A stretch of 64,000 bases of DNA from Bacteroidales bacterium (GTDB lineage: Bacteria > Bacteroidota > Bacteroidia > Bacteroidales > UBA3824): positions 1 through 64,000 of the forward strand of contig JAKSUC010000007.1 of the NCBI GenBank assembly GCA_024413595.1. The letters are read 5' to 3'. Below are positions 1 to 64,000 of this stretch, in pieces. The translations under genes were made by a program, and so were the position numbers. The number at the start of each line of letters is the position of its first letter. Position 1 is the stretch's first letter. Under the pieces are notes generated by a model. That model did no database searches. It worked only from the letters and a program-made list of their open reading frames with translations, and was not told the DNA's origin.

Positions 1-626
1 AAAATACAATTGTAGTCAACAATCAAAAAAAGGTTATTGATGAACCAATTCCAATAATTGCAATTTATCTTTTAGGACATAATTTAGATAACATTAAACA
101 AGCAATCATAAAATCAAAAATAGATTTTGTAGATTATCAAAATAAACCAATAAAAGGTTATCAAACCGAAAGTTTTATAAAAGGCTTGATACATAATTTG
201 ATAATAGTACAAATAAAACGTTTACCCGAAAAACCAAAAACAAAATTAGAAGAAATATTATCAGTATTTAAACAAGATAATCCTAAAACAGACAACAACA
301 AACAGTTGTTAGATATTTTAGACTACGACAACAATTCCGACGAATATAAAACAATAGTAAATTGCTTAGTAAAAGCCATTTCAAATAAAAGTGTTCGTAA
401 ACATATGGAATTAGAAGACACACTTCGTAGAGAAATAGAACTAAATGAAGAAACTAATAAATTGAATTTTGCAGAAGGTTTAGAAAAAGGCGAAATGATT
501 GGAATAAAAAAAGGACGAGAAGAAGAAAAGCTAGAAATGGCACGTAAGATGAAAGCAGACGGCATGCCTTTCGAAATAATTATCAAATATTCAGGCTTGT
601 CCAAAGACGAAATCGAAAAATTATAA
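1..626 (+). CDS. Rpn / PD-(D/E)XK nuclease-type transposase-related protein, 5' end outside window
   Basis: The reading frame is open from base 3 to the stop at 624-626, so the gene begins upstream and only about the last 207 codons are seen. The visible part starts around the motif PIPIIAIYLLGHNLD and ends with the repeated-glycine charged tail (EGLEKGEMIGIKKGREEEK) and GLSKDEIEKL. This tail is typical of the Rpn / TIGR01784 'putative transposase or invertase' family, whose N-terminal PD-(D/E)XK nuclease core would lie outside the window. Known Rpn proteins are DNA endonucleases that promote recA-independent recombination, or are linked to phage defence. The catalytic residues cannot be checked here. 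An internal TTG at 186 is not the true start because conserved family sequence lies before it. No terminator is obvious downstream. Confidence 0.8.
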   Translation, partial: NTIVVNNQKKVIDEPIPIIAIYLLGHNLDNIKQAIIKSKIDFVDYQNKPIKGYQTESFIKGLIHNLIIVQIKRLPEKPKTKLEEILSVFKQDNPKTDNNKQLLDILDYDNNSDEYKTIVNCLVKAISNKSVRKHMELEDTLRREIELNEETNKLNFAEGLEKGEMIGIKKGREEEKLEMARKMKADGMPFEIIIKYSGLSKDEIEKL

Positions 627-708
627 ATTATTAAAAACGTTTGTGAACAAATTTAGATGCTATAAGGTTAATGTTTTTAGTATATTGATATTTTTAGATT
701 TATAAAAA

Positions 709-1452
709 TTACCCTTTATATTTTTTTTCAGGAACAAAAAATAATAACCCACCTAAAACAATAAAAGCAATAAACACATACCCATAAATAGTAATAATCT
801 CTTTACGCTGATTAGCAGTTTCATAAGCCACAATGTTACTTATTTTATAATCACAATCAGCCAAATATCCATTTTTAGATTTTTCAAAAATAGCAGCCAC
901 TTTAGTGTCAAAATTAATATATTCACGTCTAATAACAATTGTAGGATCACCTTTAACCACTCTTCCCATTAATGAAAAAGATTTGTGACAATAATTAATT
1001 TTAATTTTATTACCCTCAGTAACAACTCTAACATTTTGAGGATTAATATATTCATCAACAATACAATCAATATTTTCAGGAGAAATCACAGCATTTAATA
1101 AAGTATCGTCGCATTTAATTTTAATAAATTTTGCGCACCCATTCCAATTAATCAAAACATTTTCGCTGTTGTCAGGCCATTTAACCACAAGAGATAATGC
1201 ACCTTTTATAATACGTTGATTACTATCAGGCATAATAATTTCATCATCCGACAGAATATCAGCCACTAAACAAGCATTTTCATTTTTGTTAATGGCAGAA
1301 TTAAGACCAGAATAATTAGTAATTAAACACCCTTCTAATCTTTGCGACGATTTAGAGAAAAATTGACAAATAAATCCAACAAATCCCACTAAAATTAGCA
1401 TCGTGCCAATAAAGCAACAAAAAATAGAAGAGTGTTTTTGATTATAAAACAT
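709..1452 (-). CDS. Conserved membrane-anchored protein of unknown function
   Basis: A 247-residue protein that I do not recognise. It has a hydrophobic helix near the N-terminus (about residues 11-32), a soluble middle of about 180 residues, and a second hydrophobic helix near the C-terminus (about 220-241) followed by the basic tail PEKKYKG. Both ends are therefore probably in the cytoplasm, with the middle outside. The middle is beta-rich in appearance and has four or five scattered cysteines. Its start codon overlaps the stop of the upstream gene by one base (TAATG), so the two are almost certainly translationally coupled. The shape (TM, beta-rich domain, TM) recalls TMEM43- or GIDE-like proteins, but I see no diagnostic motif and make no claim. 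Confidence 0.75.
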   Translation of the reverse strand: MFYNQKHSSIFCCFIGTMLILVGFVGFICQFFSKSSQRLEGCLITNYSGLNSAINKNENACLVADILSDDEIIMPDSNQRIIKGALSLVVKWPDNSENVLINWNGCAKFIKIKCDDTLLNAVISPENIDCIVDEYINPQNVRVVTEGNKIKINYCHKSFSLMGRVVKGDPTIVIRREYINFDTKVAAIFEKSKNGYLADCDYKISNIVAYETANQRKEIITIYGYVFIAFIVLGGLLFFVPEKKYKG

Positions 1453-2171
1453 TACGAAGCAATAGAAATATTATTAGATTTATTACGTTCGCTAGGTCTG
1501 TAAACATAAGCAATACCGTAATAAGTAGCTTGTTCACGTTTACGTTCAGGAGTTTCGTCAGAATAATAATCTTCAATTTCGTTCCATAAACGTGTAATAA
1601 GTTCATCACATTCAGGACGCAAAGCAGACACTTTATCGTTAGCTCTTACACTGATACTTTGAAGCATTTTTTGAAAATTAAGTTTTTCAACAAATTCATC
1701 AAAATAAACTTTAACAACAGCAATTTTAGGATTTAAAATAGGAGTACCACGTTTAATAATACGTTCGTTTTCGCCTTTAATAATACGTTTACCCCATTCT
1801 AAAACATCAGCTTCTGTGTTTAAATCAGGCACTTTGCTATCGTTAGGATCTATTCCAAAGAATATTCTAGCTTCAGGTTTAATTTCACCTCTAATAATTG
1901 CAAAATTAAATACTTGAATAAAGTGAGAAATATATAATCTTGCTTTTTTAAGCGACTCAGTATAATCATTGCTCTTAGCCACTTGACGTGAGTGAGCTTC
2001 TTTTTGCATCATTATAGCTTGTTCAAAGATTGGTAAAAATCCTTGAATTTTAACGTGAGTTGATTGCTTGAAAGCAAGCATATCAGGGTCATATTTTTTG
2101 CCGAGTTCTAAGGCACGTTTTAGTGCTCTTACTCGGGCTACATCGGTGGTAGGTAATCTTCTGTATGGCAT
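1452..2171 (-). CDS. Bacteroidota conserved hypothetical protein (MPYRRLP type)
   Basis: A 239-residue soluble, charged, mostly helical protein beginning MPYRRLPTTDVARVRALKRAL. I recall this opening from uncharacterised proteins widespread in Bacteroidota; no function is known to me. There is no signal peptide, membrane helix or recognisable catalytic motif. The repeated basic and helical segments suggest a structural or nucleic-acid-associated role, but that is a guess. It is the first gene of a two-gene operon: its stop overlaps the ATG of the next membrane protein by one base. It is divergent from the aminopeptidase gene at 2497 across a 325-base A+T-rich spacer. Confidence 0.8.
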   Translation of the reverse strand: MPYRRLPTTDVARVRALKRALELGKKYDPDMLAFKQSTHVKIQGFLPIFEQAIMMQKEAHSRQVAKSNDYTESLKKARLYISHFIQVFNFAIIRGEIKPEARIFFGIDPNDSKVPDLNTEADVLEWGKRIIKGENERIIKRGTPILNPKIAVVKVYFDEFVEKLNFQKMLQSISVRANDKVSALRPECDELITRLWNEIEDYYSDETPERKREQATYYGIAYVYRPSERNKSNNISIAS

Positions 2172-2496
2172 GACTTTCGGTTTTAATGATTAATTTATTT
2201 CTTAAAATGCAAAACTATTGCCATTATTTTGTTTGATGATTATTACGATAGTTTTATTTTTGAATAATTGTATGTTATAATTAACTTGTATCGCTTATTT
2301 ATATTTAAAACACTTTATATAAGTATGTTGATATAAATATCTGAATATCCGAATAATATCTATTTAATAAAAAATATATATTATTCTCATTAACATTTTT
2401 TTTGAAAAAAATAATTTATTTTATTATTTTATTATTTGTGCCAAAAAATTCACTATATTTCTACCTTAAAATTATAATAATTAATATTCAATAATT
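2172..2496. other. Divergent intergenic spacer, 325 bases
   Basis: A+T-rich promoter region between two divergent genes. A possible plus-strand promoter is TTTG at 2435-2438 with TATATTTC at 2454-2461, but the 15-base spacing is short, so the match is weak. No ORF, tRNA or hairpin is seen. Confidence 0.5.
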
Positions 2497-3888
2497 ATGT
2501 TTAGTTCAGATGTTTATCAAAAACGTAGATTAAAATTAAAATCACTTGTTAAAAAAGGAATAATAATAATTCAAGGAAATACTTTGATACCATATAATTA
2601 TCCCAATAATACATATCCATTTCGTCAAGATAGCACATTTTTGTATTATGTAGGAATAGATAATCCAGATTTTATAGCAATAATTGATGCAGAAAGCGAA
2701 TATGAATGTTTATTTGGTACAGAAATAACCATCGACGATTTAATTTGGACAGGACCACAACCATCTTTAGCGGAATACGCAAGTAAATCTGGTTTTGAAA
2801 AATATGAAAACATATCTAAAGTTTATAATCAAATAAAAATTGCAAAATCATTAAATAGAGAAATACATTATATTTCACCTTTTAATAGTGAAATGAAAAT
2901 ATTGCTTTGTAATTTATTAGAATGTAATATCAGTCAATTAGAACAAAATCAATCAAAAACATTGATATCTTCAATAATACAAATGCGAAAAATAAAAGAA
3001 GATATAGAATTAGAAGAAATAGAAAAAGCTGTAAATATAACAGCACAAATGCACAAAACAATAATCAAATTAACAAAAGAAGTAGATTGTGAAACAACAG
3101 AAAATAGTTTATTAGGCGAAATGTATCGAATATTTTGCAATAAAGGATATTTTTATTCATTTCCACCTATAATAACTACACATGGAGAAATATTTCATAA
3201 CTCACCATCAAACAAAATATTAAGTAAAGGAAGATTACTATTAGCAGATATGGGTGCAGAGACAAAATCTCATTATGCAGGAGATATGACAAGAACAATA
3301 CCTGTAGGAAAAAATTTTTCAAATCGACAAAAAGATATTTATAATATAGTTCTAAAAGCCCAAAAATCAGTAATAGAGTCTTCAAAACCAGGAATTTTGT
3401 GGAAAGATATGCACAATCGAACAGCACGAATAATAACATCAGGACTTAAAGATTTAGGATTGTTAAAAGGAGATACCGATGAAATAGTAGAAAAAGGAGC
3501 ATACGCATTATTTTTTCCACACGGATTAGGACATTTGCTAGGATTAGATGTACATGATATGGAAAATTTAGGTGAAGAAAATTTTGGATATAATCAAAAC
3601 ATCAAAAGAAGTGAAATCTTTGGACCAAGTAATTTGAGATATGCACTTTCACTAGAACCAAATATGGTTATAACCAACGAACCAGGAATATACTTTATAC
3701 CAGAATTGATAAATCAATGGAAACAACAAAACAAATTTGAAGATTATATCAATTATAAAAAAGTAGAAAAATATTTAGATTTTGGAGGCATACGAATAGA
3801 AGACGACATTCAAATAACACAAACAAATTGCAAAATAATAGGAGAGGAGGTTCCCAAAACAATCGACGAAATAGAAAATTTTTCTTAA
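2497..3888 (+). CDS. pepP: Xaa-Pro aminopeptidase (aminopeptidase P, M24B family)
   Basis: A 463-residue aminopeptidase P, which removes an N-terminal residue when proline is second. The N-terminal creatinase-like domain covers roughly residues 1-160 and the pita-bread metallopeptidase domain roughly 175-440. All five dinuclear metal ligands of the family are visible: D251 (LLADMGAE), D263 (YAGDMTRT), H342 (FPHGLGH), E395 (TNEPGIYF) and E435 (GIRIEDD). The length is usual for the family, and there is no signal peptide, so it should act in the cytoplasm. The ATG start is well placed 13 bases after the A+T-rich leader, and no Shine-Dalgarno sequence is present, as is common in this phylum. It appears to be a single-gene unit. 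Confidence 0.95.
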   Translation: MFSSDVYQKRRLKLKSLVKKGIIIIQGNTLIPYNYPNNTYPFRQDSTFLYYVGIDNPDFIAIIDAESEYECLFGTEITIDDLIWTGPQPSLAEYASKSGFEKYENISKVYNQIKIAKSLNREIHYISPFNSEMKILLCNLLECNISQLEQNQSKTLISSIIQMRKIKEDIELEEIEKAVNITAQMHKTIIKLTKEVDCETTENSLLGEMYRIFCNKGYFYSFPPIITTHGEIFHNSPSNKILSKGRLLLADMGAETKSHYAGDMTRTIPVGKNFSNRQKDIYNIVLKAQKSVIESSKPGILWKDMHNRTARIITSGLKDLGLLKGDTDEIVEKGAYALFFPHGLGHLLGLDVHDMENLGEENFGYNQNIKRSEIFGPSNLRYALSLEPNMVITNEPGIYFIPELINQWKQQNKFEDYINYKKVEKYLDFGGIRIEDDIQITQTNCKIIGEEVPKTIDEIENFS

Positions 3889-3952
3889 AACTATAATCAC
3901 CCAACAATCACAAAATATTTATTAACAAATCATTAATTTTTTTTGATAAAAA

Positions 3953-3985
3953 TTTGGAATTTTAAACAAAATATAATTATTTTGC
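3953..3985 (+). promoter_or_regulatory. Putative Bacteroidota promoter for the two-component operon
   Basis: TTTG at 3953-3956, a 20-base spacer, then TTATTTTGC at 3977-3985, close to the TAnnTTTGC consensus. It lies 22 bases before the histidine-kinase ATG. Confidence 0.55.
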
Positions 3986-4006
3986 ATAAATAATAGACTG
4001 TAAAAA

Positions 4007-5089
4007 ATGAATAGAAAATCACATATTATTCTTTCAATTATAACTGCTTTCACTTTTACATTATTAACAGGAATATTAATGTATTTAGCAGTTAATACAG
4101 TAAATAGTGAAATAACAAAGATATTATTTATTGTTGGTTTATTATTAATCTTCATAATTCAATTTGCCATACTATATTTTGTATTTAATAAATTTATACT
4201 TCAAAGTTTAAAAGACGTTTATGGTTTTGGCGATGTAGTAGTAAAAAATACAGATAAAGAAAAAGATAAAGATAAAGAAAAAGAAAAAAATACAGAATTA
4301 GTAGACTTAAAACTAGGCAATATATTAACTCAAGTAAATGACGATGTAGCAGATTGGGCAAAAGATCAAACAAAAGAAATAGCATTATTAAAAGCAAACG
4401 AAAAATATCGAAAAGAATTTTTAGGCAATGTATCACATGAATTAAAAACGCCATTATTTAGCATTCAAGGCTATATCACTACATTAATAGATAGTGATTT
4501 AGAAGACGTAGATATTAATATGAAATATCTAAAACGAGCCGAAACTAATGTTACTAGATTAATTCAAATAGTAGAAGATTTAGGCACAATAGCTAAATTA
4601 GAAGCAGGAGAATTGAAACTAAACATTGAAAATTTCGATATAAAGAGTAGTATACAAGATGCTTTAGATTTGTATGATATAAAAGCAAAAAATAAAAATA
4701 TCAAATTAGAATTTGCCAAATTTCCTTCAGGCGAAGTAATGTGTAAAGGCGATAAAGGAAAAATTTATGAAGTAATATCAAATTTGATAGTAAATTCAAT
4801 AAATTATGGAAATGAAAATGGCAGAACTACCGTTTCTATATTTGATATTGAAACAAAATGGCTAATAGAAATTCAAGATAATGGAATAGGCATTGCAGAA
4901 GATGACCTACAACGAGTTTTTGAACGTTTTTATCGTGTAGATAAAAGTAGAAGTTCAAAAAGTGGCGGAACAGGACTTGGATTATCAATAGTAAAACATA
5001 TAATAGAAGCTCATGGTGAATTAATCACTGTAAGGAGCAAAATAAACGAAGGAACAACATTCTCATTCACACTTAAAAAAGCTGAATAA
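4007..5089 (+). CDS. PhoR-type membrane sensor histidine kinase
   Basis: A 360-residue kinase with two N-terminal membrane helices (about 8-30 and 38-62) separated by only a few residues, so there is almost no periplasmic sensor. A highly charged Lys/Asp/Glu linker follows (83-95). The H-box is FLGNVSHELKTPL with H144, the N-box is NLIVNSINYG, and the G-boxes are DNGIGIAEDD and GGTGLGLSIVK. All catalytic boxes are intact. It is followed after one base by an OmpR/PhoB-type regulator, so this is a cognate pair. The size and the near absence of a periplasmic loop resemble PhoR or Bacteroides RprX, but the sequence alone cannot decide which signal it senses. Confidence 0.92.
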   Translation: MNRKSHIILSIITAFTFTLLTGILMYLAVNTVNSEITKILFIVGLLLIFIIQFAILYFVFNKFILQSLKDVYGFGDVVVKNTDKEKDKDKEKEKNTELVDLKLGNILTQVNDDVADWAKDQTKEIALLKANEKYRKEFLGNVSHELKTPLFSIQGYITTLIDSDLEDVDINMKYLKRAETNVTRLIQIVEDLGTIAKLEAGELKLNIENFDIKSSIQDALDLYDIKAKNKNIKLEFAKFPSGEVMCKGDKGKIYEVISNLIVNSINYGNENGRTTVSIFDIETKWLIEIQDNGIGIAEDDLQRVFERFYRVDKSRSSKSGGTGLGLSIVKHIIEAHGELITVRSKINEGTTFSFTLKKAE

Positions 5090-5090
5090 A

Positions 5091-5798
5091 ATGCCAATGG
5101 AAAGCAACAACTACAAAATCCTGTTAGTAGATGATGAAGAAGACATTGTAGAATTCTTGTCTTACAATCTTACTAAAGCAGGCTTCAACGTTATTACTGC
5201 CACAAACGGTAAAGACGCTATTAAACAAGCTAAAGAGAATAATCCTCACTTGATTATTCTAGACGTGATGATGCCAGAAATGGATGGTATTGAAACATGT
5301 GAAGAAATCAGAAAAATTCCAGCTCTTCAAAAAACTGTTATTGCATTTTTAACTGCGAGAAGTGAAGATTATTCTCAAATTGCAGGTTTTGAAGCAGGTG
5401 CTGATGACTACATTACCAAACCTATTAAACCAAAAGTTTTGATTAGTAGAGTTTCTGCTCTTTTAAAACGTTTTGGTATGGGTGATAGTTCTGCTAATTC
5501 TGACGATGAGTCTACTATTATCAATTTAGGTAATCTTATTATTGATAAAGAAAAATATACTGTTATTCACAATGGTGAAGAATTAGCTTTGCCAAGAAAA
5601 GAATTTTCTCTTCTATTACTTTTGATTTCTAAACCAGAAAAAGTATTTACTAGAGATGAAATCTACAACGCTATTTGGGGTGATAACATTGTTGTTGGTG
5701 ATAGAACAATTGATGTTCATATTAGAAAATTACGTGAAAAAATTGGTGATGATTATATCAAAACCGTTAAAGGCGTTGGTTATAAATTTGTTGAATAA
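5091..5798 (+). CDS. OmpR/PhoB-family response regulator
   Basis: A 235-residue DNA-binding response regulator. The receiver domain (about 8-125) shows the acidic pair in LLVDDEED, the phospho-acceptor Asp in LIILDVMMPEMDG and the conserved Lys in YITKPIKP. The C-terminal winged helix (about 140-233) ends with the usual DRTIDVHIRKLREKIG and VKGVGYKF motifs. It starts one base after the kinase stop; a second ATG two codons later (5097) is an equally possible start. Third-position base use shifts towards T compared with the A-ending kinase gene, which may reflect higher expression. An intrinsic terminator closes the operon. Confidence 0.93.
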   Translation: MPMESNNYKILLVDDEEDIVEFLSYNLTKAGFNVITATNGKDAIKQAKENNPHLIILDVMMPEMDGIETCEEIRKIPALQKTVIAFLTARSEDYSQIAGFEAGADDYITKPIKPKVLISRVSALLKRFGMGDSSANSDDESTIINLGNLIIDKEKYTVIHNGEELALPRKEFSLLLLLISKPEKVFTRDEIYNAIWGDNIVVGDRTIDVHIRKLREKIGDDYIKTVKGVGYKFVE

Positions 5799-5834
5799 TA
5801 GTTTTGTAAGTTTCAGAACTTTTTTAAAATATTA

Positions 5835-5883
5835 AATTACGAATTGCGATTTTTTCGAAAATTTGCAATTCGTAATTTTTTTT
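5835..5883. terminator. Bidirectional intrinsic terminator
   Basis: Perfect 13-bp stem (5835-5847 with 5865-5877) and a 17-base loop, followed by a T run. It lies between the convergent regulator gene and the esterase fusion gene. Confidence 0.85.
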
Positions 5884-5915
5884 ATATATAAATTTTATTT
5901 CAAGACTATTTTCAA

Positions 5916-7001
5916 TTAACTTATGTGCTTGAAATATTCTAAAATATCATCCCAAGTTTTGTAAGGATCTTTACCAAATTGAAGAAACCCACCCATAAAA
6001 TCTTGAGCACCATTAACATTGCGATCGTCGATGAGGAAATCTCCATAATTTAGGTTTTTGTGATGTGTTAAAATCAAACGACGAAAAGCAGGAACACCAA
6101 GCCACTTTTGAACCCACAATAATTTATCAGTCCATGCCGAAGGATTTCCGTAAGGCGCACTTGATAAAATATATGTGTCATATTTTAAAGATAAAGTTCT
6201 AAACGCTTTTATAGCACTAGGCATAGGTTCAAGATTTGCAAAATAGTGTGGAATATCATAAACATGACCTTCATATTGCTTTAAAAGCGACTCTTCCACT
6301 TTAAAAACACCTTTCTGATAATCAACCAAAGTATCATCAAGATCAATATAAAGAATTTGACGTTGAATTTTGTTTTGTTTATCATCAATCCAATGAATAA
6401 CAGGAATAACAGAATTCAACAAAATTTTATCATTTAAACGATGCTCACCATCAAATTTTATAGCATTAATATAATGAGCAGAAAAAATGTCAAAAGTATG
6501 TACTACAGGATCTTTATCACCAAAAAGTCCATAGACACGATTACGTTTTTCGTTTTCGTCAATTTTTGAAAAACTATTATCCATAATAGTTTTAAACTCA
6601 TTGACAGTATCTTGAGTAACCCAAAATTCAGTTTCACCATCTTGTCGAGGGTTAAGCCATTTTTGTTTACCCATTCCGTGAAGTTTTTTTAGAGTTTCGC
6701 CAATTTGAAAAGCAGGATTAACCACAATTCTGTCAAAGCCATAAAGTTGTTCGGTATAAAGTCCACCCATTGACGTACCAATAATTAAATCAGGCTTTTG
6801 CTGTTCACAAATATTATGTAAAAGTTTCATTGCTTCTATTGGACTTAAAGGTAAATCAGGAGAAATTACTTCAGTATTAGGCAAAAGAATACGTAAATTT
6901 TTAGGAGTTCCACTAGCACCAGAAGAAGCAAATCCATGAACATACAAAATTTTTTTTCCCTTCATCATTTCGGGAAACTGAATTAAATTATTGGTTTCCA
7001 T
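5916..7001 (-). CDS. YqiA-like esterase fused to a 5'-nucleotidase-like HAD phosphatase
   Basis: A 361-residue two-domain protein. Residues about 15-205 look like a YqiA/YcfP-type alpha/beta hydrolase: VHGFASSG, the nucleophile elbow GTSMGG (S77), FGDKD (D162/D164) and a late His (H187 in GEHRL). Residues about 214-361 are a HAD phosphatase of the 5'(3')-deoxyribonucleotidase type: DLDDTL with D220 and D222, SSAP, the lysine region around K315, and LIDDR with D325/D326. Both active sites look complete, so the protein may hydrolyse an ester and a nucleotide phosphate. The two domains are usually separate genes. The fusion is in frame with no sign of sequencing error, and the physiological substrate is not evident. 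Confidence 0.85.
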   Translation of the reverse strand: METNNLIQFPEMMKGKKILYVHGFASSGASGTPKNLRILLPNTEVISPDLPLSPIEAMKLLHNICEQQKPDLIIGTSMGGLYTEQLYGFDRIVVNPAFQIGETLKKLHGMGKQKWLNPRQDGETEFWVTQDTVNEFKTIMDNSFSKIDENEKRNRVYGLFGDKDPVVHTFDIFSAHYINAIKFDGEHRLNDKILLNSVIPVIHWIDDKQNKIQRQILYIDLDDTLVDYQKGVFKVEESLLKQYEGHVYDIPHYFANLEPMPSAIKAFRTLSLKYDTYILSSAPYGNPSAWTDKLLWVQKWLGVPAFRRLILTHHKNLNYGDFLIDDRNVNGAQDFMGGFLQFGKDPYKTWDDILEYFKHIS

Positions 7002-7204
7002 CTTTTATAATCTATTTTTTTACAAAATTAATAAATTTATTTTGTTGAAACTAGTACGCATATAATTCTTATTAAAGTTAAATTATAATATTTTTATTAA
7101 TTGAATTTTTTGTAATTAATTGTAAATAAAATGATAAAGTTGCAAAATATTGAAATAAATCGAAATAAGAATTAAAATATTAACAAAATCACGTATCTGA
7201 TTTT

Positions 7205-7236
7205 TTTGGAATTTTATTTTAGTTTACATAATTTTG
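7205..7236 (+). promoter_or_regulatory. Putative asnA promoter
   Basis: TTTG at 7205-7208, a 20-base spacer and TAATTTTG at 7229-7236 match the Bacteroidota -33/-7 pattern. The start codon of asnA is 26 bases downstream. Confidence 0.65.
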
Positions 7237-7261
7237 AAAAACATTTTAAGCATTAATAATT

Positions 7262-8299
7262 ATGGGAAAACTAATAAAACCCAAAAACTATAGTCCTATT
7301 CTAGATTTAAAGCAAACCGAATTGGGTATCAAACGAATAAAGGACTTTTTTGAAGGCTGTTTATCAGCAGAATTAAAATTGCGCAGAGTAACAGCTCCGC
7401 TATTTGTACTTCAAGGACAAGGTATCAACGACGATTTAAATGGTATAGAACGTCCTGTTACTTTTCCAATAAAAGATTTTAATGATCAAAAAGCAGAAGT
7501 TGTTCACTCATTAGCAAAATGGAAAAGATTAACCTTAGCCGATTATAATATAGAAAGTGGCTATGGAATTTATACCGATATGAATGCGATTAGACCAGAT
7601 GAAGAACTCGACAATCTGCATTCGCTATATGTAGACCAATGGGATTGGGAACGTCATATCGAAAATGAAAATCGTAATATAAATTATTTAAAAGATACCG
7701 TACGTAGAATTTATTCTGTAATGATAAATACAGAATATGTTGTTTACGAAATGTTTCCTCAAATAAAACCCAGTTTACCAGAAGAAATATTCTTTATAAG
7801 TGCAGAAGAATTACGTCAACTATATCCAAATTTAACTCCTAAAGAACGCGAAGATGCTATAACCAAAGAACATAAAGCAGTTTTTATTATGGGAATAGGA
7901 GATAAACTTGGAGATGGAGAAAAACACGATGGTCGCGCTCCTGACTATGACGATTGGTCAACACCAAACGAGGATGGTTTTAATGGTTTAAATGGAGATA
8001 TTCTTGTCTGGAACGAAATTTTAGGACGTTCATTTGAATTATCTTCAATGGGTATTCGCGTGGATAAAAAAGCTTTAGAACATCAACTTAAAGTAGAACA
8101 TAAAGAAGAACGCAAACAATTATATTTTCATAAACGTTTGTTAGAAGGCACATTACCAGAGTCAATGGGAGGTGGAATTGGACAAAGTCGATTATGTATG
8201 TTGTTTTTGAAAAAAGCACATATTGGCGAAATTCAATCAAGCCTTTGGTCTGATGAAATGAGAAAAGAATGTAAATTAGCAAACATTCCTTTGATCTAA
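7262..8299 (+). CDS. asnA: Aspartate--ammonia ligase (asparagine synthetase A)
   Basis: A 345-residue protein similar throughout to AsnA, which makes asparagine from aspartate, ammonia and ATP in the cytoplasm. It has the class-II synthetase-like fold of this family. Recognisable segments are the N-terminal KQTELGIKRIKDFFE, KWKRLTLADYNI, GIYTDMNAIRPDEELDNLHS, the WDWER segment, and the C-terminal GGGIGQSRLCMLFL that carries the ATP-binding motif 3 arginine. The length is close to the usual 330 residues. The ATG at 7262 follows a good promoter. It is a single-gene unit that converges on rnhB, with a shared terminator between them. Confidence 0.97.
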   Translation: MGKLIKPKNYSPILDLKQTELGIKRIKDFFEGCLSAELKLRRVTAPLFVLQGQGINDDLNGIERPVTFPIKDFNDQKAEVVHSLAKWKRLTLADYNIESGYGIYTDMNAIRPDEELDNLHSLYVDQWDWERHIENENRNINYLKDTVRRIYSVMINTEYVVYEMFPQIKPSLPEEIFFISAEELRQLYPNLTPKEREDAITKEHKAVFIMGIGDKLGDGEKHDGRAPDYDDWSTPNEDGFNGLNGDILVWNEILGRSFELSSMGIRVDKKALEHQLKVEHKEERKQLYFHKRLLEGTLPESMGGGIGQSRLCMLFLKKAHIGEIQSSLWSDEMRKECKLANIPLI

Positions 8300-8320
8300 A
8301 TTTATTAATGGTTTATATAG

Positions 8321-8354
8321 AGAGTAAAAGAAAATTTTTCTTTTACTCTTTTTT
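8321..8354. terminator. Bidirectional intrinsic terminator between asnA and rnhB
   Basis: Stem of up to 14 bp (8321-8334 with 8336-8349; the A/T tip is probably open) followed by T residues. It lies between convergent genes. Confidence 0.8.
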
Positions 8355-8955
8355 ATTCTCCAAACTTTAATTCACCATCAATTTGACATGGTCCGTAAGT
8401 TAAACGATGAAGTGGACAAACACCATACTGACGAATAGCCAGACGATGATCTTTTGTAGGATAACCTTTATTTTTTTGCCAATTATAACAAGGATATTCT
8501 TTTGAAGCATTAGTTATCCATTCGTCACGAAAAGTTTTAGCAAGAATAGATGCAGCTGCAATTGATAAATAAAGTGAGTCGCCTTTAACAACTGTTTTAT
8601 AAGGGATTGTTTGATAAGGTTTAAATTTATTTCCATCAACAATAATAAATTTAGGTTGAGGATTTAACATTTCTAAAGCTCTGTGCATAGCAAGAATTGA
8701 CGCATTTAGAATATTTATTTTGTCAATTTCAATATTAGAACACGAAGCAACGCCATACGTAATAGCATCGCGAATAATTTCTTCTCGAAGAGCAAATCTT
8801 TTTTTCTCGCTTAATTGCTTGCTATCATTTATTTTGTCGTTGAAATAGTCAGGAGGAAAAATAACAGCTGCAGCAAAAACAGGTCCTGCCAAACAACCAC
8901 GTCCAGCCTCGTCACAACCTGCTTCTGGGTATAAATCTTGAAAAAATTTGTCCAT
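8353..8955 (-). CDS. rnhB: Ribonuclease HII
   Basis: A 200-residue RNase HII, which cuts RNA in RNA-DNA hybrids and at single ribonucleotides in DNA. The four acidic catalytic residues are visible: D15 and E16 in GCDEAGRGCLAGP, D107 in FIIVDGNKF and D144 in KTFRDEW. The C-terminal substrate-binding segment (NKGYPTKDHRLAIRQYG) is also present. Length and start are normal for the family. It is a monocistronic unit with about 240 bases of non-coding DNA before the folB end. Confidence 0.96.
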   Translation of the reverse strand: MDKFFQDLYPEAGCDEAGRGCLAGPVFAAAVIFPPDYFNDKINDSKQLSEKKRFALREEIIRDAITYGVASCSNIEIDKINILNASILAMHRALEMLNPQPKFIIVDGNKFKPYQTIPYKTVVKGDSLYLSIAAASILAKTFRDEWITNASKEYPCYNWQKNKGYPTKDHRLAIRQYGVCPLHRLTYGPCQIDGELKFGE

Positions 8956-9123
8956 ATTATTGTAGATTTTATTTATTTACCGATTTTTGGGGCTAATATA
9001 CAATTATTCGCCAAAATAATAAGGGAAAAAGTATTGTTTGTTAAGTATTCAATAAAACTTATTTAATAATAATTTCAAAATCGTATGGTTTAATTTACCA
9101 ATTTATTTATTAGTAATAAATAA

Positions 9124-9168
9124 AATCACCTATTTTTATTTACTATTAATAAATAAAAATAGGTGATT
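9124..9168 (-). terminator. Strong hairpin terminator downstream of folB
   Basis: Perfect 19-bp stem (9124-9142 with 9150-9168) around a 7-base loop. Read on the minus strand, a TTTTATTT tract follows it 30 bases after the folB stop. Confidence 0.75.
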
Positions 9169-9197
9169 AAAAAAATATTTGTTTGTAAATGAATTAT

Positions 9198-9548
9198 TTA
9201 TCCATTAATTTCAATTCCACTATAACCAACTTTTCCGCTTAAAGGAGGATTGTTTTTATAAATAGATAGTTGAATTCTACCAATTTGAGGAATTTCAACT
9301 TTTAAACGTTTCATAATTCTGTATGCAACATTTTCGATGAGTTTAGCAGAAATATTCATTTCTTGTTTAATTAATTCATACACAATAGAATAATCAATTG
9401 CGTCTTCGATGTTGTCAGACATTCCAGGTGTTTGAGTGTCAGCTTCAAAAGAAATATTAACAGTGAAATCGTTTCCGTTAATTTGTTCTTCTTCGCTCAC
9501 TCCAATTTTAGAGTGAAACTGCATATTTCCCAATACTATTCTTCCCAT
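9198..9548 (-). CDS. folB: Dihydroneopterin aldolase
   Basis: A 116-residue FolB, converting 7,8-dihydroneopterin to 6-hydroxymethyl-dihydropterin in folate synthesis. Recognisable segments are the N-terminal FHSKIGVSEEEQINGNDF, the DYSIVYELIK strand-helix, LIENVAYRIMKRL, and the C-terminal lysine-containing LSIYKNNPPLSG. The length is usual. No other folate gene is next to it except the distant metF. A minus-strand promoter-like TCATCTTTGT lies at about 9570-9580. Confidence 0.93.
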   Translation of the reverse strand: MGRIVLGNMQFHSKIGVSEEEQINGNDFTVNISFEADTQTPGMSDNIEDAIDYSIVYELIKQEMNISAKLIENVAYRIMKRLKVEIPQIGRIQLSIYKNNPPLSGKVGYSGIEING

Positions 9549-9625
9549 TTTATCTTTCTTTAATATTACAAAGATGATAAATTTTGTTGAAAGGAAATAC
9601 TAAAAAAGATTAATTTTAATGAGAT

Positions 9626-10870
9626 TTATACAAAAAATTCAACACCTAATAATGTAATGTCATCGAACAGAGAGGTGTTAGAACGTTGAATATCTAATTC
9701 TTTAATAATATCGGAAATAGTATCTTTGATAGATTTTGAGTTTGCAACATTTTTTTCAACCACTTTTTGCCCATAGTCAGGAATGTTTTCTTTTTCAAGT
9801 TCAACCACTCCATCAGTAAAACATAAAAGTTTACATTCGTGGTCTAAAACAATTTTTCCTTCTGTTACATTAGGAATTTCGTCCAGCATTCCAACTCCAG
9901 GACAACCAGCAGTAAGATATTCTAATTTTCCAGTTTTTTTATAATAAATAACAGGAGAATTATGTCCTGCGTTAACGTATCTAAGTTCGTGAGTATTAAA
10001 ATTATATCTACCAATGAATAATGTAATAAATCTATCTCCATTAGCATTTCGAACAATAATTTTGTTTAATCGACGAACAAGAGTTGTTAATTCCATTTCA
10101 GGAATAAACAATGCTTTTAAACTTGCTTGAAAATTAGACATTAAAATAGCAGCCGACATACCTTTACCCGAGACGTCAGCAATGCAGAAAAACATTTCGT
10201 CTTTAGATAAATAATCAAAATCGTAATAATCACCGCCCACTTCAAAATGAGGAAGATAGAATGGATTTACCGACACTCTATTGTCGTTAGCAAAAATGTC
10301 AGCTTTCGGAACTAACATTTTTTGCATTTCAGAAGCCATTTCCATTTCTTTTTTTATACGTTCTTGTTGCATATTAACTTCGATAAGACGTTTATTTTCG
10401 ATAGCAACAATAATAACGTTTGTTAACGTTTGTATAAAATGAATGTGTTTAATAGAAGGGCTAATTCCAGTTTGTTCTTCTTCAAAGTCGCCAATTAAAA
10501 CGTATGCTAACGGGTTGTTGTCTTGAATAACAGGAATAATGAAATCGAAAGCACTATATTTAGTTTTAGGAATAGACAGAGTAATTTCCATGTCGGTGAA
10601 TTCAACTAAATCACGTTCAGGATCAATATTACAATATTCTTTAGGAGCAACTCCCGATTTAAGAATAATATTCCATTTTTTATTTTGATAGCTATAAATT
10701 AAAACTTTACCAATATGTAGTTCATCAGTAAGAAGAGTGCAAAAAGTATCTAACAATTCTTCAACAGAGGAATTGTTGTTGATTGCTTTAGTAATATTAA
10801 GCAGTGTTTTTAACTTGTAATTACTAAATTTCAACCTATCCAGAGACGATTTGGCATTGGATTCAGTCAT
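9626..10870 (-). CDS. GAF-domain SpoIIE-type PP2C protein phosphatase
   Basis: A 414-residue cytoplasmic phosphatase with no membrane helix. A GAF-like sensor spans roughly residues 20-165, a short coiled coil (IEVNMQQERIKKEMEMASEM) follows, and the PP2C/SpoIIE domain runs from about 185 to the end. Manganese-binding motifs are intact: GGDYYDF, IADVSGKGMSAA, CFTDGVVE and the C-terminal DDITLLGVEF. Family members of this shape (RsbU-like) dephosphorylate anti-anti-sigma or SiaC-type proteins in response to a ligand at the GAF domain. No anti-sigma or STAS gene is adjacent. It is followed on the other side by efp, with a terminator between, so it is probably its own unit. Confidence 0.9.
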   Translation of the reverse strand: MTESNAKSSLDRLKFSNYKLKTLLNITKAINNNSSVEELLDTFCTLLTDELHIGKVLIYSYQNKKWNIILKSGVAPKEYCNIDPERDLVEFTDMEITLSIPKTKYSAFDFIIPVIQDNNPLAYVLIGDFEEEQTGISPSIKHIHFIQTLTNVIIVAIENKRLIEVNMQQERIKKEMEMASEMQKMLVPKADIFANDNRVSVNPFYLPHFEVGGDYYDFDYLSKDEMFFCIADVSGKGMSAAILMSNFQASLKALFIPEMELTTLVRRLNKIIVRNANGDRFITLFIGRYNFNTHELRYVNAGHNSPVIYYKKTGKLEYLTAGCPGVGMLDEIPNVTEGKIVLDHECKLLCFTDGVVELEKENIPDYGQKVVEKNVANSKSIKDTISDIIKELDIQRSNTSLFDDITLLGVEFFV

Positions 10871-10929
10871 ATTAAACTGATAAATAGTTGTTTAATTAAT
10901 AGCACAAATATACCAAAGTTTTTTAAAAA

Positions 10930-10960
10930 TAAAAAAAAATGTGCGACAAAAATGTCGCAC
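10930..10960 (-). terminator. efp terminator
   Basis: Stem GTGCGACA/TGTCGCAC (10941-10948 with 10953-10960) and a 4-base loop. On the minus strand it is followed by a long T tract from 10940 downwards, 25 bases after the efp stop. Confidence 0.88.
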
Positions 10961-10984
10961 AAATTATTTTTTTTTGAATAACAA

Positions 10985-11548
10985 TTATTTAGCTCTTTCA
11001 ACGTAAGATCTATCTCTAGTGTCGATTTTAATTTTGTCACCTTGGTTAACAAACAAAGGAACACGAATTTCAGCACCAGATTCAACTGTTGCAGGTTTTA
11101 AAGCGTTGGTTGCAGTATCACCTTTAATACCTGGTTCAGTGTATGTAACTTCCATAATAACGAATGCAGGAAGTTCAACAGTTAAAATTTGATCAGTTTC
11201 TTCTTGTAAAACTATTTCAACTTCTTGACCATCAAGATATAAATCAGGATTTTCAATGTGTTCAACAGGAACTGTAATTTGTTCAAATGTTTCTTGTTGC
11301 ATAAAAACAAAATCTTCACCTTCTTTGTATAAATATTGGTAAGGACGACGAATAATTTTTGTAATGTCAATTTCGTGACCTGCTGTTAAAGTTGGTTCAA
11401 GAATTCTACCATTTGTTAATGATTTTAATCTAGTACGTACAAATGCAGGACCTTTACCAGGTTTTACATGTTGAAAGCTAACGACTGTATAAATATCATT
11501 GTTATAATTGATACATAAGCCGTTTTTTAAATCTGCTGTTGTTGCCAT
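10985..11548 (-). CDS. efp: Translation elongation factor P
   Basis: A 187-residue EF-P that relieves ribosome stalling at proline runs. It has the KOW-like N domain with the tip loop KPGKGPAF (K32, the position modified in many bacteria), the central OB domain (about 66-128) and the C-terminal OB domain ending RDRSYVERAK. The length is exactly that of bacterial EF-P. No epmA/epmB gene is in the window, so the modification state cannot be judged. The gene stands alone, with its own promoter and terminator. Confidence 0.97.
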   Translation of the reverse strand: MATTADLKNGLCINYNNDIYTVVSFQHVKPGKGPAFVRTRLKSLTNGRILEPTLTAGHEIDITKIIRRPYQYLYKEGEDFVFMQQETFEQITVPVEHIENPDLYLDGQEVEIVLQEETDQILTVELPAFVIMEVTYTEPGIKGDTATNALKPATVESGAEIRVPLFVNQGDKIKIDTRDRSYVERAK

Positions 11549-11579
11549 TATGTTTTATATTTTATTTTTTTTCTTGCGC

Positions 11580-11610
11580 CAAAAGTATATAAATTCTCAA
11601 TATCATACAA
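11580..11610 (-). promoter_or_regulatory. Putative efp promoter
   Basis: Read on the minus strand: ATTG at 11610-11607 as the -33 element, about 19 bases, then TACTTTTG at 11587-11580. The start codon is 32 bases further on. Confidence 0.5.
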
Positions 11611-11649
11611 TTGTAAAGATTTTTTTTTTTTTGAAAATTGTATTTTTTT

Positions 11650-12810
11650 TTAAATTTGATAACCTCCAATTAAAATATCGTCCATTTGAATAAAATCACC
11701 GCGCCAATTGTCGAAATAGTTTAATAGTTCTTGTTGTTGTTGAGTTGAGTTTAGTTTTTTTTGATTAAGTTCAATTAGTAGATTTTTGAAACGTCCGTAT
11801 GTAATTTTTTTGTGAGAATTTCCGCTAAATTGGTCAGGAAATCCATCTGAAAACATGTATATATAATCTCCTTTTTTTGCTTTTGCTTCAATTGTTTCAA
11901 ATTCTTTGAGTTTTGGATATAATCCAATTGGATTTCTAACCGCTTTAAATTCAGTAAGTTCACCATCGCTAACAAGATACATTGGATTGTTAGCACCTGC
12001 AAATTTTATGTCAAGAGTTTTTGTGTTTAAAATACAAAGAGCCATGTCCATACCGTCTTTTGGATCCATGGTTCCCATTTGTTGTTTTAAAGTGGTGATT
12101 ATGAAAGTTCTTAGATTTTCTAATATGTCGGAAGGTTTAGTAAAAATATTAATATTAGCACACACTTCGTTTAATAAGGCAATACCTAACATACTCATAA
12201 AAGCACCAGGAACGCCATGTCCTGTGCAATCGGCAACTGTAAAAATAACTAAATCGTCTTGACGTTTCATCCAATAAAAATCACCAGAAACAATTTCGCG
12301 TGGTCGCCACATGATAAAATAATCAGAAAAAGTTTCTTTTAAAATATCCGTTGATGGTAATGCAGCATCTTGTATTCTTTTAGCATATTGAATGCTATCA
12401 GTTAATTCTTTATGTTTGTTTTCTATTTCTTTTTTAAGAATAGAAATACGTTGTTTGTCTTTTTGAATAGAAATACTCATATCCCACAATTTTTTGTTTC
12501 GTTGAGATAAGTCTTCTTTTTCTAATTCAATTTTTTTCTGTTCTACTAATTTGTTATCTTCTTGTATGTTAGAAAAATCATTGTTTTGAGAAATTTGTTT
12601 AATAGTTTTATCTTCTAAAAGTTGATTATAAATGTAGTTAATTCTAGTTAATTCGCTATCATAAAACGAAATTTCTTGTTTGTATCTTTTTTCGATTTTT
12701 CTATTACTTTTGATAATAGCACGACGCTTTGTTACTATTACTATAATTAATGAAATAAGTAATAATAACACAATAAATATCAATATAATATCTAAAATAG
12801 AAAAAATCAC
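11650..12810 (-). CDS. Membrane-anchored SpoIIE-type PP2C protein phosphatase
   Basis: A 386-residue phosphatase. An N-terminal hydrophobic helix (about 5-27) is followed by a long coiled coil (about 35-140) and the PP2C domain (about 150-386). Metal and active-site motifs are intact: SGDFYW (D177), VADCTGHGVPGAFMS (D194), SDGFPDQF (D322) and MDDILIGG (D377/D378). Translation starts at GTG 12810, two bases after the stop of the nSTAND gene; no in-frame ATG precedes the membrane helix. It is the last gene of the DUF4062/TIR-like, nSTAND1, PP2C operon and probably converts the ATPase's signal into dephosphorylation of a switch protein. That role is inferred from operon position. Confidence 0.92.
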   Translation of the reverse strand: MIFSILDIILIFIVLLLLISLIIVIVTKRRAIIKSNRKIEKRYKQEISFYDSELTRINYIYNQLLEDKTIKQISQNNDFSNIQEDNKLVEQKKIELEKEDLSQRNKKLWDMSISIQKDKQRISILKKEIENKHKELTDSIQYAKRIQDAALPSTDILKETFSDYFIMWRPREIVSGDFYWMKRQDDLVIFTVADCTGHGVPGAFMSMLGIALLNEVCANINIFTKPSDILENLRTFIITTLKQQMGTMDPKDGMDMALCILNTKTLDIKFAGANNPMYLVSDGELTEFKAVRNPIGLYPKLKEFETIEAKAKKGDYIYMFSDGFPDQFSGNSHKKITYGRFKNLLIELNQKKLNSTQQQQELLNYFDNWRGDFIQMDDILIGGYQI

Positions 12811-12812
12811 AA

Positions 12813-15800
12813 TTAATATAAATTATTACCTATAATTAAATTGATTTCCTTTTCAGAAAGTTCTGAAATTTTCATATTATTAAGTTCATCAGCATAATGA
12901 TTAATATCAGTATTCCAATATCTAATAAAGTTTTCTTCAGTAAGAACAAAAACAATACCTTCTGAATTAAAATTAATTTCTTTTATTGGAAAATTATGTA
13001 GGCACATGTCGTCAATTTGAAAAGGTTTAGCAATTATGTCTTTAGAATTAATTAAAGAAATTCTATTGTCTGAAGAAGCAATAGCTATATATTTAGTTTT
13101 TTCGTCAAAAACAATTTTATTAATTTTAGAATGAGATGCTAAATTATCACCATCTTTAGTACCTGTTGAAATGTTTAAGTATTGAATATTTCCATTAGAA
13201 AAACATATAGCTAATTGTTTATTGTTAATAGCAGCCATATCAACAGTTTTCATATTGTTTTGGTGAAAAATTTCAATAATTTTATTATTAGTATAATTCC
13301 ATTTTAAAAGAATAGCATTGGCAGTTAAGATGTATGCTTCGTTACGACCGTAAGAATATATACTAGCTATTGAATTTTTAACATTATAAAAAGCAATAGG
13401 TTTTCTATCAGGATCTTGTGGATCTATAACAAGACATTTACCATTTTGATATGCAATAGCTAAACTGTTTCCATCAGACGAAATAGAAGCACTTTTTATA
13501 ATATCACCTTGAATATCAAGTTTTGTTTTTTCTTGTTTATCAATATCAATAAAATAAGAAGAATTTTCAGTGTTTGTATAAACCAAATATTTAGAAGAAA
13601 TAAATATAGATTTTTTTACAATTTCTTTGCTAATAAATTGATTAATACGTTGAATTTCGTGAATTCTTTTTGATATATTATTATATTCAATTATTTGAGC
13701 ATTTTCGGTAAAAATCCATAAATTATTGTTTAAATCAATATAAAACGAAGAAATAGGTTCGTTTGTAACTTTAAGAGGTTTAAATAAGTTGTTGTTGTCA
13801 AAAGTGTAAAGCATAGCTTCAAAAAGTTCAGCGTCGTTATGAGATATATTGTTATTTTTGTTATAAAGATATGCCGTATAAACCATTCTTAAATTCATTT
13901 TTTTATCGCCATATTGACCTTTAGCTTTCATAGCTAAAGTGTTGGAAATAGCAATTTTGTAATATTTAGAAACCGAGTCATGTGCACTTTGAGCGAGTAG
14001 TTTTTGTTGTTCGGCTATTTCTCTAGCATCGTTAGCTACCATTCTTTCGAATTCAGCGTTACCCAAATTATTCATAGCCAATTCTCTAAGAGAGTCAGCT
14101 TCGTCTCTTCTATGTTCAGCCAAACGTCTAGCTCTTTCAGATTCTTTTTGAGCTTTTTGAGCTTGTAAAGCCAAAATTCTAGCAGTATCACGTTGAAATT
14201 TAGCATCATTATTAGCTCTTTCAGCCATTCTTTGAGAGTTTTCAGCAATAAGTTTTTGACGATTTGCCGAGTCAGCTTGTTGTTGAGCATAAATAGATTT
14301 TTCTTCAGCATTTTGTTTTTCACTTAAAGCCCAAGATGACACAATTATAAGAGCTATAACAAAAGCAGTTAGCGAAAACATAGCAATTGTTATTTTTCTA
14401 CGTTTAGAACGTTCTTGAGTTTGTATAGCTTCTTCGCTAATTTCTAGAAAGTCTTGACAATTTTCGTATTGAGTTTGAGCATCTCTAAGTTTTTTTCGAG
14501 CAGAAGATTGACTATTATCGTATTTTAAAAATCTGTATTGATTAGGTTTACTGATTATATACCAATTATTAAAATAAGTGTAAATACCAGAAGATAACAG
14601 ATATTTAGGATTACAATCACTATTGAGCCAACGGTTCATTTGTGTAGAAAAATCGTGATAATCTTTCAAAAATGTAACCTCTTCTTCTTGCCACACAGTT
14701 AAACGTTGCCAGTTTCTCAGTAATGCTTCGTGAGTTACGTCTAAAATTGTATCTCCAGATAAGTATTGAGTATCAATCCTATTAGGATCAATAAAAGGTT
14801 GAATTAAAGAGTTTTCTGGTGTTCTAAAGATATTAATAACACCACAAACAGTAGCATTTGTAATGTTATCTTTGTTAATAATACCAGTAATTTCATTTAT
14901 TGAGCAACGATTTCGAACTTGACGATTGTTGTCAACTTTAGTTAATGATTTGAAAACAGTTTCAATAATTTCTTTACTTTCATCAGGATTTATGCTTTTT
15001 TCAGCCCAAACAGCATTTTCAAGAAAATAATTATAAGCAGATTCGTATAAAATGCCAGCATGAGCATTTAAAACATTATTGATACTTGGATTTTCAAAAT
15101 ATTTATATTGATAATCTGGTAATTGGCAAAACCATTGATTAAAATCATCTAATTCTTCGTTACTTAAAACATCAGTTGAAATACCAGCAATTTTTGCTAA
15201 ATGAATTAAATCTAATTGTTTTTTGCCATTATCGGCCATTTTCCACAATAAATTTAAGGCATGTTGCAAAACAGGTAATTGGTCAAAACTGCTGTTAAGA
15301 TTATTTATGATGATTTCAGTTAAACGAGACGAAACACTACCACCAGCTAAAATAGCAGGTTGTTCTATAACTTGTCGAATTTCAGTTCTTTTTAGTTGAG
15401 GAACAAAAAATTGACTATATGCAATATATTCAGGAAGATTTTTAAATACAGTACATTGACTAATAAAGTCACTTCGCATTGTGAATATCACATAAATAGG
15501 TAATTTTTCGATTATTGATATTCTAATGGTTTCTAATAAAAGGTTAATTGTAGTGTAAGATTCTTCAGAAGGAATACCATTGTTAAAGTTTTCAGAATTT
15601 GTGAAAATCTCTTCAAATTGATCAGCAATTATTAATAAGTTTTTACCTCTGTTAGAAATATTTTCACCTTGATTAACAAAGTAATCTGAATTTTTATATA
15701 AGTCAACTAAAGACGAAAACCCAAGTTTTAATTCGTTTAAAGTTTTTTGGTTATCACAATTTAAATTTTCAGAAAACGATTCACTTAAAGAATATAGTGG

Positions 15801-16058
15801 ATTTTTTTGAGGTTTAAAATCCACAACAATCCAACTATTAAACGTAGATTTACAAAATCCAGCTCTAATATTAGGAACAACTCCAGCATAAACCATTGAC
15901 GATTTACCATCACCGGAAGCTCCAGTAATAAAAGCCATTTTGTTTTCTTCTAACAACTTAATAATTTGACGTATGTGCAAATCTCTACCTTTAAAGAATA
16001 TGGATTCATGTTCAGTAAAGGGGCGTAAGCCAGGATATGGACATAAGTCTGTTGTCAT
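12813..16058 (-). CDS. nSTAND1-type ATPase with transmembrane helix, coiled coil and WD40-like C-terminus
   Basis: A 1081-residue signalling NTPase. The N-terminus CPYPGLRPFTEHESIFFKGR is the hallmark of the nSTAND1 family. Walker A is GASGDGKSS (K52), Walker B is LLIIADQFEEIF (D146), and helical STAND sub-domains extend to about residue 550. A membrane helix (about 560-580) is followed by a heptad-rich, Ala/Gln/Arg-rich coiled coil (about 584-700) and a repetitive beta region (about 730-1060) that looks like a degenerate WD40 propeller. STAND proteins are NTP-driven molecular switches that oligomerise on sensing a ligand. It overlaps the upstream DUF4062/TIR-like gene by 4 bases (ATGA) and precedes the PP2C gene by 2 bases. 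The propeller would be the sensor if family rules hold; the trigger is unknown. Confidence 0.88.
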   Translation of the reverse strand: MTTDLCPYPGLRPFTEHESIFFKGRDLHIRQIIKLLEENKMAFITGASGDGKSSMVYAGVVPNIRAGFCKSTFNSWIVVDFKPQKNPLYSLSESFSENLNCDNQKTLNELKLGFSSLVDLYKNSDYFVNQGENISNRGKNLLIIADQFEEIFTNSENFNNGIPSEESYTTINLLLETIRISIIEKLPIYVIFTMRSDFISQCTVFKNLPEYIAYSQFFVPQLKRTEIRQVIEQPAILAGGSVSSRLTEIIINNLNSSFDQLPVLQHALNLLWKMADNGKKQLDLIHLAKIAGISTDVLSNEELDDFNQWFCQLPDYQYKYFENPSINNVLNAHAGILYESAYNYFLENAVWAEKSINPDESKEIIETVFKSLTKVDNNRQVRNRCSINEITGIINKDNITNATVCGVINIFRTPENSLIQPFIDPNRIDTQYLSGDTILDVTHEALLRNWQRLTVWQEEEVTFLKDYHDFSTQMNRWLNSDCNPKYLLSSGIYTYFNNWYIISKPNQYRFLKYDNSQSSARKKLRDAQTQYENCQDFLEISEEAIQTQERSKRRKITIAMFSLTAFVIALIIVSSWALSEKQNAEEKSIYAQQQADSANRQKLIAENSQRMAERANNDAKFQRDTARILALQAQKAQKESERARRLAEHRRDEADSLRELAMNNLGNAEFERMVANDAREIAEQQKLLAQSAHDSVSKYYKIAISNTLAMKAKGQYGDKKMNLRMVYTAYLYNKNNNISHNDAELFEAMLYTFDNNNLFKPLKVTNEPISSFYIDLNNNLWIFTENAQIIEYNNISKRIHEIQRINQFISKEIVKKSIFISSKYLVYTNTENSSYFIDIDKQEKTKLDIQGDIIKSASISSDGNSLAIAYQNGKCLVIDPQDPDRKPIAFYNVKNSIASIYSYGRNEAYILTANAILLKWNYTNNKIIEIFHQNNMKTVDMAAINNKQLAICFSNGNIQYLNISTGTKDGDNLASHSKINKIVFDEKTKYIAIASSDNRISLINSKDIIAKPFQIDDMCLHNFPIKEINFNSEGIVFVLTEENFIRYWNTDINHYADELNNMKISELSEKEINLIIGNNLY

Positions 16059-16918
16059 TTTTTATTGTTTTCTAAAATATTGTCATAATACATTTTAATG
16101 TCTAAAGGCAAAATACTTTTTTCGTTAACAATTAAAGGAATAATTTTTTTAAGTTGATTAAAATTTTCAGTATTAGCGTGTTTGCTATTAGCCACAAATA
16201 ATAATGGAACTTTACTGCTATTACCACCGATATTTTTCCAAATTTGCTGAGCAAAAGATTCTGCCCAATCTTCGGCGTAATCAAAATAAATTATTCCTAA
16301 TTTACAATTTTGAATTTGTCGAGAAATAAATTCTGCATAATCAGTATTTGTAGTTATGTCAACTTCTAATTTAATAATAGTTTGAATATCTTCTAACATT
16401 CCAACTATTTCAAGAGAAGTGTCGTGGTCTAACGAATTAAAAATAAACAATATATCTGCTTTTTCGGTTTTTGAAGTTACTTGAGATTTTGTGTTCATAA
16501 TAGAACGTAAATCTTCAACAAAAACAATTTTTGAAGTTAAATCAGAATATATAGTATTTTCAGCAATATCTCGTTTAATTTCGTTAATATATTTGTTATT
16601 TTCAGTGATATATCCTAAAGGATTCCACAAAAACATTTTATAGTTGTTGTTTCTTAAATCTTTTGCAATTTTATAATGAGTACTCGCAAAAGAATTATTT
16701 GAATTATATATATCAGAATTACCTAAAATATGAATAGAACAATCTGTATTTTTCATAATATTAAGTTCAGTATCATAATCACCATTTTCATTAGATTCTA
16801 TAACAGATAAACCAGCCTTAACAAGAATTGATTTCAATGTTTGGCGAAAATTTACCATATCAGGCGAAACTGATGCTAAAAATACTGAAATTTGTTGAGT
16901 ATATAAATTCAAAAACAT
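16055..16918 (-). CDS. DUF4062-like / TIR-like two-domain protein, first gene of the nSTAND operon
   Basis: About 287 residues. The N-terminal half (QQISVFLASVSPDMVNFRQTL) resembles the DUF4062 Rossmann-like domain, whose usual signature is VFISSTFxDM. The second half (from about residue 148, KADILFIFNSLDHDT, to about 255) resembles the TIR-like domain found next to DUF4062 in nSTAND proteins, including the segment before IYFDYAEDWAESFAQQIWK. I do not see a clear TIR catalytic Glu, so NADase activity cannot be claimed. An in-frame TTG three codons earlier (16927) is rejected because it lies inside the promoter -7 element. The gene overlaps the nSTAND gene by four bases. Both domain assignments are pattern recognition at low identity. 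Confidence 0.72.
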   Translation of the reverse strand: MFLNLYTQQISVFLASVSPDMVNFRQTLKSILVKAGLSVIESNENGDYDTELNIMKNTDCSIHILGNSDIYNSNNSFASTHYKIAKDLRNNNYKMFLWNPLGYITENNKYINEIKRDIAENTIYSDLTSKIVFVEDLRSIMNTKSQVTSKTEKADILFIFNSLDHDTSLEIVGMLEDIQTIIKLEVDITTNTDYAEFISRQIQNCKLGIIYFDYAEDWAESFAQQIWKNIGGNSSKVPLLFVANSKHANTENFNQLKKIIPLIVNEKSILPLDIKMYYDNILENNKK

Positions 16919-16924
16919 AACTGA

Positions 16925-16956
16925 CAAATGTAATGTAAAATATTAGACAAACCAAA
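16925..16956 (-). promoter_or_regulatory. Promoter of the TIR-like/nSTAND/PP2C operon
   Basis: On the minus strand, TTTG at 16956-16953, 20 bases, then TACATTTG at 16932-16925. The ATG at 16918 is only six bases past the -7 element, so the mRNA may be leaderless. Confidence 0.6.
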
Positions 16957-17429
16957 TGCCAATAATAAAAAAATTAGTATTAAGAATAAATATATCAAAA
17001 TTCATTCTTCTATTTATACATAAGCAAAAAAGATTTAACTGATATTATTTTTCTAATCTTATTATTTTTGACCAAACTATCAGCATTTTCGCAAGAAACC
17101 ATACTTGTAAAATTTCGATAATTTTAAATGATATTTTAGAAATATATTTAATCGACTAGTTAAAAAGAGATAATAATACACTAATAAATTAAGCAAGATA
17201 TGTGTGAACTAGTAAAAATAAGTAATACTGCAACAATTAACGGTTTAAAATACATCGTTGTTTTAAAGACCTATTTTGTATAATACAAAAATAAATTAAT
17301 GAAAAAACATTAACTCTTACTGCCCAAAACAAAACTAATATTAACTATATTTATGCGTATAATAAAGATTATCAATCATTTTTTAATTGATAAAATATAT
17401 TAAAATAAAAGTACATAAACTAATTTTTT
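16957..17429. other. A+T-rich divergent spacer with one perfect palindrome
   Basis: No ORF or RNA gene is seen between the nSTAND-operon and ileS promoters. The only ordered element is the 17-base palindrome TTTTGTATaATACAAAA at 17274-17290, a possible operator. Confidence 0.5.
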
Positions 17430-17462
17430 TTTGTCCATTTAATACTTTTCCATTAATTTTGC
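17430..17462 (+). promoter_or_regulatory. Putative ileS promoter
   Basis: TTTG at 17430-17433, a 20-base spacer and TAATTTTGC at 17454-17462 match the Bacteroidota consensus fully, 48 bases before the ileS ATG. Confidence 0.75.
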
Positions 17463-17509
17463 AAGAAATATAAATATATCAGAATTTTAAAATAAAAACA
17501 TATACCAAA

Positions 17510-20500
17510 ATGGGAAAAAAATTTGCCGAATACAAACAGTTTAATCTGTCTGAAATTAATAAAGAAATCTTAGACAAATGGCAGAAAGAGCAAACATTTA
17601 AGCAAAGTCTCGAAACAAGAGAAGGCGCTCCAGACTTTATATTTTATGAAGGTCCACCTTCCGCAAACGGCAAACCAGGTATTCACCATATTCTTTCAAG
17701 AACTATAAAAGATTCAATGCTTCGTTACAAATCCGCAAAAGGTTATTTAGTTAACAGAAAAGCAGGTTGGGATACACATGGTTTACCTGTAGAATTAGGA
17801 GTAGAAAAATCACTCGGCATAACAAAAGAAGATATTGGAAAATCTATTTCGGTTGAAGATTACAACAAATCTTGTAGAAAAGCAGTTATGCAATTTACCG
17901 AAGAATGGAAATCTATCACCGAAAAAATAGGTTATTGGGTAGACTTAGATCATCCTTATATTACATACACAAGCGATTATATCGAAACATTATGGTGGTT
18001 GTTGAAACAATTATACAACAAAGGTTTATTATATAAAGGCTATACAATTCAACCATTTTCACCAGCAGCTGGAACAGGTTTAAGTAGCCACGAATTAAAT
18101 ATGCCAGGTTGTTACAAAGATGTAAAAGATACCACAGCAACAGTTTTGTTTAAAGCTATTAACAATACACCACAATCAAAATTAGTTTTTGAAAGTGATG
18201 ATGAGGATGTAAGATTAATGGCTTGGACAACAACACCTTGGACATTATTTAGCAACACTGCTTTATGTATGGGTCCAAAAATCACTTACGTAAAAATCAA
18301 AACAATAAATCAATATACAGGTAAAAAAATCAGTGTAATAATGGCGAAAGACCTAGTACACTCATATTTCCCTGAAAAAAATAAAGATTTAACATTTGAA
18401 GATTACAAAGAAGGTTCAAAAGATGTTCCTTATCAAATAGTTAATGAATATTTAGGTAGCGAATTGGCAGGAATGAGATATGAACAATTACTTCCTTATG
18501 TTCAACCAACAGATGGAGATGCTTTTAGAGTAATCACAGGAGATTTTGTTACAACAAGTGATGGAGCAGGAATAGTTCACATAGCTCCAAGTTTTGGTGC
18601 TGACGACTATCGAGTAGCAAAACAAAACGGAATTGGTTCATTAACATTAGTTAACCGTCAAGGAAAATTAGTTGAAGGACTTGGTGAATTTTCAGGAAAA
18701 GTTGTAAAAAAATCTTATGATTCAACAGGAAATACCGACGTTGATGTAGATATAGTAGTAGAACTTAAAAAACAAGGAAAACTTTTCAAATCAGAAAAAA
18801 TAACACACTCGTATCCACATTGTTGGCGAACAAATCAACCAATACTTTATTATCCACTAGATTCTTGGTTTATTCGTACTACAGCCGTTAAAGAACGTAT
18901 GATAGAATTAAATAAAACTATCAATTGGCAACCACCTTCAACAGGAAGTGGACGTTTTGGACAATGGCTTGAAAGTCTTATAGATTGGAACCTTTCACGT
19001 TCAAGATATTGGGGAACACCTCTTCCAATTTGGCGCACAGAAGATGGTAGCGAAGAAATTTGTATTGGTTCGTTTGAAGAACTAATGTCAGAAATTGAAA
19101 AATCAATCAAAGCAGGATTTATGCAAGAAAATCCTTATAAAGATTTTGTTGTAGGTGATTATTCAAAAGAAAATTACGAAAAAATAGATCCACATAAACC
19201 ATACATTGATAGTGTAATTTTGGTATCAGCATCAGGAAAACCAATGAGAAGAGAACCAGATTTAGTCGATGTTTGGTTTGATTCAGGCGCAATGCCATAC
19301 GCACAACTACACTATCCATTTGAAAATAAAGAACTATTTAAACGAGTTTTCCCTGCATCATTTATAGCAGAAGGTGTTGACCAAACACGTGGATGGTTCT
19401 TTACACTTCATGCAATTGCAACAATGGTATTTGATAGTGTTGCTTTTAAAAATGTAATATCAAACGGTCTAGTTCTTGACAAGAACGGAGAAAAAATGTC
19501 AAAATCACGAGGAAATAGCGTAGAACCATTTTCAACAATTGAAAAATTTGGTTCAGATCCCGTTCGTTGGTATATGATAACAAACGCATCACCATGGGAA
19601 AATCTAAAATTTGACATTGATGGAGTTGACGAAATAAAACGAAAATTCTTTGGAACACTTTATAATACATATTCATTTTTTGCATTATATGCCAATGTAG
19701 ATGGATTTACATATAGTGAAAAAGATGTTCCAATTAACGAACGTCCAGAAATTGACCGTTGGATTTTGTCATTATTAAATACATTAATTAAAAATGTAGA
19801 CGAATGTTTTGCATCATACGATATGACAAAAGCAGGACGTATGATACAAGATTTTGTAACAGAAAATTTAAGTAATTGGTATGTACGTTTAAATAGAAAA
19901 CGTTTTTGGGGTGGTGAATATAATACAGACAAAATATCAGCATATCAAACATTATATACATGTCTTGAAAAAGTAGCACAATTGATGGCTCCAATATCAC
20001 CATTCTATTCTGACAAAATTTTCCAAGACTTAAATGCAGTAACAGAAAAACATAAAGGATCAGTTCACATCGCAAATTATCCAGTATGTGATCAACAAAC
20101 CATAGATCAAAATTTAGAAGATCGTATGGAAATGGCACAAAAAATATCTTCAATGGTATTAGCATTAAGAAGAAAAGCATCTTTAAAAGTTCGTCAACCA
20201 TTACAAAAAATAATGGTTCCAATTTTGAATGCTGATATGGAAGAAAAGATAGAAGCTGTAAAAAAATTGATTCTTACAGAAGTAAATGTAAAAGAATTAG
20301 AATATTTGCATCAAACAGCTGGAATATTAACCAAAAAAGTAAAAGCCGACTTTAAACAATTGGGACGTAAACTTGGCAAAAATATGAAAAACGTTGCCAA
20401 TTTATTAGCAGAACTATCCCAAGAACAAATTGCCGACTTTGAAGCAAAAGGAAGTATCGATTTGGATATCAATGGCGAAAAAGTAAATGTTTTGGTATCA

Positions 20501-20863
20501 GAAACCGAAATAACTTCAGAGGATATACCAGGACGTTTGGTTGCAAACGAAGGACGTATAACAGTTGCTCTTGATATCAATATTACACCAGAACTCAAAA
20601 ATGAAGGATACGCACGAGAATTGATTAATCGTATTCAAAATATGAGAAAAGAAAGTGGATTTGATGTTACAGACAAAATAAAAATTGAAATAGTTTCAGT
20701 ACCAGAAATAGAAGGAGCACTCAAAGATTTCAAAGAATATATTTGTTCTCAAACACTTACATCGTGTCTTGAATTAAAAGACCAAACAACCATTAGCGAA
20801 GGAGCAATAAATACAGAAATTGACGAACAAACTTCAACGTTAATTCGTATATCGAAAATATAA
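17510..20863 (+). CDS. ileS: Isoleucyl-tRNA synthetase, type 2 (IleS2-like)
   Basis: A 1117-residue class-I synthetase charging tRNA-Ile. The HIGH region reads SANGKPGIHH (G57-I-H-H60), i.e. the GXHH variant rather than HXGH. KMSKS is at 662-666. The editing domain lies between about 200 and 420, and the tRNA-binding C-terminal region fills the last 350 residues. The length and the RKAGWDTHGLPVELGVEK segment mark the eukaryote-like IleRS2 group common in Bacteroidota. The GXHH swap is reported to underlie mupirocin hyper-resistance in IleRS2 enzymes. It is the first gene of the ileS, dksA-like, lspA cluster, but a hairpin separates it from the next gene, so expression may be only partly shared. 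Confidence 0.97.
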   Translation: MGKKFAEYKQFNLSEINKEILDKWQKEQTFKQSLETREGAPDFIFYEGPPSANGKPGIHHILSRTIKDSMLRYKSAKGYLVNRKAGWDTHGLPVELGVEKSLGITKEDIGKSISVEDYNKSCRKAVMQFTEEWKSITEKIGYWVDLDHPYITYTSDYIETLWWLLKQLYNKGLLYKGYTIQPFSPAAGTGLSSHELNMPGCYKDVKDTTATVLFKAINNTPQSKLVFESDDEDVRLMAWTTTPWTLFSNTALCMGPKITYVKIKTINQYTGKKISVIMAKDLVHSYFPEKNKDLTFEDYKEGSKDVPYQIVNEYLGSELAGMRYEQLLPYVQPTDGDAFRVITGDFVTTSDGAGIVHIAPSFGADDYRVAKQNGIGSLTLVNRQGKLVEGLGEFSGKVVKKSYDSTGNTDVDVDIVVELKKQGKLFKSEKITHSYPHCWRTNQPILYYPLDSWFIRTTAVKERMIELNKTINWQPPSTGSGRFGQWLESLIDWNLSRSRYWGTPLPIWRTEDGSEEICIGSFEELMSEIEKSIKAGFMQENPYKDFVVGDYSKENYEKIDPHKPYIDSVILVSASGKPMRREPDLVDVWFDSGAMPYAQLHYPFENKELFKRVFPASFIAEGVDQTRGWFFTLHAIATMVFDSVAFKNVISNGLVLDKNGEKMSKSRGNSVEPFSTIEKFGSDPVRWYMITNASPWENLKFDIDGVDEIKRKFFGTLYNTYSFFALYANVDGFTYSEKDVPINERPEIDRWILSLLNTLIKNVDECFASYDMTKAGRMIQDFVTENLSNWYVRLNRKRFWGGEYNTDKISAYQTLYTCLEKVAQLMAPISPFYSDKIFQDLNAVTEKHKGSVHIANYPVCDQQTIDQNLEDRMEMAQKISSMVLALRRKASLKVRQPLQKIMVPILNADMEEKIEAVKKLILTEVNVKELEYLHQTAGILTKKVKADFKQLGRKLGKNMKNVANLLAELSQEQIADFEAKGSIDLDINGEKVNVLVSETEITSEDIPGRLVANEGRITVALDINITPELKNEGYARELINRIQNMRKESGFDVTDKIKIEIVSVPEIEGALKDFKEYICSQTLTSCLELKDQTTISEGAINTEIDEQTSTLIRISKI

Positions 20864-20870
20864 TTTTTAA

Positions 20871-20905
20871 TAAAGACTTCTTTTAAAAGAGAAGTCTTTA
20901 TATTT
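20871..20905 (+). terminator. Hairpin after ileS, probable partial terminator
   Basis: Perfect 10-bp stem (20871-20880 with 20891-20900), extendable with A/T pairs, and a short T-poor tail (TATTT). It may attenuate rather than stop transcription into the dksA-like gene. Confidence 0.55.
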
Positions 20906-20930
20906 AGTAATAACCAAAAACCACAAAGCT

Positions 20931-21314
20931 ATGGCCGAAGAAAAAGTCAGATACTCAGATGAAGAGTTGGCAGAATTCAAAGCTTTAATTCTTGAAAAAT
21001 TGGACCAAGCCCGAAAACTTTATAAATCGTATCACGATATTATAACAGAAAAAGACGGAAACGACACAGTTGATACAAGCCCAACGTTTAAATCATACGA
21101 AGAAGGGTCTTCGCTATTGTCGAAAGAACAAGCTGGTTCAATGGCTGAGCGTCAATTAAAATTTATCAAAGCTCTTGAAAATGCGTTAATACGTATTGAA
21201 AACAAAAGCTATGGAATTGACAGAAATACAGGAAAATTAATTCCTAAAGAACGTTTACTTGCTGTTCCACATGCAACATTAAGTGTAGAGTCTAAGAATA
21301 ACGAAAAAAAGTAA
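20931..21314 (+). CDS. TraR/DksA-family regulator lacking zinc cysteines
   Basis: A 127-residue DksA-like protein, of the family that binds the RNA polymerase secondary channel. It has the helical coiled-coil region (about 10-95) and the C-terminal motif YGIDRNTGKLIPKERLLAVPHATL. In the family this is usually YGICxxTGKLI with cysteines. Here the Cys is replaced by Asp and no other cysteine occurs in the whole protein, so no zinc finger can form. The same motif otherwise fits very well, so the assignment is firm. It lies between ileS and lspA, as in many Bacteroidota, and ends at a strong terminator. Confidence 0.9.
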   Translation: MAEEKVRYSDEELAEFKALILEKLDQARKLYKSYHDIITEKDGNDTVDTSPTFKSYEEGSSLLSKEQAGSMAERQLKFIKALENALIRIENKSYGIDRNTGKLIPKERLLAVPHATLSVESKNNEKK

Positions 21315-21330
21315 TAAGTTCTTGCTTTAT

Positions 21331-21368
21331 AAAAAACGGGAATGAATTAATTCATTCCCGTTTTTTTT
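21331..21368 (+). terminator. Strong intrinsic terminator after the dksA-like gene
   Basis: 18-bp perfect palindromic stem (21331-21348 with 21349-21366; the tip must open) with the core ACGGGAATGAA, ending in a run of eight T. Confidence 0.9.
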
Positions 21369-21473
21369 GTTAAATGATTTAATAATAATATTTTATAAAT
21401 TAAAATAAAATAAAACTTGCTATACAAAAAATAATTGGTAATTTAGCGACCTAAGTTTATATTAATATTAACA

Positions 21474-22157
21474 ATGAATTCTTTAGTTAAAAAGTCAATA
21501 ATAGTCACATTATTAGTGGTAATAGTAGATCAAGTATTAAAAATTTGGGTAAAAACCCATATGTATTTAGGAGAAAGTAGTTATGTAAATTGGGGATGGA
21601 GTTTTAGTGGATTTCAACTTGCATTTACAGAAAATGCTGGAATGGCATTTGGTTTAAAATTACCAGGAAATATTGGAAAAATTATATTAACAATTTTTAG
21701 AATTGTAGCTATTGTAGGCATAATATTCTTAATTAATTGGTTAATAAAAAAAATAAAACCTAAAACAGGTTTTATTATTTGTTTGTCTTTGATACTTGGA
21801 GGCGCAATAGGAAACTTGGTGGATAGTTTGTTTTACGGAATGATATTTGGACCATCAGGTTATAGTGCTAATACTATAGCGGAATTTTTACCAGCTGATG
21901 GCGGTTATTCATCATTTCTTCATGGTAAAGTTGTCGATATGCTTTATTTTCCAATCATTGATACAACATTACCAGAATGGGTTCCATTCAAAGGTGGAGA
22001 ACATTTTGTATTTTTTAGTCCAATTTTCAATTTTGCCGATTCTTGTGTTACAGTTTCTGTTTTTGTACTTATTTTGTTTCATAAAAGATTAATTCCTCAA
22101 TTAGAAGAGTATGAAAAAGAACAAGAAAAAAAGAAAAAGGCAAAACAAAATAAATAA
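21474..22157 (+). CDS. lspA: Lipoprotein signal peptidase (signal peptidase II)
   Basis: A 227-residue aspartyl protease of the inner membrane that cleaves prolipoprotein signal peptides. The two catalytic aspartates are D117 (GGAIGNLVDSLFYG) and D189 (FNFADSCVTV). FTENAGMAFG is the conserved N-terminal loop. Four membrane helices are visible. It is longer than the typical 165 residues because of an extracytoplasmic insert (about 122-180) and a lysine/glutamate-rich C-terminal tail. Such inserts are usual in Bacteroidota LspA. It is separated from the dksA-like gene by a terminator and has its own A+T-rich leader. Confidence 0.96.
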   Translation: MNSLVKKSIIVTLLVVIVDQVLKIWVKTHMYLGESSYVNWGWSFSGFQLAFTENAGMAFGLKLPGNIGKIILTIFRIVAIVGIIFLINWLIKKIKPKTGFIICLSLILGGAIGNLVDSLFYGMIFGPSGYSANTIAEFLPADGGYSSFLHGKVVDMLYFPIIDTTLPEWVPFKGGEHFVFFSPIFNFADSCVTVSVFVLILFHKRLIPQLEEYEKEQEKKKKAKQNK

Positions 22158-22177
22158 AGATTTGATTTAGTATAAAT

Positions 22178-22215
22178 AAAAAAACGAATTATAAGTTTAT
22201 AATTCGTTTTTTTTT
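22178..22215. terminator. Bidirectional terminator between lspA and ettA
   Basis: 16-bp stem (22178-22193 with 22198-22213), 4-base loop and flanking A and T runs, between two convergent genes. Confidence 0.9.
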
Positions 22216-22232
22216 ATAAATAGAGATTAACG

Positions 22233-23912
22233 TTACTCAACCAACTTTTTGTATTTAAAACGAGTAGGAATTGTATCCCCCATGCGTTTTTTATAATTTT
22301 CTTGATATTCAGAATAGCTACCTTCAAAGAATTTTACTTGAGAGTCGCCTTCGAAAGCAAGAATATGAGTTGCAATACGATCCAAAAACCAACGGTCGTG
22401 ACTAACAACTACTGCACAACCTGCAAAATTTTCTAGACCTTCTTCTAATGCACGTAAAGTGTTAACATCTATATCATTAGTAGGTTCATCGAGAAGAATA
22501 ACATTAGCATGTTCTTTTAATGCAAGAGCTAAATGAAGACGGTTTCGTTCACCACCAGAAAGAACTCCACATTTCTTTTCTTGATCATTTCCTGAAAAAT
22601 TGAATTTAGAAACGTATGCACGAGCATTTACTGTTTTATTTCCAAGTTGGATATTGTCAGTTCCTCCAGAAATAACTTGAAAAACAGTTTTTTCAGGGTC
22701 AATAGCAGCGTGTTGTTGATCTACGTATGCAATTTTTACAGTATCACCAACAATAAAAGTACCCTTATCGACTTTTTCTAATCCCATAATCAAACGGAAA
22801 AGAGTAGTTTTACCAGCACCATTAGGACCAATAACACCCACAATACCGTTTGGTGGTAATGTAAAATCAAGATTTTCGTAAAGAAGTTTATCACCGTATG
22901 CTTTAGAAACACCATGAGCTTCAATCACTTTTTCACCTAATCTAGGACCGTTAGGAATAACAATTTCAAGTTTTTCTTCGCGTTCTTTAACGTCTTCGTT
23001 CAAAAGTTTTTCGTAAGCAGAAAGACGTGCTTTTCCTTTAGCTTGACGTGCTTTTGGTGACATATTAACCCATTCCAATTCACGTTCAAGAGTTTTGCGA
23101 CGTTTTGATGCTGTTTTTTCTTCCATAGCTAAACGTTTAGATTTTTGATCAAGCCAAGAAGAGTAATTACCTTTCCAAGGAATACCTTCGCCACGGTCAA
23201 GTTCAAGTATCCAACCAGCTACACTATCAAGAAAATATCTATCGTGAGTAACAGCAATAACAGTACCTTTATATTGTTGTAAATGTTGTTGAAGCCAATC
23301 AATACTTTCAGCGTCGAGGTGGTTTGTAGGTTCGTCAAGCAAAAGAACATCAGGTTCTTGCAACAACAAACGACATAAAGCTACACGACGACGTTCTCCA
23401 CCCGATAGAGTTTCAACAATTTGATCGTCAGGTGGACAATTTAATGCACCCATCGCACGCTCTAATTTGCTATCAAGATTCCAAGCATCACAATGATCAA
23501 GAAGTTCGGTAAGTTCTCCTTGACGTTCAATGAGTTTATTCATTTCGTCATCATCGAGAGGCTCTGCAAATTTTTCGTTGATAGCTTCATATTCGTTTAA
23601 TAAGTCTACAATAGGTTGAACACCTTCTTGAACCACTTGTTTTACAGTTTTGGAGTTGTCGAGTTTTGGTTCTTGTTCTAAATATCCAACAGAATATTCA
23701 GACGCAACAAAAGCTAAATCACCATCAAAATTTTTGTCTATTCCAGCAATAATTTTTAATAAAGTAGATTTACCAGAACCATTAAGTCCAATAACGCCAA
23801 TTTTTGCTCCGTAAAAAAACGAAAGATTAATATTGTTTAAGACTTTTTTTTGCGGGGGAAAAGTTTTGCATACCCGCGACATAGAGAAAATAATTTTTTG
23901 ATCGTCTGCCAT
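22233..23912 (-). CDS. ettA: Energy-dependent translational throttle protein EttA (ABC-F)
   Basis: A 559-residue ABC-F ATPase that binds the ribosomal E site and gates entry to elongation according to the ATP/ADP ratio. It has two ABC domains, each with Walker A (GLNGSGKSTLL and GPNGAGKTTLF) and signature motif (LSGGERRRVAL and LSGGERNRLHL). The ABC-F linker between them contains WVNMSPKARQAKGKARL. The length and the opening MADDQKIIFSMSRVCKTFPP are characteristic of EttA rather than of Uup or antibiotic-resistance ABC-F proteins. No membrane segments occur. It is a single-gene unit. Confidence 0.96.
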   Translation of the reverse strand: MADDQKIIFSMSRVCKTFPPQKKVLNNINLSFFYGAKIGVIGLNGSGKSTLLKIIAGIDKNFDGDLAFVASEYSVGYLEQEPKLDNSKTVKQVVQEGVQPIVDLLNEYEAINEKFAEPLDDDEMNKLIERQGELTELLDHCDAWNLDSKLERAMGALNCPPDDQIVETLSGGERRRVALCRLLLQEPDVLLLDEPTNHLDAESIDWLQQHLQQYKGTVIAVTHDRYFLDSVAGWILELDRGEGIPWKGNYSSWLDQKSKRLAMEEKTASKRRKTLERELEWVNMSPKARQAKGKARLSAYEKLLNEDVKEREEKLEIVIPNGPRLGEKVIEAHGVSKAYGDKLLYENLDFTLPPNGIVGVIGPNGAGKTTLFRLIMGLEKVDKGTFIVGDTVKIAYVDQQHAAIDPEKTVFQVISGGTDNIQLGNKTVNARAYVSKFNFSGNDQEKKCGVLSGGERNRLHLALALKEHANVILLDEPTNDIDVNTLRALEEGLENFAGCAVVVSHDRWFLDRIATHILAFEGDSQVKFFEGSYSEYQENYKKRMGDTIPTRFKYKKLVE

Positions 23913-24006
23913 GAGTGTGTTTATCTTATATTGTTTATGATAATTTGAGACTATATTATATAAGGTGTATTAATAAAAAAAAACTGCATTGAAGAATTAA
24001 TAAAAT

Positions 24007-24405
24007 TTATTCATTTTCATTAAGAAAATCAGCAATTTCATCGATACTCTTTAACCATTTACCACCATTTTTTACTACCATTTTGCCTATAGCAGTAAGT
24101 GATTTTTCTTGATGATCACTAAAAGTTTTGTCGTCATCTTTATTTAAAACGCAAAATATTGTTTTATTAGGACGTTTATTAGAGTCGTCAATAACTTCGG
24201 CAACTGAATAAAAGCCAGTCATTTTTGGTGTAATAACATATAAACAATAATCACATTTTTCGCGTTCATCTAATTCTCTTTTATAAGCTTCATCATTCCA
24301 TTCTGGAACAACTGGATCGTAATAATCTATTTTTAATTTAGGTTTTATACTTTCACGCCATTTAGAATTATTTGTTGTACCTCCAAGAAATACTTTCTTT
24401 TTCAT
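24007..24405 (-). CDS. Nucleoside 2-deoxyribosyltransferase-like protein
   Basis: A 132-residue protein that opens KVFLGGTTNNSKWRESI and continues with YYDPVVPEWN, CDYCLYVITPKMTGFYSVAEVIDDS. This pattern is that of the nucleoside 2-deoxyribosyltransferase-like family (Nuc_deoxyri_tr2), with the SVAEV glutamate as the likely catalytic residue. Family members swap or hydrolyse nucleobases on deoxyribosides, but many in this subgroup are untested. Related folds also occur as toxin or defence effector domains. It is a single gene between ettA and metF, with no partner that points to a specific role. Confidence 0.82.
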   Translation of the reverse strand: MKKKVFLGGTTNNSKWRESIKPKLKIDYYDPVVPEWNDEAYKRELDEREKCDYCLYVITPKMTGFYSVAEVIDDSNKRPNKTIFCVLNKDDDKTFSDHQEKSLTAIGKMVVKNGGKWLKSIDEIADFLNENE

Positions 24406-24577
24406 TTTATAATGCAGTTTTTTGATTTAATAATATATAAAATATGCAAATAGTTTGCCTAATTGTCAATATTGATGATTTAGTTTGTGGGCATAAATAT
24501 AGTGAAACTTAGTTTAAAAAACACTATTTTTTTCATTTTTTTTTTTCATCTTTGTATTGAAATAAATTATCAACAAA

Positions 24578-25534
24578 ATGAAAATTGCTGACATATTACA
24601 AAAAACCGAAAAAACACTATTTTCTTTTGAAATAGTACCACCTCTTAAAGGTCATAGTATTAATAGTTTGTATCAAAAAATTGAGTTATTAACAGAATTT
24701 AATCCACTCAATATTAATATTACATATCATCAAGCAGAAACAGTATATTCTCCAGGAGAGAATAATATTATTTTTAAAAAAGTTGTTAGAAAACGACCAG
24801 GCACAGTAGCATTAGCAGCTGCTATTCGAAATCGTTTTCCAAATGTTATAACTGTTCCACATTTAATATGCGGAGGTATGACTCGTGAAGAAATCGAAAA
24901 TATTCTAATAGATTTAAATTTTTTAGAAATAAATAATATTCTCTTATTAAGAGGAGATGCCCCAAAAGGCGAAAAATATTTTATACCAGAGCCAGGAGGA
25001 CACAAACATACAATTGATTTGGTAAATCAAATAATGGATTTAAATAAAGGAATTTATTTAGACAAAGATTTAAAAAATACAGAAGCAACAAATTTTTCAG
25101 TAGGAGTTGCAGGTTATCCTGAAAAACACATCGAGTCTCCCAATCCTGAATTAGACATGCAATATTTAAAAGCCAAAGTTGATGCAGGTGCAGAGTATAT
25201 TGTAACACAAATGTTTTTTGACAATCAAAAATTCTTTGAATGGGAAAAACGTTGTCGACAAGCAGGAATAACAGTTCCTATAGTACCAGCAATAAAACCA
25301 TTAGGTAAAAAACGAGATTTAGAAATAATACCTCAAGTATTTAGTCTTGATATGCCAATGGATTTAGTAAATGCTGTTAATTCAGCAAAAGACGATTCTG
25401 CAGTTTATCAAATAGGAATTGAGTGGGCAATACAACAAAGTAAAGAATTAATTCAGCATGGAGTTCCAGCAGTTCATTATTTTTCTGTGGGACGTACTGA
25501 AAATGTTAGAGAAATAGCCAAAGCTGTATTTTAA
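24578..25534 (+). CDS. metF: 5,10-methylenetetrahydrofolate reductase
   Basis: A 318-residue flavoprotein that reduces methylene-THF to methyl-THF for methionine synthesis. Family motifs seen are FSFEIVPPLKG near the N-terminus, NITYHQAE, TVPHLICGGMTREEIENIL, NILLLRGDAPKGE, FSVGVAGYPEKHIESPN, YIVTQMFFDN and PIVPAIKPL. The length is usual. No SAM riboswitch-like structure is visible in the 170 bases upstream; a weak promoter-like TCATCTTTG occurs at about 24547-24555. It ends at a hairpin terminator. Confidence 0.96.
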   Translation: MKIADILQKTEKTLFSFEIVPPLKGHSINSLYQKIELLTEFNPLNINITYHQAETVYSPGENNIIFKKVVRKRPGTVALAAAIRNRFPNVITVPHLICGGMTREEIENILIDLNFLEINNILLLRGDAPKGEKYFIPEPGGHKHTIDLVNQIMDLNKGIYLDKDLKNTEATNFSVGVAGYPEKHIESPNPELDMQYLKAKVDAGAEYIVTQMFFDNQKFFEWEKRCRQAGITVPIVPAIKPLGKKRDLEIIPQVFSLDMPMDLVNAVNSAKDDSAVYQIGIEWAIQQSKELIQHGVPAVHYFSVGRTENVREIAKAVF

Positions 25535-25567
25535 AACGGTACATTGTTTGCTTTTAAAAAAAATATT

Positions 25568-25595
25568 AAAAACACACATTTTTTGTGTGTTTTTT
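25568..25595 (+). terminator. metF terminator
   Basis: 11-bp stem (25568-25578 with 25584-25594) with a 5-T loop and T tail, 33 bases after the metF stop. It overlaps the false GTG start at 25585 of the next frame. Confidence 0.85.
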
Positions 25596-25647
25596 AGTAA
25601 TACATGCTATTTTTTTTCATATATTTATAGCCAAAATTGGATTTAAC

Positions 25648-28419
25648 ATGAGACAGTTGATAAATAATTTAAGTATAAAGAGTAAGATTCTATTAGGATT
25701 CTTTTTACTCACTGCTATATATTTTATTTTAGGTATTTTTCAATACAATTCATTAGAAAATGTTAATCATTCTAATGAGTCTATTAATTTTGCAAAAGAT
25801 ATGAATTCAACTGTAGCAAAAATTAAATATCTTTTGGCAAAAGATGTATTAGTATTAAGAAATTTTAGTACAGCAAAAGATAATAAAGAATATACTTCTC
25901 TTAAAAAAGAACATGATGATTTCAAAGAAAAAATATTTGAAGTTTTTAATTCTGTACCTAAAATAACTGAACGTAAATTTATAGATTTAGCATTACGTAA
26001 AAATTTTACTGATACTATTAATATAATAAAAAATATATATAATGATGACTATTTTATTTCATACGAAGAAATAATAACATCGCAAAAAAAGATAATTAAT
26101 CCTATAGAACTCAAAAACGAAGTATTAGAAAGCGAAAGAATAAAACAATTTGAAAAAGTTAATTTAGTAGAAAGTGATTCAACTGGAAACAACCAATTTT
26201 TAGTAAAACGTTCTGATGCAGATATAGAAGAACAAATTCAAGATAATCTTAATGAACTGAAATACGAACAACGTAAACATTATCAAAAAATAGTTCGTCA
26301 TGTTAATGAAATTGATAAAATGCTATCAATTATAGAAGCAAAATCAAATACAATAAGTAATAAAGCTGTTTCTGAGGCTGTTTCGTTGGGACGACATAAT
26401 ATTAAAACTTTCATAATATTTTTATTTATAGCAATTAGCTTATCAATTATTCTATCTTTCATAATTTCAAATATGATAGTTAAACCGTTAGAAAAATTGA
26501 TGAAATATGCTTCTCGATTATCAGAGGGAGAATTACCTGAATTTACAGAAGAAATATATAATGATGAAATTGGCGAAACTGCAAATTCAATTTCACAATT
26601 AACAGTTGGTCTCCAAAAAACTTCAGAATTCGCTCATGCAATTGGTCAAGGAGATTTTAGTAGTAATTATCAACCTCTTTCAGATAAAGACGTTTTGGGA
26701 AACTCTTTGTTAAACATGCGTAAATCATTACAACAAGCTAAAGAAGAAGAAATTAAACGTCAACGTGAAGATGTTCAACGAAATTGGACTACTGAAGGCT
26801 TAGCTTTGTTTGCAGAAATTCTTCGTCATCATACCGAAAATGTTGTTGAATTATCTGATGATATTATTGTTAATCTTGTTAAATATTTAAAGGCAAATCA
26901 AGGTGGAATTTTTATTTATCAAGATATTGATCCTGAAAATGTTTATCTTGAATTATTATCTGCTTATGCTTACAATAGGAAAAAATATTTTAAACGTAAA
27001 ATCAATATTGGTGAAGGTTTAGTTGGTGCAGCAGCAGAAGAAAAATATACAATATATTTAACTGATATTCCTGACGATTATATTGAAATAGAATCTGGTA
27101 CAGGTAGTGCAAATCCAAAATCTTTGTTAATTGTTCCTTTAAAAATAGAAGAAGAAGTTCTTGGAGTTATTGAACTTGCTTCTTTCAATGAACTTAAAGA
27201 TTATGAAATTGAATTGGTAGAAAAAATTGCAGAAAGTATTGCCTCTACTCTTTCAACTGCAAGAATCAATACTAGAACCGCAGAACTTTTGGAACAATCT
27301 AATTCACAAACAAAAGTGATGAAAGATCAAGAAGAGGAAATGCGTCAAACCATTGAAGAGATGCGTGCAACTCAAGAAGATTCTTTACGTCGTGAGGAAG
27401 AATTTTATAACGAACTTAAAGAAATTGAAGCTATTAATAAAACACTTGAACAACAAACTTCTTTACAAGATAGTGAAATAGAAAAATTAAAAAATAATTA
27501 TTCTACTTCAATGAAATTGGTTAAAGAACGCGAAAGTTTTGAAAATAACTTATATAATATTATTTCTGGAGCTGTAATTACAACAACTGATGAGGGTATT
27601 ATTACTTTAGTTAATGATCAATTCTCTTCTTTACTAAAATATAAGAGTGCGGAAGTTATTGGTAGAAGTGTTTATACAATTTTAGGTTTTAATACTAACG
27701 AAGTTGAAATGTCAAAAGTATTACAAGCCGAATTTGGGAATATTGTAAACACTAAAGGTCGTGAAGTTAAAATTGCAAACAAAGATGGTGAATTTGTAAT
27801 ATTCTGGTTGTCGGTAACTGCAAATATTTTTGAAGGGAAGGTTTTGTATACTTTGATATTAAATGATTTAACCAAATTATCAGAAGAACGTAAGCGTTGT
27901 AAAGGTTTTGAAGAAGAATTACTAGTTTGTAGATTTGAATCAGAAAACAAAACACAAACATTAGAATCATTACTTCAAAAAAATAAAATTGAATTACCTG
28001 GTTTTGAAACTGAATATACATTCATAAATTTTGAAGATTATAGAATAGGTTTAAACATTATAGATTCTCAATTAAAGAAATGGTTTGATTTGATTAATAA
28101 AATATATGGTGTGTTTAAACGTCATGAATCTCAAAAAAATATATTAGCTGCAATTGATGAATTTATAGATTATACAGGTTATCATTTTGGATTTGAAGAA
28201 AAATATCTAAAAGATTTTTCATACGAAAATTTTGATGAATATAAATCAACTCATGATCAATTTATTTTATCTATATCTTCTTATCGTCAGTCATATAGTG
28301 AAGGAGAAAAAATATCTTTGATTAAATTAGTGGTATTTTTAAAATCATGGGTTCAATATTATATTTCACTTCATGACGAAAAGTTTATTAAATTATTTAG
28401 AATTAACGGTTTATCATAA
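25648..28419 (+). CDS. HAMP-GAF-PAS sensor protein with degenerate hemerythrin domain
   Basis: A 923-residue membrane sensor starting at ATG 25648; an upstream in-frame GTG lies in the metF terminator. Order: membrane helix (about 10-32), extracytoplasmic helical domain (about 33-245), second membrane helix (about 250-272), HAMP (about 273-330), a second HAMP-like stretch, GAF (about 395-535), coiled coil (about 550-635), PAS (about 640-755) and a hemerythrin-like four-helix domain (784-923). In the last domain only H846, E850, H869 and D910 of the usual di-iron ligands remain. The other three positions are L809, Y865 and Y905. No kinase, cyclase or methyl-accepting output domain is present, so it may signal by protein contact. 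No close partner gene flanks it. Confidence 0.85.
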   Translation: MRQLINNLSIKSKILLGFFLLTAIYFILGIFQYNSLENVNHSNESINFAKDMNSTVAKIKYLLAKDVLVLRNFSTAKDNKEYTSLKKEHDDFKEKIFEVFNSVPKITERKFIDLALRKNFTDTINIIKNIYNDDYFISYEEIITSQKKIINPIELKNEVLESERIKQFEKVNLVESDSTGNNQFLVKRSDADIEEQIQDNLNELKYEQRKHYQKIVRHVNEIDKMLSIIEAKSNTISNKAVSEAVSLGRHNIKTFIIFLFIAISLSIILSFIISNMIVKPLEKLMKYASRLSEGELPEFTEEIYNDEIGETANSISQLTVGLQKTSEFAHAIGQGDFSSNYQPLSDKDVLGNSLLNMRKSLQQAKEEEIKRQREDVQRNWTTEGLALFAEILRHHTENVVELSDDIIVNLVKYLKANQGGIFIYQDIDPENVYLELLSAYAYNRKKYFKRKINIGEGLVGAAAEEKYTIYLTDIPDDYIEIESGTGSANPKSLLIVPLKIEEEVLGVIELASFNELKDYEIELVEKIAESIASTLSTARINTRTAELLEQSNSQTKVMKDQEEEMRQTIEEMRATQEDSLRREEEFYNELKEIEAINKTLEQQTSLQDSEIEKLKNNYSTSMKLVKERESFENNLYNIISGAVITTTDEGIITLVNDQFSSLLKYKSAEVIGRSVYTILGFNTNEVEMSKVLQAEFGNIVNTKGREVKIANKDGEFVIFWLSVTANIFEGKVLYTLILNDLTKLSEERKRCKGFEEELLVCRFESENKTQTLESLLQKNKIELPGFETEYTFINFEDYRIGLNIIDSQLKKWFDLINKIYGVFKRHESQKNILAAIDEFIDYTGYHFGFEEKYLKDFSYENFDEYKSTHDQFILSISSYRQSYSEGEKISLIKLVVFLKSWVQYYISLHDEKFIKLFRINGLS

Positions 28420-28433
28420 TAATGTAAAATTTC

Positions 28434-28474
28434 AAAAAAAAAGCATTGAATTAAATAAATTCAATGCTTTTTTT
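28434..28474. terminator. Bidirectional terminator between the sensor gene and tRNA-Arg
   Basis: 12-bp core stem (28441-28452 with 28458-28469) extended by flanking A and T runs. It serves the convergent sensor gene and the siaC/tRNA unit. Confidence 0.88.
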
Positions 28475-28475
28475 G

Positions 28476-28549
28476 AAACCTAGACGGGATTCAAACCCGT
28501 ACCTCAGGAATCGGACTCCTATATTCTATTCAGCTTAAACTACTAGGTC
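28476..28549 (-). tRNA. tRNA-Arg (anticodon CCG)
   Basis: A 74-nt cloverleaf on the minus strand. The acceptor is GACCTAG paired with CTAGGTT, the T arm is ACGGG-TTTGAAT-CCCGT, and the anticodon loop GTCCGAT gives anticodon CCG for codon CGG. The discriminator base would be U, which is unusual, and CCA is not encoded. The 5' end overlaps the stop codon of siaC by seven bases. Confidence 0.85.
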
Positions 28550-28938
28550 GTGCTTTCTTTTTCTATTAATTCTAGAGGAAGTTTTAGACATTCTTTATAA
28601 CCTAAACCTTCATCAAGCATGTCCTCGTCGTAGCTTTCATAAATCCATTTTATTGAGATTTCTTTTCCTAATTTGATAAATTCTTCTAATTTGGCCAACA
28701 TTTCGTATATTACTTTATTAGAAGCTGAACTTAATATTGAAAATTCAAATTCAACATTTATATTTCCATTCCATGTTGGTATTTTTTCTGCTAATATATT
28801 GATGATTGGCACATAAAATTCTACGGCATTTTCTGGAAATGAAGGGCCTTCTATTCTGACAAATAGTTTTTCGCCATCAATTATTATTGAAGGTGTGTCG
28901 TCTGTTGATGAAATTATTATTTTTTCTTCGTTTACCAT
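28543..28938 (-). CDS. siaC: SiaC-family (DUF1987) regulatory phosphoprotein
   Basis: About 131 residues, starting at ATG 28938; the in-frame TTG at 28944 is less likely. The sequence matches the DUF1987/SiaC family: an N-terminal STDDTPSIIIDG, then GPSFPENAVEFYVPI, the helix-capping serine cluster LSSASNK (about residues 69-75), and a C-terminal WIYESYDEDMLDEGLGY. In Pseudomonas, SiaC is phosphorylated by SiaB and dephosphorylated by the PP2C SiaA, and unphosphorylated SiaC activates a diguanylate cyclase. Here the serine cluster would hold the phospho-site. No siaB or GGDEF gene is in the window, but three PP2C phosphatases are. The TAG stop lies inside the downstream tRNA-Arg. Confidence 0.87.
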   Translation of the reverse strand: MVNEEKIIISSTDDTPSIIIDGEKLFVRIEGPSFPENAVEFYVPIINILAEKIPTWNGNINVEFEFSILSSASNKVIYEMLAKLEEFIKLGKEISIKWIYESYDEDMLDEGLGYKECLKLPLELIEKESTT

Positions 28939-29001
28939 ATTCAAATTGTCGTTTTTGTGCTTTTATAGCAGTTTTAAAAATAAATTCAAAATTACGAAAT
29001 T

Positions 29002-29898
29002 TTAATGATTTGTATATAATGTTTCTAAAATTATTTTTAAAATATTTGTTATTTCTTGATTATTAATATCATTTATATTTTCATACTCAATATATTCTGG
29101 TTTTTCGTTTATAATTTTGGTTCCTACTAAATTTACACTTCTTATACCGGCAATTGAACTTATTATTGTGTTGTCGCCATAATATGGACGTGATATTATG
29201 TCGCTAAATAGATTTTCTAATCCATTTTTTTGGGCAACTATTTTTAAAAATTTTAAATGTTTTGATGCAAAATGGTTTGAATTTCCATCTGTTATAAATG
29301 TTGTTCCTTTTGATGTGGGGTTTACTAAGCACATTCCATATTCGTAATTTATATTCTTATTGGTTAAATAATTTTTAGTCCATAATTGTGAGCCTTGACA
29401 ATATGCTAAATAATGATTTATATCGCTTTGAGTGTTCAATAAATATCTACCATCAAAAAATATTATATCAAATCCTTTATCTATAGGATTTTCTTTAATT
29501 GTTTTGCTTAATGTTATTAATAATGCAATTGCGGAATTATAATCTATTGAATCTTTTTTTTCTGGATTTTGATCATAATTTGTATATAATAATATTCTTT
29601 CTTGTTTTTGTGGATTTATTTTACCAATTATATTGTGTATTTTTAAAGAATCACAATCAAATGTTTGAATATAAACAGTATCTGAATATTTTTTCATGTT
29701 TAAAAAAATGAAATTCATAGCAGAATCTCTATTTTCTGTTCCACAAAATCTGTTGGTAAATTTTCCTATTTGTTTTATTAAAAATAAAGTTGAATCGCTA
29801 TTTATTTTTATATTTTCGTTTATTTCAGGTGTTCTACAACATATTGGTAATAATGAAATTGTAAAAACAATAAATAAATCAAAAAAAAATTTTTTCAT
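29002..29898 (-). CDS. M28 / glutaminyl-cyclase-like exported pseudoenzyme
   Basis: A 298-residue exported protein with a hydrophobic N-terminus ending LLPICC (C20/C21), a possible lipoprotein site. The fold landmarks of the M28 metallopeptidase / glutaminyl cyclase family are seen: ILLYTNYDQ, a helix with NSAIALLITLSKTI, DIIFFDG, and YCQGSQLWTKNY. The metal site is not conserved. The usual His is N107, the Glu pair after FDG is R151-Y152, the later Asp is replaced in LVNPT, and the final DDH-type motif reads GDNT. It therefore looks catalytically inactive, or of different function. The family call rests on order and spacing of motifs. It lies between siaC and the small-RNA/ruvB region without an obvious operon partner. 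Confidence 0.68.
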   Translation of the reverse strand: MKKFFFDLFIVFTISLLPICCRTPEINENIKINSDSTLFLIKQIGKFTNRFCGTENRDSAMNFIFLNMKKYSDTVYIQTFDCDSLKIHNIIGKINPQKQERILLYTNYDQNPEKKDSIDYNSAIALLITLSKTIKENPIDKGFDIIFFDGRYLLNTQSDINHYLAYCQGSQLWTKNYLTNKNINYEYGMCLVNPTSKGTTFITDGNSNHFASKHLKFLKIVAQKNGLENLFSDIISRPYYGDNTIISSIAGIRSVNLVGTKIINEKPEYIEYENINDINNQEITNILKIILETLYTNH

Positions 29899-29921
29899 TA
29901 TTAATATTTTTTTAAAAAAAC

Positions 29922-29953
29922 ATTTGTTTTAATATTTTTTTTATTATTTTTGC
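29922..29953 (+). promoter_or_regulatory. Promoter of the putative small RNA
   Basis: TTTG at 29922-29925, exactly 19 bases, then TATTTTTGC at 29945-29953: a full Bacteroidota consensus on the plus strand with no ORF downstream. Confidence 0.7.
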
Positions 29954-29958
29954 AATGT

Positions 29959-30067
29959 CGAAACAGAGTATTTATTTTGTTTCGCTTTAAATTAGACATT
30001 TTTGTTTTTTGAAAGCCGGTTTATATTGAAGCAGGGAGGACGAAGTGATTTCGCCCTCCTTTTTTTA
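29959..30067 (+). ncRNA. Putative small RNA of about 110 nt
   Basis: A plus-strand promoter is followed by a short transcript zone with no ORF and a terminator (GGAGGaCGAA paired with TTCGcCCTCC, 30035-30059, then seven T). A 5' hairpin CGAAACA...TGTTTCG spans 29959-29984. The next genes on both sides are on the minus strand, so this terminator has no other plus-strand gene to serve. Homology to 6S, SRP or tmRNA could not be established by eye. Confidence 0.6.
30035..30066 (+). terminator. Terminator of the putative small RNA
   Basis: G+C-rich stem with one A-C mismatch (30035-30044 with 30050-30059), loop GTGAT and seven T. It is oriented for the plus strand, opposite to ruvB. Confidence 0.85.
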
Positions 30068-30075
30068 TGTTTTTG

Positions 30076-31098
30076 CTAAAACAACAATAATTGTGGATCG
30101 TCAGAAATTCCATTAAAATTTTTTCCTAAATGTTTGTATGCAAATTCTGTAACCATACGTCCACGAGGTGTACGTTTTATTAAACCTTCCATTATTAAAT
30201 ATGGTTCATATACCTCTTCAATAGTTCCACTATCTTCACCAACTGCAGTTGCTATTGTGTTTAATCCCACAGGACCTCCTTGAAATTTATCAATTATTGT
30301 ACATAAAATTTTATTGTCCATTTCATCAAGACCCAAAGAGTCGATATTTAAATTATCAAGTGCGTATTTTGTAATTTCAAGGTCAATTTTACCATTACCT
30401 TTTACTTGTGCGTAATCTCTTACTCTACGTAGTAATGAATTAGCAATACGTGGAGTTCCTCTACTTCGAGATGCAATTTCACCTGCGGCAGGTTGATCTA
30501 TTTCAGCATTTATAATTTTTGCAGCTCGCATCACAATTTTTGTTAAAACTTCTATATCATAATATTCTAATAATAAGTTTATTCCAAATCTTGCACGTAA
30601 AGGAGCTGTTAATAATCCTGCTCGTGTTGTAGCACCAACCAAAGTGAATGGATTAATCGAAAGTTGAACAGAACGTGCTGCAGGTCCTTTGTCGATAACT
30701 ATATCGATTTTATAATCTTCCATTGCTGAATATAAATATTCTTCAACAACAGGACTTAATCGGTGAATTTCGTCAATAAACAAAACATCACGTTCGTCAA
30801 GATTAGTTAATAATCCTGCTAAATCTCCAGGTTTATCAAGTACTGGACCTGACGTAGTTTTCATACCTACGCCTAATTCATTTGCTATTATATTTGAAAG
30901 TGTTGTTTTTCCTAAACCAGGAGGACCGTGAAATAATACATGGTCTAGTGCTTCTCCTCTCATTTTGGCTGCTTTAACAAATACTTCAAGATTTTCTCTC
31001 AATTTTTTTTGTCCATTAAAGTCATCAAATGAAAGTGGTCTTAATTTTTTTTCGAATTCTTTTTCTTTTTCTGATATGTTAACTTTTCTAATATCCAT
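30076..31098 (-). CDS. ruvB: Holliday junction branch-migration ATPase RuvB
   Basis: A 340-residue AAA+ helicase subunit that drives branch migration with RuvA. Walker A is GPPGLGKTT (K64), Walker B is [10 protein letters not shown] (D108/E109), and sensor and arginine-finger regions are present ([15 protein letters not shown]). The C-terminal winged helix holds [30 protein letters not shown]. Length and all motifs are normal. The ATG is 12 bases after the SDR gene stop, so it is probably co-transcribed with it. No ruvA or ruvC is in the window. Confidence 0.97.
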
Positions 31099-31110
31099 AA
31101 ATTATTTGAG

Positions 31111-32127
31111 TTATTTCCTTTGTTTGTTTTTTTGATATATATCACATATTTCTTCTATCACTTGGTCAATTGGTTGATATCCTGCTGTTAATGTATTAAT
31201 ACTTTTTTCGTTACTATACAATTTAAAGTTTGTTAATGTATTTATTAAATCGTCGGTTAGTTTAGGATTTTTCTTTGTAAAGATAGTATTTATTTTCAAA
31301 ATATATTTAGCTAATGTTAAAATAAATTTGTTTGCGTTATATTTTGGGCGTTTAACCTTTAAGCAATCTGCAAAATCAAATAATATTTTTGAAAAACAAA
31401 GATTTTGAGAACTTACTATATATTTTTGTGAGTAAATCTTTTGTTTTGTGAGTGATAACATACATTCAACTACGTCGTTAACTCCAACAAAACCTGTTAC
31501 GCCTTGTGTATAGAAATTTATTCCTTTATCTATTTTTTTTATTATCGAAGAATAATCTGAACACCAATCTCCTGGTCCTAAAATAACACTTGGACTAATG
31601 ATTGCTCCTTTTAATCCTTCTTCAAAGCCTCTCCAAACTTCCATTTCTGAAAGAAATGCAGCTTGTGAAAAATATGAATATTTTGCTTTTGGGTTTCGTT
31701 CACTATTTTCGCTAATTTCTTTACATTCTGGTTCATCGCCTAATGCTGCCACATTACTAACGTGACAAAAATATTCAACACCTGCGTCTATTGCTGCATC
31801 TATAAGAATTGATGTTGCTTCAACATTTACAGAAACTACATCGGAGTGTTTTTTTCCTTGAAAAATTACAGGCCATGTGCAATTATATACTACTTCTGCA
31901 TCTTCTAATGCTTCTATTAATGAGTCTTTATCAAATGGATCTGCTTCTACCCATTCTATTTCTGTATATATATTTTCAAAATCTAAAAAATAGTAGCTTA
32001 GTATTTTTTCAAATTGTAATGTATTACTATTTTTTCTTTTAAGAGCTCTTACTTGTTTGCCTTTTTTTAATAAAGAACATATTGTATGCGCTCCTAACAT
32101 ATTATTTGCACCAATAACAATGTCCAA
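31111..32127 (-). CDS. Extended SDR / NAD(P)-dependent epimerase-like protein with altered catalytic site
   Basis: A 338-residue Rossmann-fold protein of the extended short-chain dehydrogenase group: nucleotide-binding VIGANNMLGAHTICSLL, an acidic ADVVYNC-like strand (AEVVYNC), CHVSNVAALG, and ISPSVILGPGDW. The usual active-site YxxSK, placed eight residues before EMEVW in this subgroup, reads F153-S-Q-A-A157, so both Tyr and Lys appear lost. Translation starts at TTG 32127, directly after an in-frame TAA; the upstream ATG is out of frame. It is the first gene of a probable two-gene unit with ruvB. The substrate is unknown. Confidence 0.8.
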   Translation of the reverse strand: MDIVIGANNMLGAHTICSLLKKGKQVRALKRKNSNTLQFEKILSYYFLDFENIYTEIEWVEADPFDKDSLIEALEDAEVVYNCTWPVIFQGKKHSDVVSVNVEATSILIDAAIDAGVEYFCHVSNVAALGDEPECKEISENSERNPKAKYSYFSQAAFLSEMEVWRGFEEGLKGAIISPSVILGPGDWCSDYSSIIKKIDKGINFYTQGVTGFVGVNDVVECMLSLTKQKIYSQKYIVSSQNLCFSKILFDFADCLKVKRPKYNANKFILTLAKYILKINTIFTKKNPKLTDDLINTLTNFKLYSNEKSINTLTAGYQPIDQVIEEICDIYQKNKQRK

Positions 32128-32233
32128 TTTTTACCCCCATTTTTTGAATTTGTAAAAATATATTTTTATTTTTAATAGTTATATTTATTTAATTGAATTT
32201 ATTATTAAGAAATGATACTATATTTACCCGTTA

Positions 32234-32257
32234 GCAGAATTAAATTATAAAATCCTC
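32234..32257 (+). repeat. Imperfect 24-bp direct repeat, copy 1
   Basis: Reads GCAGAATTAAATTATA then AAATCCTC; 20 of 24 bases match the copy at 33086-33109. Confidence 0.45.
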
Positions 32258-33085
32258 TCTACTTACAACTCACAACATACTATTTACTAATATCTACTAT
32301 TTTTTTATAAAATTATATATGTTATTATTTGTATATTTTTTTGATAATTTATTTTAGTTTATCGACAATATATTATAATATATAAGTTAATTTCATATAT
32401 ATCAACGCTATATACATTACAACATGATTTAATATATTGTGCACTATACGGTTTAATATTCAATAATTTTATTAACTAATATTACCAATTATGCTATATT
32501 ATGCGTAATATTTTGTATAATAATAAATGGGTTAGCTATTATAAAAATATTTTATCTTAATACATATATATATATTGATATATATGATAAAATCTTGATT
32601 ATTAAAATAACTTGTTTAGCTAATATGTATAAATATAATAGTATATTTCAATATTTGTTTTGTATATATAATACATCTTTATGTGATAAACTGGTATCAA
32701 CTAGCTTTTGTGTATTAAGTTTTAGTGTATATCTAAATTAATTTTACTATTCATGATACAAGCTTAAGCTATATTCTAACTCGATTTCACTTATGATAAA
32801 ATAATATTTCTATATATATAACTTAATTAGCTATACACAAATAAACTAATTTATATTTAGCTTATTCGGTTTTTAATAAAAAAAATAAAATATATATCAA
32901 GCAAACTTGATAAATTATGATAGTAAAAATATTTTAGATAAGGTGATATCAATATAGGAAATAACAAAATTTTAAAACTAATTAGCTATATGAAACTAGC
33001 AAAGCACTTAAAAACGTTTTTGTATTAGTATAATTGAGTTAGAATTGATGTTAATTTCGTAAATATAATAATAAACAACCATTTG

Positions 33086-33109
33086 GCGGAATTAAAATAT
33101 AGCATCCTC
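33086..33109 (+). repeat. Imperfect 24-bp direct repeat, copy 2
   Basis: Reads GCGGAATTAAAATATA then GCATCCTC and is followed by the relatively G+C-rich ACTCCGTTCGGCATC. Partner copy at 32234-32257. Confidence 0.45.
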
Positions 33110-33263
33110 ACTCCGTTCGGCATCTCTTACTCTCTTAGAGTAATAAAAAACAATTAATTATGCCAATTGGTTATATTTTTAAATAACTAATAGATATATT
33201 ATATTGTTAAAAAGATTAATTTTGTTTTTTTAAAAATGAAAGATTTTTTTATCAAATTTTGTA

Positions 33264-34334
33264 ATGGAAATATTAAAAATCATAGGCGGTTTTGTATTGT
33301 CTTTAATAATTAGTTTGGTTTCAATTCCTTCTATTGTTACTGTAGCTAAAACAAAAAAACTATGCGAATTGCCACAAGGGCGACATATACATAAAGGAGT
33401 GATACCAACTTTGGGTGGAGGTGCTATTTTTGGAGCATTCTTTATTCCTATTTTTATTTTTGTTGATGATGTTAATAGTCAATTTCTGCATGCGTTTACT
33501 GCTTCAAGTTTAGTGTTATTTTTTATTGGAATTAAAGATGACATTTTAATAATAGCTCCTAAAACAAAATTGTGTGGACAAATATTAGCTGCTATTATTA
33601 TTTGTGTTATCGGAGATATTAGAATTACAAGTTTACAAGGTTTTTTAGGTATCCAACAAATTCCTTATTTCGTTAGTATTATTATATCAATAGTTATGGT
33701 TGTTGGTGTAGTTAATGCTTTTAATTTAATTGATGGAATTGACGGATTAGCTGGATTGTTAGCTGTATCTTCTTCTATTTTATTTTCGATTTGGTTTTAT
33801 TTTGAAAATAATTTTACAATTTGTATTTCAACAGCTTGTTTTGTTGGTGCAATTTTGGGCTTTTTGCGTTTCAATTTATTTTCTGAAAAAAATAAATTGT
33901 TTATGGGAGATACCGGTTCTCAATTAGTTGGTTTGTATTCTATTGTATTAGCTATTTTGTTTATAGAAGCTAATTCTAATACTGATGTTAATAATATGGT
34001 TTTAGGTTCGCCGATTGTTGCTTTTGCAGTTTTATCTGTTCCTATTTTTGATGTTTTAAGAGTTATGTTTATTAGATTAGTTTTAAAACGTTCAATTTTT
34101 TCACCTGATAATAATCATATTCATTATAGATTATTAAAATTAGATTTTACACATAAACAAACTGATATTATTTTAGTTTTGTTTAATATTATATTTGCCA
34201 TTTTTGTATGGTGGTTGTCTGATTATTTTTATATTAATCGTTTGGCATTGATTGTGATACTTTTATTAATGGTTTTATTTCATATTCCACAATATTTTAT
34301 TTCTCGAAAAATCAACAAACTCAAAAAAAGATGA
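33264..34334 (+). CDS. Polyprenyl-phosphate N-acetylhexosamine-1-phosphate transferase (WecA/TagO/MraY family)
   Basis: A 356-residue integral membrane protein with about ten helices. It would start a surface polysaccharide by moving a sugar-1-phosphate from its UDP form to undecaprenyl phosphate. Family motifs: an N-terminal GRHIHKGVIPTLGG, GIKDD (D92/D93), NAFNLIDGIDGLAG (N154, D157, D160), FMGDTGSQLVG (D216) and the cytoplasmic HIHYRLL. The HIH motif and lack of MraY-specific loops favour WecA/TagO over MraY, but the donor sugar cannot be told. Its stop overlaps the ATG of the next gene (ATGA), linking it to an outer-membrane Wzi/RemB-like protein. Confidence 0.92.
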   Translation: MEILKIIGGFVLSLIISLVSIPSIVTVAKTKKLCELPQGRHIHKGVIPTLGGGAIFGAFFIPIFIFVDDVNSQFLHAFTASSLVLFFIGIKDDILIIAPKTKLCGQILAAIIICVIGDIRITSLQGFLGIQQIPYFVSIIISIVMVVGVVNAFNLIDGIDGLAGLLAVSSSILFSIWFYFENNFTICISTACFVGAILGFLRFNLFSEKNKLFMGDTGSQLVGLYSIVLAILFIEANSNTDVNNMVLGSPIVAFAVLSVPIFDVLRVMFIRLVLKRSIFSPDNNHIHYRLLKLDFTHKQTDIILVLFNIIFAIFVWWLSDYFYINRLALIVILLLMVLFHIPQYFISRKINKLKKR

Positions 34335-35788
34335 GGTATTTATTTATATCAATCATATTGTTAATTAGCTTGGTTAAAAATGCTTATTCTCAATCTTTTT
34401 TTCATAACTTTAATAGTTCTGAAGAATTTGTTGATGAATATAATACTTATTTAAATTCATATAATATTAAAAATTATCATTCAGCTATTTATCCTCATTT
34501 TAAACAAAATAATGAGAAAATAAATAATCAGTTAGATATCAATTTGCTACATGATTTATCTATTGGTGGCGATAACAAAAATATTATATATAATTCTTTA
34601 TTAGGAATTTCTGCTGATTATTCATTAAACAATAAATTATCAGCAAATTATTCATTTATTGTTGGTATTAATAAATTTCCAAATTATTTATCTATTTTAA
34701 GTGATAGTATAAAGTATATAGCAGGAGCTGGTGATTTTAAAAAATCTGGTGAAAATTATAAAATGTTTTATCAAGAATTTTATTTAAATTATAATTGTAC
34801 ACCATATTTAAATTTTATATTCGGCAAGGGCAAAAAGTTTATTGGAGATGGATTTCGTTCTATGTTTTTATCTGAGTCAAATAGTGGAATGTATTATTTT
34901 GATACTCATGTAAATATTGATAATTTTAAATATATTTTTTCAGTAAACTATTCCAAAAGTTTAGATACAGAAAATAATCATAATCGTTCTAAATATTTTA
35001 TTTATCATTTAATAAGTTGGAATTTAACAAAAAACATTAATCTTGGAGGTTTTGAAGCAGTTGTATTATCACGTAGAGACTCTTTGGATAATAGTAAATT
35101 TGTTGATTTACATTATATTAATCCAGTATTATTTTTACGTCCAATTGAATATTCATTAGGATCTCCTGATAATGTTTTAATGGGAATATTTGGAAAAATA
35201 ACAATAAAAAAACTTCATTTTCTTTATGGACAAGTTATGTTAGATGAATTTAATTCTTCGTTTCTTAAAGGAGGAAAAGATTGGTGGGCAGATAAATTTT
35301 CTTATCAATTGGGAGCCAAAGGTTATATAAATAATTTTTTGTATCGAATAGAGTATAATTTTATTCGTCCATATATGTATTCGCATGAAAATGCCATTAC
35401 ATCTTACACAATGTTTTCACAACCAATAGCACATCCATTTGGAGCAAATTTAAAAGAGTATGTTGCACAACTTAGATATGTAAAAAATAAATTTGATTTT
35501 AATCTTATTGTTGATTATGTAAAATATGGTTCTGATTTTGACACTATTAGTTATGGAAATAATATTTTAAGAAGTTATGTTTTACGAAAAAATGATTACG
35601 ATAATTATATACTTCAAGGAAAATTAAATAAATTAGTTGATATTTCTTTCACAACAAAATACCAACTAATTAAAAATAAAAATATATTTGCATATTTATC
35701 ATTGGTATATCGTCGCGAAACCGAGAATAATTATTTTATTCAACTAGGATTTAAGACCGATAGATTTTTCTTTGATAGAAATATTTAA
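34331..35788 (+). CDS. Outer-membrane beta-barrel of the Wzi / RemB type
   Basis: A 485-residue exported protein with a signal peptide ending around KNAYSQS. The rest is rich in alternating aromatic/polar strands and repeated Tyr/Asn/Phe, typical of an outer-membrane barrel. The segment FGKGKKFIGDGFRSMFLSES resembles the signature of Bacteroidota 'capsule assembly Wzi' and gliding-motility RemB proteins. HYINPVLFLRPIEYSLGSPDN is another recognisable block. It ends with an aromatic strand as barrel proteins do. It overlaps the WecA-like gene by four bases, so a role in surface polysaccharide attachment is plausible. RemB-type motility function cannot be excluded. Confidence 0.78.
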   Translation: MRYLFISIILLISLVKNAYSQSFFHNFNSSEEFVDEYNTYLNSYNIKNYHSAIYPHFKQNNEKINNQLDINLLHDLSIGGDNKNIIYNSLLGISADYSLNNKLSANYSFIVGINKFPNYLSILSDSIKYIAGAGDFKKSGENYKMFYQEFYLNYNCTPYLNFIFGKGKKFIGDGFRSMFLSESNSGMYYFDTHVNIDNFKYIFSVNYSKSLDTENNHNRSKYFIYHLISWNLTKNINLGGFEAVVLSRRDSLDNSKFVDLHYINPVLFLRPIEYSLGSPDNVLMGIFGKITIKKLHFLYGQVMLDEFNSSFLKGGKDWWADKFSYQLGAKGYINNFLYRIEYNFIRPYMYSHENAITSYTMFSQPIAHPFGANLKEYVAQLRYVKNKFDFNLIVDYVKYGSDFDTISYGNNILRSYVLRKNDYDNYILQGKLNKLVDISFTTKYQLIKNKNIFAYLSLVYRRETENNYFIQLGFKTDRFFFDRNI

Positions 35789-35833
35789 TTGACAATAAAC
35801 ATATTATATAAATACATTTAAATAAAAAAATTC

Positions 35834-37399
35834 ATGCAAAGAACAACAGACTTTCTTGTAGTGGGCAGTGGAGTAGCTGGACTCTGTTTCGCTTTAAGAG
35901 CAGCAGAAAAAGGCAAAGTGCTAATTGTTACAAAGGCGTCTGTAACTGACGCAAACACAAGATTTGCCCAAGGTGGCATTGCCTCTGTTACTGGCAAAGG
36001 TGATACTTTTGATAAACACATTCATGACACAATGGTGGCTGGTGATTTTTTATCAAAAGAAAACATTGTTAAAATTGTGGTTGAAGAAGCTCCTGAACGT
36101 ATCAACGAATTGGTGGAATGGGGTATTGAATTTGACAGAAAAAGCGATGGTTCTTTTGACCTTCATAAAGAAGGTGGGCATAGCGATTTTAGAATTCTTC
36201 ATCACAAAGATAATACAGGTTTTGAAGTGGAACGTGCTTTAGTTGAAAAAGTTAAGTCAAATCCTAATATTACAATGGTTGATCATTTTTATGCCATGGA
36301 ACTTATAACTCAACATTATCTTGGCAAAACGGTTACCCGTTATGATGACGACATTGAATGTTATGGTATTTATGCTCTTAATACTAATACTAATAAAGTT
36401 GAAAAAATTCTTTCTAAAGTAACTTATCTTGCAACTGGCGGTATTGGTAACATTTATCAAGTTACAACAAATCCTCCTATTGCTACTGGTGATGGAATTG
36501 CAATGGTTTATCGTGCAAAAGGTGTTATTGACAACATGGAATTTGTTCAATTTCACCCTACTTCTTTATATCATCCTGGCGAACGTCCTTCATATTTGAT
36601 TACTGAAGCCATGCGTGGTTTTGGTGCTATTCTTAAAACTATTGATGGTAAAGAATTTATGCACAAATATGATGAACGAGGATGTCTTGCTCCTCGTGAT
36701 ATTGTGGCTCGTGCCATTGATAACGAAATGAAAATTCGTGGTGATGAATACGTTTATCTTGACGCTACTGGAACAAATCATGAAGCTTTAAAAGAACATT
36801 TTCCTAATATTTATGAAAAATGTTTGTCTATTGGTATCGACATAACTAAACAACCAATTCCTGTTGTTCCTGCTGCTCATTATTTATGTGGTGGTATTCG
36901 TGTTGACGAATATGGTAGAACTACAATTAAAAATTTGTATGCTGGTGGTGAAACTTCTTGTACTGGTCTTCATGGTGCTAATAGATTAGCTTCTAATTCA
37001 TTACTCGAAGCTTTAGTATTTGCACATCGTTCGGCGCTTCATTCTTCTAATTTATTAGATAAAATTTCTTTCTGTGAAAATATTCCTGAATGGAATGACG
37101 ATGGAACTACTTTGAACGAAGAAAATGTGCTTGTTACTCAATCGTTTAAAGAACTTCAACAAATTATGACATATTATGTTGGTATTGTTAGAAGCAATGA
37201 ACGTATGAAACGAGCTTTTGATCGTTTACAAATTCTTTATAACGAAACTGAAGAACTTTATAAAAAATCTATTATAACTGTTCCAATTTGCGAATTGCGT
37301 AATGCTTTGGTAACAGCTTATTTAGTTATTAAAGCTGCTCGTCGTCGTCGTGAAAGTATTGGTTTACATTATAATATTGATACTCCAAGAAAAAAATAA
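35834..37399 (+). CDS. nadB: L-aspartate oxidase
   Basis: A 521-residue FAD enzyme that oxidises aspartate to iminoaspartate, the first step of NAD synthesis. The FAD-binding VVGSGVAGLCFALRAAEKG is at the N-terminus, followed by TRFAQGGIASV, HKEGGHSDFRILHHKDNTG, QFHPTSLY, APRDIVARAID, HYLCGGIRVDEYGRT and LYAGGETSCTGLHGANRLASNSLLEALVFA. The C-terminal helical domain ends RRRRESIGLHYN. No nadA or nadC gene is nearby. Codons favour T in the third position, unlike the A-biased neighbours. A terminator follows. Confidence 0.96.
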   Translation: MQRTTDFLVVGSGVAGLCFALRAAEKGKVLIVTKASVTDANTRFAQGGIASVTGKGDTFDKHIHDTMVAGDFLSKENIVKIVVEEAPERINELVEWGIEFDRKSDGSFDLHKEGGHSDFRILHHKDNTGFEVERALVEKVKSNPNITMVDHFYAMELITQHYLGKTVTRYDDDIECYGIYALNTNTNKVEKILSKVTYLATGGIGNIYQVTTNPPIATGDGIAMVYRAKGVIDNMEFVQFHPTSLYHPGERPSYLITEAMRGFGAILKTIDGKEFMHKYDERGCLAPRDIVARAIDNEMKIRGDEYVYLDATGTNHEALKEHFPNIYEKCLSIGIDITKQPIPVVPAAHYLCGGIRVDEYGRTTIKNLYAGGETSCTGLHGANRLASNSLLEALVFAHRSALHSSNLLDKISFCENIPEWNDDGTTLNEENVLVTQSFKELQQIMTYYVGIVRSNERMKRAFDRLQILYNETEELYKKSIITVPICELRNALVTAYLVIKAARRRRESIGLHYNIDTPRKK

Positions 37400-37417
37400 T
37401 TTTATTTTAATTATCAA

Positions 37418-37454
37418 ACGGATTGAGAATATATTTTTCAATCCGTATTTTTTT
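37418..37454 (+). terminator. nadB terminator
   Basis: Stem ACGGATTGA/TCAATCCGT (37418-37426 with 37438-37446) followed by ATTTTTTTT. Confidence 0.82.
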
Positions 37455-37477
37455 GTTTAAACAATTGACATAATTAT

Positions 37478-37486
37478 TAATTTTGC
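37478..37486 (+). promoter_or_regulatory. Putative -7 promoter element of the hybrid kinase gene
   Basis: TAATTTTGC matches the TAnnTTTGC consensus, 26 bases before the ATG. The nearest TTTG (37452-37455) is 22 bases upstream, slightly far. Confidence 0.5.
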
Positions 37487-37511
37487 GTATTTTTACAACA
37501 AAATACTTAAA

Positions 37512-39170
37512 ATGACTAATACAATATCAAATATAGACTCAAAAAATAAAAAAGTTCATTTTTTTCAAAAATATGAGCATCTTGGTGATATTTGTTTTTA
37601 TTTATTGAAATATTTTAATCTAATAAATTCAATATCAACATTGATAATGATTATTTCTGCTTTTTTTTATGATAATAATTCAATTCTATTTTTATCTCCT
37701 TTCTTTATTGTGTTTTTTAGTATGTTTTTATTTGCTAAAAAAATTAACAATAAAACTTATTATTATTTGTCGTTTTTAATTAGTTTAGTTGCGTTTAGTA
37801 TATTTATTTGGGTAGTTAAACCTTACGAAATTGTAATTATTTCTTCTATATTAATTACAATTTTAGCAGGCATAATTCTTAGATTTTCTTTATCTATTAT
37901 TATTACCATTATTTTAGTAACATCTCAAATAATCTTTATTAAATATAACGATATAAACGTTTTATTTATAATTGAATATTCTATTTTTATATTAATTTTA
38001 AATATTCTTTGTAATATTATTTCTCATATTTTAGTAAAAAATCTTAAAGAAACTTCTGACGAAATCACAAGTAGAGAAAACGATGTTTTAGAAAAACAAG
38101 AGTTTATTTCAAAACTTTCTCATCGTATTCGTACTCCATTAAATAATATTTTAGCCATTGCTAATTTATTATCTGATACAATTTTAGAAAAAAATAGACC
38201 ATTATTAGACTCTATTATTGCTTCGGTTAAAAATATTACTGATATTGCAATAACTATTGATGATGAAACTACTTTAGCTAATGTTGTTTGTCAAAATTCT
38301 GAAAATGATGAAAGTACTTTTGATTTGCTAACAATGATTTTTGATTTAGCTGAAATTTCCAATACTGTAAAAGTTAAGATCAATGTTCCAGAAAACATTC
38401 CTCAATTAGTTGGCGATGCTGTTAAAATTAGAAGAATATTTTTATGTATTTTTGATTTTTTTGGAAAATATTCTAATCAAGATATTTGTTATTTAACTAT
38501 AAATATCAATAAAGTTCGTTTACCTGAATTACAAATTAAATATCGTTTTGATATTAGTTCTAAAATTAATGTCAATATACCTGAAAATGAAAATGTTTTT
38601 GAACTTGATATTGTTAATCAGTTAGCCAATTCTTTAGGTGGAAATATGAAATGTCGTTTTGATGATGATAAAACTTTCATTTATTTTAATTTGTGTTTCA
38701 AAAAAGAAATCGAAAACGAAAATTCTACTAATAATCAAAAATATTTTTCTAAATCTAGTAAAGGATTTATAGATTTAAATTCAAGTAAAAATATTTCTGA
38801 TGCTAAAATTTTAATTGTTGAAGATAATGTTGTTAATCAAAAAGTTATGGTACTTAGTTTAGAGAAATATGTATTCTCTACTGATATTGCTTTTAATGGA
38901 CAAGAAGCTATTTTAAAATATCAAAAAAATGATTACGATATTATTTTAATGGATATTCAAATGCCTGTGATGGATGGATATGAAGCAACACGTAAAATTC
39001 GTGAAATTGAACTATCTACCAAACGTCATATTCCTATTATTGCAGTAACTGCTAATACTTTAGCTAGTGATAAAGAACGTTGTTTTCGCAATGGTATGGA
39101 CGATTATGTTAGTAAACCTTTTCATATTGACGAAGTGGTTAAAAAAATAACTAAACTTTTAAATTCTTAG
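37512..39170 (+). CDS. Membrane hybrid histidine kinase with degenerate ATPase domain and receiver
   Basis: A 552-residue protein with about six membrane helices (35-175), a HisKA domain with H-box KLSHRIRTPLNN (H204), an ATPase-like region (about 280-400) and a C-terminal receiver (about 435-550) with VEDN, ILMDIQMPVMDG (D481) and YVSKPF. The ATPase region lacks the N-box asparagines and the DxGxG G1 box expected of HATPase_c; only GGNMKC-like remnants are seen. It may therefore not bind ATP and could act as a phosphatase or phosphotransfer scaffold. It converges on and overlaps the aminotransferase gene by 20 bases at the 3' ends. Confidence 0.85.
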   Translation: MTNTISNIDSKNKKVHFFQKYEHLGDICFYLLKYFNLINSISTLIMIISAFFYDNNSILFLSPFFIVFFSMFLFAKKINNKTYYYLSFLISLVAFSIFIWVVKPYEIVIISSILITILAGIILRFSLSIIITIILVTSQIIFIKYNDINVLFIIEYSIFILILNILCNIISHILVKNLKETSDEITSRENDVLEKQEFISKLSHRIRTPLNNILAIANLLSDTILEKNRPLLDSIIASVKNITDIAITIDDETTLANVVCQNSENDESTFDLLTMIFDLAEISNTVKVKINVPENIPQLVGDAVKIRRIFLCIFDFFGKYSNQDICYLTININKVRLPELQIKYRFDISSKINVNIPENENVFELDIVNQLANSLGGNMKCRFDDDKTFIYFNLCFKKEIENENSTNNQKYFSKSSKGFIDLNSSKNISDAKILIVEDNVVNQKVMVLSLEKYVFSTDIAFNGQEAILKYQKNDYDIILMDIQMPVMDGYEATRKIREIELSTKRHIPIIAVTANTLASDKERCFRNGMDDYVSKPFHIDEVVKKITKLLNS

Positions 39171-40296
39171 TGTAAAATTCTGTTATTGTTTTACATATAA
39201 AATCTATTTCTTTTGTTTTTAGTTCATAATATAAAGGTAGTCTTAGTAAACATTCTTCATATTTGTCGCAATTTTCAAGTTTTTGACCTTGATATTGATT
39301 TTTATAGTATGGACTTTTGTGTAAACCTAAATAATGAGAAACTGCTAATATATTATTATCTAAAAGATATTTAGCTAACTTAGTTCTTTCGTCATTATTC
39401 CTACAAATTATATAAAATATGTGTCCATTAGTTGGGCAATTTTTATCTATTTCGGCGCATTTTATAAATCCTTTTTCTTCTAATCTTTTTAGGTTTTTGT
39501 AATATTTTTCCCAAATATTAATTCTTTTCTTCTGAATGATATCTGCTTTTTCAATTTGAGCATAAAGAAACGCTGAAATCAATTCTGACGGTAAAAATGA
39601 GCTACCTAAATCTACCCATTCATATTTTTTTACAAAACCTCTCGAAAAATCAGCACGATTTGTACCTTTTTCCCAAATTATTTCAGCACGAGAATACAAT
39701 TTTGGATCATTAATTACCAACATACCACCTTCGCCTGAAATTATATTTTTGGTTTCGTGAAATGAAAAAGTTGCTAAACTTCCAAAACTTCCCAATGGTT
39801 TTTCTTTATAATATGAGTCAAATGCTTGAGCTGCATCTTCTATTAACATGATATTGTGTAATTTCGCTATCTCACATATTTTATCCATATTACAAGCAAC
39901 ACCTGCATAGTGAACTACAACAATAACTTTAGTTTTAGGCGTTATATTTTTTTCAATTTCGTTTTCATCAATATTCGGATTATTTTTTTTGCTATCTACA
40001 AATATAATTTTAGCTCCACGACGTACAAAAGCTAATGCTGTTGATACAAATGTATAACTTGGCATTATAACTTCATCGTCTTTTTCTATATTTGCCAATA
40101 AAGCACACATTTCTAGTGCGTCTGTGCAACTTGATGTTAATAAGCATTTTCCAAAATTATATTTTGTTTCAAAATATTGTTGGCATTTGTTTGTAAAATA
40201 TCCATTTCCAGAAATTTTTCCCGATTTTACAGCTTCTTTTATATATTTGGTTTCGTTGCCACACATAAATGGCTTATTATATGGAATATTTTTCAT
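39151..40296 (-). CDS. DegT/DnrJ/EryC1-family sugar aminotransferase, RffA/WecE type
   Basis: A 381-residue PLP enzyme most like dTDP-4-amino-4,6-dideoxygalactose transaminase (RffA/WecE). Blocks seen: PYNKPFMCGNETKYIKEAV, SSCTDALEM, EVIMPSYTFVSTALAF, VHYAGVACNMDKI, LIEDAAQAFDSYYK, the PLP-lysine motif TFSFHETKNIISGEGG (K183), DLGSSFLPSELISAFLYAQ, and AVSHYLGLHKSPYY near the C-terminus. The product would be an amino-dideoxy sugar for a surface glycan, which fits the WecA-like and Wzi-like genes about 5 kb away. Start ATG 40296. Neighbours on both sides are on the opposite strand. Confidence 0.9.
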   Translation of the reverse strand: MKNIPYNKPFMCGNETKYIKEAVKSGKISGNGYFTNKCQQYFETKYNFGKCLLTSSCTDALEMCALLANIEKDDEVIMPSYTFVSTALAFVRRGAKIIFVDSKKNNPNIDENEIEKNITPKTKVIVVVHYAGVACNMDKICEIAKLHNIMLIEDAAQAFDSYYKEKPLGSFGSLATFSFHETKNIISGEGGMLVINDPKLYSRAEIIWEKGTNRADFSRGFVKKYEWVDLGSSFLPSELISAFLYAQIEKADIIQKKRINIWEKYYKNLKRLEEKGFIKCAEIDKNCPTNGHIFYIICRNNDERTKLAKYLLDNNILAVSHYLGLHKSPYYKNQYQGQKLENCDKYEECLLRLPLYYELKTKEIDFICKTITEFYTKNLKV

Positions 40297-40379
40297 ATTT
40301 GATTTTATTTTGTTTTTTCCAAATTATTTATTTTTCTATTTTTACAAAGTTATTTTTTGTTTTTTTAATTACAAATAAA

Positions 40380-43016
40380 GTGAAACGCAATTTAAATTAT
40401 TTTTTTGAAAAACATTCATTTTTAGTGTTAATTCTGCTAATAATTTTAGCAGGTTTATTTTCTATGTATAAGTTTTTTTCTGCAGAAAACTTGTTCTTTT
40501 TTACAGGATTAGCTGACGACTCGTGTGCATTAACCATGGTTGATATAATGTCTGAAGCTCGTATGACAGAAACCAATTTTGACTCAAATTATTCTTTTTC
40601 TGCTGGTATGGGTGATGGAGTTTTTCAACACATTCCTGCAGATCCAATTAATTTTATAAATTATTGGATTAAAAAATTAATTATTACAATAGGAGGGGAG
40701 TCTTCTCTTTCTGTTGGATATTTTTATTTAAAATTTTTATTTTCATTTTTAGGTGCAGGGATTTTTACTTTTTTATGGTTACGAACCTTAAACGTTAGTA
40801 AATTTTCATCATTAATTGGTGGTTTAACCATGGCTTTTTCTAGTTGTATTGTTGTTCTTTCACCATGGAATATTGAAATTTTTGGTTTTTATTTAGCTTT
40901 TTATCTTTTTGCATTTGAACAACTTTTATTAAAACACAGATTTTACTTTTTTCCGTTTGCTGTAGCTTTGTTAGCCACTTCGCCATATCACCTTTATTTG
41001 TATTCTTTATTTTTATTTATATATATGATTTTTAGGTTTTTTGTTATTAAAATTAAATTTAAAAATCTATTTTTTATTCTTTTACAAGTATTTTGTTTGG
41101 GTATAATAGGATTATTAATTAGTTGTCCAGATTTAATTCATTCTTTGCATATCCAAATGTCAGCTCCTCGTATTAGTGGAAATGTTGGATTTGCAAATTA
41201 TGCCTCAAGTAATTTGTTGATATCTAATGAAATGTGGACTGTTTCTTTATTAAGATTGTTTGCTCATAATATTCCAGGAAATGATTTTGCAGTTTCTGAA
41301 TGGAACAATTATTTAGAAGCTCCCGCTTTATATTGCGGTTTATTAACTTTAATTGTTTTTCCTCAAATATTTACTCATTTAAATTCTAGTAAAAAAATTA
41401 TATATTCTGTTTTTATTTTATTTTGGATTTCAGTATTAATTTTTCCACCATTACGACGTTCAATTGTTTTATTTGCTGGAGATTATTATAGATATGGTAT
41501 TGATTTTTTCTTTGCTTTTACTATGATTTTAATTTCTTCACAATCTTTATCCATTATTGAAAAAACAAATAAAATTAATATTCCTTTACTTTCTTTTTCT
41601 ATAGTTTTTTGTTTTGTAGCTTTGTATGGAGCTGTAAATAGTGAAGCTGCTTTTGTATATAATATTAATAATACAATTGTTTATTTCTCTATTTTTATAA
41701 TGATTGTTTATGCTTTATTATTGTTTTTCTACAAAAACTTTTCAAATAGACAAGTTGCTAAAATTTCTATAGTTTGTTTATTATTAATTGAAGTCTCTGT
41801 TTTAACATTTTCGGCATTTAACAATCGTGATAGTGTTTCAAAATTAACTTATGATTTAAATAGAAATGGTCTTCATGATGGAACCGAAAAAATTGTTGAT
41901 AAAATAAAAAAATCTGACACATCATCATTTTATCGTATAGAAAAAGATTATAAATCAAATCAAATGCTTCATTCAAGTTTAAACGAGTCACAACCTTTAG
42001 GATATTTTGGAACTAAACGTTATAATTCTTTTAATCAACCATATTATGTAAAATATTTAGAAAATATTGGAAATATTGCTCCTTACATTGAGTCTGAAAC
42101 TCGTTGGGTTAGTGGAGTTAGCAAAGATCCTTTTGATTTAAGTTTTGTTGGTATCAAATATTATTTAACTAAAAATGATACTATTTCATTTTCAAGTCCT
42201 TTGTTTTCAAAAATTGATAATCTTAATGGTATTTCAGTTTATAATTATAAAAATCCTTTGCCTTTAGGTTTTACTCTTGATAAATACATTGACTCTAAAT
42301 CATTTAATAATTTGATTTATTTTAAATTAGACTCTTTAACTATTTCTAATTTTAAAACATCTTTGATGTCAATGAATATTTCAGTTGATGATAGATTTGA
42401 AATAAATTTAGCTATTGATAAACTTAAAGGTAAAACATTTAATAATGTTGATAGTTTATATTCAACTATTAAGCAAATAAGTAATATTCCAAATTGGTTG
42501 ATTTTAGCACAAAATTTATTTCATACATCAATTTATAATTTTGATGCAAAACAAGCATTATTTTCTACATTTGTTTATGAACCTAATTCTGATATTGACA
42601 CAACCAAATATTCAAAATTTGATATTAATGAAATTATTCCTTTAGAAAAATTTACATATAATGCCTTTGACACAATTTATCAACATTCTATAGCTGAAAA
42701 ATTTGATATTACTGAATTTAAAAATGATAATATTTGTGGAACTATTAATGTTTCTAGAGATAAATTTTTAGTTTTAACTATTCCTTATGACAAAGGTTGG
42801 AAAGCTATTCTAGATGGCAACGAAACACAATTAAAATGTTGCAATTTTGGATTGTCTGGTTTAGAAATACCTCAAGGAAATCACAAATTAGAATTATCAT
42901 TTTCTCAACCTTATAAAAACATTTCGATATTAGTTTCTTGGTTAACAATGTTAATAGTTTGCGGATTTTTAATTTTTATATTTATTTATAAAAAAAAGCA
43001 TAATTTATCTTATTAA
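40380..43016 (+). CDS. YfhO-family multi-pass membrane protein
   Basis: About 878 residues if started at GTG 40380 (VKRNLNYFFEKHSF). The same frame is open back to ATG 40269, but that would run into the divergent aminotransferase gene and add a second hydrophobic stretch. About twelve membrane helices (first about 16-34) precede a large C-terminal extracytoplasmic domain and a last helix. The tail FLVLTIPYDKGWKAILDGNETQLKCCNFGLSGLEIPQGNHKLELSF is characteristic of YfhO proteins, which are linked to glycosylation of lipoteichoic acid in Firmicutes and belong to the GT-C-like group. A glycosyl-transfer role here fits the neighbouring polysaccharide genes but is inference. Confidence 0.86.
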   Translation: MKRNLNYFFEKHSFLVLILLIILAGLFSMYKFFSAENLFFFTGLADDSCALTMVDIMSEARMTETNFDSNYSFSAGMGDGVFQHIPADPINFINYWIKKLIITIGGESSLSVGYFYLKFLFSFLGAGIFTFLWLRTLNVSKFSSLIGGLTMAFSSCIVVLSPWNIEIFGFYLAFYLFAFEQLLLKHRFYFFPFAVALLATSPYHLYLYSLFLFIYMIFRFFVIKIKFKNLFFILLQVFCLGIIGLLISCPDLIHSLHIQMSAPRISGNVGFANYASSNLLISNEMWTVSLLRLFAHNIPGNDFAVSEWNNYLEAPALYCGLLTLIVFPQIFTHLNSSKKIIYSVFILFWISVLIFPPLRRSIVLFAGDYYRYGIDFFFAFTMILISSQSLSIIEKTNKINIPLLSFSIVFCFVALYGAVNSEAAFVYNINNTIVYFSIFIMIVYALLLFFYKNFSNRQVAKISIVCLLLIEVSVLTFSAFNNRDSVSKLTYDLNRNGLHDGTEKIVDKIKKSDTSSFYRIEKDYKSNQMLHSSLNESQPLGYFGTKRYNSFNQPYYVKYLENIGNIAPYIESETRWVSGVSKDPFDLSFVGIKYYLTKNDTISFSSPLFSKIDNLNGISVYNYKNPLPLGFTLDKYIDSKSFNNLIYFKLDSLTISNFKTSLMSMNISVDDRFEINLAIDKLKGKTFNNVDSLYSTIKQISNIPNWLILAQNLFHTSIYNFDAKQALFSTFVYEPNSDIDTTKYSKFDINEIIPLEKFTYNAFDTIYQHSIAEKFDITEFKNDNICGTINVSRDKFLVLTIPYDKGWKAILDGNETQLKCCNFGLSGLEIPQGNHKLELSFSQPYKNISILVSWLTMLIVCGFLIFIFIYKKKHNLSY

Positions 43017-43342
43017 AAATTTTAATAATTAATATATTTTAAATCATTAGTATTGTAGTTTAATTTTTATTAAACTACAATATTATAATATTTTGTGTTT
43101 TGTGTATGTTTATTATTTATATTTGTTAGACAACTTATATATATGTGTTATTGAATATATAATTAATTATAAATTTTAAAACAAATAACTTAAATTTTTT
43201 TCGCAATGATTAATTATTTTGTGTCAATTTTTTTTTAATAAATATTGATTATAAACACAAGGTTAATTTATTTATTAAAACAAATAAATTTAACTTATTA
43301 ATTAATTACCTATAAATTATTACTTAGATTAAAAAAAAATCA
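43017..43342. other. A+T-rich spacer with hairpin, after YfhO gene
   Basis: Contains a perfect 14-bp stem (43051-43064 with 43069-43082) without a clear T tract, possibly the terminator of the YfhO gene. A second, imperfect hairpin lies at 43262-43293. No ORF. Confidence 0.5.
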
Positions 43343-43351
43343 TACCTTTGC
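43343..43351 (+). promoter_or_regulatory. leuS -7 promoter element
   Basis: TACCTTTGC matches TAnnTTTGC exactly, 39 bases before the leuS ATG. No clean -33 TTTG is seen at the usual distance. Confidence 0.6.
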
Positions 43352-43389
43352 ACAAAGTAAAAAAGAGTCAAATTTGATAAATAATCATA

Positions 43390-46155
43390 ATGGAATATAA
43401 TCATAAAGAAATAGAGTCTTTCTGGCAAAAATATTGGGAAGATCACGAAACATTCAAGGTGTCAAATAAATCTGATAAACCTAAATTTTATGTTTTAGAC
43501 ATGTTTCCATATCCATCAGGAGCAGGATTACATGTTGGACATCCATTAGGATACATTGCATCAGATATTTATAGTAGATATAAAAGACTAAAGGGATTTA
43601 ATGTACTTCATCCAATGGGATATGATGCATTTGGTTTACCTGCTGAGCAATATGCAATTCAAACAGGTCAACACCCTGCTGTAACAACAGAACAAAATAT
43701 TTGTCGTTATCGTTCTCAATTAAAGAAAATTGGTTTTTCATACGATTGGAGTAGAGAATTAAGAACTTGTGATCCCAAATATTATAAATGGACACAATGG
43801 GCTTTTCTTCAAATGTATGGTCATTGGTATAACAATGATACTCAAAAAGCAGAACCAATTGCCACATTAATGGCTGAATTTGAAAAAAACGGTAATCAAA
43901 AAGTTAATGCTGCTCATTCTGAAGTTCCTATTTTCCCAGCTGAGGTTTGGACTGGTATGAGTCAAGCTGAAAAAAATAGTGTTATTGACTCTTATCGTTT
44001 AGCATATAAAGCTAAAACAATGGTAAATTGGTGTCCAAAATTAGGAACTGTTTTAGCTAATGATGAAGTAAAAGATGGACTTTCAGAACGTGGTGGTTAT
44101 CCTGTTGTTCAAAAACCTATGGAACAATGGCTTTTGAGAGTTTCTGCTTATGCTGAACGTTTACTTGAAGGTCTTGATCGTATTGATTGGTCAGCTTCTT
44201 TAAAAGAAATGCAACGCAATTGGATTGGTAAAAGCGAAGGTTGTGAAATGTATTTTGAAATTGCTGACAGCGAAGTAAAAATGAAAATTTTTACTACTCG
44301 TGCAGATACCGTTTATGGTGTTACATTTATGGTTCTTGCTCCTGAAAGTGAATATGTTGATCAAATTACTACTGAAGAATACAAAGAAGCAGTTGCTCAA
44401 TATAAAGCAGATACTGGAAAACGTACCGAATTAGAGCGTATGTCAGATACTCATACAGTTAGCGGACAATTTACTGGAGCATACGCAATTAATCCTTTTA
44501 CTGGAGAAAGAATTCCAATTTGGATTAGTGATTACGTTTTAGTTGGTTATGGTACAGGTGCAATTATGGCTGTTCCTGCTCATGATAGTAGAGACTATGC
44601 TTTTGCTAAAAAATTCAATCTTCCAATTATTCCATTAATTGAAGGTGCTGACGTTTCAACAGAGTCTTATGATGCTAAAGAAGGCATCATGATGAATAGT
44701 GGTTTATTTAATGGAATGAATGTTTTAGAAGCTAAAGAAGCAGCTATTCAACAAGTAGAAAAATTAGGAATTGGAAATCGTAAAATTAATTACCGTTTGC
44801 GTGATGCAATTTTTAGTCGCCAACGTTATTGGGGTGAACCTTTCCCTGTTTATTATAAGGATGGACAAGTTCAACCTTTGGATATTACAAAACTTCCACT
44901 TGAATTACCAGAAATTGACTCATTTTTACCAACTGAAAGTGGAGAACCTCCATTGAGTCGTGCTAAAGATTGGAAAACTCCAGAAGGATATTGTTACGAA
45001 ACAAGCACAATGCCTGGTTTTGCAGGTTCTTCTGCATATTATCTCCGTTATATGGACCCTGATAACAATAATGCACTTGTTTCTAAAGAAGCAAATGATT
45101 ATTGGCAAGATGTTGACCTTTATGTTGGAGGTACAGAACATGCTGTTGGTCATTTAATTTATTCTCGTTTTTGGGAAAAATTCTTGTTTGACCTTGGCGT
45201 TGTTTGCAAAGATGAACCTTTCAAAAAACTTGTTAACCAAGGTATGATACAAGGTCGTAGCAATTTTGTTTACAGAATAAAAGGAACAAACCAATATGTA
45301 TCTTTAGGTTTAAAAGATCAATTTGATACACAAGAAATTCATGTTGATGTTAATATTGTTAAAAATGATATTCTTGATTTAGAAGCATTTAAACAATGGC
45401 GTCCTGAATTTAATAATGCACAATTTGTATTAGAAGATGGTAAATATATTTGTGGAACAGCAATTGAAAAAATGAGTAAATCAATGTTCAATGTTGTTAA
45501 TCCTGATAGCATAGTTGAAAAATACGGTGCAGATACATTACGTCTTTATGAAATGTTCCTTGGACCAATTCAACAATCAAAACCTTGGGATACAGGTGGT
45601 ATTGAAGGTGTTTATCGTTTCTTAAATAAACTTTGGAGATTGTTTTTTAATGCAGAAGGAAATTTTGAAGTTTCTGATGAACAACCAACAGAAGCAGAAC
45701 TCAAAGCATTGAATAAAACAGTTCAAAAAGTAGAAAAAGACATAATCGATCTTTCTTATAATACATCAGTAAGTGCATTTATGGTTTGTATCAACGAACT
45801 CACAACATTAAAATGTAATAAACGTTCAATATTAGAACCAATAATTATTGCGCTTTCGCCATTTGCGCCACACATAACAGAAGAATTGTGGCATAAATTA
45901 GGACATGAAGAGTCGATAAATGATGCTTCGTTCCCTAATGTAGACGAAAAATACACAGTAGATAACACAAAATGTTATCCTGTTGCAATAAATGGAAAAA
46001 CAAAATTTACCATAGATTTACCTGCAAATGCAGCTAAAGAAGAAATAGAACAAGAAGTTTTGAAAAACGCCAAACTTCAAAGTTTATTAGCAGGAAAAAC
46101 AATTGTCAAGTCGATTATCATACCTGGCAAAATGATAAATTTTGTAGTAAAATAA
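43390..46155 (+). CDS. leuS: Leucyl-tRNA synthetase
   Basis: A 921-residue class-I synthetase. The HIGH motif is HVGH (H48-H51, in [13 protein letters not shown]), the editing domain contains [13 protein letters not shown] and [15 protein letters not shown], and KMSKS is at 694-698. The tRNA-binding C-terminal domain ends KMINFVVK. Between about residues 160 and 195 and again near 620-690 there are insertions typical of Bacteroidota LeuRS. It is a single-gene unit with its own promoter and terminator. Codons shift from T-ending to A-ending in the last 150 codons. Confidence 0.97.
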
Positions 46156-46166
46156 TGAATAAAATA

Positions 46167-46188
46167 GGCGGAGCAAATCCGCCTTTTT
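46167..46188 (+). terminator. leuS terminator
   Basis: Stem GGCGGA/TCCGCC (46167-46172 with 46178-46183), loop GCAAA and five T. Confidence 0.88.
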
Positions 46189-46212
46189 AATACAATATCA
46201 AAATATCTAAAA

Positions 46213-47154
46213 ATGGTATCAAGTTCAAACATTAAAATTTTTTCGGGAACAACTTCGCTTTATCTGTCAGAACAGATTGCCAAAGCGTATGGAACAAAAC
46301 TCGGAAACGTTACAATGAACCACTACAGCGATGGAGAATATCAGCCGAGTTTGGATGAAACAGTCCGCGGTTCATATGTGTTTATTGTACAATCAACTTT
46401 CACTCCTGCCGACAATTTATTTGAGCTTTTGCTTATGATTGACGCTGCTCGTCGTGCATCTGCTTATAAAATTGCTGCTGTAATTCCTTACTTTGGATTT
46501 GCGCGTCAAGATCGTAAAGACAAACCTAGAGTTGCTATTGGTGCTAAACTTATTGCCAATCTTCTTACTAAAGCTGGTGTTGACAGAATTATTACAATGG
46601 ATCTTCATGCTGATCAAATTCAGGGATTTTTTGATGTTCCTGTTGACCATCTTTATTCTTCTACCATTTTTGTTCCGTTTATTAATTCGTTAAAACTTGA
46701 AAATCTTGTGATTGCATCACCTGATATTGGCGGTAGTAAACGTGCTAATACTTATAGCAAATTTTTACAAGTTCCTATGGTTATTTGCCATAAATACAGA
46801 GAAAAAGCTAATGTTGTTAGCGAAATGACTGTTATTGGAAATGTAAAAGGCAAAAATGTTATTATAGTTGATGACATTATTGATACTGCTGGTACTTTAT
46901 CGAAAGCTGCTGATCTTATGATGGAACAAGGTGCTTTAAGTGTTCGTGCTTTTATTACTCACCCTGTTCTTTCTGGCCCTGCTTATGATAGAATTTCTGA
47001 GTCGAAACTTACTGAACTTTACGTTACAGATACAATTCCATTAAAAAAACCACATCCAAAAATTAAGGTGCTTACTGTTGCGGATTTGTTCTCTGACGTA
47101 ATTAAGAAAGTTTTCACTTGTCAGTCTATTAGCGATACTTCTTATTATAAATAA
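46213..47154 (+). CDS. prs: Ribose-phosphate pyrophosphokinase (PRPP synthetase)
   Basis: A 313-residue enzyme that makes PRPP from ribose-5-phosphate and ATP, feeding purine, pyrimidine, NAD and amino-acid synthesis. Motifs: FSGTTSLYLSEQIA near the N-terminus, FSDGE-like NHYSDGEYQPSLDETVRG, PYFGFARQDRKDKPR, TMDLHADQIQGFFDVPVDHL, SPDIGGSKRA and the PRPP-binding loop VIIVDDIIDTAGTL. The length is usual. It is a single-gene unit closed by a good terminator. Confidence 0.97.
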   Translation: MVSSSNIKIFSGTTSLYLSEQIAKAYGTKLGNVTMNHYSDGEYQPSLDETVRGSYVFIVQSTFTPADNLFELLLMIDAARRASAYKIAAVIPYFGFARQDRKDKPRVAIGAKLIANLLTKAGVDRIITMDLHADQIQGFFDVPVDHLYSSTIFVPFINSLKLENLVIASPDIGGSKRANTYSKFLQVPMVICHKYREKANVVSEMTVIGNVKGKNVIIVDDIIDTAGTLSKAADLMMEQGALSVRAFITHPVLSGPAYDRISESKLTELYVTDTIPLKKPHPKIKVLTVADLFSDVIKKVFTCQSISDTSYYK

Positions 47155-47176
47155 ATTTTTTTTATGATATTTAAAT

Positions 47177-47209
47177 AAGTCATCTCAGATTTTTGAGATG
47201 ACTTTTTTT
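47177..47209 (+). terminator. prs terminator
   Basis: Stem AAGTCATCTCA/TGAGATGACTT (47177-47187 with 47194-47204) followed by seven T in all. Confidence 0.9.
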
Positions 47210-47744
47210 GTAATATTTTTTATAATAATTTTACTTTTCTTGATTTTTAACCGATTTTATCTCTTTATACTTCGATTGTGTTTTCAAGTAGAATTATATT
47301 TCTTGTATAGTTTTAATAAAACTAGAAGAAAAATTTTGTCTTAACCTCAAAAAGGTGCAAATTTGCATTATTCCTTAATCTCGAAAAGGTGTAAAAATAG
47401 ATTTCTTTAAACCTCGAAATTGTGATTTTTTTATAATTCATGAAAATGAGGAGTAAATTTCTCAATGTATATTTTTTACTAATTATGTCTTTTTTTTAAT
47501 CTTTTATTTTATTTTTTTCTTTAAAATTTTTTTTTCGTATATTTGAAAAAATAAAATTTTAATTTGTGAATTATAATTTTATTATAAATATTAAGCATTA
47601 AAGAATATTCACAATCAAAACAAAAGCGTCGCGAACTTCTGATTTTGAACTTGTTGAATATACAGAATTTTCACGAATAGCAACATTTGCAACCATTAGT
47701 TAGTAATCGTATCTTTTTTTGCTATAAATAAATCTCATAAATTT
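47210..47744. other. Intergenic island with spaced repeats and a coding relic
   Basis: Holds three 19-base imperfect repeats (47343-47428, separate entry) and, at 47602-47703, a stretch with better coding composition than its surroundings. That stretch reads in frame as KASRTSDFELVEYTEFSR but has no start codon, so it may be a gene fragment. No tRNA or terminator. Confidence 0.45.
47343..47428 (+). repeat. Three 19-bp repeats spaced 33-34 bp
   Basis: Copies at 47343-47361, 47377-47395 and 47410-47428 with core AACCTCGAAAAGGTGTAAA. The start-to-start distances are 34 and 33 bases, about three helical turns, so the copies face the same side of the DNA. Confidence 0.6.
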
Positions 47745-47981
47745 ATGTATACTCAAATTTCACAATACTTAGCTTCTCAATTTCATTTAGATAAAAATTC
47801 TTTAAATCAATTTTTATCTAAAAGTTTGGTTATGAAAGAATTAAATCAAAGTAATTCTAATTTAAATAATCAATCCTTAGATTATATCTTATCTTTAATA
47901 AAAGAAGAATATTTATCATATATTTTTGATGATGATAGGTTAGAGGAATTGCCAGAAGGTCAATTTGTAAGAGGAAAATAA
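47745..47981 (+). CDS. Small protein of unknown function, 78 residues
   Basis: A short ORF (MYTQISQYLASQFHLDKNS... to ...LEELPEGQFVRGK) with ATG start. I do not recognise it. It is polar, Ser/Asn/Leu rich and likely helical, with an acidic patch (FDDDRLEELPEG) near the C-terminus. There is no signal peptide or membrane helix. It sits alone between two sets of short repeats, which could be its operators. Codon choice resembles neighbouring genes, so a real gene is likely but not certain. Confidence 0.5.
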   Translation: MYTQISQYLASQFHLDKNSLNQFLSKSLVMKELNQSNSNLNNQSLDYILSLIKEEYLSYIFDDDRLEELPEGQFVRGK

Positions 47982-48041
47982 GTAGTTTCGGTTTTTTATA
48001 ATTTTTATTAATTTATTGAGTTTCTTTTATTTATCATTTTA

Positions 48042-48132
48042 ATTCCCTAAAATGACGAAATTTTATTCCCTATTTTGACGGATTTTTATTCCTGTTTTGA
48101 CGGATTTTTATTCCCTAATTTGACGGAAATTT
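48042..48132 (+). repeat. Four tandem 22-23-bp repeats
   Basis: Head-to-tail copies at 48042-48064, 48065-48087, 48088-48109 and 48110-48132. Core: ATTCCCTAATTTGACGG followed by A/T. There are no spacers between units. They lie between the small ORF and the shared terminator at 48136-48165. Confidence 0.85.
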
Positions 48133-48135
48133 ATA

Positions 48136-48165
48136 AAAAACAGCTCAAAATTTTGAGCTGTTTTT
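48136..48165. terminator. Bidirectional terminator before creD end
   Basis: Perfect 15-bp palindromic stem (48136-48150 with 48151-48165) with flanking A and T runs. It serves creD (minus strand) and the small ORF (plus strand). Confidence 0.85.
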
Positions 48166-48182
48166 ATGTTTTATTAAATTGA

Positions 48183-49553
48183 TTATTCTCCTTTTCTCCA
48201 ATTTATTTTTTGTGAGAAATACATTATAATTCCTAAAATTACAAATAATCCAACACTTCCAGCAAGTAAAGCGTATGTTTCCATTTGAATTAGAATATAA
48301 ATATATCCATATAATAATGCTAAAATTCCCCCTACGTAATAAGCAGTTTTTTTGATTTTTAATATTCCAATAGTATATAATGTTAACATTATAATAGTCA
48401 TTGCTGACGAAATTAAATAAGCTAAACCAAATCCTAAATGTTCTGAAAATGAAAGTAATAATGAATAAAATAGTATTAAAGCTAATCCAACTAATAAATA
48501 TTGTATTGGATGTACATTTTTCTTTTGAATAATTTCTATAAAGAAAAATGTTGCAAACGTTAATATCAAAAATAACATAGCATATTTAACACATCTTGTT
48601 GTCTTTTGATAATGTTGAACTGGCATTATTAATTCTACTCCAAAAATTGACTCGTTAATCTCTTCTGTAAAACTATAATTTTTTTCCATTATTTGTGGAT
48701 AATCTCTATTTATGTATAATGCGTTCCATTCACAACTAAAACCATTTTTATTAACAGTCCTTTTTGTTGGTAAAATATTACCAAAAAAGCTTGGTGTTTG
48801 ATATTTTGAGTTTATTTTCACTTTTGTTGTTTTACCTATTGGTGCAAAATTTATTGATTGTGAACCTTTAATTTTTACCATTAATTTAAATGGAATTTTC
48901 TGATTTGGTGTTATTATGTCACTATTTATTTCTCCACTTAATTCATTTGTATATAATGATATACCTTTTCCCGATGGTATAAGTTTTATTTTTTTATTAG
49001 CTATTTCGATTTCAATTTCTTCTGATATTCCTTTTAAATCTGAAATTGCAAAATCTATTTTTATTTTATTTTGATTTGCATTTTTTAATTTTACATATTC
49101 TTCTTGAGGAAAAATAAAATAACCATTAATATCTAATTTAGAATTATATGTAATAATGTCATAAATACCTCTCTTAAGATTTTCGCAATTTATATCGCCT
49201 TCGATTTCTAAATTTTCAGGCAACAATTCGTAATCAACAATTATGTTTTTATAAATTTGTTTTCCTTCTTTATCTTCATTAATTATTCTGTTTTCTACAA
49301 CTCCATATTTAAGAGTAGGTCCAATTATTAATTGAGATTTGCTCCATTCTTCACAAACTTTTTGAATGGCGCTATTTGCTGTTTCTTCTCTTTCATCTAT
49401 CATAAATGAAATCATAGTTTTAGGTATTAATAACAATAATATTATTACACCTATCAAAACTATTTTGATAGTCAATTTACTATTAAAAGTCTTTGCTTTT
49501 TCATTTTGATTAAATTCAGGCATTGTTTGTTTTTTTAATTCAGAATTTTCCAT
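48183..49553 (-). CDS. creD: CreD-family inner membrane protein
   Basis: A 456-residue CreD homologue. An N-terminal membrane helix (about 27-48) is followed by a large periplasmic domain (about 50-330) containing the EREETANSAIQKVCEEWSKSQLIIGPTL block, then five or six C-terminal helices ending KINWRKGE. FAPIGKTTKVKINSKYQTPSFFG and LPTKRTVNKNGFSCEWNALYINRDYPQ are conserved CreD segments. CreD is linked to envelope stress in Gammaproteobacteria (CreBC regulon), but no creBC-like pair adjoins. Instead a winged-helix regulator and a membrane protein precede it. It has its own copy of the palindromic operator upstream. Confidence 0.93.
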   Translation of the reverse strand: MENSELKKQTMPEFNQNEKAKTFNSKLTIKIVLIGVIILLLLIPKTMISFMIDEREETANSAIQKVCEEWSKSQLIIGPTLKYGVVENRIINEDKEGKQIYKNIIVDYELLPENLEIEGDINCENLKRGIYDIITYNSKLDINGYFIFPQEEYVKLKNANQNKIKIDFAISDLKGISEEIEIEIANKKIKLIPSGKGISLYTNELSGEINSDIITPNQKIPFKLMVKIKGSQSINFAPIGKTTKVKINSKYQTPSFFGNILPTKRTVNKNGFSCEWNALYINRDYPQIMEKNYSFTEEINESIFGVELIMPVQHYQKTTRCVKYAMLFLILTFATFFFIEIIQKKNVHPIQYLLVGLALILFYSLLLSFSEHLGFGLAYLISSAMTIIMLTLYTIGILKIKKTAYYVGGILALLYGYIYILIQMETYALLAGSVGLFVILGIIMYFSQKINWRKGE

Positions 49554-49573
49554 AATGTTTTAAATTTAAAAGT

Positions 49574-49590
49574 ACTTTGCAACACAAAGT
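49574..49590 (-). promoter_or_regulatory. Operator palindrome upstream of creD
   Basis: ACTTTG-caaca-CAAAGT, identical in both half-sites and in the 5-base spacing to the palindrome at 50549-50565. It lies 21 bases from the creD ATG. Confidence 0.65.
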
Positions 49591-49610
49591 ATATGATTAA
49601 AAAAAATTAT

Positions 49611-49916
49611 TTATTTGTTCATAGCATTTTTTAGAAAATCTTCTAAAGCGTTAAGGTGTTGAGTAAATGCTTCTTTCCCATTTTCTGTAATAGTATAAGT
49701 TGTATTAGGTTTTCTACCAATAAATTTTTTAGTAGAAACAATATATCCCATTTCTTCTAAATTTTTGGTGTGAGAAGCTAAATTACCATCAGTTAGATTT
49801 AGTAGTTGTTTCAATGTGGTAAAATCAATTTCTGAGTTTACCATCAAAGCCGACATTATACCAAGTCTAACTTTACTTTCAAAAGCTTTATTAATATTTT
49901 CTAAATTTATTTTCAT
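49611..49916 (-). CDS. Winged-helix transcriptional regulator (HTH_34 type)
   Basis: A 101-residue regulator. The winged-helix domain covers nearly the whole protein: KVRLGIMSALMVNSEIDFTTLKQLLNLTDGNLASHTKNLEEMGYI, then the wing KKFIGRKPNTTYTITENGKEAF. This is the ArsR-like 'transcriptional regulator, HTH_34' group that regularly accompanies CreD in Bacteroidota. There are no metal-binding cysteines. It begins two bases after the upstream membrane-protein gene and is followed by creD after 57 bases. It is the obvious candidate to bind the two ACTTTGnnnnnCAAAGT palindromes, making the operon autoregulated. Confidence 0.92.
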   Translation of the reverse strand: MKINLENINKAFESKVRLGIMSALMVNSEIDFTTLKQLLNLTDGNLASHTKNLEEMGYIVSTKKFIGRKPNTTYTITENGKEAFTQHLNALEDFLKNAMNK

Positions 49917-49918
49917 TT

Positions 49919-50527
49919 TTATTTTTGTGATTTTCGTTCACATAATAAATAAAATAGAATACCATAAATTATATGACCAACTCCAAAACCAATTGTCCAA
50001 AATATAATAGAATAATTAATTAAAACACAATCAATTAATCCTAAAATAATTTCTGTATAACCTAAATATTTTGAATTTGAATAAGTATAACCAGATAAAT
50101 TAACTAATCCTAAACCATAAAAAATTAACATCATTGAAGATGTTAAACCATAATGACCAAGATTTATAAAAATTAAGCATAAAATACCACCAATGATTAA
50201 AGGTAAGAAAAAATGCCACAACATTTTTTTTACAGTTAAGTCAAATTTGAAAGGTAAATTGTTTTTTAATGCTTTTCTTTTCGAACAAATAAAAACGGTA
50301 ATTAAGCATATTATAATTAACCCAATACCACCCAAAATAAAAATTTTATTTTTAAGATTTTGAGAAATATTATCCAATAGAATAAAATAATTAGCAATCC
50401 AAGCTCCCAAAATTGCCCAAAATCCAACAATAATAGAACTAACACCGCTAAGTGACAAAACCTTAGACGATTTAGCCATCATATTTCGAATTTCAGATAA
50501 AGTATTTATGACTTCTTTATTTTCCAT
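49919..50527 (-). CDS. Six-helix membrane protein of the creD operon
   Basis: A 202-residue integral membrane protein with about six helices: about 23-46, 61-78, 100-122, 126-145, 151-168 and 171-195. The N-terminal cytoplasmic stretch MENKEVINTLSEIRNMMAKSSK is charged. I do not know a biochemical function; similar proteins sit with HTH_34 regulators and CreD in related genomes. It is the first gene of the operon and has the best promoter of it. Perhaps it is a membrane partner that sequesters or signals to the regulator, but this is inference from position. Confidence 0.8.
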   Translation of the reverse strand: MENKEVINTLSEIRNMMAKSSKVLSLSGVSSIIVGFWAILGAWIANYFILLDNISQNLKNKIFILGGIGLIIICLITVFICSKRKALKNNLPFKFDLTVKKMLWHFFLPLIIGGILCLIFINLGHYGLTSSMMLIFYGLGLVNLSGYTYSNSKYLGYTEIILGLIDCVLINYSIIFWTIGFGVGHIIYGILFYLLCERKSQK

Positions 50528-50548
50528 AATAGTTAAAGTATTAAAAGT

Positions 50549-50567
50549 ACTTTGTAGTGCAAAGTTA
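50549..50567 (-). promoter_or_regulatory. Promoter -7 element with embedded operator palindrome
   Basis: Minus-strand TAACTTTGC (50567-50559) overlaps the palindrome ACTTTG-tagtg-CAAAGT (50549-50565). Bound regulator would cover the promoter. The start codon is at 50527. Confidence 0.7.
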
Positions 50568-50680
50568 AGAGTAAAAAATTATATCTCCAAATTTTTAGAT
50601 AAACTTTTAACAATTTTTAAATAAAATAAAAAAGTTAACACAAAATACCCAAAAAAAACATAAAGACTAAGATAAAAATT

Positions 50681-50711
50681 TTTGAGAACCAAATATTTCA
50701 TATACTTTTGC
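50681..50711 (+). promoter_or_regulatory. rplY promoter
   Basis: TTTG at 50681-50684, 18 bases, then TACTTTTGC at 50703-50711: a full consensus match. Predicted transcription start is about 50717, about 97 bases before the rplY ATG. Confidence 0.75.
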
Positions 50712-50716
50712 AAAAA

Positions 50717-50813
50717 TTTTCCCGACAATGGGGCAATTAGTCCGTGCGATGGGAAATTGAGTTAAAAACAATATGTTAAACCACTCAATTTTGAGTAACA
50801 CAATTAATTTTAA
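50717..50813 (+). promoter_or_regulatory. Structured 5' leader of rplY, candidate ribosomal-protein leader
   Basis: A hairpin with outer stem TTTCCC/GGGAAA (about 50718-50756) encloses CCCGACAATGGGG and CCGTGCGATGGG. A second small hairpin ACTCAATTTTGAGT lies at 50783-50796. The leader is G+C-richer than surrounding spacers. Control by L25 binding its own leader is inferred only. Confidence 0.5.
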
Positions 50814-51407
50814 ATGAAAACTTTTGAATTAAAAGGTACCAAAAGAGAAAACATCGGTACAAAGTATGCAAAAGAAATCCGTAAAGAAGGTTTAGTTCCT
50901 TGTATTGTTTACGGAAACGGTGAAAACATCAATTTCACAGTATCTAAAAAAGACGTTAATGGCGCAATTTTTACACCAAACGTTTACATCGTAAATCTTG
51001 AAATCGATGGAAAGGTAATTCCAACTGTTATTAAAGAAATGCAATTTCACCCAGTAACAGACGAAGTAATGCATATCGATTTTTATGCTTACAAAGAAGA
51101 TCAAGAAATTACAGTAAAACTTCCAGTAACATTTGAAGGACATGCTCCTGGTGTTAAAGCCGGTGGTAAACTTCAAACAGCAGTTCGTAAACTTAAAGTT
51201 ACAGGTAAAGCATCTAATTTACCAGAACAAATCGTAGTTAGCATTGCAGAACTTGAACTTGAACAATCTATCAAAGTTGGCGATCTTAAATTCGACAACT
51301 ATTCTATTTCAGATCCAAAAGATATGCTTCTTTGTCGTATTCTTGCTACAAGAGCTACTCAAGCTGCTGCTGCAACAGAAGAATCTGGCAAAAAGAAAAA
51401 GAAATAG
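50814..51407 (+). CDS. rplY: 50S ribosomal protein L25 (Ctc form)
   Basis: A 197-residue L25 of the long Ctc type. The N-terminal 5S-rRNA-binding domain (about 1-95) has KGTKRENIGTKYAKEIRKEGLVPCIVYG and the MQFHPVTDEVMHIDFY strand. The C-terminal domain (about 96-180) is the TL5/Ctc extension, and an Ala-rich stretch and Lys-rich tail (KKKKK) end the protein. It is followed after 24 bases by pth, the classical rplY-pth order. A structured leader and strong promoter precede it. Confidence 0.96.
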   Translation: MKTFELKGTKRENIGTKYAKEIRKEGLVPCIVYGNGENINFTVSKKDVNGAIFTPNVYIVNLEIDGKVIPTVIKEMQFHPVTDEVMHIDFYAYKEDQEITVKLPVTFEGHAPGVKAGGKLQTAVRKLKVTGKASNLPEQIVVSIAELELEQSIKVGDLKFDNYSISDPKDMLLCRILATRATQAAAATEESGKKKKK

Positions 51408-51431
51408 TTTAACAATTTAAAAACTTGAATA

Positions 51432-51995
51432 TTGAAATATCTTATTGCAGGACTTGGCAATATTGGTGCTGAGTACGAAAATACGAGACACAATATAGGT
51501 TTTAAGGTACTCGATGCTTTTGCTAAAGCATCGAGTGCTGTTTTTAATTCCGACAGATACGCTTCGGTTGCTCAAATTAAATATCGTGGCAATCAAGTAA
51601 CTCTTATTAAACCTTCTACATTTATGAATTTGAGTGGTAAGGCTGTGAGTTATTGGATGAAGCAAGAAAAAATTCCGTTGGAAAATATTATTATATGTGT
51701 TGACGACCTTGCTCTTCCTTTTGGGTCGATTAGAATTAGAGCTAACGGTAGCGAAGCTGGTCATAATGGTTTAAAAAATATTACAGAACTTCTTGGAACA
51801 CAAAATTATGCAAGATTACGTTTCGGTATTGGTAATCAATTTGCAAAAGGTGCTCAAGTAAATTTTGTTTTAGGTAAATGGTCTGCTGAAGAATTAGAAG
51901 TTATAAATACTCGTACCGAACTTACAACTAATGCTCTTTTTAGTTTTATTACTGATGGCATTCAACGTACAATGAATGCTTACAATGGAAAATAG
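51432..51995 (+). CDS. pth: Peptidyl-tRNA hydrolase
   Basis: A 187-residue enzyme that frees tRNA from dropped-off peptidyl-tRNA. Catalytic His is H20 (NTRHNIGF), with N10 (GLGNIG), the asparagine in TFMNLSG, the aspartate in ICVDDLALPFG and SEAGHNGLKNI. The start is TTG at 51432: an in-frame TGA lies two codons earlier and no ATG is available before the conserved YLIAGLGN strand. ATA at 51429 is the only other option. Co-transcription with rplY is likely. Confidence 0.94.
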   Translation: MKYLIAGLGNIGAEYENTRHNIGFKVLDAFAKASSAVFNSDRYASVAQIKYRGNQVTLIKPSTFMNLSGKAVSYWMKQEKIPLENIIICVDDLALPFGSIRIRANGSEAGHNGLKNITELLGTQNYARLRFGIGNQFAKGAQVNFVLGKWSAEELEVINTRTELTTNALFSFITDGIQRTMNAYNGK

Positions 51996-52037
51996 TTGTT
52001 TTTGTCATTTTTAATATAATTTTCTTTAATTTTTATC

Positions 52038-52484
52038 ATGGCAACACAAGATCCTGAAATGCGAATAGACAAATTTTTGTTTAATGTTCGTTTATTCAAA
52101 ACACGTTCGTTAGCTGCGGATGCTTGTAATAAAGGTAGAATTCTTATTAATGGAACTGCAATAAAACCTTCGCGAGTTGTTCGAGTAGACGATGTTATAA
52201 GTGTTAAAGCTAATCCTGTGTTTCGAAAATACAAAGTAATTTCATTGTTGCGTAGTAGGGTAGGAGCTGCCAAAGTTCCAGAATATATAACAGAAACAAC
52301 ACCTCAAGACGATTTGTTTAAATTAAAAATGATGACCGAAATGGGAAAATTTGCATTTGGCAAACGTGATCGTGGTACTGGTCGTCCAACCAAGAAAGAT
52401 CGTCGCGAAATTGATGCTTTTTACGAAGGTGATGATTATGACGATTTAGAAGGTTTTAGCCCTGATTTTGATGATGAACTATAA
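52038..52484 (+). CDS. S4-domain RNA-binding protein, Hsp15 (HslR) type
   Basis: A 148-residue protein. The S4 domain covers about 8-70 (MRIDKFLFNVRLFKTRSLAADACNKGRILINGTAIKPSRVVRVDDVI), as in Hsp15, which binds 50S subunits carrying stalled nascent chains. A basic stretch (FGKRDRGTGRPTKKDRREID) and a strongly acidic tail (EGDDYDDLEGFSPDFDDEL) follow. The tail is longer than in the E. coli protein but common in Bacteroidota. It follows pth after 42 bases, so rplY, pth and this gene may form a ribosome-maintenance unit. A terminator follows. Confidence 0.92.
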   Translation: MATQDPEMRIDKFLFNVRLFKTRSLAADACNKGRILINGTAIKPSRVVRVDDVISVKANPVFRKYKVISLLRSRVGAAKVPEYITETTPQDDLFKLKMMTEMGKFAFGKRDRGTGRPTKKDRREIDAFYEGDDYDDLEGFSPDFDDEL

Positions 52485-52487
52485 ATA

Positions 52488-52517
52488 AAAAAGGTTATTG
52501 AATTTTCAATAACCTTT
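52488..52517. terminator. Terminator after the S4-domain gene
   Basis: 13-bp stem (52490-52502 with 52505-52517) flanked by A and T runs, between convergent genes. Confidence 0.85.
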
Positions 52518-52557
52518 AATAATGATTTTAAACAATTAAATTTAAACTATTAGACAA

Positions 52558-53136
52558 TTAAAACTGTATATCTTCAGGAATATCAAAAATACCATTAGGA
52601 ATTTCAGCATTTTCAATAATTTCAGTGGTTTCGGTAACAATGTTTACAATACCTGCATTAATTTCAGATTTAAGACTAAGACCTTTCCAAATCCAAACTT
52701 TTGCATTTACTTTTTGTCCATTTTGTTCTGTAATGCAAGAATAAACTTTGCATTTTCTATCTTGATATTCTTCTTCGCCAACTTCTTCGAGTTGATATTT
52801 TTCTTTTATTTCATCTGTAATGTTAATGTAGTTGATAGTTTCAGGAGTTGGTACTTTAACACCTTTTTTTGTATTTAAATCAAAAGAAATAGTTTCTTTG
52901 CCATTTAAAATACCTTTTGTAACTTGGTTAACATTGCCCATTGTGGTTGTAGCAATTGCTGCTTGTTTTTTACCATAATCATCATAATATGTTTTTGTTA
53001 CTACTTTTGTTCCAAAAACTTCGATTTTTGTAGTAAGAATTGCAGATTTAAGTTCGATAACCGCTTCTTGAGCGAATGATTTTGATGTTAATACTAATAA
53101 ACTTAGTAAAAATAGAATACTGATTTTTGTTTTCAT
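52558..53136 (-). CDS. Exported beta-rich protein of unknown function
   Basis: A 192-residue protein with a clear signal peptide (MKTKISILFLLSLLVLTSKSFAQ, cut after SFA or AQ). The mature part is rich in alternating Lys/Thr/Val strands (VVTKTYYDDYGKKQA, AKVWIWKGLSLKSEI) and has two cysteines in DRKCKVYSC. It resembles LolA-like or DUF4412-type periplasmic proteins of Bacteroidota in overall look, but no motif settles it. It lies next to the PBP-PP2C receptor gene on the same strand, with a 77-base gap, and could be in its transcript. Confidence 0.75.
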   Translation of the reverse strand: MKTKISILFLLSLLVLTSKSFAQEAVIELKSAILTTKIEVFGTKVVTKTYYDDYGKKQAAIATTTMGNVNQVTKGILNGKETISFDLNTKKGVKVPTPETINYINITDEIKEKYQLEEVGEEEYQDRKCKVYSCITEQNGQKVNAKVWIWKGLSLKSEINAGIVNIVTETTEIIENAEIPNGIFDIPEDIQF

Positions 53137-53213
53137 ATTAGTTAAATAAATTAATGTTTCAACATAATAATAGTTGAAATAATATGCAAAATATGAAAAA
53201 AAAAGTCGAAAAA

Positions 53214-55235
53214 TTATATAATTTCAACACCAAGAACGGTGATGTCGTCGCGTTGTTCACATTCGCAACTAAATTTATTTAAATCATTAAGAATAAATTC
53301 TTTTTGATCGTTCATAGGTAAATTAACAGAATTGTGAATAGCTTCAACAAGACGTTTTATAGTATATCTTTTACGTTCAGGATTGCTTTGGTCTCCAATT
53401 CCGTCAGATGATAAATATAGTCTATCACCTTTATAAATTTCTACAGATTTATCAATAAAATCAACTGCCGACTCATGATGACGAAATTTACCACCAATAC
53501 ATTTTCTAGAAGTTTTGAGAGTTTCCATTTCGCCAGATTTTGAGTTGAAACGATGAACTGGAAATTTAGCACCTTCGTAAACAAGAGCAAATTTATTATC
53601 TTGACTTTTTTCAATTTTACAAAGAATAGCTTCCATACCATCGTCATTATCAGTTTCTTCTTGACGTAATGATTTACGAATATTCATATTAAGTTCGTCA
53701 AGAATTTTAGCAGGTGACAAAATTTGTTGTTGTTTAACAATTTGATCAAGGAAATTAATACCAATTAAACTCATAAAAGCACCAGGAACACCGTGTCCTG
53801 TACAGTCAACCACTGCAACAAAATTGATTTCTTTTTCTCCATCAAACATATTGTGATACCAATAAAAGTCTCCACTCACAATGTCTTTTGGATTATAAAT
53901 AATAAAAGAATTGAAAACGTAATTTAAGTCTGCTAAAGTTGGTAACATTGCATTTTGAATAGTTTGAGCAGAACGAATGCTACCTAATGTATTATCAGTA
54001 CTACGTTGTAATTTTATGTTTAATTGGCTTAAATAAGAAGATTGACTTTCAAGTTCTTCTTTTTGAGCAAGAATTTCAGCAGTTTGTTCGCAAAGCATAG
54101 TGTTTTGCTTTTTGTTGTTGATATACAATCTAAAAATAATAATACCAAGAACAACTGCTCCACCCAAAATTATTCCAATTAAAAGAATAATTGAACTTTG
54201 AGTAGAAATTCTAGAAATCATATTTTTTAGTTGTGCATCTTGTCTTAAAAGTCTTTCGTCTAATTCTCTAGAATTGTTTAATTGTTTATAAAGACCAACA
54301 GAATTATCTCTATCAATAGGAACTGTATTTAAATCAATATATTTTTTTACATCTTTACCATTAAGAATTTGAATTGCAGTTTGAATAGCTTCATCACTAC
54401 CGTTAGGATATAAAATAGTGGCATCAATAACTCTTTTAATAACAGCATTAATACCACCTTCTTCTGAAGGAACACCATCAACACCAACGATAAAAATTTT
54501 ATGACTAATATTTTTATCTTTAATAGCTTTGCTAACACCAATAGCCATATCGTCGTTGTGAGAAAAAACAACGTTGAAATTAGTGTCAATGTCTAATAAT
54601 TCAGACATTTCGTTATAAGCCTCATCCGTACTCCAATTGCAATGAAGAGTATGTTTTAAATTAAATTTGTTTTTTGTAATTTTATATTCTTCAATAGCTT
54701 TGTGAAAACCAGAACTTCTATCAATAGCAGCAGATGCGTTGTCTTGACCAAACACTTCAACATAATTAATGTTTTCTTTAAAATTGTTGTCAACAATTTT
54801 AGCTGCATCTACACCAATTATACAATTGTCAGCTCCAATAAAACAAGTATAATTTGTATCTTTAGTTTTGCGGTCTATTTCAATAACAGGAATACCTTTT
54901 TTATAAACTTTTGCAATTGGTTCTGTTAAAGAGTCAACATCATTTGGCGAAACCAACAATAAATCTATACCACAATGTACAAGAGAGTCAATATCTTTGA
55001 TTTGTTTTGAGCAATTGTTTTCTCCGTTTGTAACAATAAGTTCGATGTTACCTTCTTGAATAGCATTAGATTTTATTCTACGTGTCATTTCTTTACGCCA
55101 TTGAGTATCATCGGCGCATTGAGATAATCCAATTTTAAATGTTTTTACCTCTTCTTCTCTATTACACATAATTGCAGTTAAGGCAATTATCATTAAAATA
55201 GAAAAAACTAATAATATGTTGATAGATTTTTTCAT
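53214..55235 (-). CDS. Receptor phosphatase: periplasmic sugar-binding-like domain fused to SpoIIE-type PP2C
   Basis: A 673-residue membrane receptor. An N-terminal hydrophobic segment (about 5-24) is followed by a type-I periplasmic binding domain (about 32-325) of the ribose/galactose-binding class: FKIGLSQCADDTQWRKEM, LLLVSPNDVDSL, GIPVIEIDRKT, CFIGADN, VVFSHNDDMAIGV. A second helix (about 345-370) and a coiled coil (about 372-420) lead to the PP2C domain (about 425-673) with SGDFYWY, VVDCTGHGVPGAFMS, SSDGIGDQ and DDITVLGVEI. All phosphatase metal motifs are present. A small solute outside would thus control protein dephosphorylation inside. The ligand is unknown; no sugar-utilisation genes adjoin. 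Confidence 0.9.
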   Translation of the reverse strand: MKKSINILLVFSILMIIALTAIMCNREEEVKTFKIGLSQCADDTQWRKEMTRRIKSNAIQEGNIELIVTNGENNCSKQIKDIDSLVHCGIDLLLVSPNDVDSLTEPIAKVYKKGIPVIEIDRKTKDTNYTCFIGADNCIIGVDAAKIVDNNFKENINYVEVFGQDNASAAIDRSSGFHKAIEEYKITKNKFNLKHTLHCNWSTDEAYNEMSELLDIDTNFNVVFSHNDDMAIGVSKAIKDKNISHKIFIVGVDGVPSEEGGINAVIKRVIDATILYPNGSDEAIQTAIQILNGKDVKKYIDLNTVPIDRDNSVGLYKQLNNSRELDERLLRQDAQLKNMISRISTQSSIILLIGIILGGAVVLGIIIFRLYINNKKQNTMLCEQTAEILAQKEELESQSSYLSQLNIKLQRSTDNTLGSIRSAQTIQNAMLPTLADLNYVFNSFIIYNPKDIVSGDFYWYHNMFDGEKEINFVAVVDCTGHGVPGAFMSLIGINFLDQIVKQQQILSPAKILDELNMNIRKSLRQEETDNDDGMEAILCKIEKSQDNKFALVYEGAKFPVHRFNSKSGEMETLKTSRKCIGGKFRHHESAVDFIDKSVEIYKGDRLYLSSDGIGDQSNPERKRYTIKRLVEAIHNSVNLPMNDQKEFILNDLNKFSCECEQRDDITVLGVEII

Positions 55236-55480
55236 CTGTTTTGAGTCTATATGTTGTTTATTAGTAATCAGTTATTGTTAATTCAGTTTATAAAATAAAT
55301 TATAAACAAAAATTGTGACAAATATTCATATTAGATTAGAAAAGTTGTTAATAATTTAGTCGCTAAATATCCGTAATTTTTTAAATAAAACAAAATTTTT
55401 TTGATAAAATTTTAAAAAAATATTTTGATTAAAATAAAAAAATATATAAGTTCTTGATTAAAAGTTTTGTTAGTTACAAT

Positions 55481-55512
55481 AAAAAAACCTTCTGAACCAA
55501 ATCAGAAGGTTT
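55481..55512 (-). terminator. tRNA-Leu terminator
   Basis: 11-bp stem (55485-55495 with 55502-55512), then a T run on the minus strand (A run 55481-55487), directly after the tRNA 3' end. Confidence 0.88.
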
Positions 55513-55513
55513 G

Positions 55514-55597
55514 TACCCCGGGCCGGGATCGAACCGGCAAGGATGTTACTCCATTGGTGTTTGAGACCAACGCGTCTACCAATTCCGCCACCGGGGC
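55514..55597 (-). tRNA. tRNA-Leu (anticodon CAA)
   Basis: An 84-nt class-II tRNA with a long variable arm. The acceptor GCCCCGG pairs with CCGGGGT, the discriminator is A, the D region is GGCGGAATTGGTAGACGCG, the anticodon stem-loop TTGGT-CTCAAAC-ACCAA gives CAA for codon UUG, and the T arm is GCCGG-TTCGATC-CCGGC. CCA is not encoded. Confidence 0.95.
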
Positions 55598-55624
55598 TTT
55601 GCTTTCGCGGTGCAAATGTATGTA

Positions 55625-56629
55625 TTATTTTTTATCAAAAAAAAATTTTTTTGATATTTTTTTTATTTTTGGTATAATATAAATAGTTGTACCTATTAAA
55701 CATGGTATAAAAATATTTATTATCCATAATAATGCTGATGAGGTTGCTGGTAGTGTTATGTTTTCGGTGTATGGTTGTAAAATTATTACTGATATTGAAC
55801 ATCTAACTCCTAATTCTGCTAGAGCTGGTCGTGGTATAAAACTCATTGTTATGTATATCAAAAATATACAACATAATCCATCGATGATTTCAATATTTAT
55901 TTTAAATGCTAATAACAATAAATAGTTTTGAATGCAATATACTAAAAATCTAAGTATGCTTAATAGTATGATTTTTTTGCGATTTTGAAATGTATATTTA
56001 TTAAAGAATAAAAGTTTGCTTAAATATTTATTTGATAGATTTTTGGTTTTAATAAAAGGTATTAGCCATTCTGGTTTAAAAAATATTAACAATGTTATTA
56101 TTGTTGAACAGAAACATATAATAATAAAGATTATTGAGGTTAAGAATTCTGCATTAAAAAAATTAATTTGTTTGAAATAAAACCACAATGAAGCAATAAA
56201 CCCCAAAAACAACATTACAGGCATTTGGCTTATTCCACAATATGCAGTTGCAATTCCTCCTTCAATTTTATTTCCTTTAGTTAATACAGAAGGTCTTCCA
56301 ATTGTTTCGCCAATTCGATTAGGTGTAAATGTAGATGGTGGAATTCCTTTTAGTATTCCTTTTATAGAAGTTGAAAGTGATATTTTTTCGATTGGTGAAA
56401 TTGCTTCTTGCCATTTGATAGACTCAATTAGCCAATTTGGTATCATTAATAATATTGTAATTATTATAAAAATAGAGTCTACATTGTTTCCTTCAATAAA
56501 AGGAATTAGTTTTGATAATTGATTAAAATAAGGAACTGATATTTTATACAGGTAAATATAAAATATAATTATAAGTAAATACTTGAAAATGTTTAAAATA
56601 ATATTCCATATTTTATTCTTTATTTTCAA
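55625..56629 (-). CDS. Flippase-like membrane protein (LPG_synthase_TM family), second of a pair
   Basis: A 334-residue protein with about eight membrane helices. The middle segment ILKGIPPSTFTPNRIGETIGRPSVLTKGNKIEGGIA matches the loop of the LPG_synthase_TM / UPF0104 family (as in PxRxGE), also seen in AglD- and MprF-like membrane domains. The start is TTG at 56629. It is supported by a clear Shine-Dalgarno AAGGAGG six bases upstream, inside the end of the upstream gene, with which it overlaps by 17 bases. No MprF-type synthase domain is attached. Its partner is the better-conserved family member at 56613-57641. Confidence 0.78.
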   Translation of the reverse strand: MKIKNKIWNIILNIFKYLLIIIFYIYLYKISVPYFNQLSKLIPFIEGNNVDSIFIIITILLMIPNWLIESIKWQEAISPIEKISLSTSIKGILKGIPPSTFTPNRIGETIGRPSVLTKGNKIEGGIATAYCGISQMPVMLFLGFIASLWFYFKQINFFNAEFLTSIIFIIICFCSTIITLLIFFKPEWLIPFIKTKNLSNKYLSKLLFFNKYTFQNRKKIILLSILRFLVYCIQNYLLLLAFKINIEIIDGLCCIFLIYITMSFIPRPALAELGVRCSISVIILQPYTENITLPATSSALLWIINIFIPCLIGTTIYIIPKIKKISKKFFFDKK

Positions 56630-57641
56630 TATAAACCTCCTTAGGTTGATAGTTTTTATTAATAATTGGAAGAATTAAAAGAGAAATTACACCCAAGAAT
56701 AAAAATGTAATATCTTGTAACCCATGAATAACAAGAGCAAAAGCACGTCCATCTGGGTCTTTATTAATTCCAAAAAGTGATAATGTTTCAATTACTATAA
56801 AATGCCAAGTTCCCATTCCTCCTGGTGATGGAACAACAACACCAAATGTTCCTAATACAAAAACAGTTAATGCTGTCATTAGTGATAAATGTTCTGTGAA
56901 TTCAAATGCTTGAAATCCTAAATATATTGTATAAAAATATACAAAATATATAAATATTGTGTAGAATATAAATAAAACTCTCTGTTTTAAATGTAAAACA
57001 GTTGTCATTCCGTTTTTAAAACTATTCCATAAACCTTTAATTTTTTCGCCTATTCCAAAAACATTTCTTTTTATCATTATTTTTATAATAAAAATTGAAA
57101 GTACTATTAATAAAATAGTTGCAACAATAATATATGGAATATAATCTTTAATAGTTTCAATTCTTGTTGCTATATCAGGATTGTTGGCAATAATTTCAGA
57201 AACTATACCCGTTTGACAAATCAAAACAGCAATTGTTATAATAAAAAGCATAACTAAATCAACAATTCTTTCAGTGACAACTGTTCCTAAACTTTCAGCA
57301 AAAGGTATTTTTTCGTATTTAGTAATCATACCGCATCTAAAAACTTCTCCAGAACGTGGTATAGCCATATTACTTAGGTACATAACTAATACAGAAATAA
57401 AAAGATTGATTTTTCGAGGTTTGTATCCTGAAGGTTCTAATAATAATTCCCATCTTAAAGCTCTACAATAATGTCCAACTAAACATAAAATAGCAATAGC
57501 AATAATCCAACCCCATTTTGTATTTTTTAATGCAAAAATCATAGAGTCAATATCTTGTCCGCGATAAGCAAGCCAAAATAATCCAATACCTATTGCAAAA
57601 AATATAATAATTTGTAGTGCCTTTTTTATTTTTGAATTCAT
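56613..57641 (-). CDS. Flippase-like membrane protein (LPG_synthase_TM family), first of a pair
   Basis: A 342-residue protein with about eight membrane helices. Family blocks include LAYRGQDIDSMIFALKNTKW, CRALRWELLLEPSGYKPR, YLSNMAIPRSGEVFRCGMITKYEKIPFAESLGTVVTERIVDL and VFVLGTFGVVVPSPGGMGTWHFIVIETLSLFGI. This set is diagnostic for the LPG_synthase_TM / UPF0104 flippase-like family. Substrate unknown; lipid-linked molecules are handled by relatives. It overlaps the next gene, with which it probably acts or is at least co-translated. It lies downstream of tyrS, separated by a terminator. Confidence 0.88.
   Translation of the reverse strand: MNSKIKKALQIIIFFAIGIGLFWLAYRGQDIDSMIFALKNTKWGWIIAIAILCLVGHYCRALRWELLLEPSGYKPRKINLFISVLVMYLSNMAIPRSGEVFRCGMITKYEKIPFAESLGTVVTERIVDLVMLFIITIAVLICQTGIVSEIIANNPDIATRIETIKDYIPYIIVATILLIVLSIFIIKIMIKRNVFGIGEKIKGLWNSFKNGMTTVLHLKQRVLFIFYTIFIYFVYFYTIYLGFQAFEFTEHLSLMTALTVFVLGTFGVVVPSPGGMGTWHFIVIETLSLFGINKDPDGRAFALVIHGLQDITFLFLGVISLLILPIINKNYQPKEVYIENKE
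56636..56642 (-). promoter_or_regulatory. Unusual Shine-Dalgarno site deciding a TTG start
   Basis: AAGGAGG on the minus strand, six bases before TTG 56629. Such sites are rare in this genome type, where most genes lack them. Confidence 0.7.
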
Positions 57642-57681
57642 GTTCTTTTTATTTCAATTATTAAAATCCAAAGTTACAAAA

Positions 57682-57713
57682 AAAAATCCACCTCAAAAAC
57701 GAGATGGATTTTT
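57682..57713 (-). terminator. tyrS terminator
   Basis: 13-bp stem with one mismatch (57682-57694 with 57701-57713), followed on the minus strand by a T tract. It lies 26 bases after the tyrS stop. Confidence 0.8.
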
Positions 57714-57738
57714 ATTGTTATAAAGTTAAATTCAATAA

Positions 57739-59037
57739 CTATTCAGCTTTGATTATAAACCAATTTTTCTTTCCTTTTTTTACCAAAATATATTTTTCAT
57801 CAAGCAATGATGAAGAATTAATAACTAATTCAGCATCAGTTATTTTTTCTTGGTTTATTGAAATAGCGTTTTCTTTAATACTACGACGAACTTCAGATTT
57901 TGAAGCTAAACATTTTGTTTTTTCAGCTAACAAATCTAAAATACCAATACCTTCATTTAATTCTTGTTTAGAAATATTAAATTGAGGAACACCTTGGAAA
58001 ATTTCTAAGAAAGATTTTTCGTCTAATTTCATCAATTGTTCTTTAGTTCCTTTTCCAAAAAGAATTTGAGAAGCTGAAATTGCAGTATTATAAGCATCTT
58101 CGCCATGAACCATAATGGTTATGTGTTTAGCTAAAACATTTTGCAAAATACGTTTTCCTGGATCTTGTTTGTGTTCTGCTATTAATGCTTCAATTTCTTC
58201 TTTAGGTAAAAGAGTGTAAATCTTTATATATCTTTCTGCATCTTCATCAGAAGTGTTAATCCAAAATTGGAAAAATTCATATGGAGAAGTCAATTTTGGA
58301 TCTAACCAAATGTTACCTTTTTCTGTTTTACCAAATTTTGTTCCGTCAGCTTTTTTGATTAATGGACAAGTTAAACCAAAAGCTTCAGCTTCTTGACCAT
58401 CAATACGACGAATTAATTCAGTTCCAGTAGTGATATTTCCCCATTGGTCTGCACCACCCATTTGAAGTTTACAATTTTTATATTTTCTTAAATAATAAAA
58501 ATCATAACCTTGCATCAATTGGTAAGAAAATTCTGTAAAACTCATACCTTCACGAGACTCTGAAGAAAAACGTTTTTTTACAGAGTCTTTTGCCATCATA
58601 TAGTTTACTGTGATGTGTTTACCAATGTCGCGTATAAAATTAATAAAGGTGAAATTTTTCATCCAATCGTAATTGTCAACCAATTCTGCATGGTTTTCAG
58701 CGTCAGAATCAAAATCTAAGAATTTTTTTAATTGATTTTTGATACATTCTTTATTATGATTAAGAGTGGCTTCGTCTAAAAGATTACGTTCTGCAGATTT
58801 TCCTGAAGGATCACCAACCATACCAGTTGCTCCACCAACCAAAGCAATAGGTTTGTGACCTGCCATTTGAAAATGTTTCAAAATCATAATAGAAACTAAG
58901 TGACCAATATGTAAAGAGTCTGCGGTTGGGTCAATACCAACGTATGCAGTGGTCATCTCTTTTGCTAATTGCTCTTCTGTGCCTGGAATCATGTCTTGAA
59001 TCATTCCACGCCATTTAAGATCATCTATAAAACTCAT
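57739..59037 (-). CDS. tyrS: Tyrosyl-tRNA synthetase
   Basis: A 432-residue TyrRS. The HIGH motif is H43-I-G-H46 ([15 protein letters not shown]), with [38 protein letters not shown] and the KMSKS-equivalent KFGKT. The C-terminal S4-type RNA-binding domain (about 370-430) ends WFIIKAE. The length is normal. It follows pheS by 59 bases on the same strand and could be in the same transcript. Confidence 0.97.
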
Positions 59038-59096
59038 TTTTTATTAAAATTTAATAATTAAGAATGCTCTTAAACTTTTAATTCTTAATTTGTTTA

Positions 59097-60110
59097 TTAG
59101 TGTTTAAATCTTGATAAAAATTTCATATCATTTTCAAAAAACATACGGATGTCGGTTACACCGTAACGAAGCATTGCTGTACGTTCTATACCCATACCAA
59201 ATGCAAAACCTGAATATTCTTCTGGATTGATGCCACAGTTTTTAAGAACGTTAGGATGAACCATTCCGCATCCTAAAATTTCTAACCAACCTGTACCTTT
59301 GCAAATTGGACAACCTTTGCCTCCACAAATTGAACATGAAACGTCCATTTCTGCGCTTGGTTCGGTAAATGGGAAATATGATGGACGAAGACGAATTTCT
59401 GTTTTTTCACCGTAAAATTCTTTTGCAAAATACATTAGAGTTTGTTTAAGGTCTGCAAACGAAACGTTTTTGTCGATATAAAGACCTTCTACTTGATGGA
59501 AAATACAGTGACTACGTGCAGAAACAGCTTCGTTTCTAAAAACTCTTCCTGGAACAAGAACACGAATTGGTGGTTTTTGGTGTTCCATTACACGTACTTG
59601 TCCTCCTGAAGTGTGAGTTCTTAATAATATGTCGGGATTTGTTTCAACAAAGAAAGTATCTTGCATATCGCGAGCTGGGTGTTCTGGAGGAAAATTTAAT
59701 GCTGTAAAATTATGATAATCGTCTTCAATTTCTTGACCTTCAGCCACTGTAAAACCTAAACGTCCAAAAATTTCGATAATTTCGTTTTTCACCATAGTGA
59801 TAGGATGGTGAGAACCTAAATTAATGTTTGGACCAGGTAAACTTGTGTCTAAATCATTAGGTTTTGACGAAAGCTCTTCAGTTTTTTCTTTAACTTCAGC
59901 AATTTTCTTTTCAACTAATTGCTTTAAAAGATTAATTTTTTGACCGTATTCTTTTTTTTGTTCAGGAGCTACGGCTTTAAATTCTGCAAAAATTTCGTTT
60001 AAAATACCTTTTTTTGCCAAAAATCTCAGACGTAATTCTTCAGCTTTTTCAGCTGTTTCTGCCTTGAACTCTTCAACTTCTTGAATAAAGTCTTTAATTT
60101 TTTCTATCAT
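59097..60110 (-). CDS. pheS: Phenylalanyl-tRNA synthetase alpha subunit
   Basis: A 337-residue class-II catalytic subunit. It has an N-terminal coiled coil (about 1-85), LGSHHPITMVKNEI, the motif-2 region FRNEAVSARSHCIFHQVEGL, and GFAFGMGIERTAMLRYGVTDIR (motif 3). A CxxC pair insertion (CSICGGKGCPICKGTGWLEILGCGMVHP) is found in many bacterial PheS proteins of this type. The beta subunit gene is not in the window. It begins 14 bases after the cyclophilin gene. Confidence 0.97.
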   Translation of the reverse strand: MIEKIKDFIQEVEEFKAETAEKAEELRLRFLAKKGILNEIFAEFKAVAPEQKKEYGQKINLLKQLVEKKIAEVKEKTEELSSKPNDLDTSLPGPNINLGSHHPITMVKNEIIEIFGRLGFTVAEGQEIEDDYHNFTALNFPPEHPARDMQDTFFVETNPDILLRTHTSGGQVRVMEHQKPPIRVLVPGRVFRNEAVSARSHCIFHQVEGLYIDKNVSFADLKQTLMYFAKEFYGEKTEIRLRPSYFPFTEPSAEMDVSCSICGGKGCPICKGTGWLEILGCGMVHPNVLKNCGINPEEYSGFAFGMGIERTAMLRYGVTDIRMFFENDMKFLSRFKH

Positions 60111-60124
60111 TTTGATTTGTATAT

Positions 60125-60793
60125 TTAGTCAACAATAGATGCTTTAATAATAACAACGTCTTTTACAGGACGGTCTGAACGGTCTTTTTCAACTTTAGCT
60201 ATTTTGTCGATAACTTCTAGACCTTCAACAACTTCACCAAAAACTGTGTATTGAGCATCAAGAGAAGGAGTTCCTCCAATAGTTTCATAATCAAGTTTGG
60301 CTTCTTGAGAAAATTCAAAACCATAGTTTTCAAGTTGTTTTAATTGACCATCAGTTAAAACTGTACCTTGAACAATATAGAATTGAGAACCACTTGAACG
60401 ACGCATTGGATTTCCTTGGTCACCAGTTCTTGCAGCTGCGAGAGCTCCTTTTTTGTGATAATATTGTGGTAATAATTCAGCTGGAATTGTATAACCTGGA
60501 CCTCCAGAACCTAAACGTTGTCCAGCAGGTGCATTTTTAGACTCAGGATCTCCACCTTGGATCATAAATCCGTCAATTACACGGTGAAACAATAGTCCAT
60601 CATAATAATGTTCTTTTACTAATTTAATAAAATTGTCGCGGTGACAAGGTGTTCCATCATAAAGTTTAATCTTCATGTTACCTTCTGTGGTTTCTATCAA
60701 AATCATCGTTTCGTGTGTTTTTTTTTGTGCGTAACTATTATAACTTGTGGCTATTAAACACAAAGTTAAAACAATATTGGTTAGTAATTTCAT
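60125..60793 (-). CDS. Exported cyclophilin-type peptidyl-prolyl isomerase
   Basis: A 222-residue protein with a signal peptide (MKLLTNIVLTLCLIATSYNSYAQ), so it acts in the periplasm. The cyclophilin domain (about 30-222) shows FHRVIDGFMIQGGDP, GQRLGSGGPGYTIPAE, ALAAARTGDQGNPMRRSSGSQFYIVQG and YTVFGEVVEGLEVIDKIA. The catalytic Arg in FHRV and the Q/F residues of FMIQGGD are conserved. A loop insert (TDGQLKQLENYGFEFSQE) is typical of Bacteroidota cyclophilins. It precedes pheS by 14 bases. Confidence 0.93.
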   Translation of the reverse strand: MKLLTNIVLTLCLIATSYNSYAQKKTHETMILIETTEGNMKIKLYDGTPCHRDNFIKLVKEHYYDGLLFHRVIDGFMIQGGDPESKNAPAGQRLGSGGPGYTIPAELLPQYYHKKGALAAARTGDQGNPMRRSSGSQFYIVQGTVLTDGQLKQLENYGFEFSQEAKLDYETIGGTPSLDAQYTVFGEVVEGLEVIDKIAKVEKDRSDRPVKDVVIIKASIVD

Positions 60794-61204
60794 ATTATAA
60801 TAAGTTTATATTCAATGCCAAATTTGGGCAAATTTACACACTTTATTATTAATAATAAAAAAAATATTTTAGTCTTGTTTTGATAGTGACGATATAAGAA
60901 GTTTTTTTTCAAATGTTTTTATGTGTTACCATTTCCAAATCGATGAAATTTTTATCGATTTGGAAGTAGTATCTCGATAATAATAAATATAAATTGTTGA
61001 TTTTTAATAGTTAATAATTTTATGTTAAAAATATAAAAATCGTATCAAGAAATATTTTTTGCTTTATAAAACAAATACATTTCTTAGGTCTTAAATAAAA
61101 AAATTATGTGTTTGAAAATTTTGTTTTTTTAATTGATAAATCATATTATTGATTTTTTCAATAATCTAATCAAAAAAATCTTGCCTCGTTTAAAATAAGT
61201 TTTT
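60794..61204. other. Divergent A+T-rich spacer with a 12-bp inverted repeat
   Basis: No ORF. A perfect 12-bp inverted repeat TTCCAAATCGAT/ATCGATTTGGAA with a 9-base loop spans 60933-60965. It lacks a T tail and could be an operator or RNA structure. Confidence 0.5.
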
Positions 61205-61213
61205 TAACTTTGC
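61205..61213 (+). promoter_or_regulatory. -7 promoter element of the anion symporter gene
   Basis: TAACTTTGC matches TAnnTTTGC exactly. A partial -33 element (CTTG, 61180-61183) lies 21 bases upstream. The ATG follows 47 bases later. Confidence 0.65.
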
Positions 61214-61260
61214 AACTTGAATTTTAAAAAAAAATCTAATCAATAAGTAAATCATAAATC

Positions 61261-62727
61261 ATGGAAAAGAGTAAATTAATAAAACTCGGCATTTCAGCGA
61301 TACTCTTTCTAATCATTTGGCTGTTACCAACAACAGCATTTGGAGTACCCGGCTTAACGGTTATAGAACAAAGAGTAATTGCAATTTTTGTATTGGCAGC
61401 AATTTTATGGATTTTAGAACCTATTCCTATTTGGGGAACTTCAGTTGTGGTGATGGTTCTAATGTTGTTAACCACAAGTGACAGTATGTTGAGTTTCTTT
61501 GGAGGTACAGAAGAAGAAATTGGAGCAACATTAAAATACAAAGCAATTATGGCGGCTTTTGCCGACCCAACAGTTATGCTTTTTATGGGAGGTTTTGTAT
61601 TAGCTATTGCAGCAACAAAATATAAATTTGACGCAACTCTTGCAAGAACAATTCTTAAACCTTTTGGAACAAAACCTAAATTTGTTATGTTAGGTTTCTT
61701 AGCTGTAACAGCTTTATTATCAATGTTTATGAGTAATACTGCTACTGCAGCAATGATGATTGCAATTTTAACTCCTGTTTTGGCAACAATGCCAGAGACA
61801 GACAATAAAGGTCGTGTTGGTTTAGCATTATCAATTCCTGTTGCAGCAAATATTGGTGGCATTGGTTCACCTATTGGAACACCTCCAAACGTTGTTGCTG
61901 TTGGATGGTTAGAAAAAATGGAAATAAACGTAAGTTTTGGAACTTGGATGTTGTTAATGGTTCCTGTTGCAATGTTGATTTTGTTTTTAGCATGGATTTT
62001 CTTAAACAAAATGTTCCCATGTAAACAAGAAAAAATTGAAGTTAAAATTGAAGGTGAAGTTGACAAAAGCCCAAAAGCAATGGTTGTTTATTTCACTTTT
62101 GCAATCACAATTTTCTTATGGGTATTCGGTAAAGACTTATTTGGCGTAAACGCCAATGTTGTTGCACTCATTCCTTTTGCAGTATTCTGCCTTACTGGTG
62201 TATTTGAGAAAAAAGACCTTGCAAAAATCGATTGGGATGTTCTTTGGCTCGTAGCTGGTGGATTTGCACTTGGCGTTGGTCTCGAAGGTGAAATCTCTGG
62301 TATAGAAGATCCTGACAAAGCAGGTCACATGATGACAATGTCGAAACACATTGTTAGTGCAATTCCATTTAACTCATGGCCAACTTTATTAATTATTATT
62401 GGTTCAGGAGTTTTATGCTTAGTGATGTCAACATTTATGAGCAACTCAGCAACTGCAGCATTGTTAATTCCAATTTTTGCAGCAATGGCAAAAGGTATGG
62501 GAGATCAATTAGCACCATACGGAGGAGGAATAACATTAATTGTAGGTCTTGCATTATCAGCAAGTTTTGCAATGTCATTGCCAATTTCAACACCTCCAAA
62601 CGCAATAGCTTATTCAAAAGGTTTTATCAAACAAAAAGAAATGGTTATTGTAGGTATTTTTGTAGGTATTATTAGTTTGATAATCGGCTACACTGTGCTA
62701 TTTACACTTGGCGGTGTTTTAAACTAA
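61261..62727 (+). CDS. Sodium-coupled anion symporter, DASS/SLC13 family
   Basis: A 488-residue transporter with about eleven membrane helices. The two SNT-type binding motifs of the family are present: FMSNTATAAMM (about 158-168) and FMSNSATAALL (about 391-401). Each is followed downstream by a glycine/proline hairpin: GGIGSPIGTPPN and SASFAMSLPISTPPNAIAYSKG. Relatives carry di- and tricarboxylates or sulfate with sodium. The substrate cannot be read from sequence, but dicarboxylates are most likely. Third-position use is mixed. It has its own promoter and terminator and converges on the double-receiver gene. Confidence 0.93.
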   Translation: MEKSKLIKLGISAILFLIIWLLPTTAFGVPGLTVIEQRVIAIFVLAAILWILEPIPIWGTSVVVMVLMLLTTSDSMLSFFGGTEEEIGATLKYKAIMAAFADPTVMLFMGGFVLAIAATKYKFDATLARTILKPFGTKPKFVMLGFLAVTALLSMFMSNTATAAMMIAILTPVLATMPETDNKGRVGLALSIPVAANIGGIGSPIGTPPNVVAVGWLEKMEINVSFGTWMLLMVPVAMLILFLAWIFLNKMFPCKQEKIEVKIEGEVDKSPKAMVVYFTFAITIFLWVFGKDLFGVNANVVALIPFAVFCLTGVFEKKDLAKIDWDVLWLVAGGFALGVGLEGEISGIEDPDKAGHMMTMSKHIVSAIPFNSWPTLLIIIGSGVLCLVMSTFMSNSATAALLIPIFAAMAKGMGDQLAPYGGGITLIVGLALSASFAMSLPISTPPNAIAYSKGFIKQKEMVIVGIFVGIISLIIGYTVLFTLGGVLN

Positions 62728-62747
62728 GATAATATTGTTAATCATAT

Positions 62748-62782
62748 AAAAAAGCGTCTTTCATTTGAAAGACGCTTTTTTT
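62748..62782. terminator. Bidirectional terminator after the symporter gene
   Basis: 15-bp stem AAAAAAGCGTCTTTC/GAAAGACGCTTTTTT (62748-62762 with 62767-62781), between convergent genes. Confidence 0.9.
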
Positions 62783-63566
62783 ATATCATCACATTTTCAA
62801 CAGCTTCAATTAATTTTTTACCTGTAAAAGGTTTTTTGATTATTGAAGTGATTTTTAATTGGTTGCATTGTGTTTGTATTTCATTATCAATTTTGATACT
62901 TAACAATATTATTGGAGTATTTTCTAAATCTGATATATTTCTAATTTTAGAAACAAATTCAATTCCGTCTATATCTGGCATATAATAATCTGAAATTATT
63001 AAATCAGGTTTAATTTCAGAAATATTTTTTATTGCTTCTTGTGCAGAACTATACGAAACTACATCATATCCTTGATTTTGAAGAGTATATTCTAAAATAA
63101 ATCTTGTACCGTCAACATCGTCAACAATCAAAATTTTCTTTTTGACACTTTCTTTCTTTGCATAATCTGGAGCAATTTCTTCTGAGTAAAAAATTTCAGA
63201 AGTAGGATATTTTAAAATTGTGTCTATCAATGAATAATTATCACTCAATTTTAATAAATAACCTTTAGCTCCAACTTCAATAAGTTTATCAATATAAGTT
63301 GGTTCGTCATATAACGAAAGTCCAATAATAAGTAAATTAGGACGTTTTTTTAAAGCCCTTTTTGTGGTTTCAATGCCATTAATTCCTGGCATTTCAATAT
63401 CCATAAATATAATATCGGCTTCAATATTATCAATATCTGCTAAAAAATCTTCTCCACAAGAATATTCTGCAACAACTTTATTGTTACCGATTTTGCGTAA
63501 TAATAATTTTGTTGTATTTCGGAATGAAGGTTTATCATCAACCAATATTATATTTCTTATGTCCAT
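62781..63566 (-). CDS. Double-receiver response regulator without output domain
   Basis: A 261-residue protein made of two receiver domains. The first (about 5-120) has LVDDKPSF, phospho-acceptor D56 (IIFMDIEMPGING) and a Lys at about 106. The second (about 143-261) has LIVDDVDG, D193 (LIISDYYMPDIDG) and K245 (IIKKPF). There is no DNA-binding or enzymatic domain, so output must be by protein contact or phosphotransfer. The first receiver resembles those of NarL-type regulators (GAKGYLLK). It starts 13 bases after the sensor kinase gene, its likely partner. Confidence 0.9.
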   Translation of the reverse strand: MDIRNIILVDDKPSFRNTTKLLLRKIGNNKVVAEYSCGEDFLADIDNIEADIIFMDIEMPGINGIETTKRALKKRPNLLIIGLSLYDEPTYIDKLIEVGAKGYLLKLSDNYSLIDTILKYPTSEIFYSEEIAPDYAKKESVKKKILIVDDVDGTRFILEYTLQNQGYDVVSYSSAQEAIKNISEIKPDLIISDYYMPDIDGIEFVSKIRNISDLENTPIILLSIKIDNEIQTQCNQLKITSIIKKPFTGKKLIEAVENVMI

Positions 63567-63579
63567 TTATAAATTATTT

Positions 63580-64000
63580 TTATTCTACCTCGCAATCTTT
63601 TAGTGTATTATCTATTAAAATGTCGATTTTTACACCATTGTTAGGAGATGTATTAATTTTCATTTCTCCATTTAAACTTGAAATACGACCTTGCAAATTG
63701 TTTAAACCGCTACATGTTTTTAGTTTAATTTGTTCTTGAACTTGATTAAGGTCAAATCCAATTCCATCATCTGAATATTTTATACTGATAAATTTGCCTT
63801 CTGTTGCAAAAAGCATCACTATTTTTTTTGCATTAGAATGTTTAACCGCATTGTTTAATAATTCGTTAACAATTCTAAATATTGCAGTTTTACATTTTTG
63901 ACTTTCTGGTTCAACAAAATTTTGAGTTTCAAAAATAATTTTTGGAGTATTTCCTGGAATTAAACGTTTACACAATGTTTTTATAGAAGCCACTAATCCA
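63580..64000 (-). CDS. NarX/DegS-type sensor histidine kinase, N-terminal part outside window
   Basis: The frame is open to the window edge, so only the last 139 codons or so are seen. They form the ATPase domain of a HisKA_3-type kinase. GLVASIKTLCKRL at the edge is the end of the dimerisation helix. IVNELLNNAVKHSNAKKI is the N-box, and SDDGIGFD and LNNLQGRISSLNGEMKI are G-boxes. The usual tail ends with TLKDCEVE. The GTG at 63993 is not a true start because conserved sequence continues upstream. The neighbouring double-receiver protein is probably its target. Confidence 0.88.
   Translation of the reverse strand, partial: GLVASIKTLCKRLIPGNTPKIIFETQNFVEPESQKCKTAIFRIVNELLNNAVKHSNAKKIVMLFATEGKFISIKYSDDGIGFDLNQVQEQIKLKTCSGLNNLQGRISSLNGEMKINTSPNNGVKIDILIDNTLKDCEVE

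What the first reader, a model, noticed from the sequence alone, without database searches (positions are those of the whole stretch)
11650..16956. Three-gene operon: DUF4062/TIR-like protein, membrane nSTAND1 ATPase, membrane PP2C phosphatase
Gene overlaps of 4 bases and a 2-base gap bind the three genes tightly. The ATPase combines an nSTAND1 P-loop domain, a membrane helix, a long coiled coil and a WD40-like tail. Its first partner looks like DUF4062 plus a TIR-like domain, and its last is an intact SpoIIE-type PP2C. STAND proteins with TIR-like partners are commonly conflict or apoptosis-like sensors. Coupling to a phosphatase suggests instead, or in addition, a switch that reports a trigger to a phosphoprotein such as SiaC or a STAS protein. 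I do not know a described system of this composition.
Basis: partly seen in the sequence, partly recalled or inferred. Interest (0 to 1): 0.75.

Follow-up and report, generated by a model that had tools for sequence, protein, structure and literature searches.

The report
Membrane STAND–SiaA-phosphatase signalling operon
In gut-type Bacteroidales and their relatives, a three-gene operon appears to wire an immune-receptor-like ATPase that reaches into the periplasm to a SiaA-type protein phosphatase, so it looks like an undescribed envelope-sensing signal switch rather than the suicide-type defence its parts first suggest.

Summary
The operon is real. On the minus strand it runs DUF4062 protein (P1), membrane nSTAND1–coiled-coil–β-propeller ATPase, membrane SpoIIE/PP2C phosphatase. 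P1's start is ATG 16918, not 16956.

It recurs widely in Bacteroidales: P1 sits directly upstream of the ATPase in 41 of 65 testable loci, and a PP2C lies downstream in 48 of 57. In many relatives the same operon also encodes an outer-membrane β-barrel and a lipoprotein.

The topology is consistent (72/72 ATPases have one TM; 71/72 more positive on the N side). It puts the NTPase in the cytosol and the coiled coil plus propeller in the periplasm.

P1's first domain is DUF4062 by profile, a family reported in 2026 to be TIR-like NADases. The catalytic Glu position holds Gln/His/Asp in 63/63 P1 proteins (His here). The ATPase site (69/69) and phosphatase site (59/59) are intact. P1's second domain is α/β, TIR-like by fold only.

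The phosphatase is closest to Pseudomonas SiaA (6K4E, E=5e-32). The genome carries 15 SiaC, 14 SiaB-like domains and about 39 SpoIIE domains.

Best reading: a trans-envelope STAND switch with a SiaA-type output, built on a degenerate NADase adaptor. I found no description of this combination. Function is untested.

The parts
16055..16918 (-). P1: soluble protein, DUF4062 domain (residues ~10-125; His at the catalytic-Glu position) plus a second alpha/beta domain (~150-287). TTG 16927 is an alternative start.
12813..16058 (-). nSTAND1 ATPase (1081 aa): NTPase 1-300, helical region, one TM 556-574, coiled coil ~575-740, beta-propeller ~741-1081; N-in/C-out, so propeller predicted periplasmic
11650..12810 (-). 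Membrane-anchored SiaA-type SpoIIE/PP2C phosphatase (386 aa): N-terminal TM 8-26, coiled-coil linker, DSIxYAxxIQxA motif, intact catalytic Asp residues
10985..11548 (-). EF-P-like protein, next gene downstream on the same strand; syntenic in relatives but not proposed as part of the mechanism
   Evidence: named from sequence
9626..10870 (-). Second, soluble SpoIIE phosphatase; syntenic neighbour in close relatives, relation to the triad unknown

Best explanation
The operon encodes a trans-envelope signal switch. Inferred order of events: (1) the periplasmic beta-propeller and coiled coil of the ATPase sense an envelope or outer-membrane state, which in many relatives would be relayed by the co-encoded outer-membrane barrel and lipoprotein; (2) this drives ATP-dependent rearrangement or oligomerisation of the cytosolic nSTAND1 domains, as in other STAND proteins; (3) P1, a degenerate DUF4062 protein that has lost its NADase Glu, serves as an adaptor or ligand-binding subunit rather than a toxin; (4) clustering or remodelling of the coiled-coil linker activates the neighbouring membrane PP2C, which dephosphorylates a SiaC-type phosphoprotein and switches its partner. 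Shown: gene set, conservation, topology by the positive-inside rule, active-site status, SiaA similarity, SiaB/SiaC abundance. Inferred: all interactions, the signal, the substrate and the phenotype.
For: Conserved operon with correlated divergence of the three proteins (Mantel r 0.88-0.95 over 39 operons; shared phylogeny would also give this). Single TM in 72/72 ATPases, K/R 5.8 on the N side vs 2.5 on the C side; PP2C N-out/C-in. Relatives add an OM barrel (signal peptide) and a lipobox protein in the same operon, and in some T9SS-tailed proteins. Walker A/B and Arg invariant in 69/69; PP2C catalytic Asp invariant in 59/59; DUF4062 Glu position Q54/H7/D2/E0, register confirmed by profile alignment. 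PP2C best PDB hit 6K4E at 5e-32, identified as SiaA-PP2C in PMC7647112; NCBIfam SiaA 1.5e-48 over PP2C plus linker. 15 SiaC, 14 SiaB-like domains, 40 SpoIIE matches. All 18 P1-positive genomes of the order sample have SiaC (10-21 copies) vs 87/198 overall. Propeller evolves fastest (29% mean identity vs 70% for NTPase). Precedent for linker-driven phosphatase dimerisation: PMC12143880.
Against: No SiaB/SiaC gene is co-operonic here, and with about 39 SpoIIE proteins in the genome the pairing is not specified. The SiaC co-occurrence is not phylogenetically corrected and may reflect signalling-rich genomes. The window's own operon lacks the OM barrel and lipoprotein, so its sensing partners are unknown. 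WD40-type propellers are usually cytosolic. About a third of the ATPase paralogues have no adjacent P1, so P1 may be dispensable or act in trans. No complex was modelled.
Confidence: 0.55

Rival explanations
1. Anti-phage or abortive-infection system: the STAND ATPase senses invasion and P1 (DUF4062) depletes NAD+ or otherwise kills the cell, with the phosphatase as a regulator.
For: DUF4062 proteins (Swarozyc) are reported NADase defence proteins (PMC13174449). STAND and TIR proteins are common in conflict systems (PMC7159879). Some three-domain relatives of P1 keep an N-terminal TIR with a Glu. Paralogues are expanded in rumen Bacteroidales.
Against: Catalytic Glu lost in 63/63 P1 proteins, and the window P1 lacks the extra TIR domain. 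No PADLOC match for the ATPase and only weak PDC-S09 hits (E 6e-4) for P1. Fixed chromosomal position between IleRS and EF-P in close relatives. No phage match and one distant plasmid match. Envelope-protein partners and a sensor predicted to face the periplasm.
Confidence: 0.15
2. Outer-membrane/T9SS surface-biogenesis regulator: the ATPase monitors assembly or export of specific surface proteins encoded beside it, and the phosphatase adjusts their expression.
For: Relatives co-encode an OM barrel, lipoproteins, and in some loci T9SS-tailed or other lipoprotein genes. Propeller predicted periplasmic.
Against: The window operon and its closest relatives have none of these downstream genes. The cargo genes are variable. 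It is a narrower version of the best explanation.
Confidence: 0.2
3. Convergent neighbourhood: P1 and ATPase form a working pair, while the PP2C and envelope genes are separate functions that travel in the same transcription unit.
For: P1 plus ATPase occurs without an adjacent PP2C in the long-form loci L259-L264. Gene order after the ATPase varies between PP2C-first and OMP-first.
Against: PP2C is within 5.5 kb downstream in 48/57 loci across divergent families, and its divergence tracks the ATPase (r 0.95).
Confidence: 0.1

Closest known systems
SiaABC(D) partner-switching pathway of Pseudomonas aeruginosa
   Same: PP2C domain plus linker is SiaA-type (6K4E 5e-32; NCBIfam 1.5e-48). Membrane-anchored phosphatase; SiaB-like and SiaC genes abundant in the genome.
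   Different: No SiaA periplasmic/HAMP sensor half; instead a separate STAND ATPase is the likely sensor. No siaB, siaC or siaD in the operon. Below the full-length SiaA equivalog cut-off (166 vs 700 bits).
Swarozyc / DUF4062 TIR-like NADases (PMC13174449)
   Same: P1 domain 1 is DUF4062 by profile.
   Different: Catalytic Glu missing in all 63 P1 proteins; separate STAND partner; no portal-binding auxiliary domain detected.
TEP1/NWD1-type DUF4062-NACHT-WD40 proteins
   Same: Same combination of domains (DUF4062, STAND-type ATPase, WD40-like propeller), as described in PMC13174449.
   Different: Split over two genes; nSTAND1 rather than NACHT; a TM between ATPase and propeller; PP2C partner.
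nSTAND1 conflict systems of multicellular bacteria (PMC7159879, PMC10907252)
   Same: nSTAND1 ATPase with a C-terminal sensor region.
   Different: No EAD, peptidase, CHAT, vWA or MoxR components; searched passages do not describe a SpoIIE/PP2C partner.

Membership tests
DUF4062 (Pfam PF13271) | Profile match above the curated cut-off | tested here: met
   Met for the P1 family: 43.6, 37.2 and 24.8 bits vs 24.7 in orthologues; window P1 itself 17.1 bits; hhalign 95.8%
DUF4062 NADase / Swarozyc | Conserved catalytic Glu | tested here: not met
   Q54/H7/D2/E0 in 63 P1 proteins; His84 in the TTG-start numbering of the window
DUF4062 NADase / Swarozyc | NAD+ hydrolysis and anti-phage activity | not testable with these tools
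TIR domain (P1 second domain) | TIR profile match | tested here: not met
   No Pfam TIR hit; hhalign vs N-terminal TIRs 0.3%
TIR domain (P1 second domain) | TIR fold | tested here: inconclusive
   AF2 pLDDT 90.6; Foldseek hits TIR RPS4/RRS1 (TMq 0.62-0.66) and many Ras-like GTPases (0.50-0.63)
STAND NTPase (nSTAND1) | nSTAND1 profile with intact Walker A/B | tested here: met
   7.1e-66; GxxGxGKS and D-Q-F-E-E invariant in 69/69
SpoIIE/PP2C phosphatase | Profile and metal-binding Asp residues | tested here: met
   2.9e-16; Asp residues invariant in 59/59
SiaA (equivalog) | Full-length SiaA with its sensor half, above cut-off | tested here: not met
   165.9 of 700 bits, only positions 391-653 of 658
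SiaABC partner switch | Dephosphorylation of a SiaC phosphoprotein | not testable with these tools
   SiaC and SiaB homologues present in the genome; pairing unknown

The most novel reading that the evidence does not exclude
A previously undescribed class of bacterial transmembrane signalling: an immune-receptor-like STAND ATPase with its sensor propeller in the periplasm, linked to outer-membrane proteins, controls a SiaA-type Ser/Thr phosphatase through a catalytically dead NADase-family adaptor, i.e. cell-death machinery turned into an ordinary envelope-to-cytosol relay.
Probability: 0.4. Interest if true: 0.8.

Novelty: new variant of a known kind. Interest (0 to 1): 0.62.

Why it matters
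STAND ATPases and DUF4062/TIR proteins are mostly discussed as immune and cell-death devices. Here a conserved lineage keeps the ATPase and a phosphatase intact while losing the NADase residue in every member examined, and places the sensor on the far side of the inner membrane. If right, it would give Bacteroidales a receptor type for envelope signals outside two-component and ECF/anti-sigma systems, supply a candidate input for their large SiaB/SiaC networks, and offer a bacterial two-gene counterpart of the DUF4062-ATPase-WD40 layout of TEP1 and NWD1.

Tried and rejected
Whole-length Foldseek of P1 gave only poor two-domain Rossmann-like matches (TMq 0.17-0.31), so the second domain was modelled alone. 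PDB profile search with P1 found only E~0.9 TLR/TIR hits. PDB search with the ATPase found nothing. PADLOC gave no defence assignment for the ATPase. Profile comparison did not link domain 2 to TIR, DUF4062 or domain 1. STAS was checked as an alternative substrate family: 4 matches only. Literature searches for nSTAND1 with PP2C, DUF4062 with STAND, and periplasmic STAND/WD40 found no description of this gene set in the held library. First idea that the downstream 9626-10870 phosphatase carries a GAF domain was dropped: no Pfam support.

Full report
Observation. The window holds three minus-strand genes in order P1 (16055-16918, alternative TTG start 16927), a 1081-aa ATPase (12813-16058) and a 386-aa phosphatase (11650-12810). 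P1 and the ATPase overlap by 4 bases; the ATPase and phosphatase are 2 bases apart. Pfam supports nSTAND1 (7.1e-66), several beta-propeller models for the C-terminus, and SpoIIE (2.9e-16); DUF4062 is sub-threshold in the window P1 but above the curated cut-off in orthologues, and a profile-profile alignment joins P1 domain 1 to canonical DUF4062 at 95.8%.

Conservation. Across 198 genomes of the order, close P1 homologues were found in 19 genomes, of which one (G039) looks spurious, and full-length ATPase relatives mostly in the same genomes. A named-genome scan returned 76 loci, many from rumen Bacteroidales with several paralogues per genome. Among distinct ATPase genes with enough flank, P1 is directly upstream in 41 of 65 and elsewhere in the locus in 9 more; a PP2C lies within 5.5 kb downstream in 48 of 57, an outer-membrane barrel in 37 of 57. 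Two common layouts are P1-ATPase-OMP-lipoprotein-PP2C and P1-ATPase-PP2C-OMP-lipoprotein. The closest relatives (about 62% identity) share the window's layout with IleRS divergently upstream and EF-P plus a second SpoIIE phosphatase downstream, which argues for vertical inheritance. P1 had no phage match and one distant plasmid match.

Topology. Every one of 72 distinct ATPases has one predicted TM near residue 560, with mean K/R of 5.8 before and 2.5 after it (71 of 72 in that direction). The ATPase domain must be cytosolic, so the coiled coil and propeller are predicted periplasmic. The phosphatase has an N-terminal TM followed by positive residues, giving a cytosolic catalytic domain. The associated OMPs carry signal sequences and most associated lipoproteins a lipobox. 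A long-form OMP relative matches OMP_b-brl_2 and a long-form lipoprotein relative matches a beta-propeller lipoprotein family.

Active sites. In canonical DUF4062 the conserved Glu of S-x-x-x-(L/M)-E-(Y/F) aligns to a position that is Gln in 54, His in 7 and Asp in 2 of 63 P1 proteins, and never Glu. The equivalence to the E97/E1008 catalytic residue of the NADase paper (PMC13174449) is by alignment, not by a solved structure of this family. In contrast Walker A, Walker B and the TMRSD arginine are invariant in 69 ATPases, and the metal-binding Asp residues in 59 phosphatases. Long-form P1 relatives carry an additional N-terminal TIR, with a Glu in some; the window P1 lacks that domain. P1's second domain is confidently modelled as five-stranded alpha/beta (pLDDT 90.6) but its fold matches TIR domains and Ras-like GTPases about equally, and sequence profiles do not connect it to TIR.

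Output. The phosphatase's best solved relative is 6K4E at 5e-32, next best 0.003. PMC7647112 identifies 6K4E as the PP2C domain of P. aeruginosa SiaA, which dephosphorylates SiaC. NCBIfam SiaA matches at 1.5e-48 over the linker and PP2C only, well below the equivalog cut-off. The genome has 15 SiaC, 14 SiaB-like DUF6272 domains, and 40 SpoIIE matches, two of them pieces of one frame. One SiaC lies in the window at 28543-28944. All 18 convincing P1-positive genomes in the order sample have 10-21 SiaC copies, against 87 of 198 with any (Fisher p 1.2e-7 without phylogenetic correction).

Mechanism. The most economical model is envelope sensing by the propeller, ATP-dependent rearrangement of the STAND domains, P1 as a non-catalytic partner, and activation of the membrane phosphatase through its coiled-coil linker, the last step by analogy with RsbU (PMC12143880). 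The signal, contacts, substrate and phenotype are all inferred. The SiaC link is the best available guess for the substrate but is not specific, since many phosphatases compete for it.

Verdict. The composition was not found in the held literature. Each part belongs to a known family; the arrangement, the periplasmic propeller, and the universal loss of the NADase Glu alongside intact ATPase and phosphatase are what is new. I therefore rate it a new variant of a known kind.

Noticed in passing
genome G000; window 28543-28944 (-): 15 SiaC genes, 14 SiaB-like DUF6272 domains and about 39 SpoIIE phosphatase genes in a 3.9-Mb genome, an unusually large SiaA/B/C-type network; one SiaC lies in this window.
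   Followed up: partly
window 53214-55235 (-): A periplasmic-binding-protein (Peripla_BP_4) domain fused to a SpoIIE phosphatase, a possible sugar- or ligand-gated phosphatase receptor.
   Followed up: no
L064, L065, L067, L070, L071: A recurring sister cluster: MFS/HEAT protein, HAMP-PP2C, TIR-DUF4062-type protein, nSTAND1 ATPase, OMP and lipoprotein.
   Followed up: partly
L259-L264: In other families of the phylum a long-form P1 with an N-terminal TIR precedes two tandem ~1350-aa nSTAND1 ATPases, without an adjacent PP2C.
   Followed up: partly
L074 (G055:C133), L101, L135: P1 and the ATPase-PP2C pair lie in the same locus on opposite strands, as if an inversion had split the operon.
   Followed up: no
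L161, L164: Arrays of ~300-aa proteins between the ATPase operon and P1; a representative from L161 has a T9SS sorting tail.
   Followed up: no
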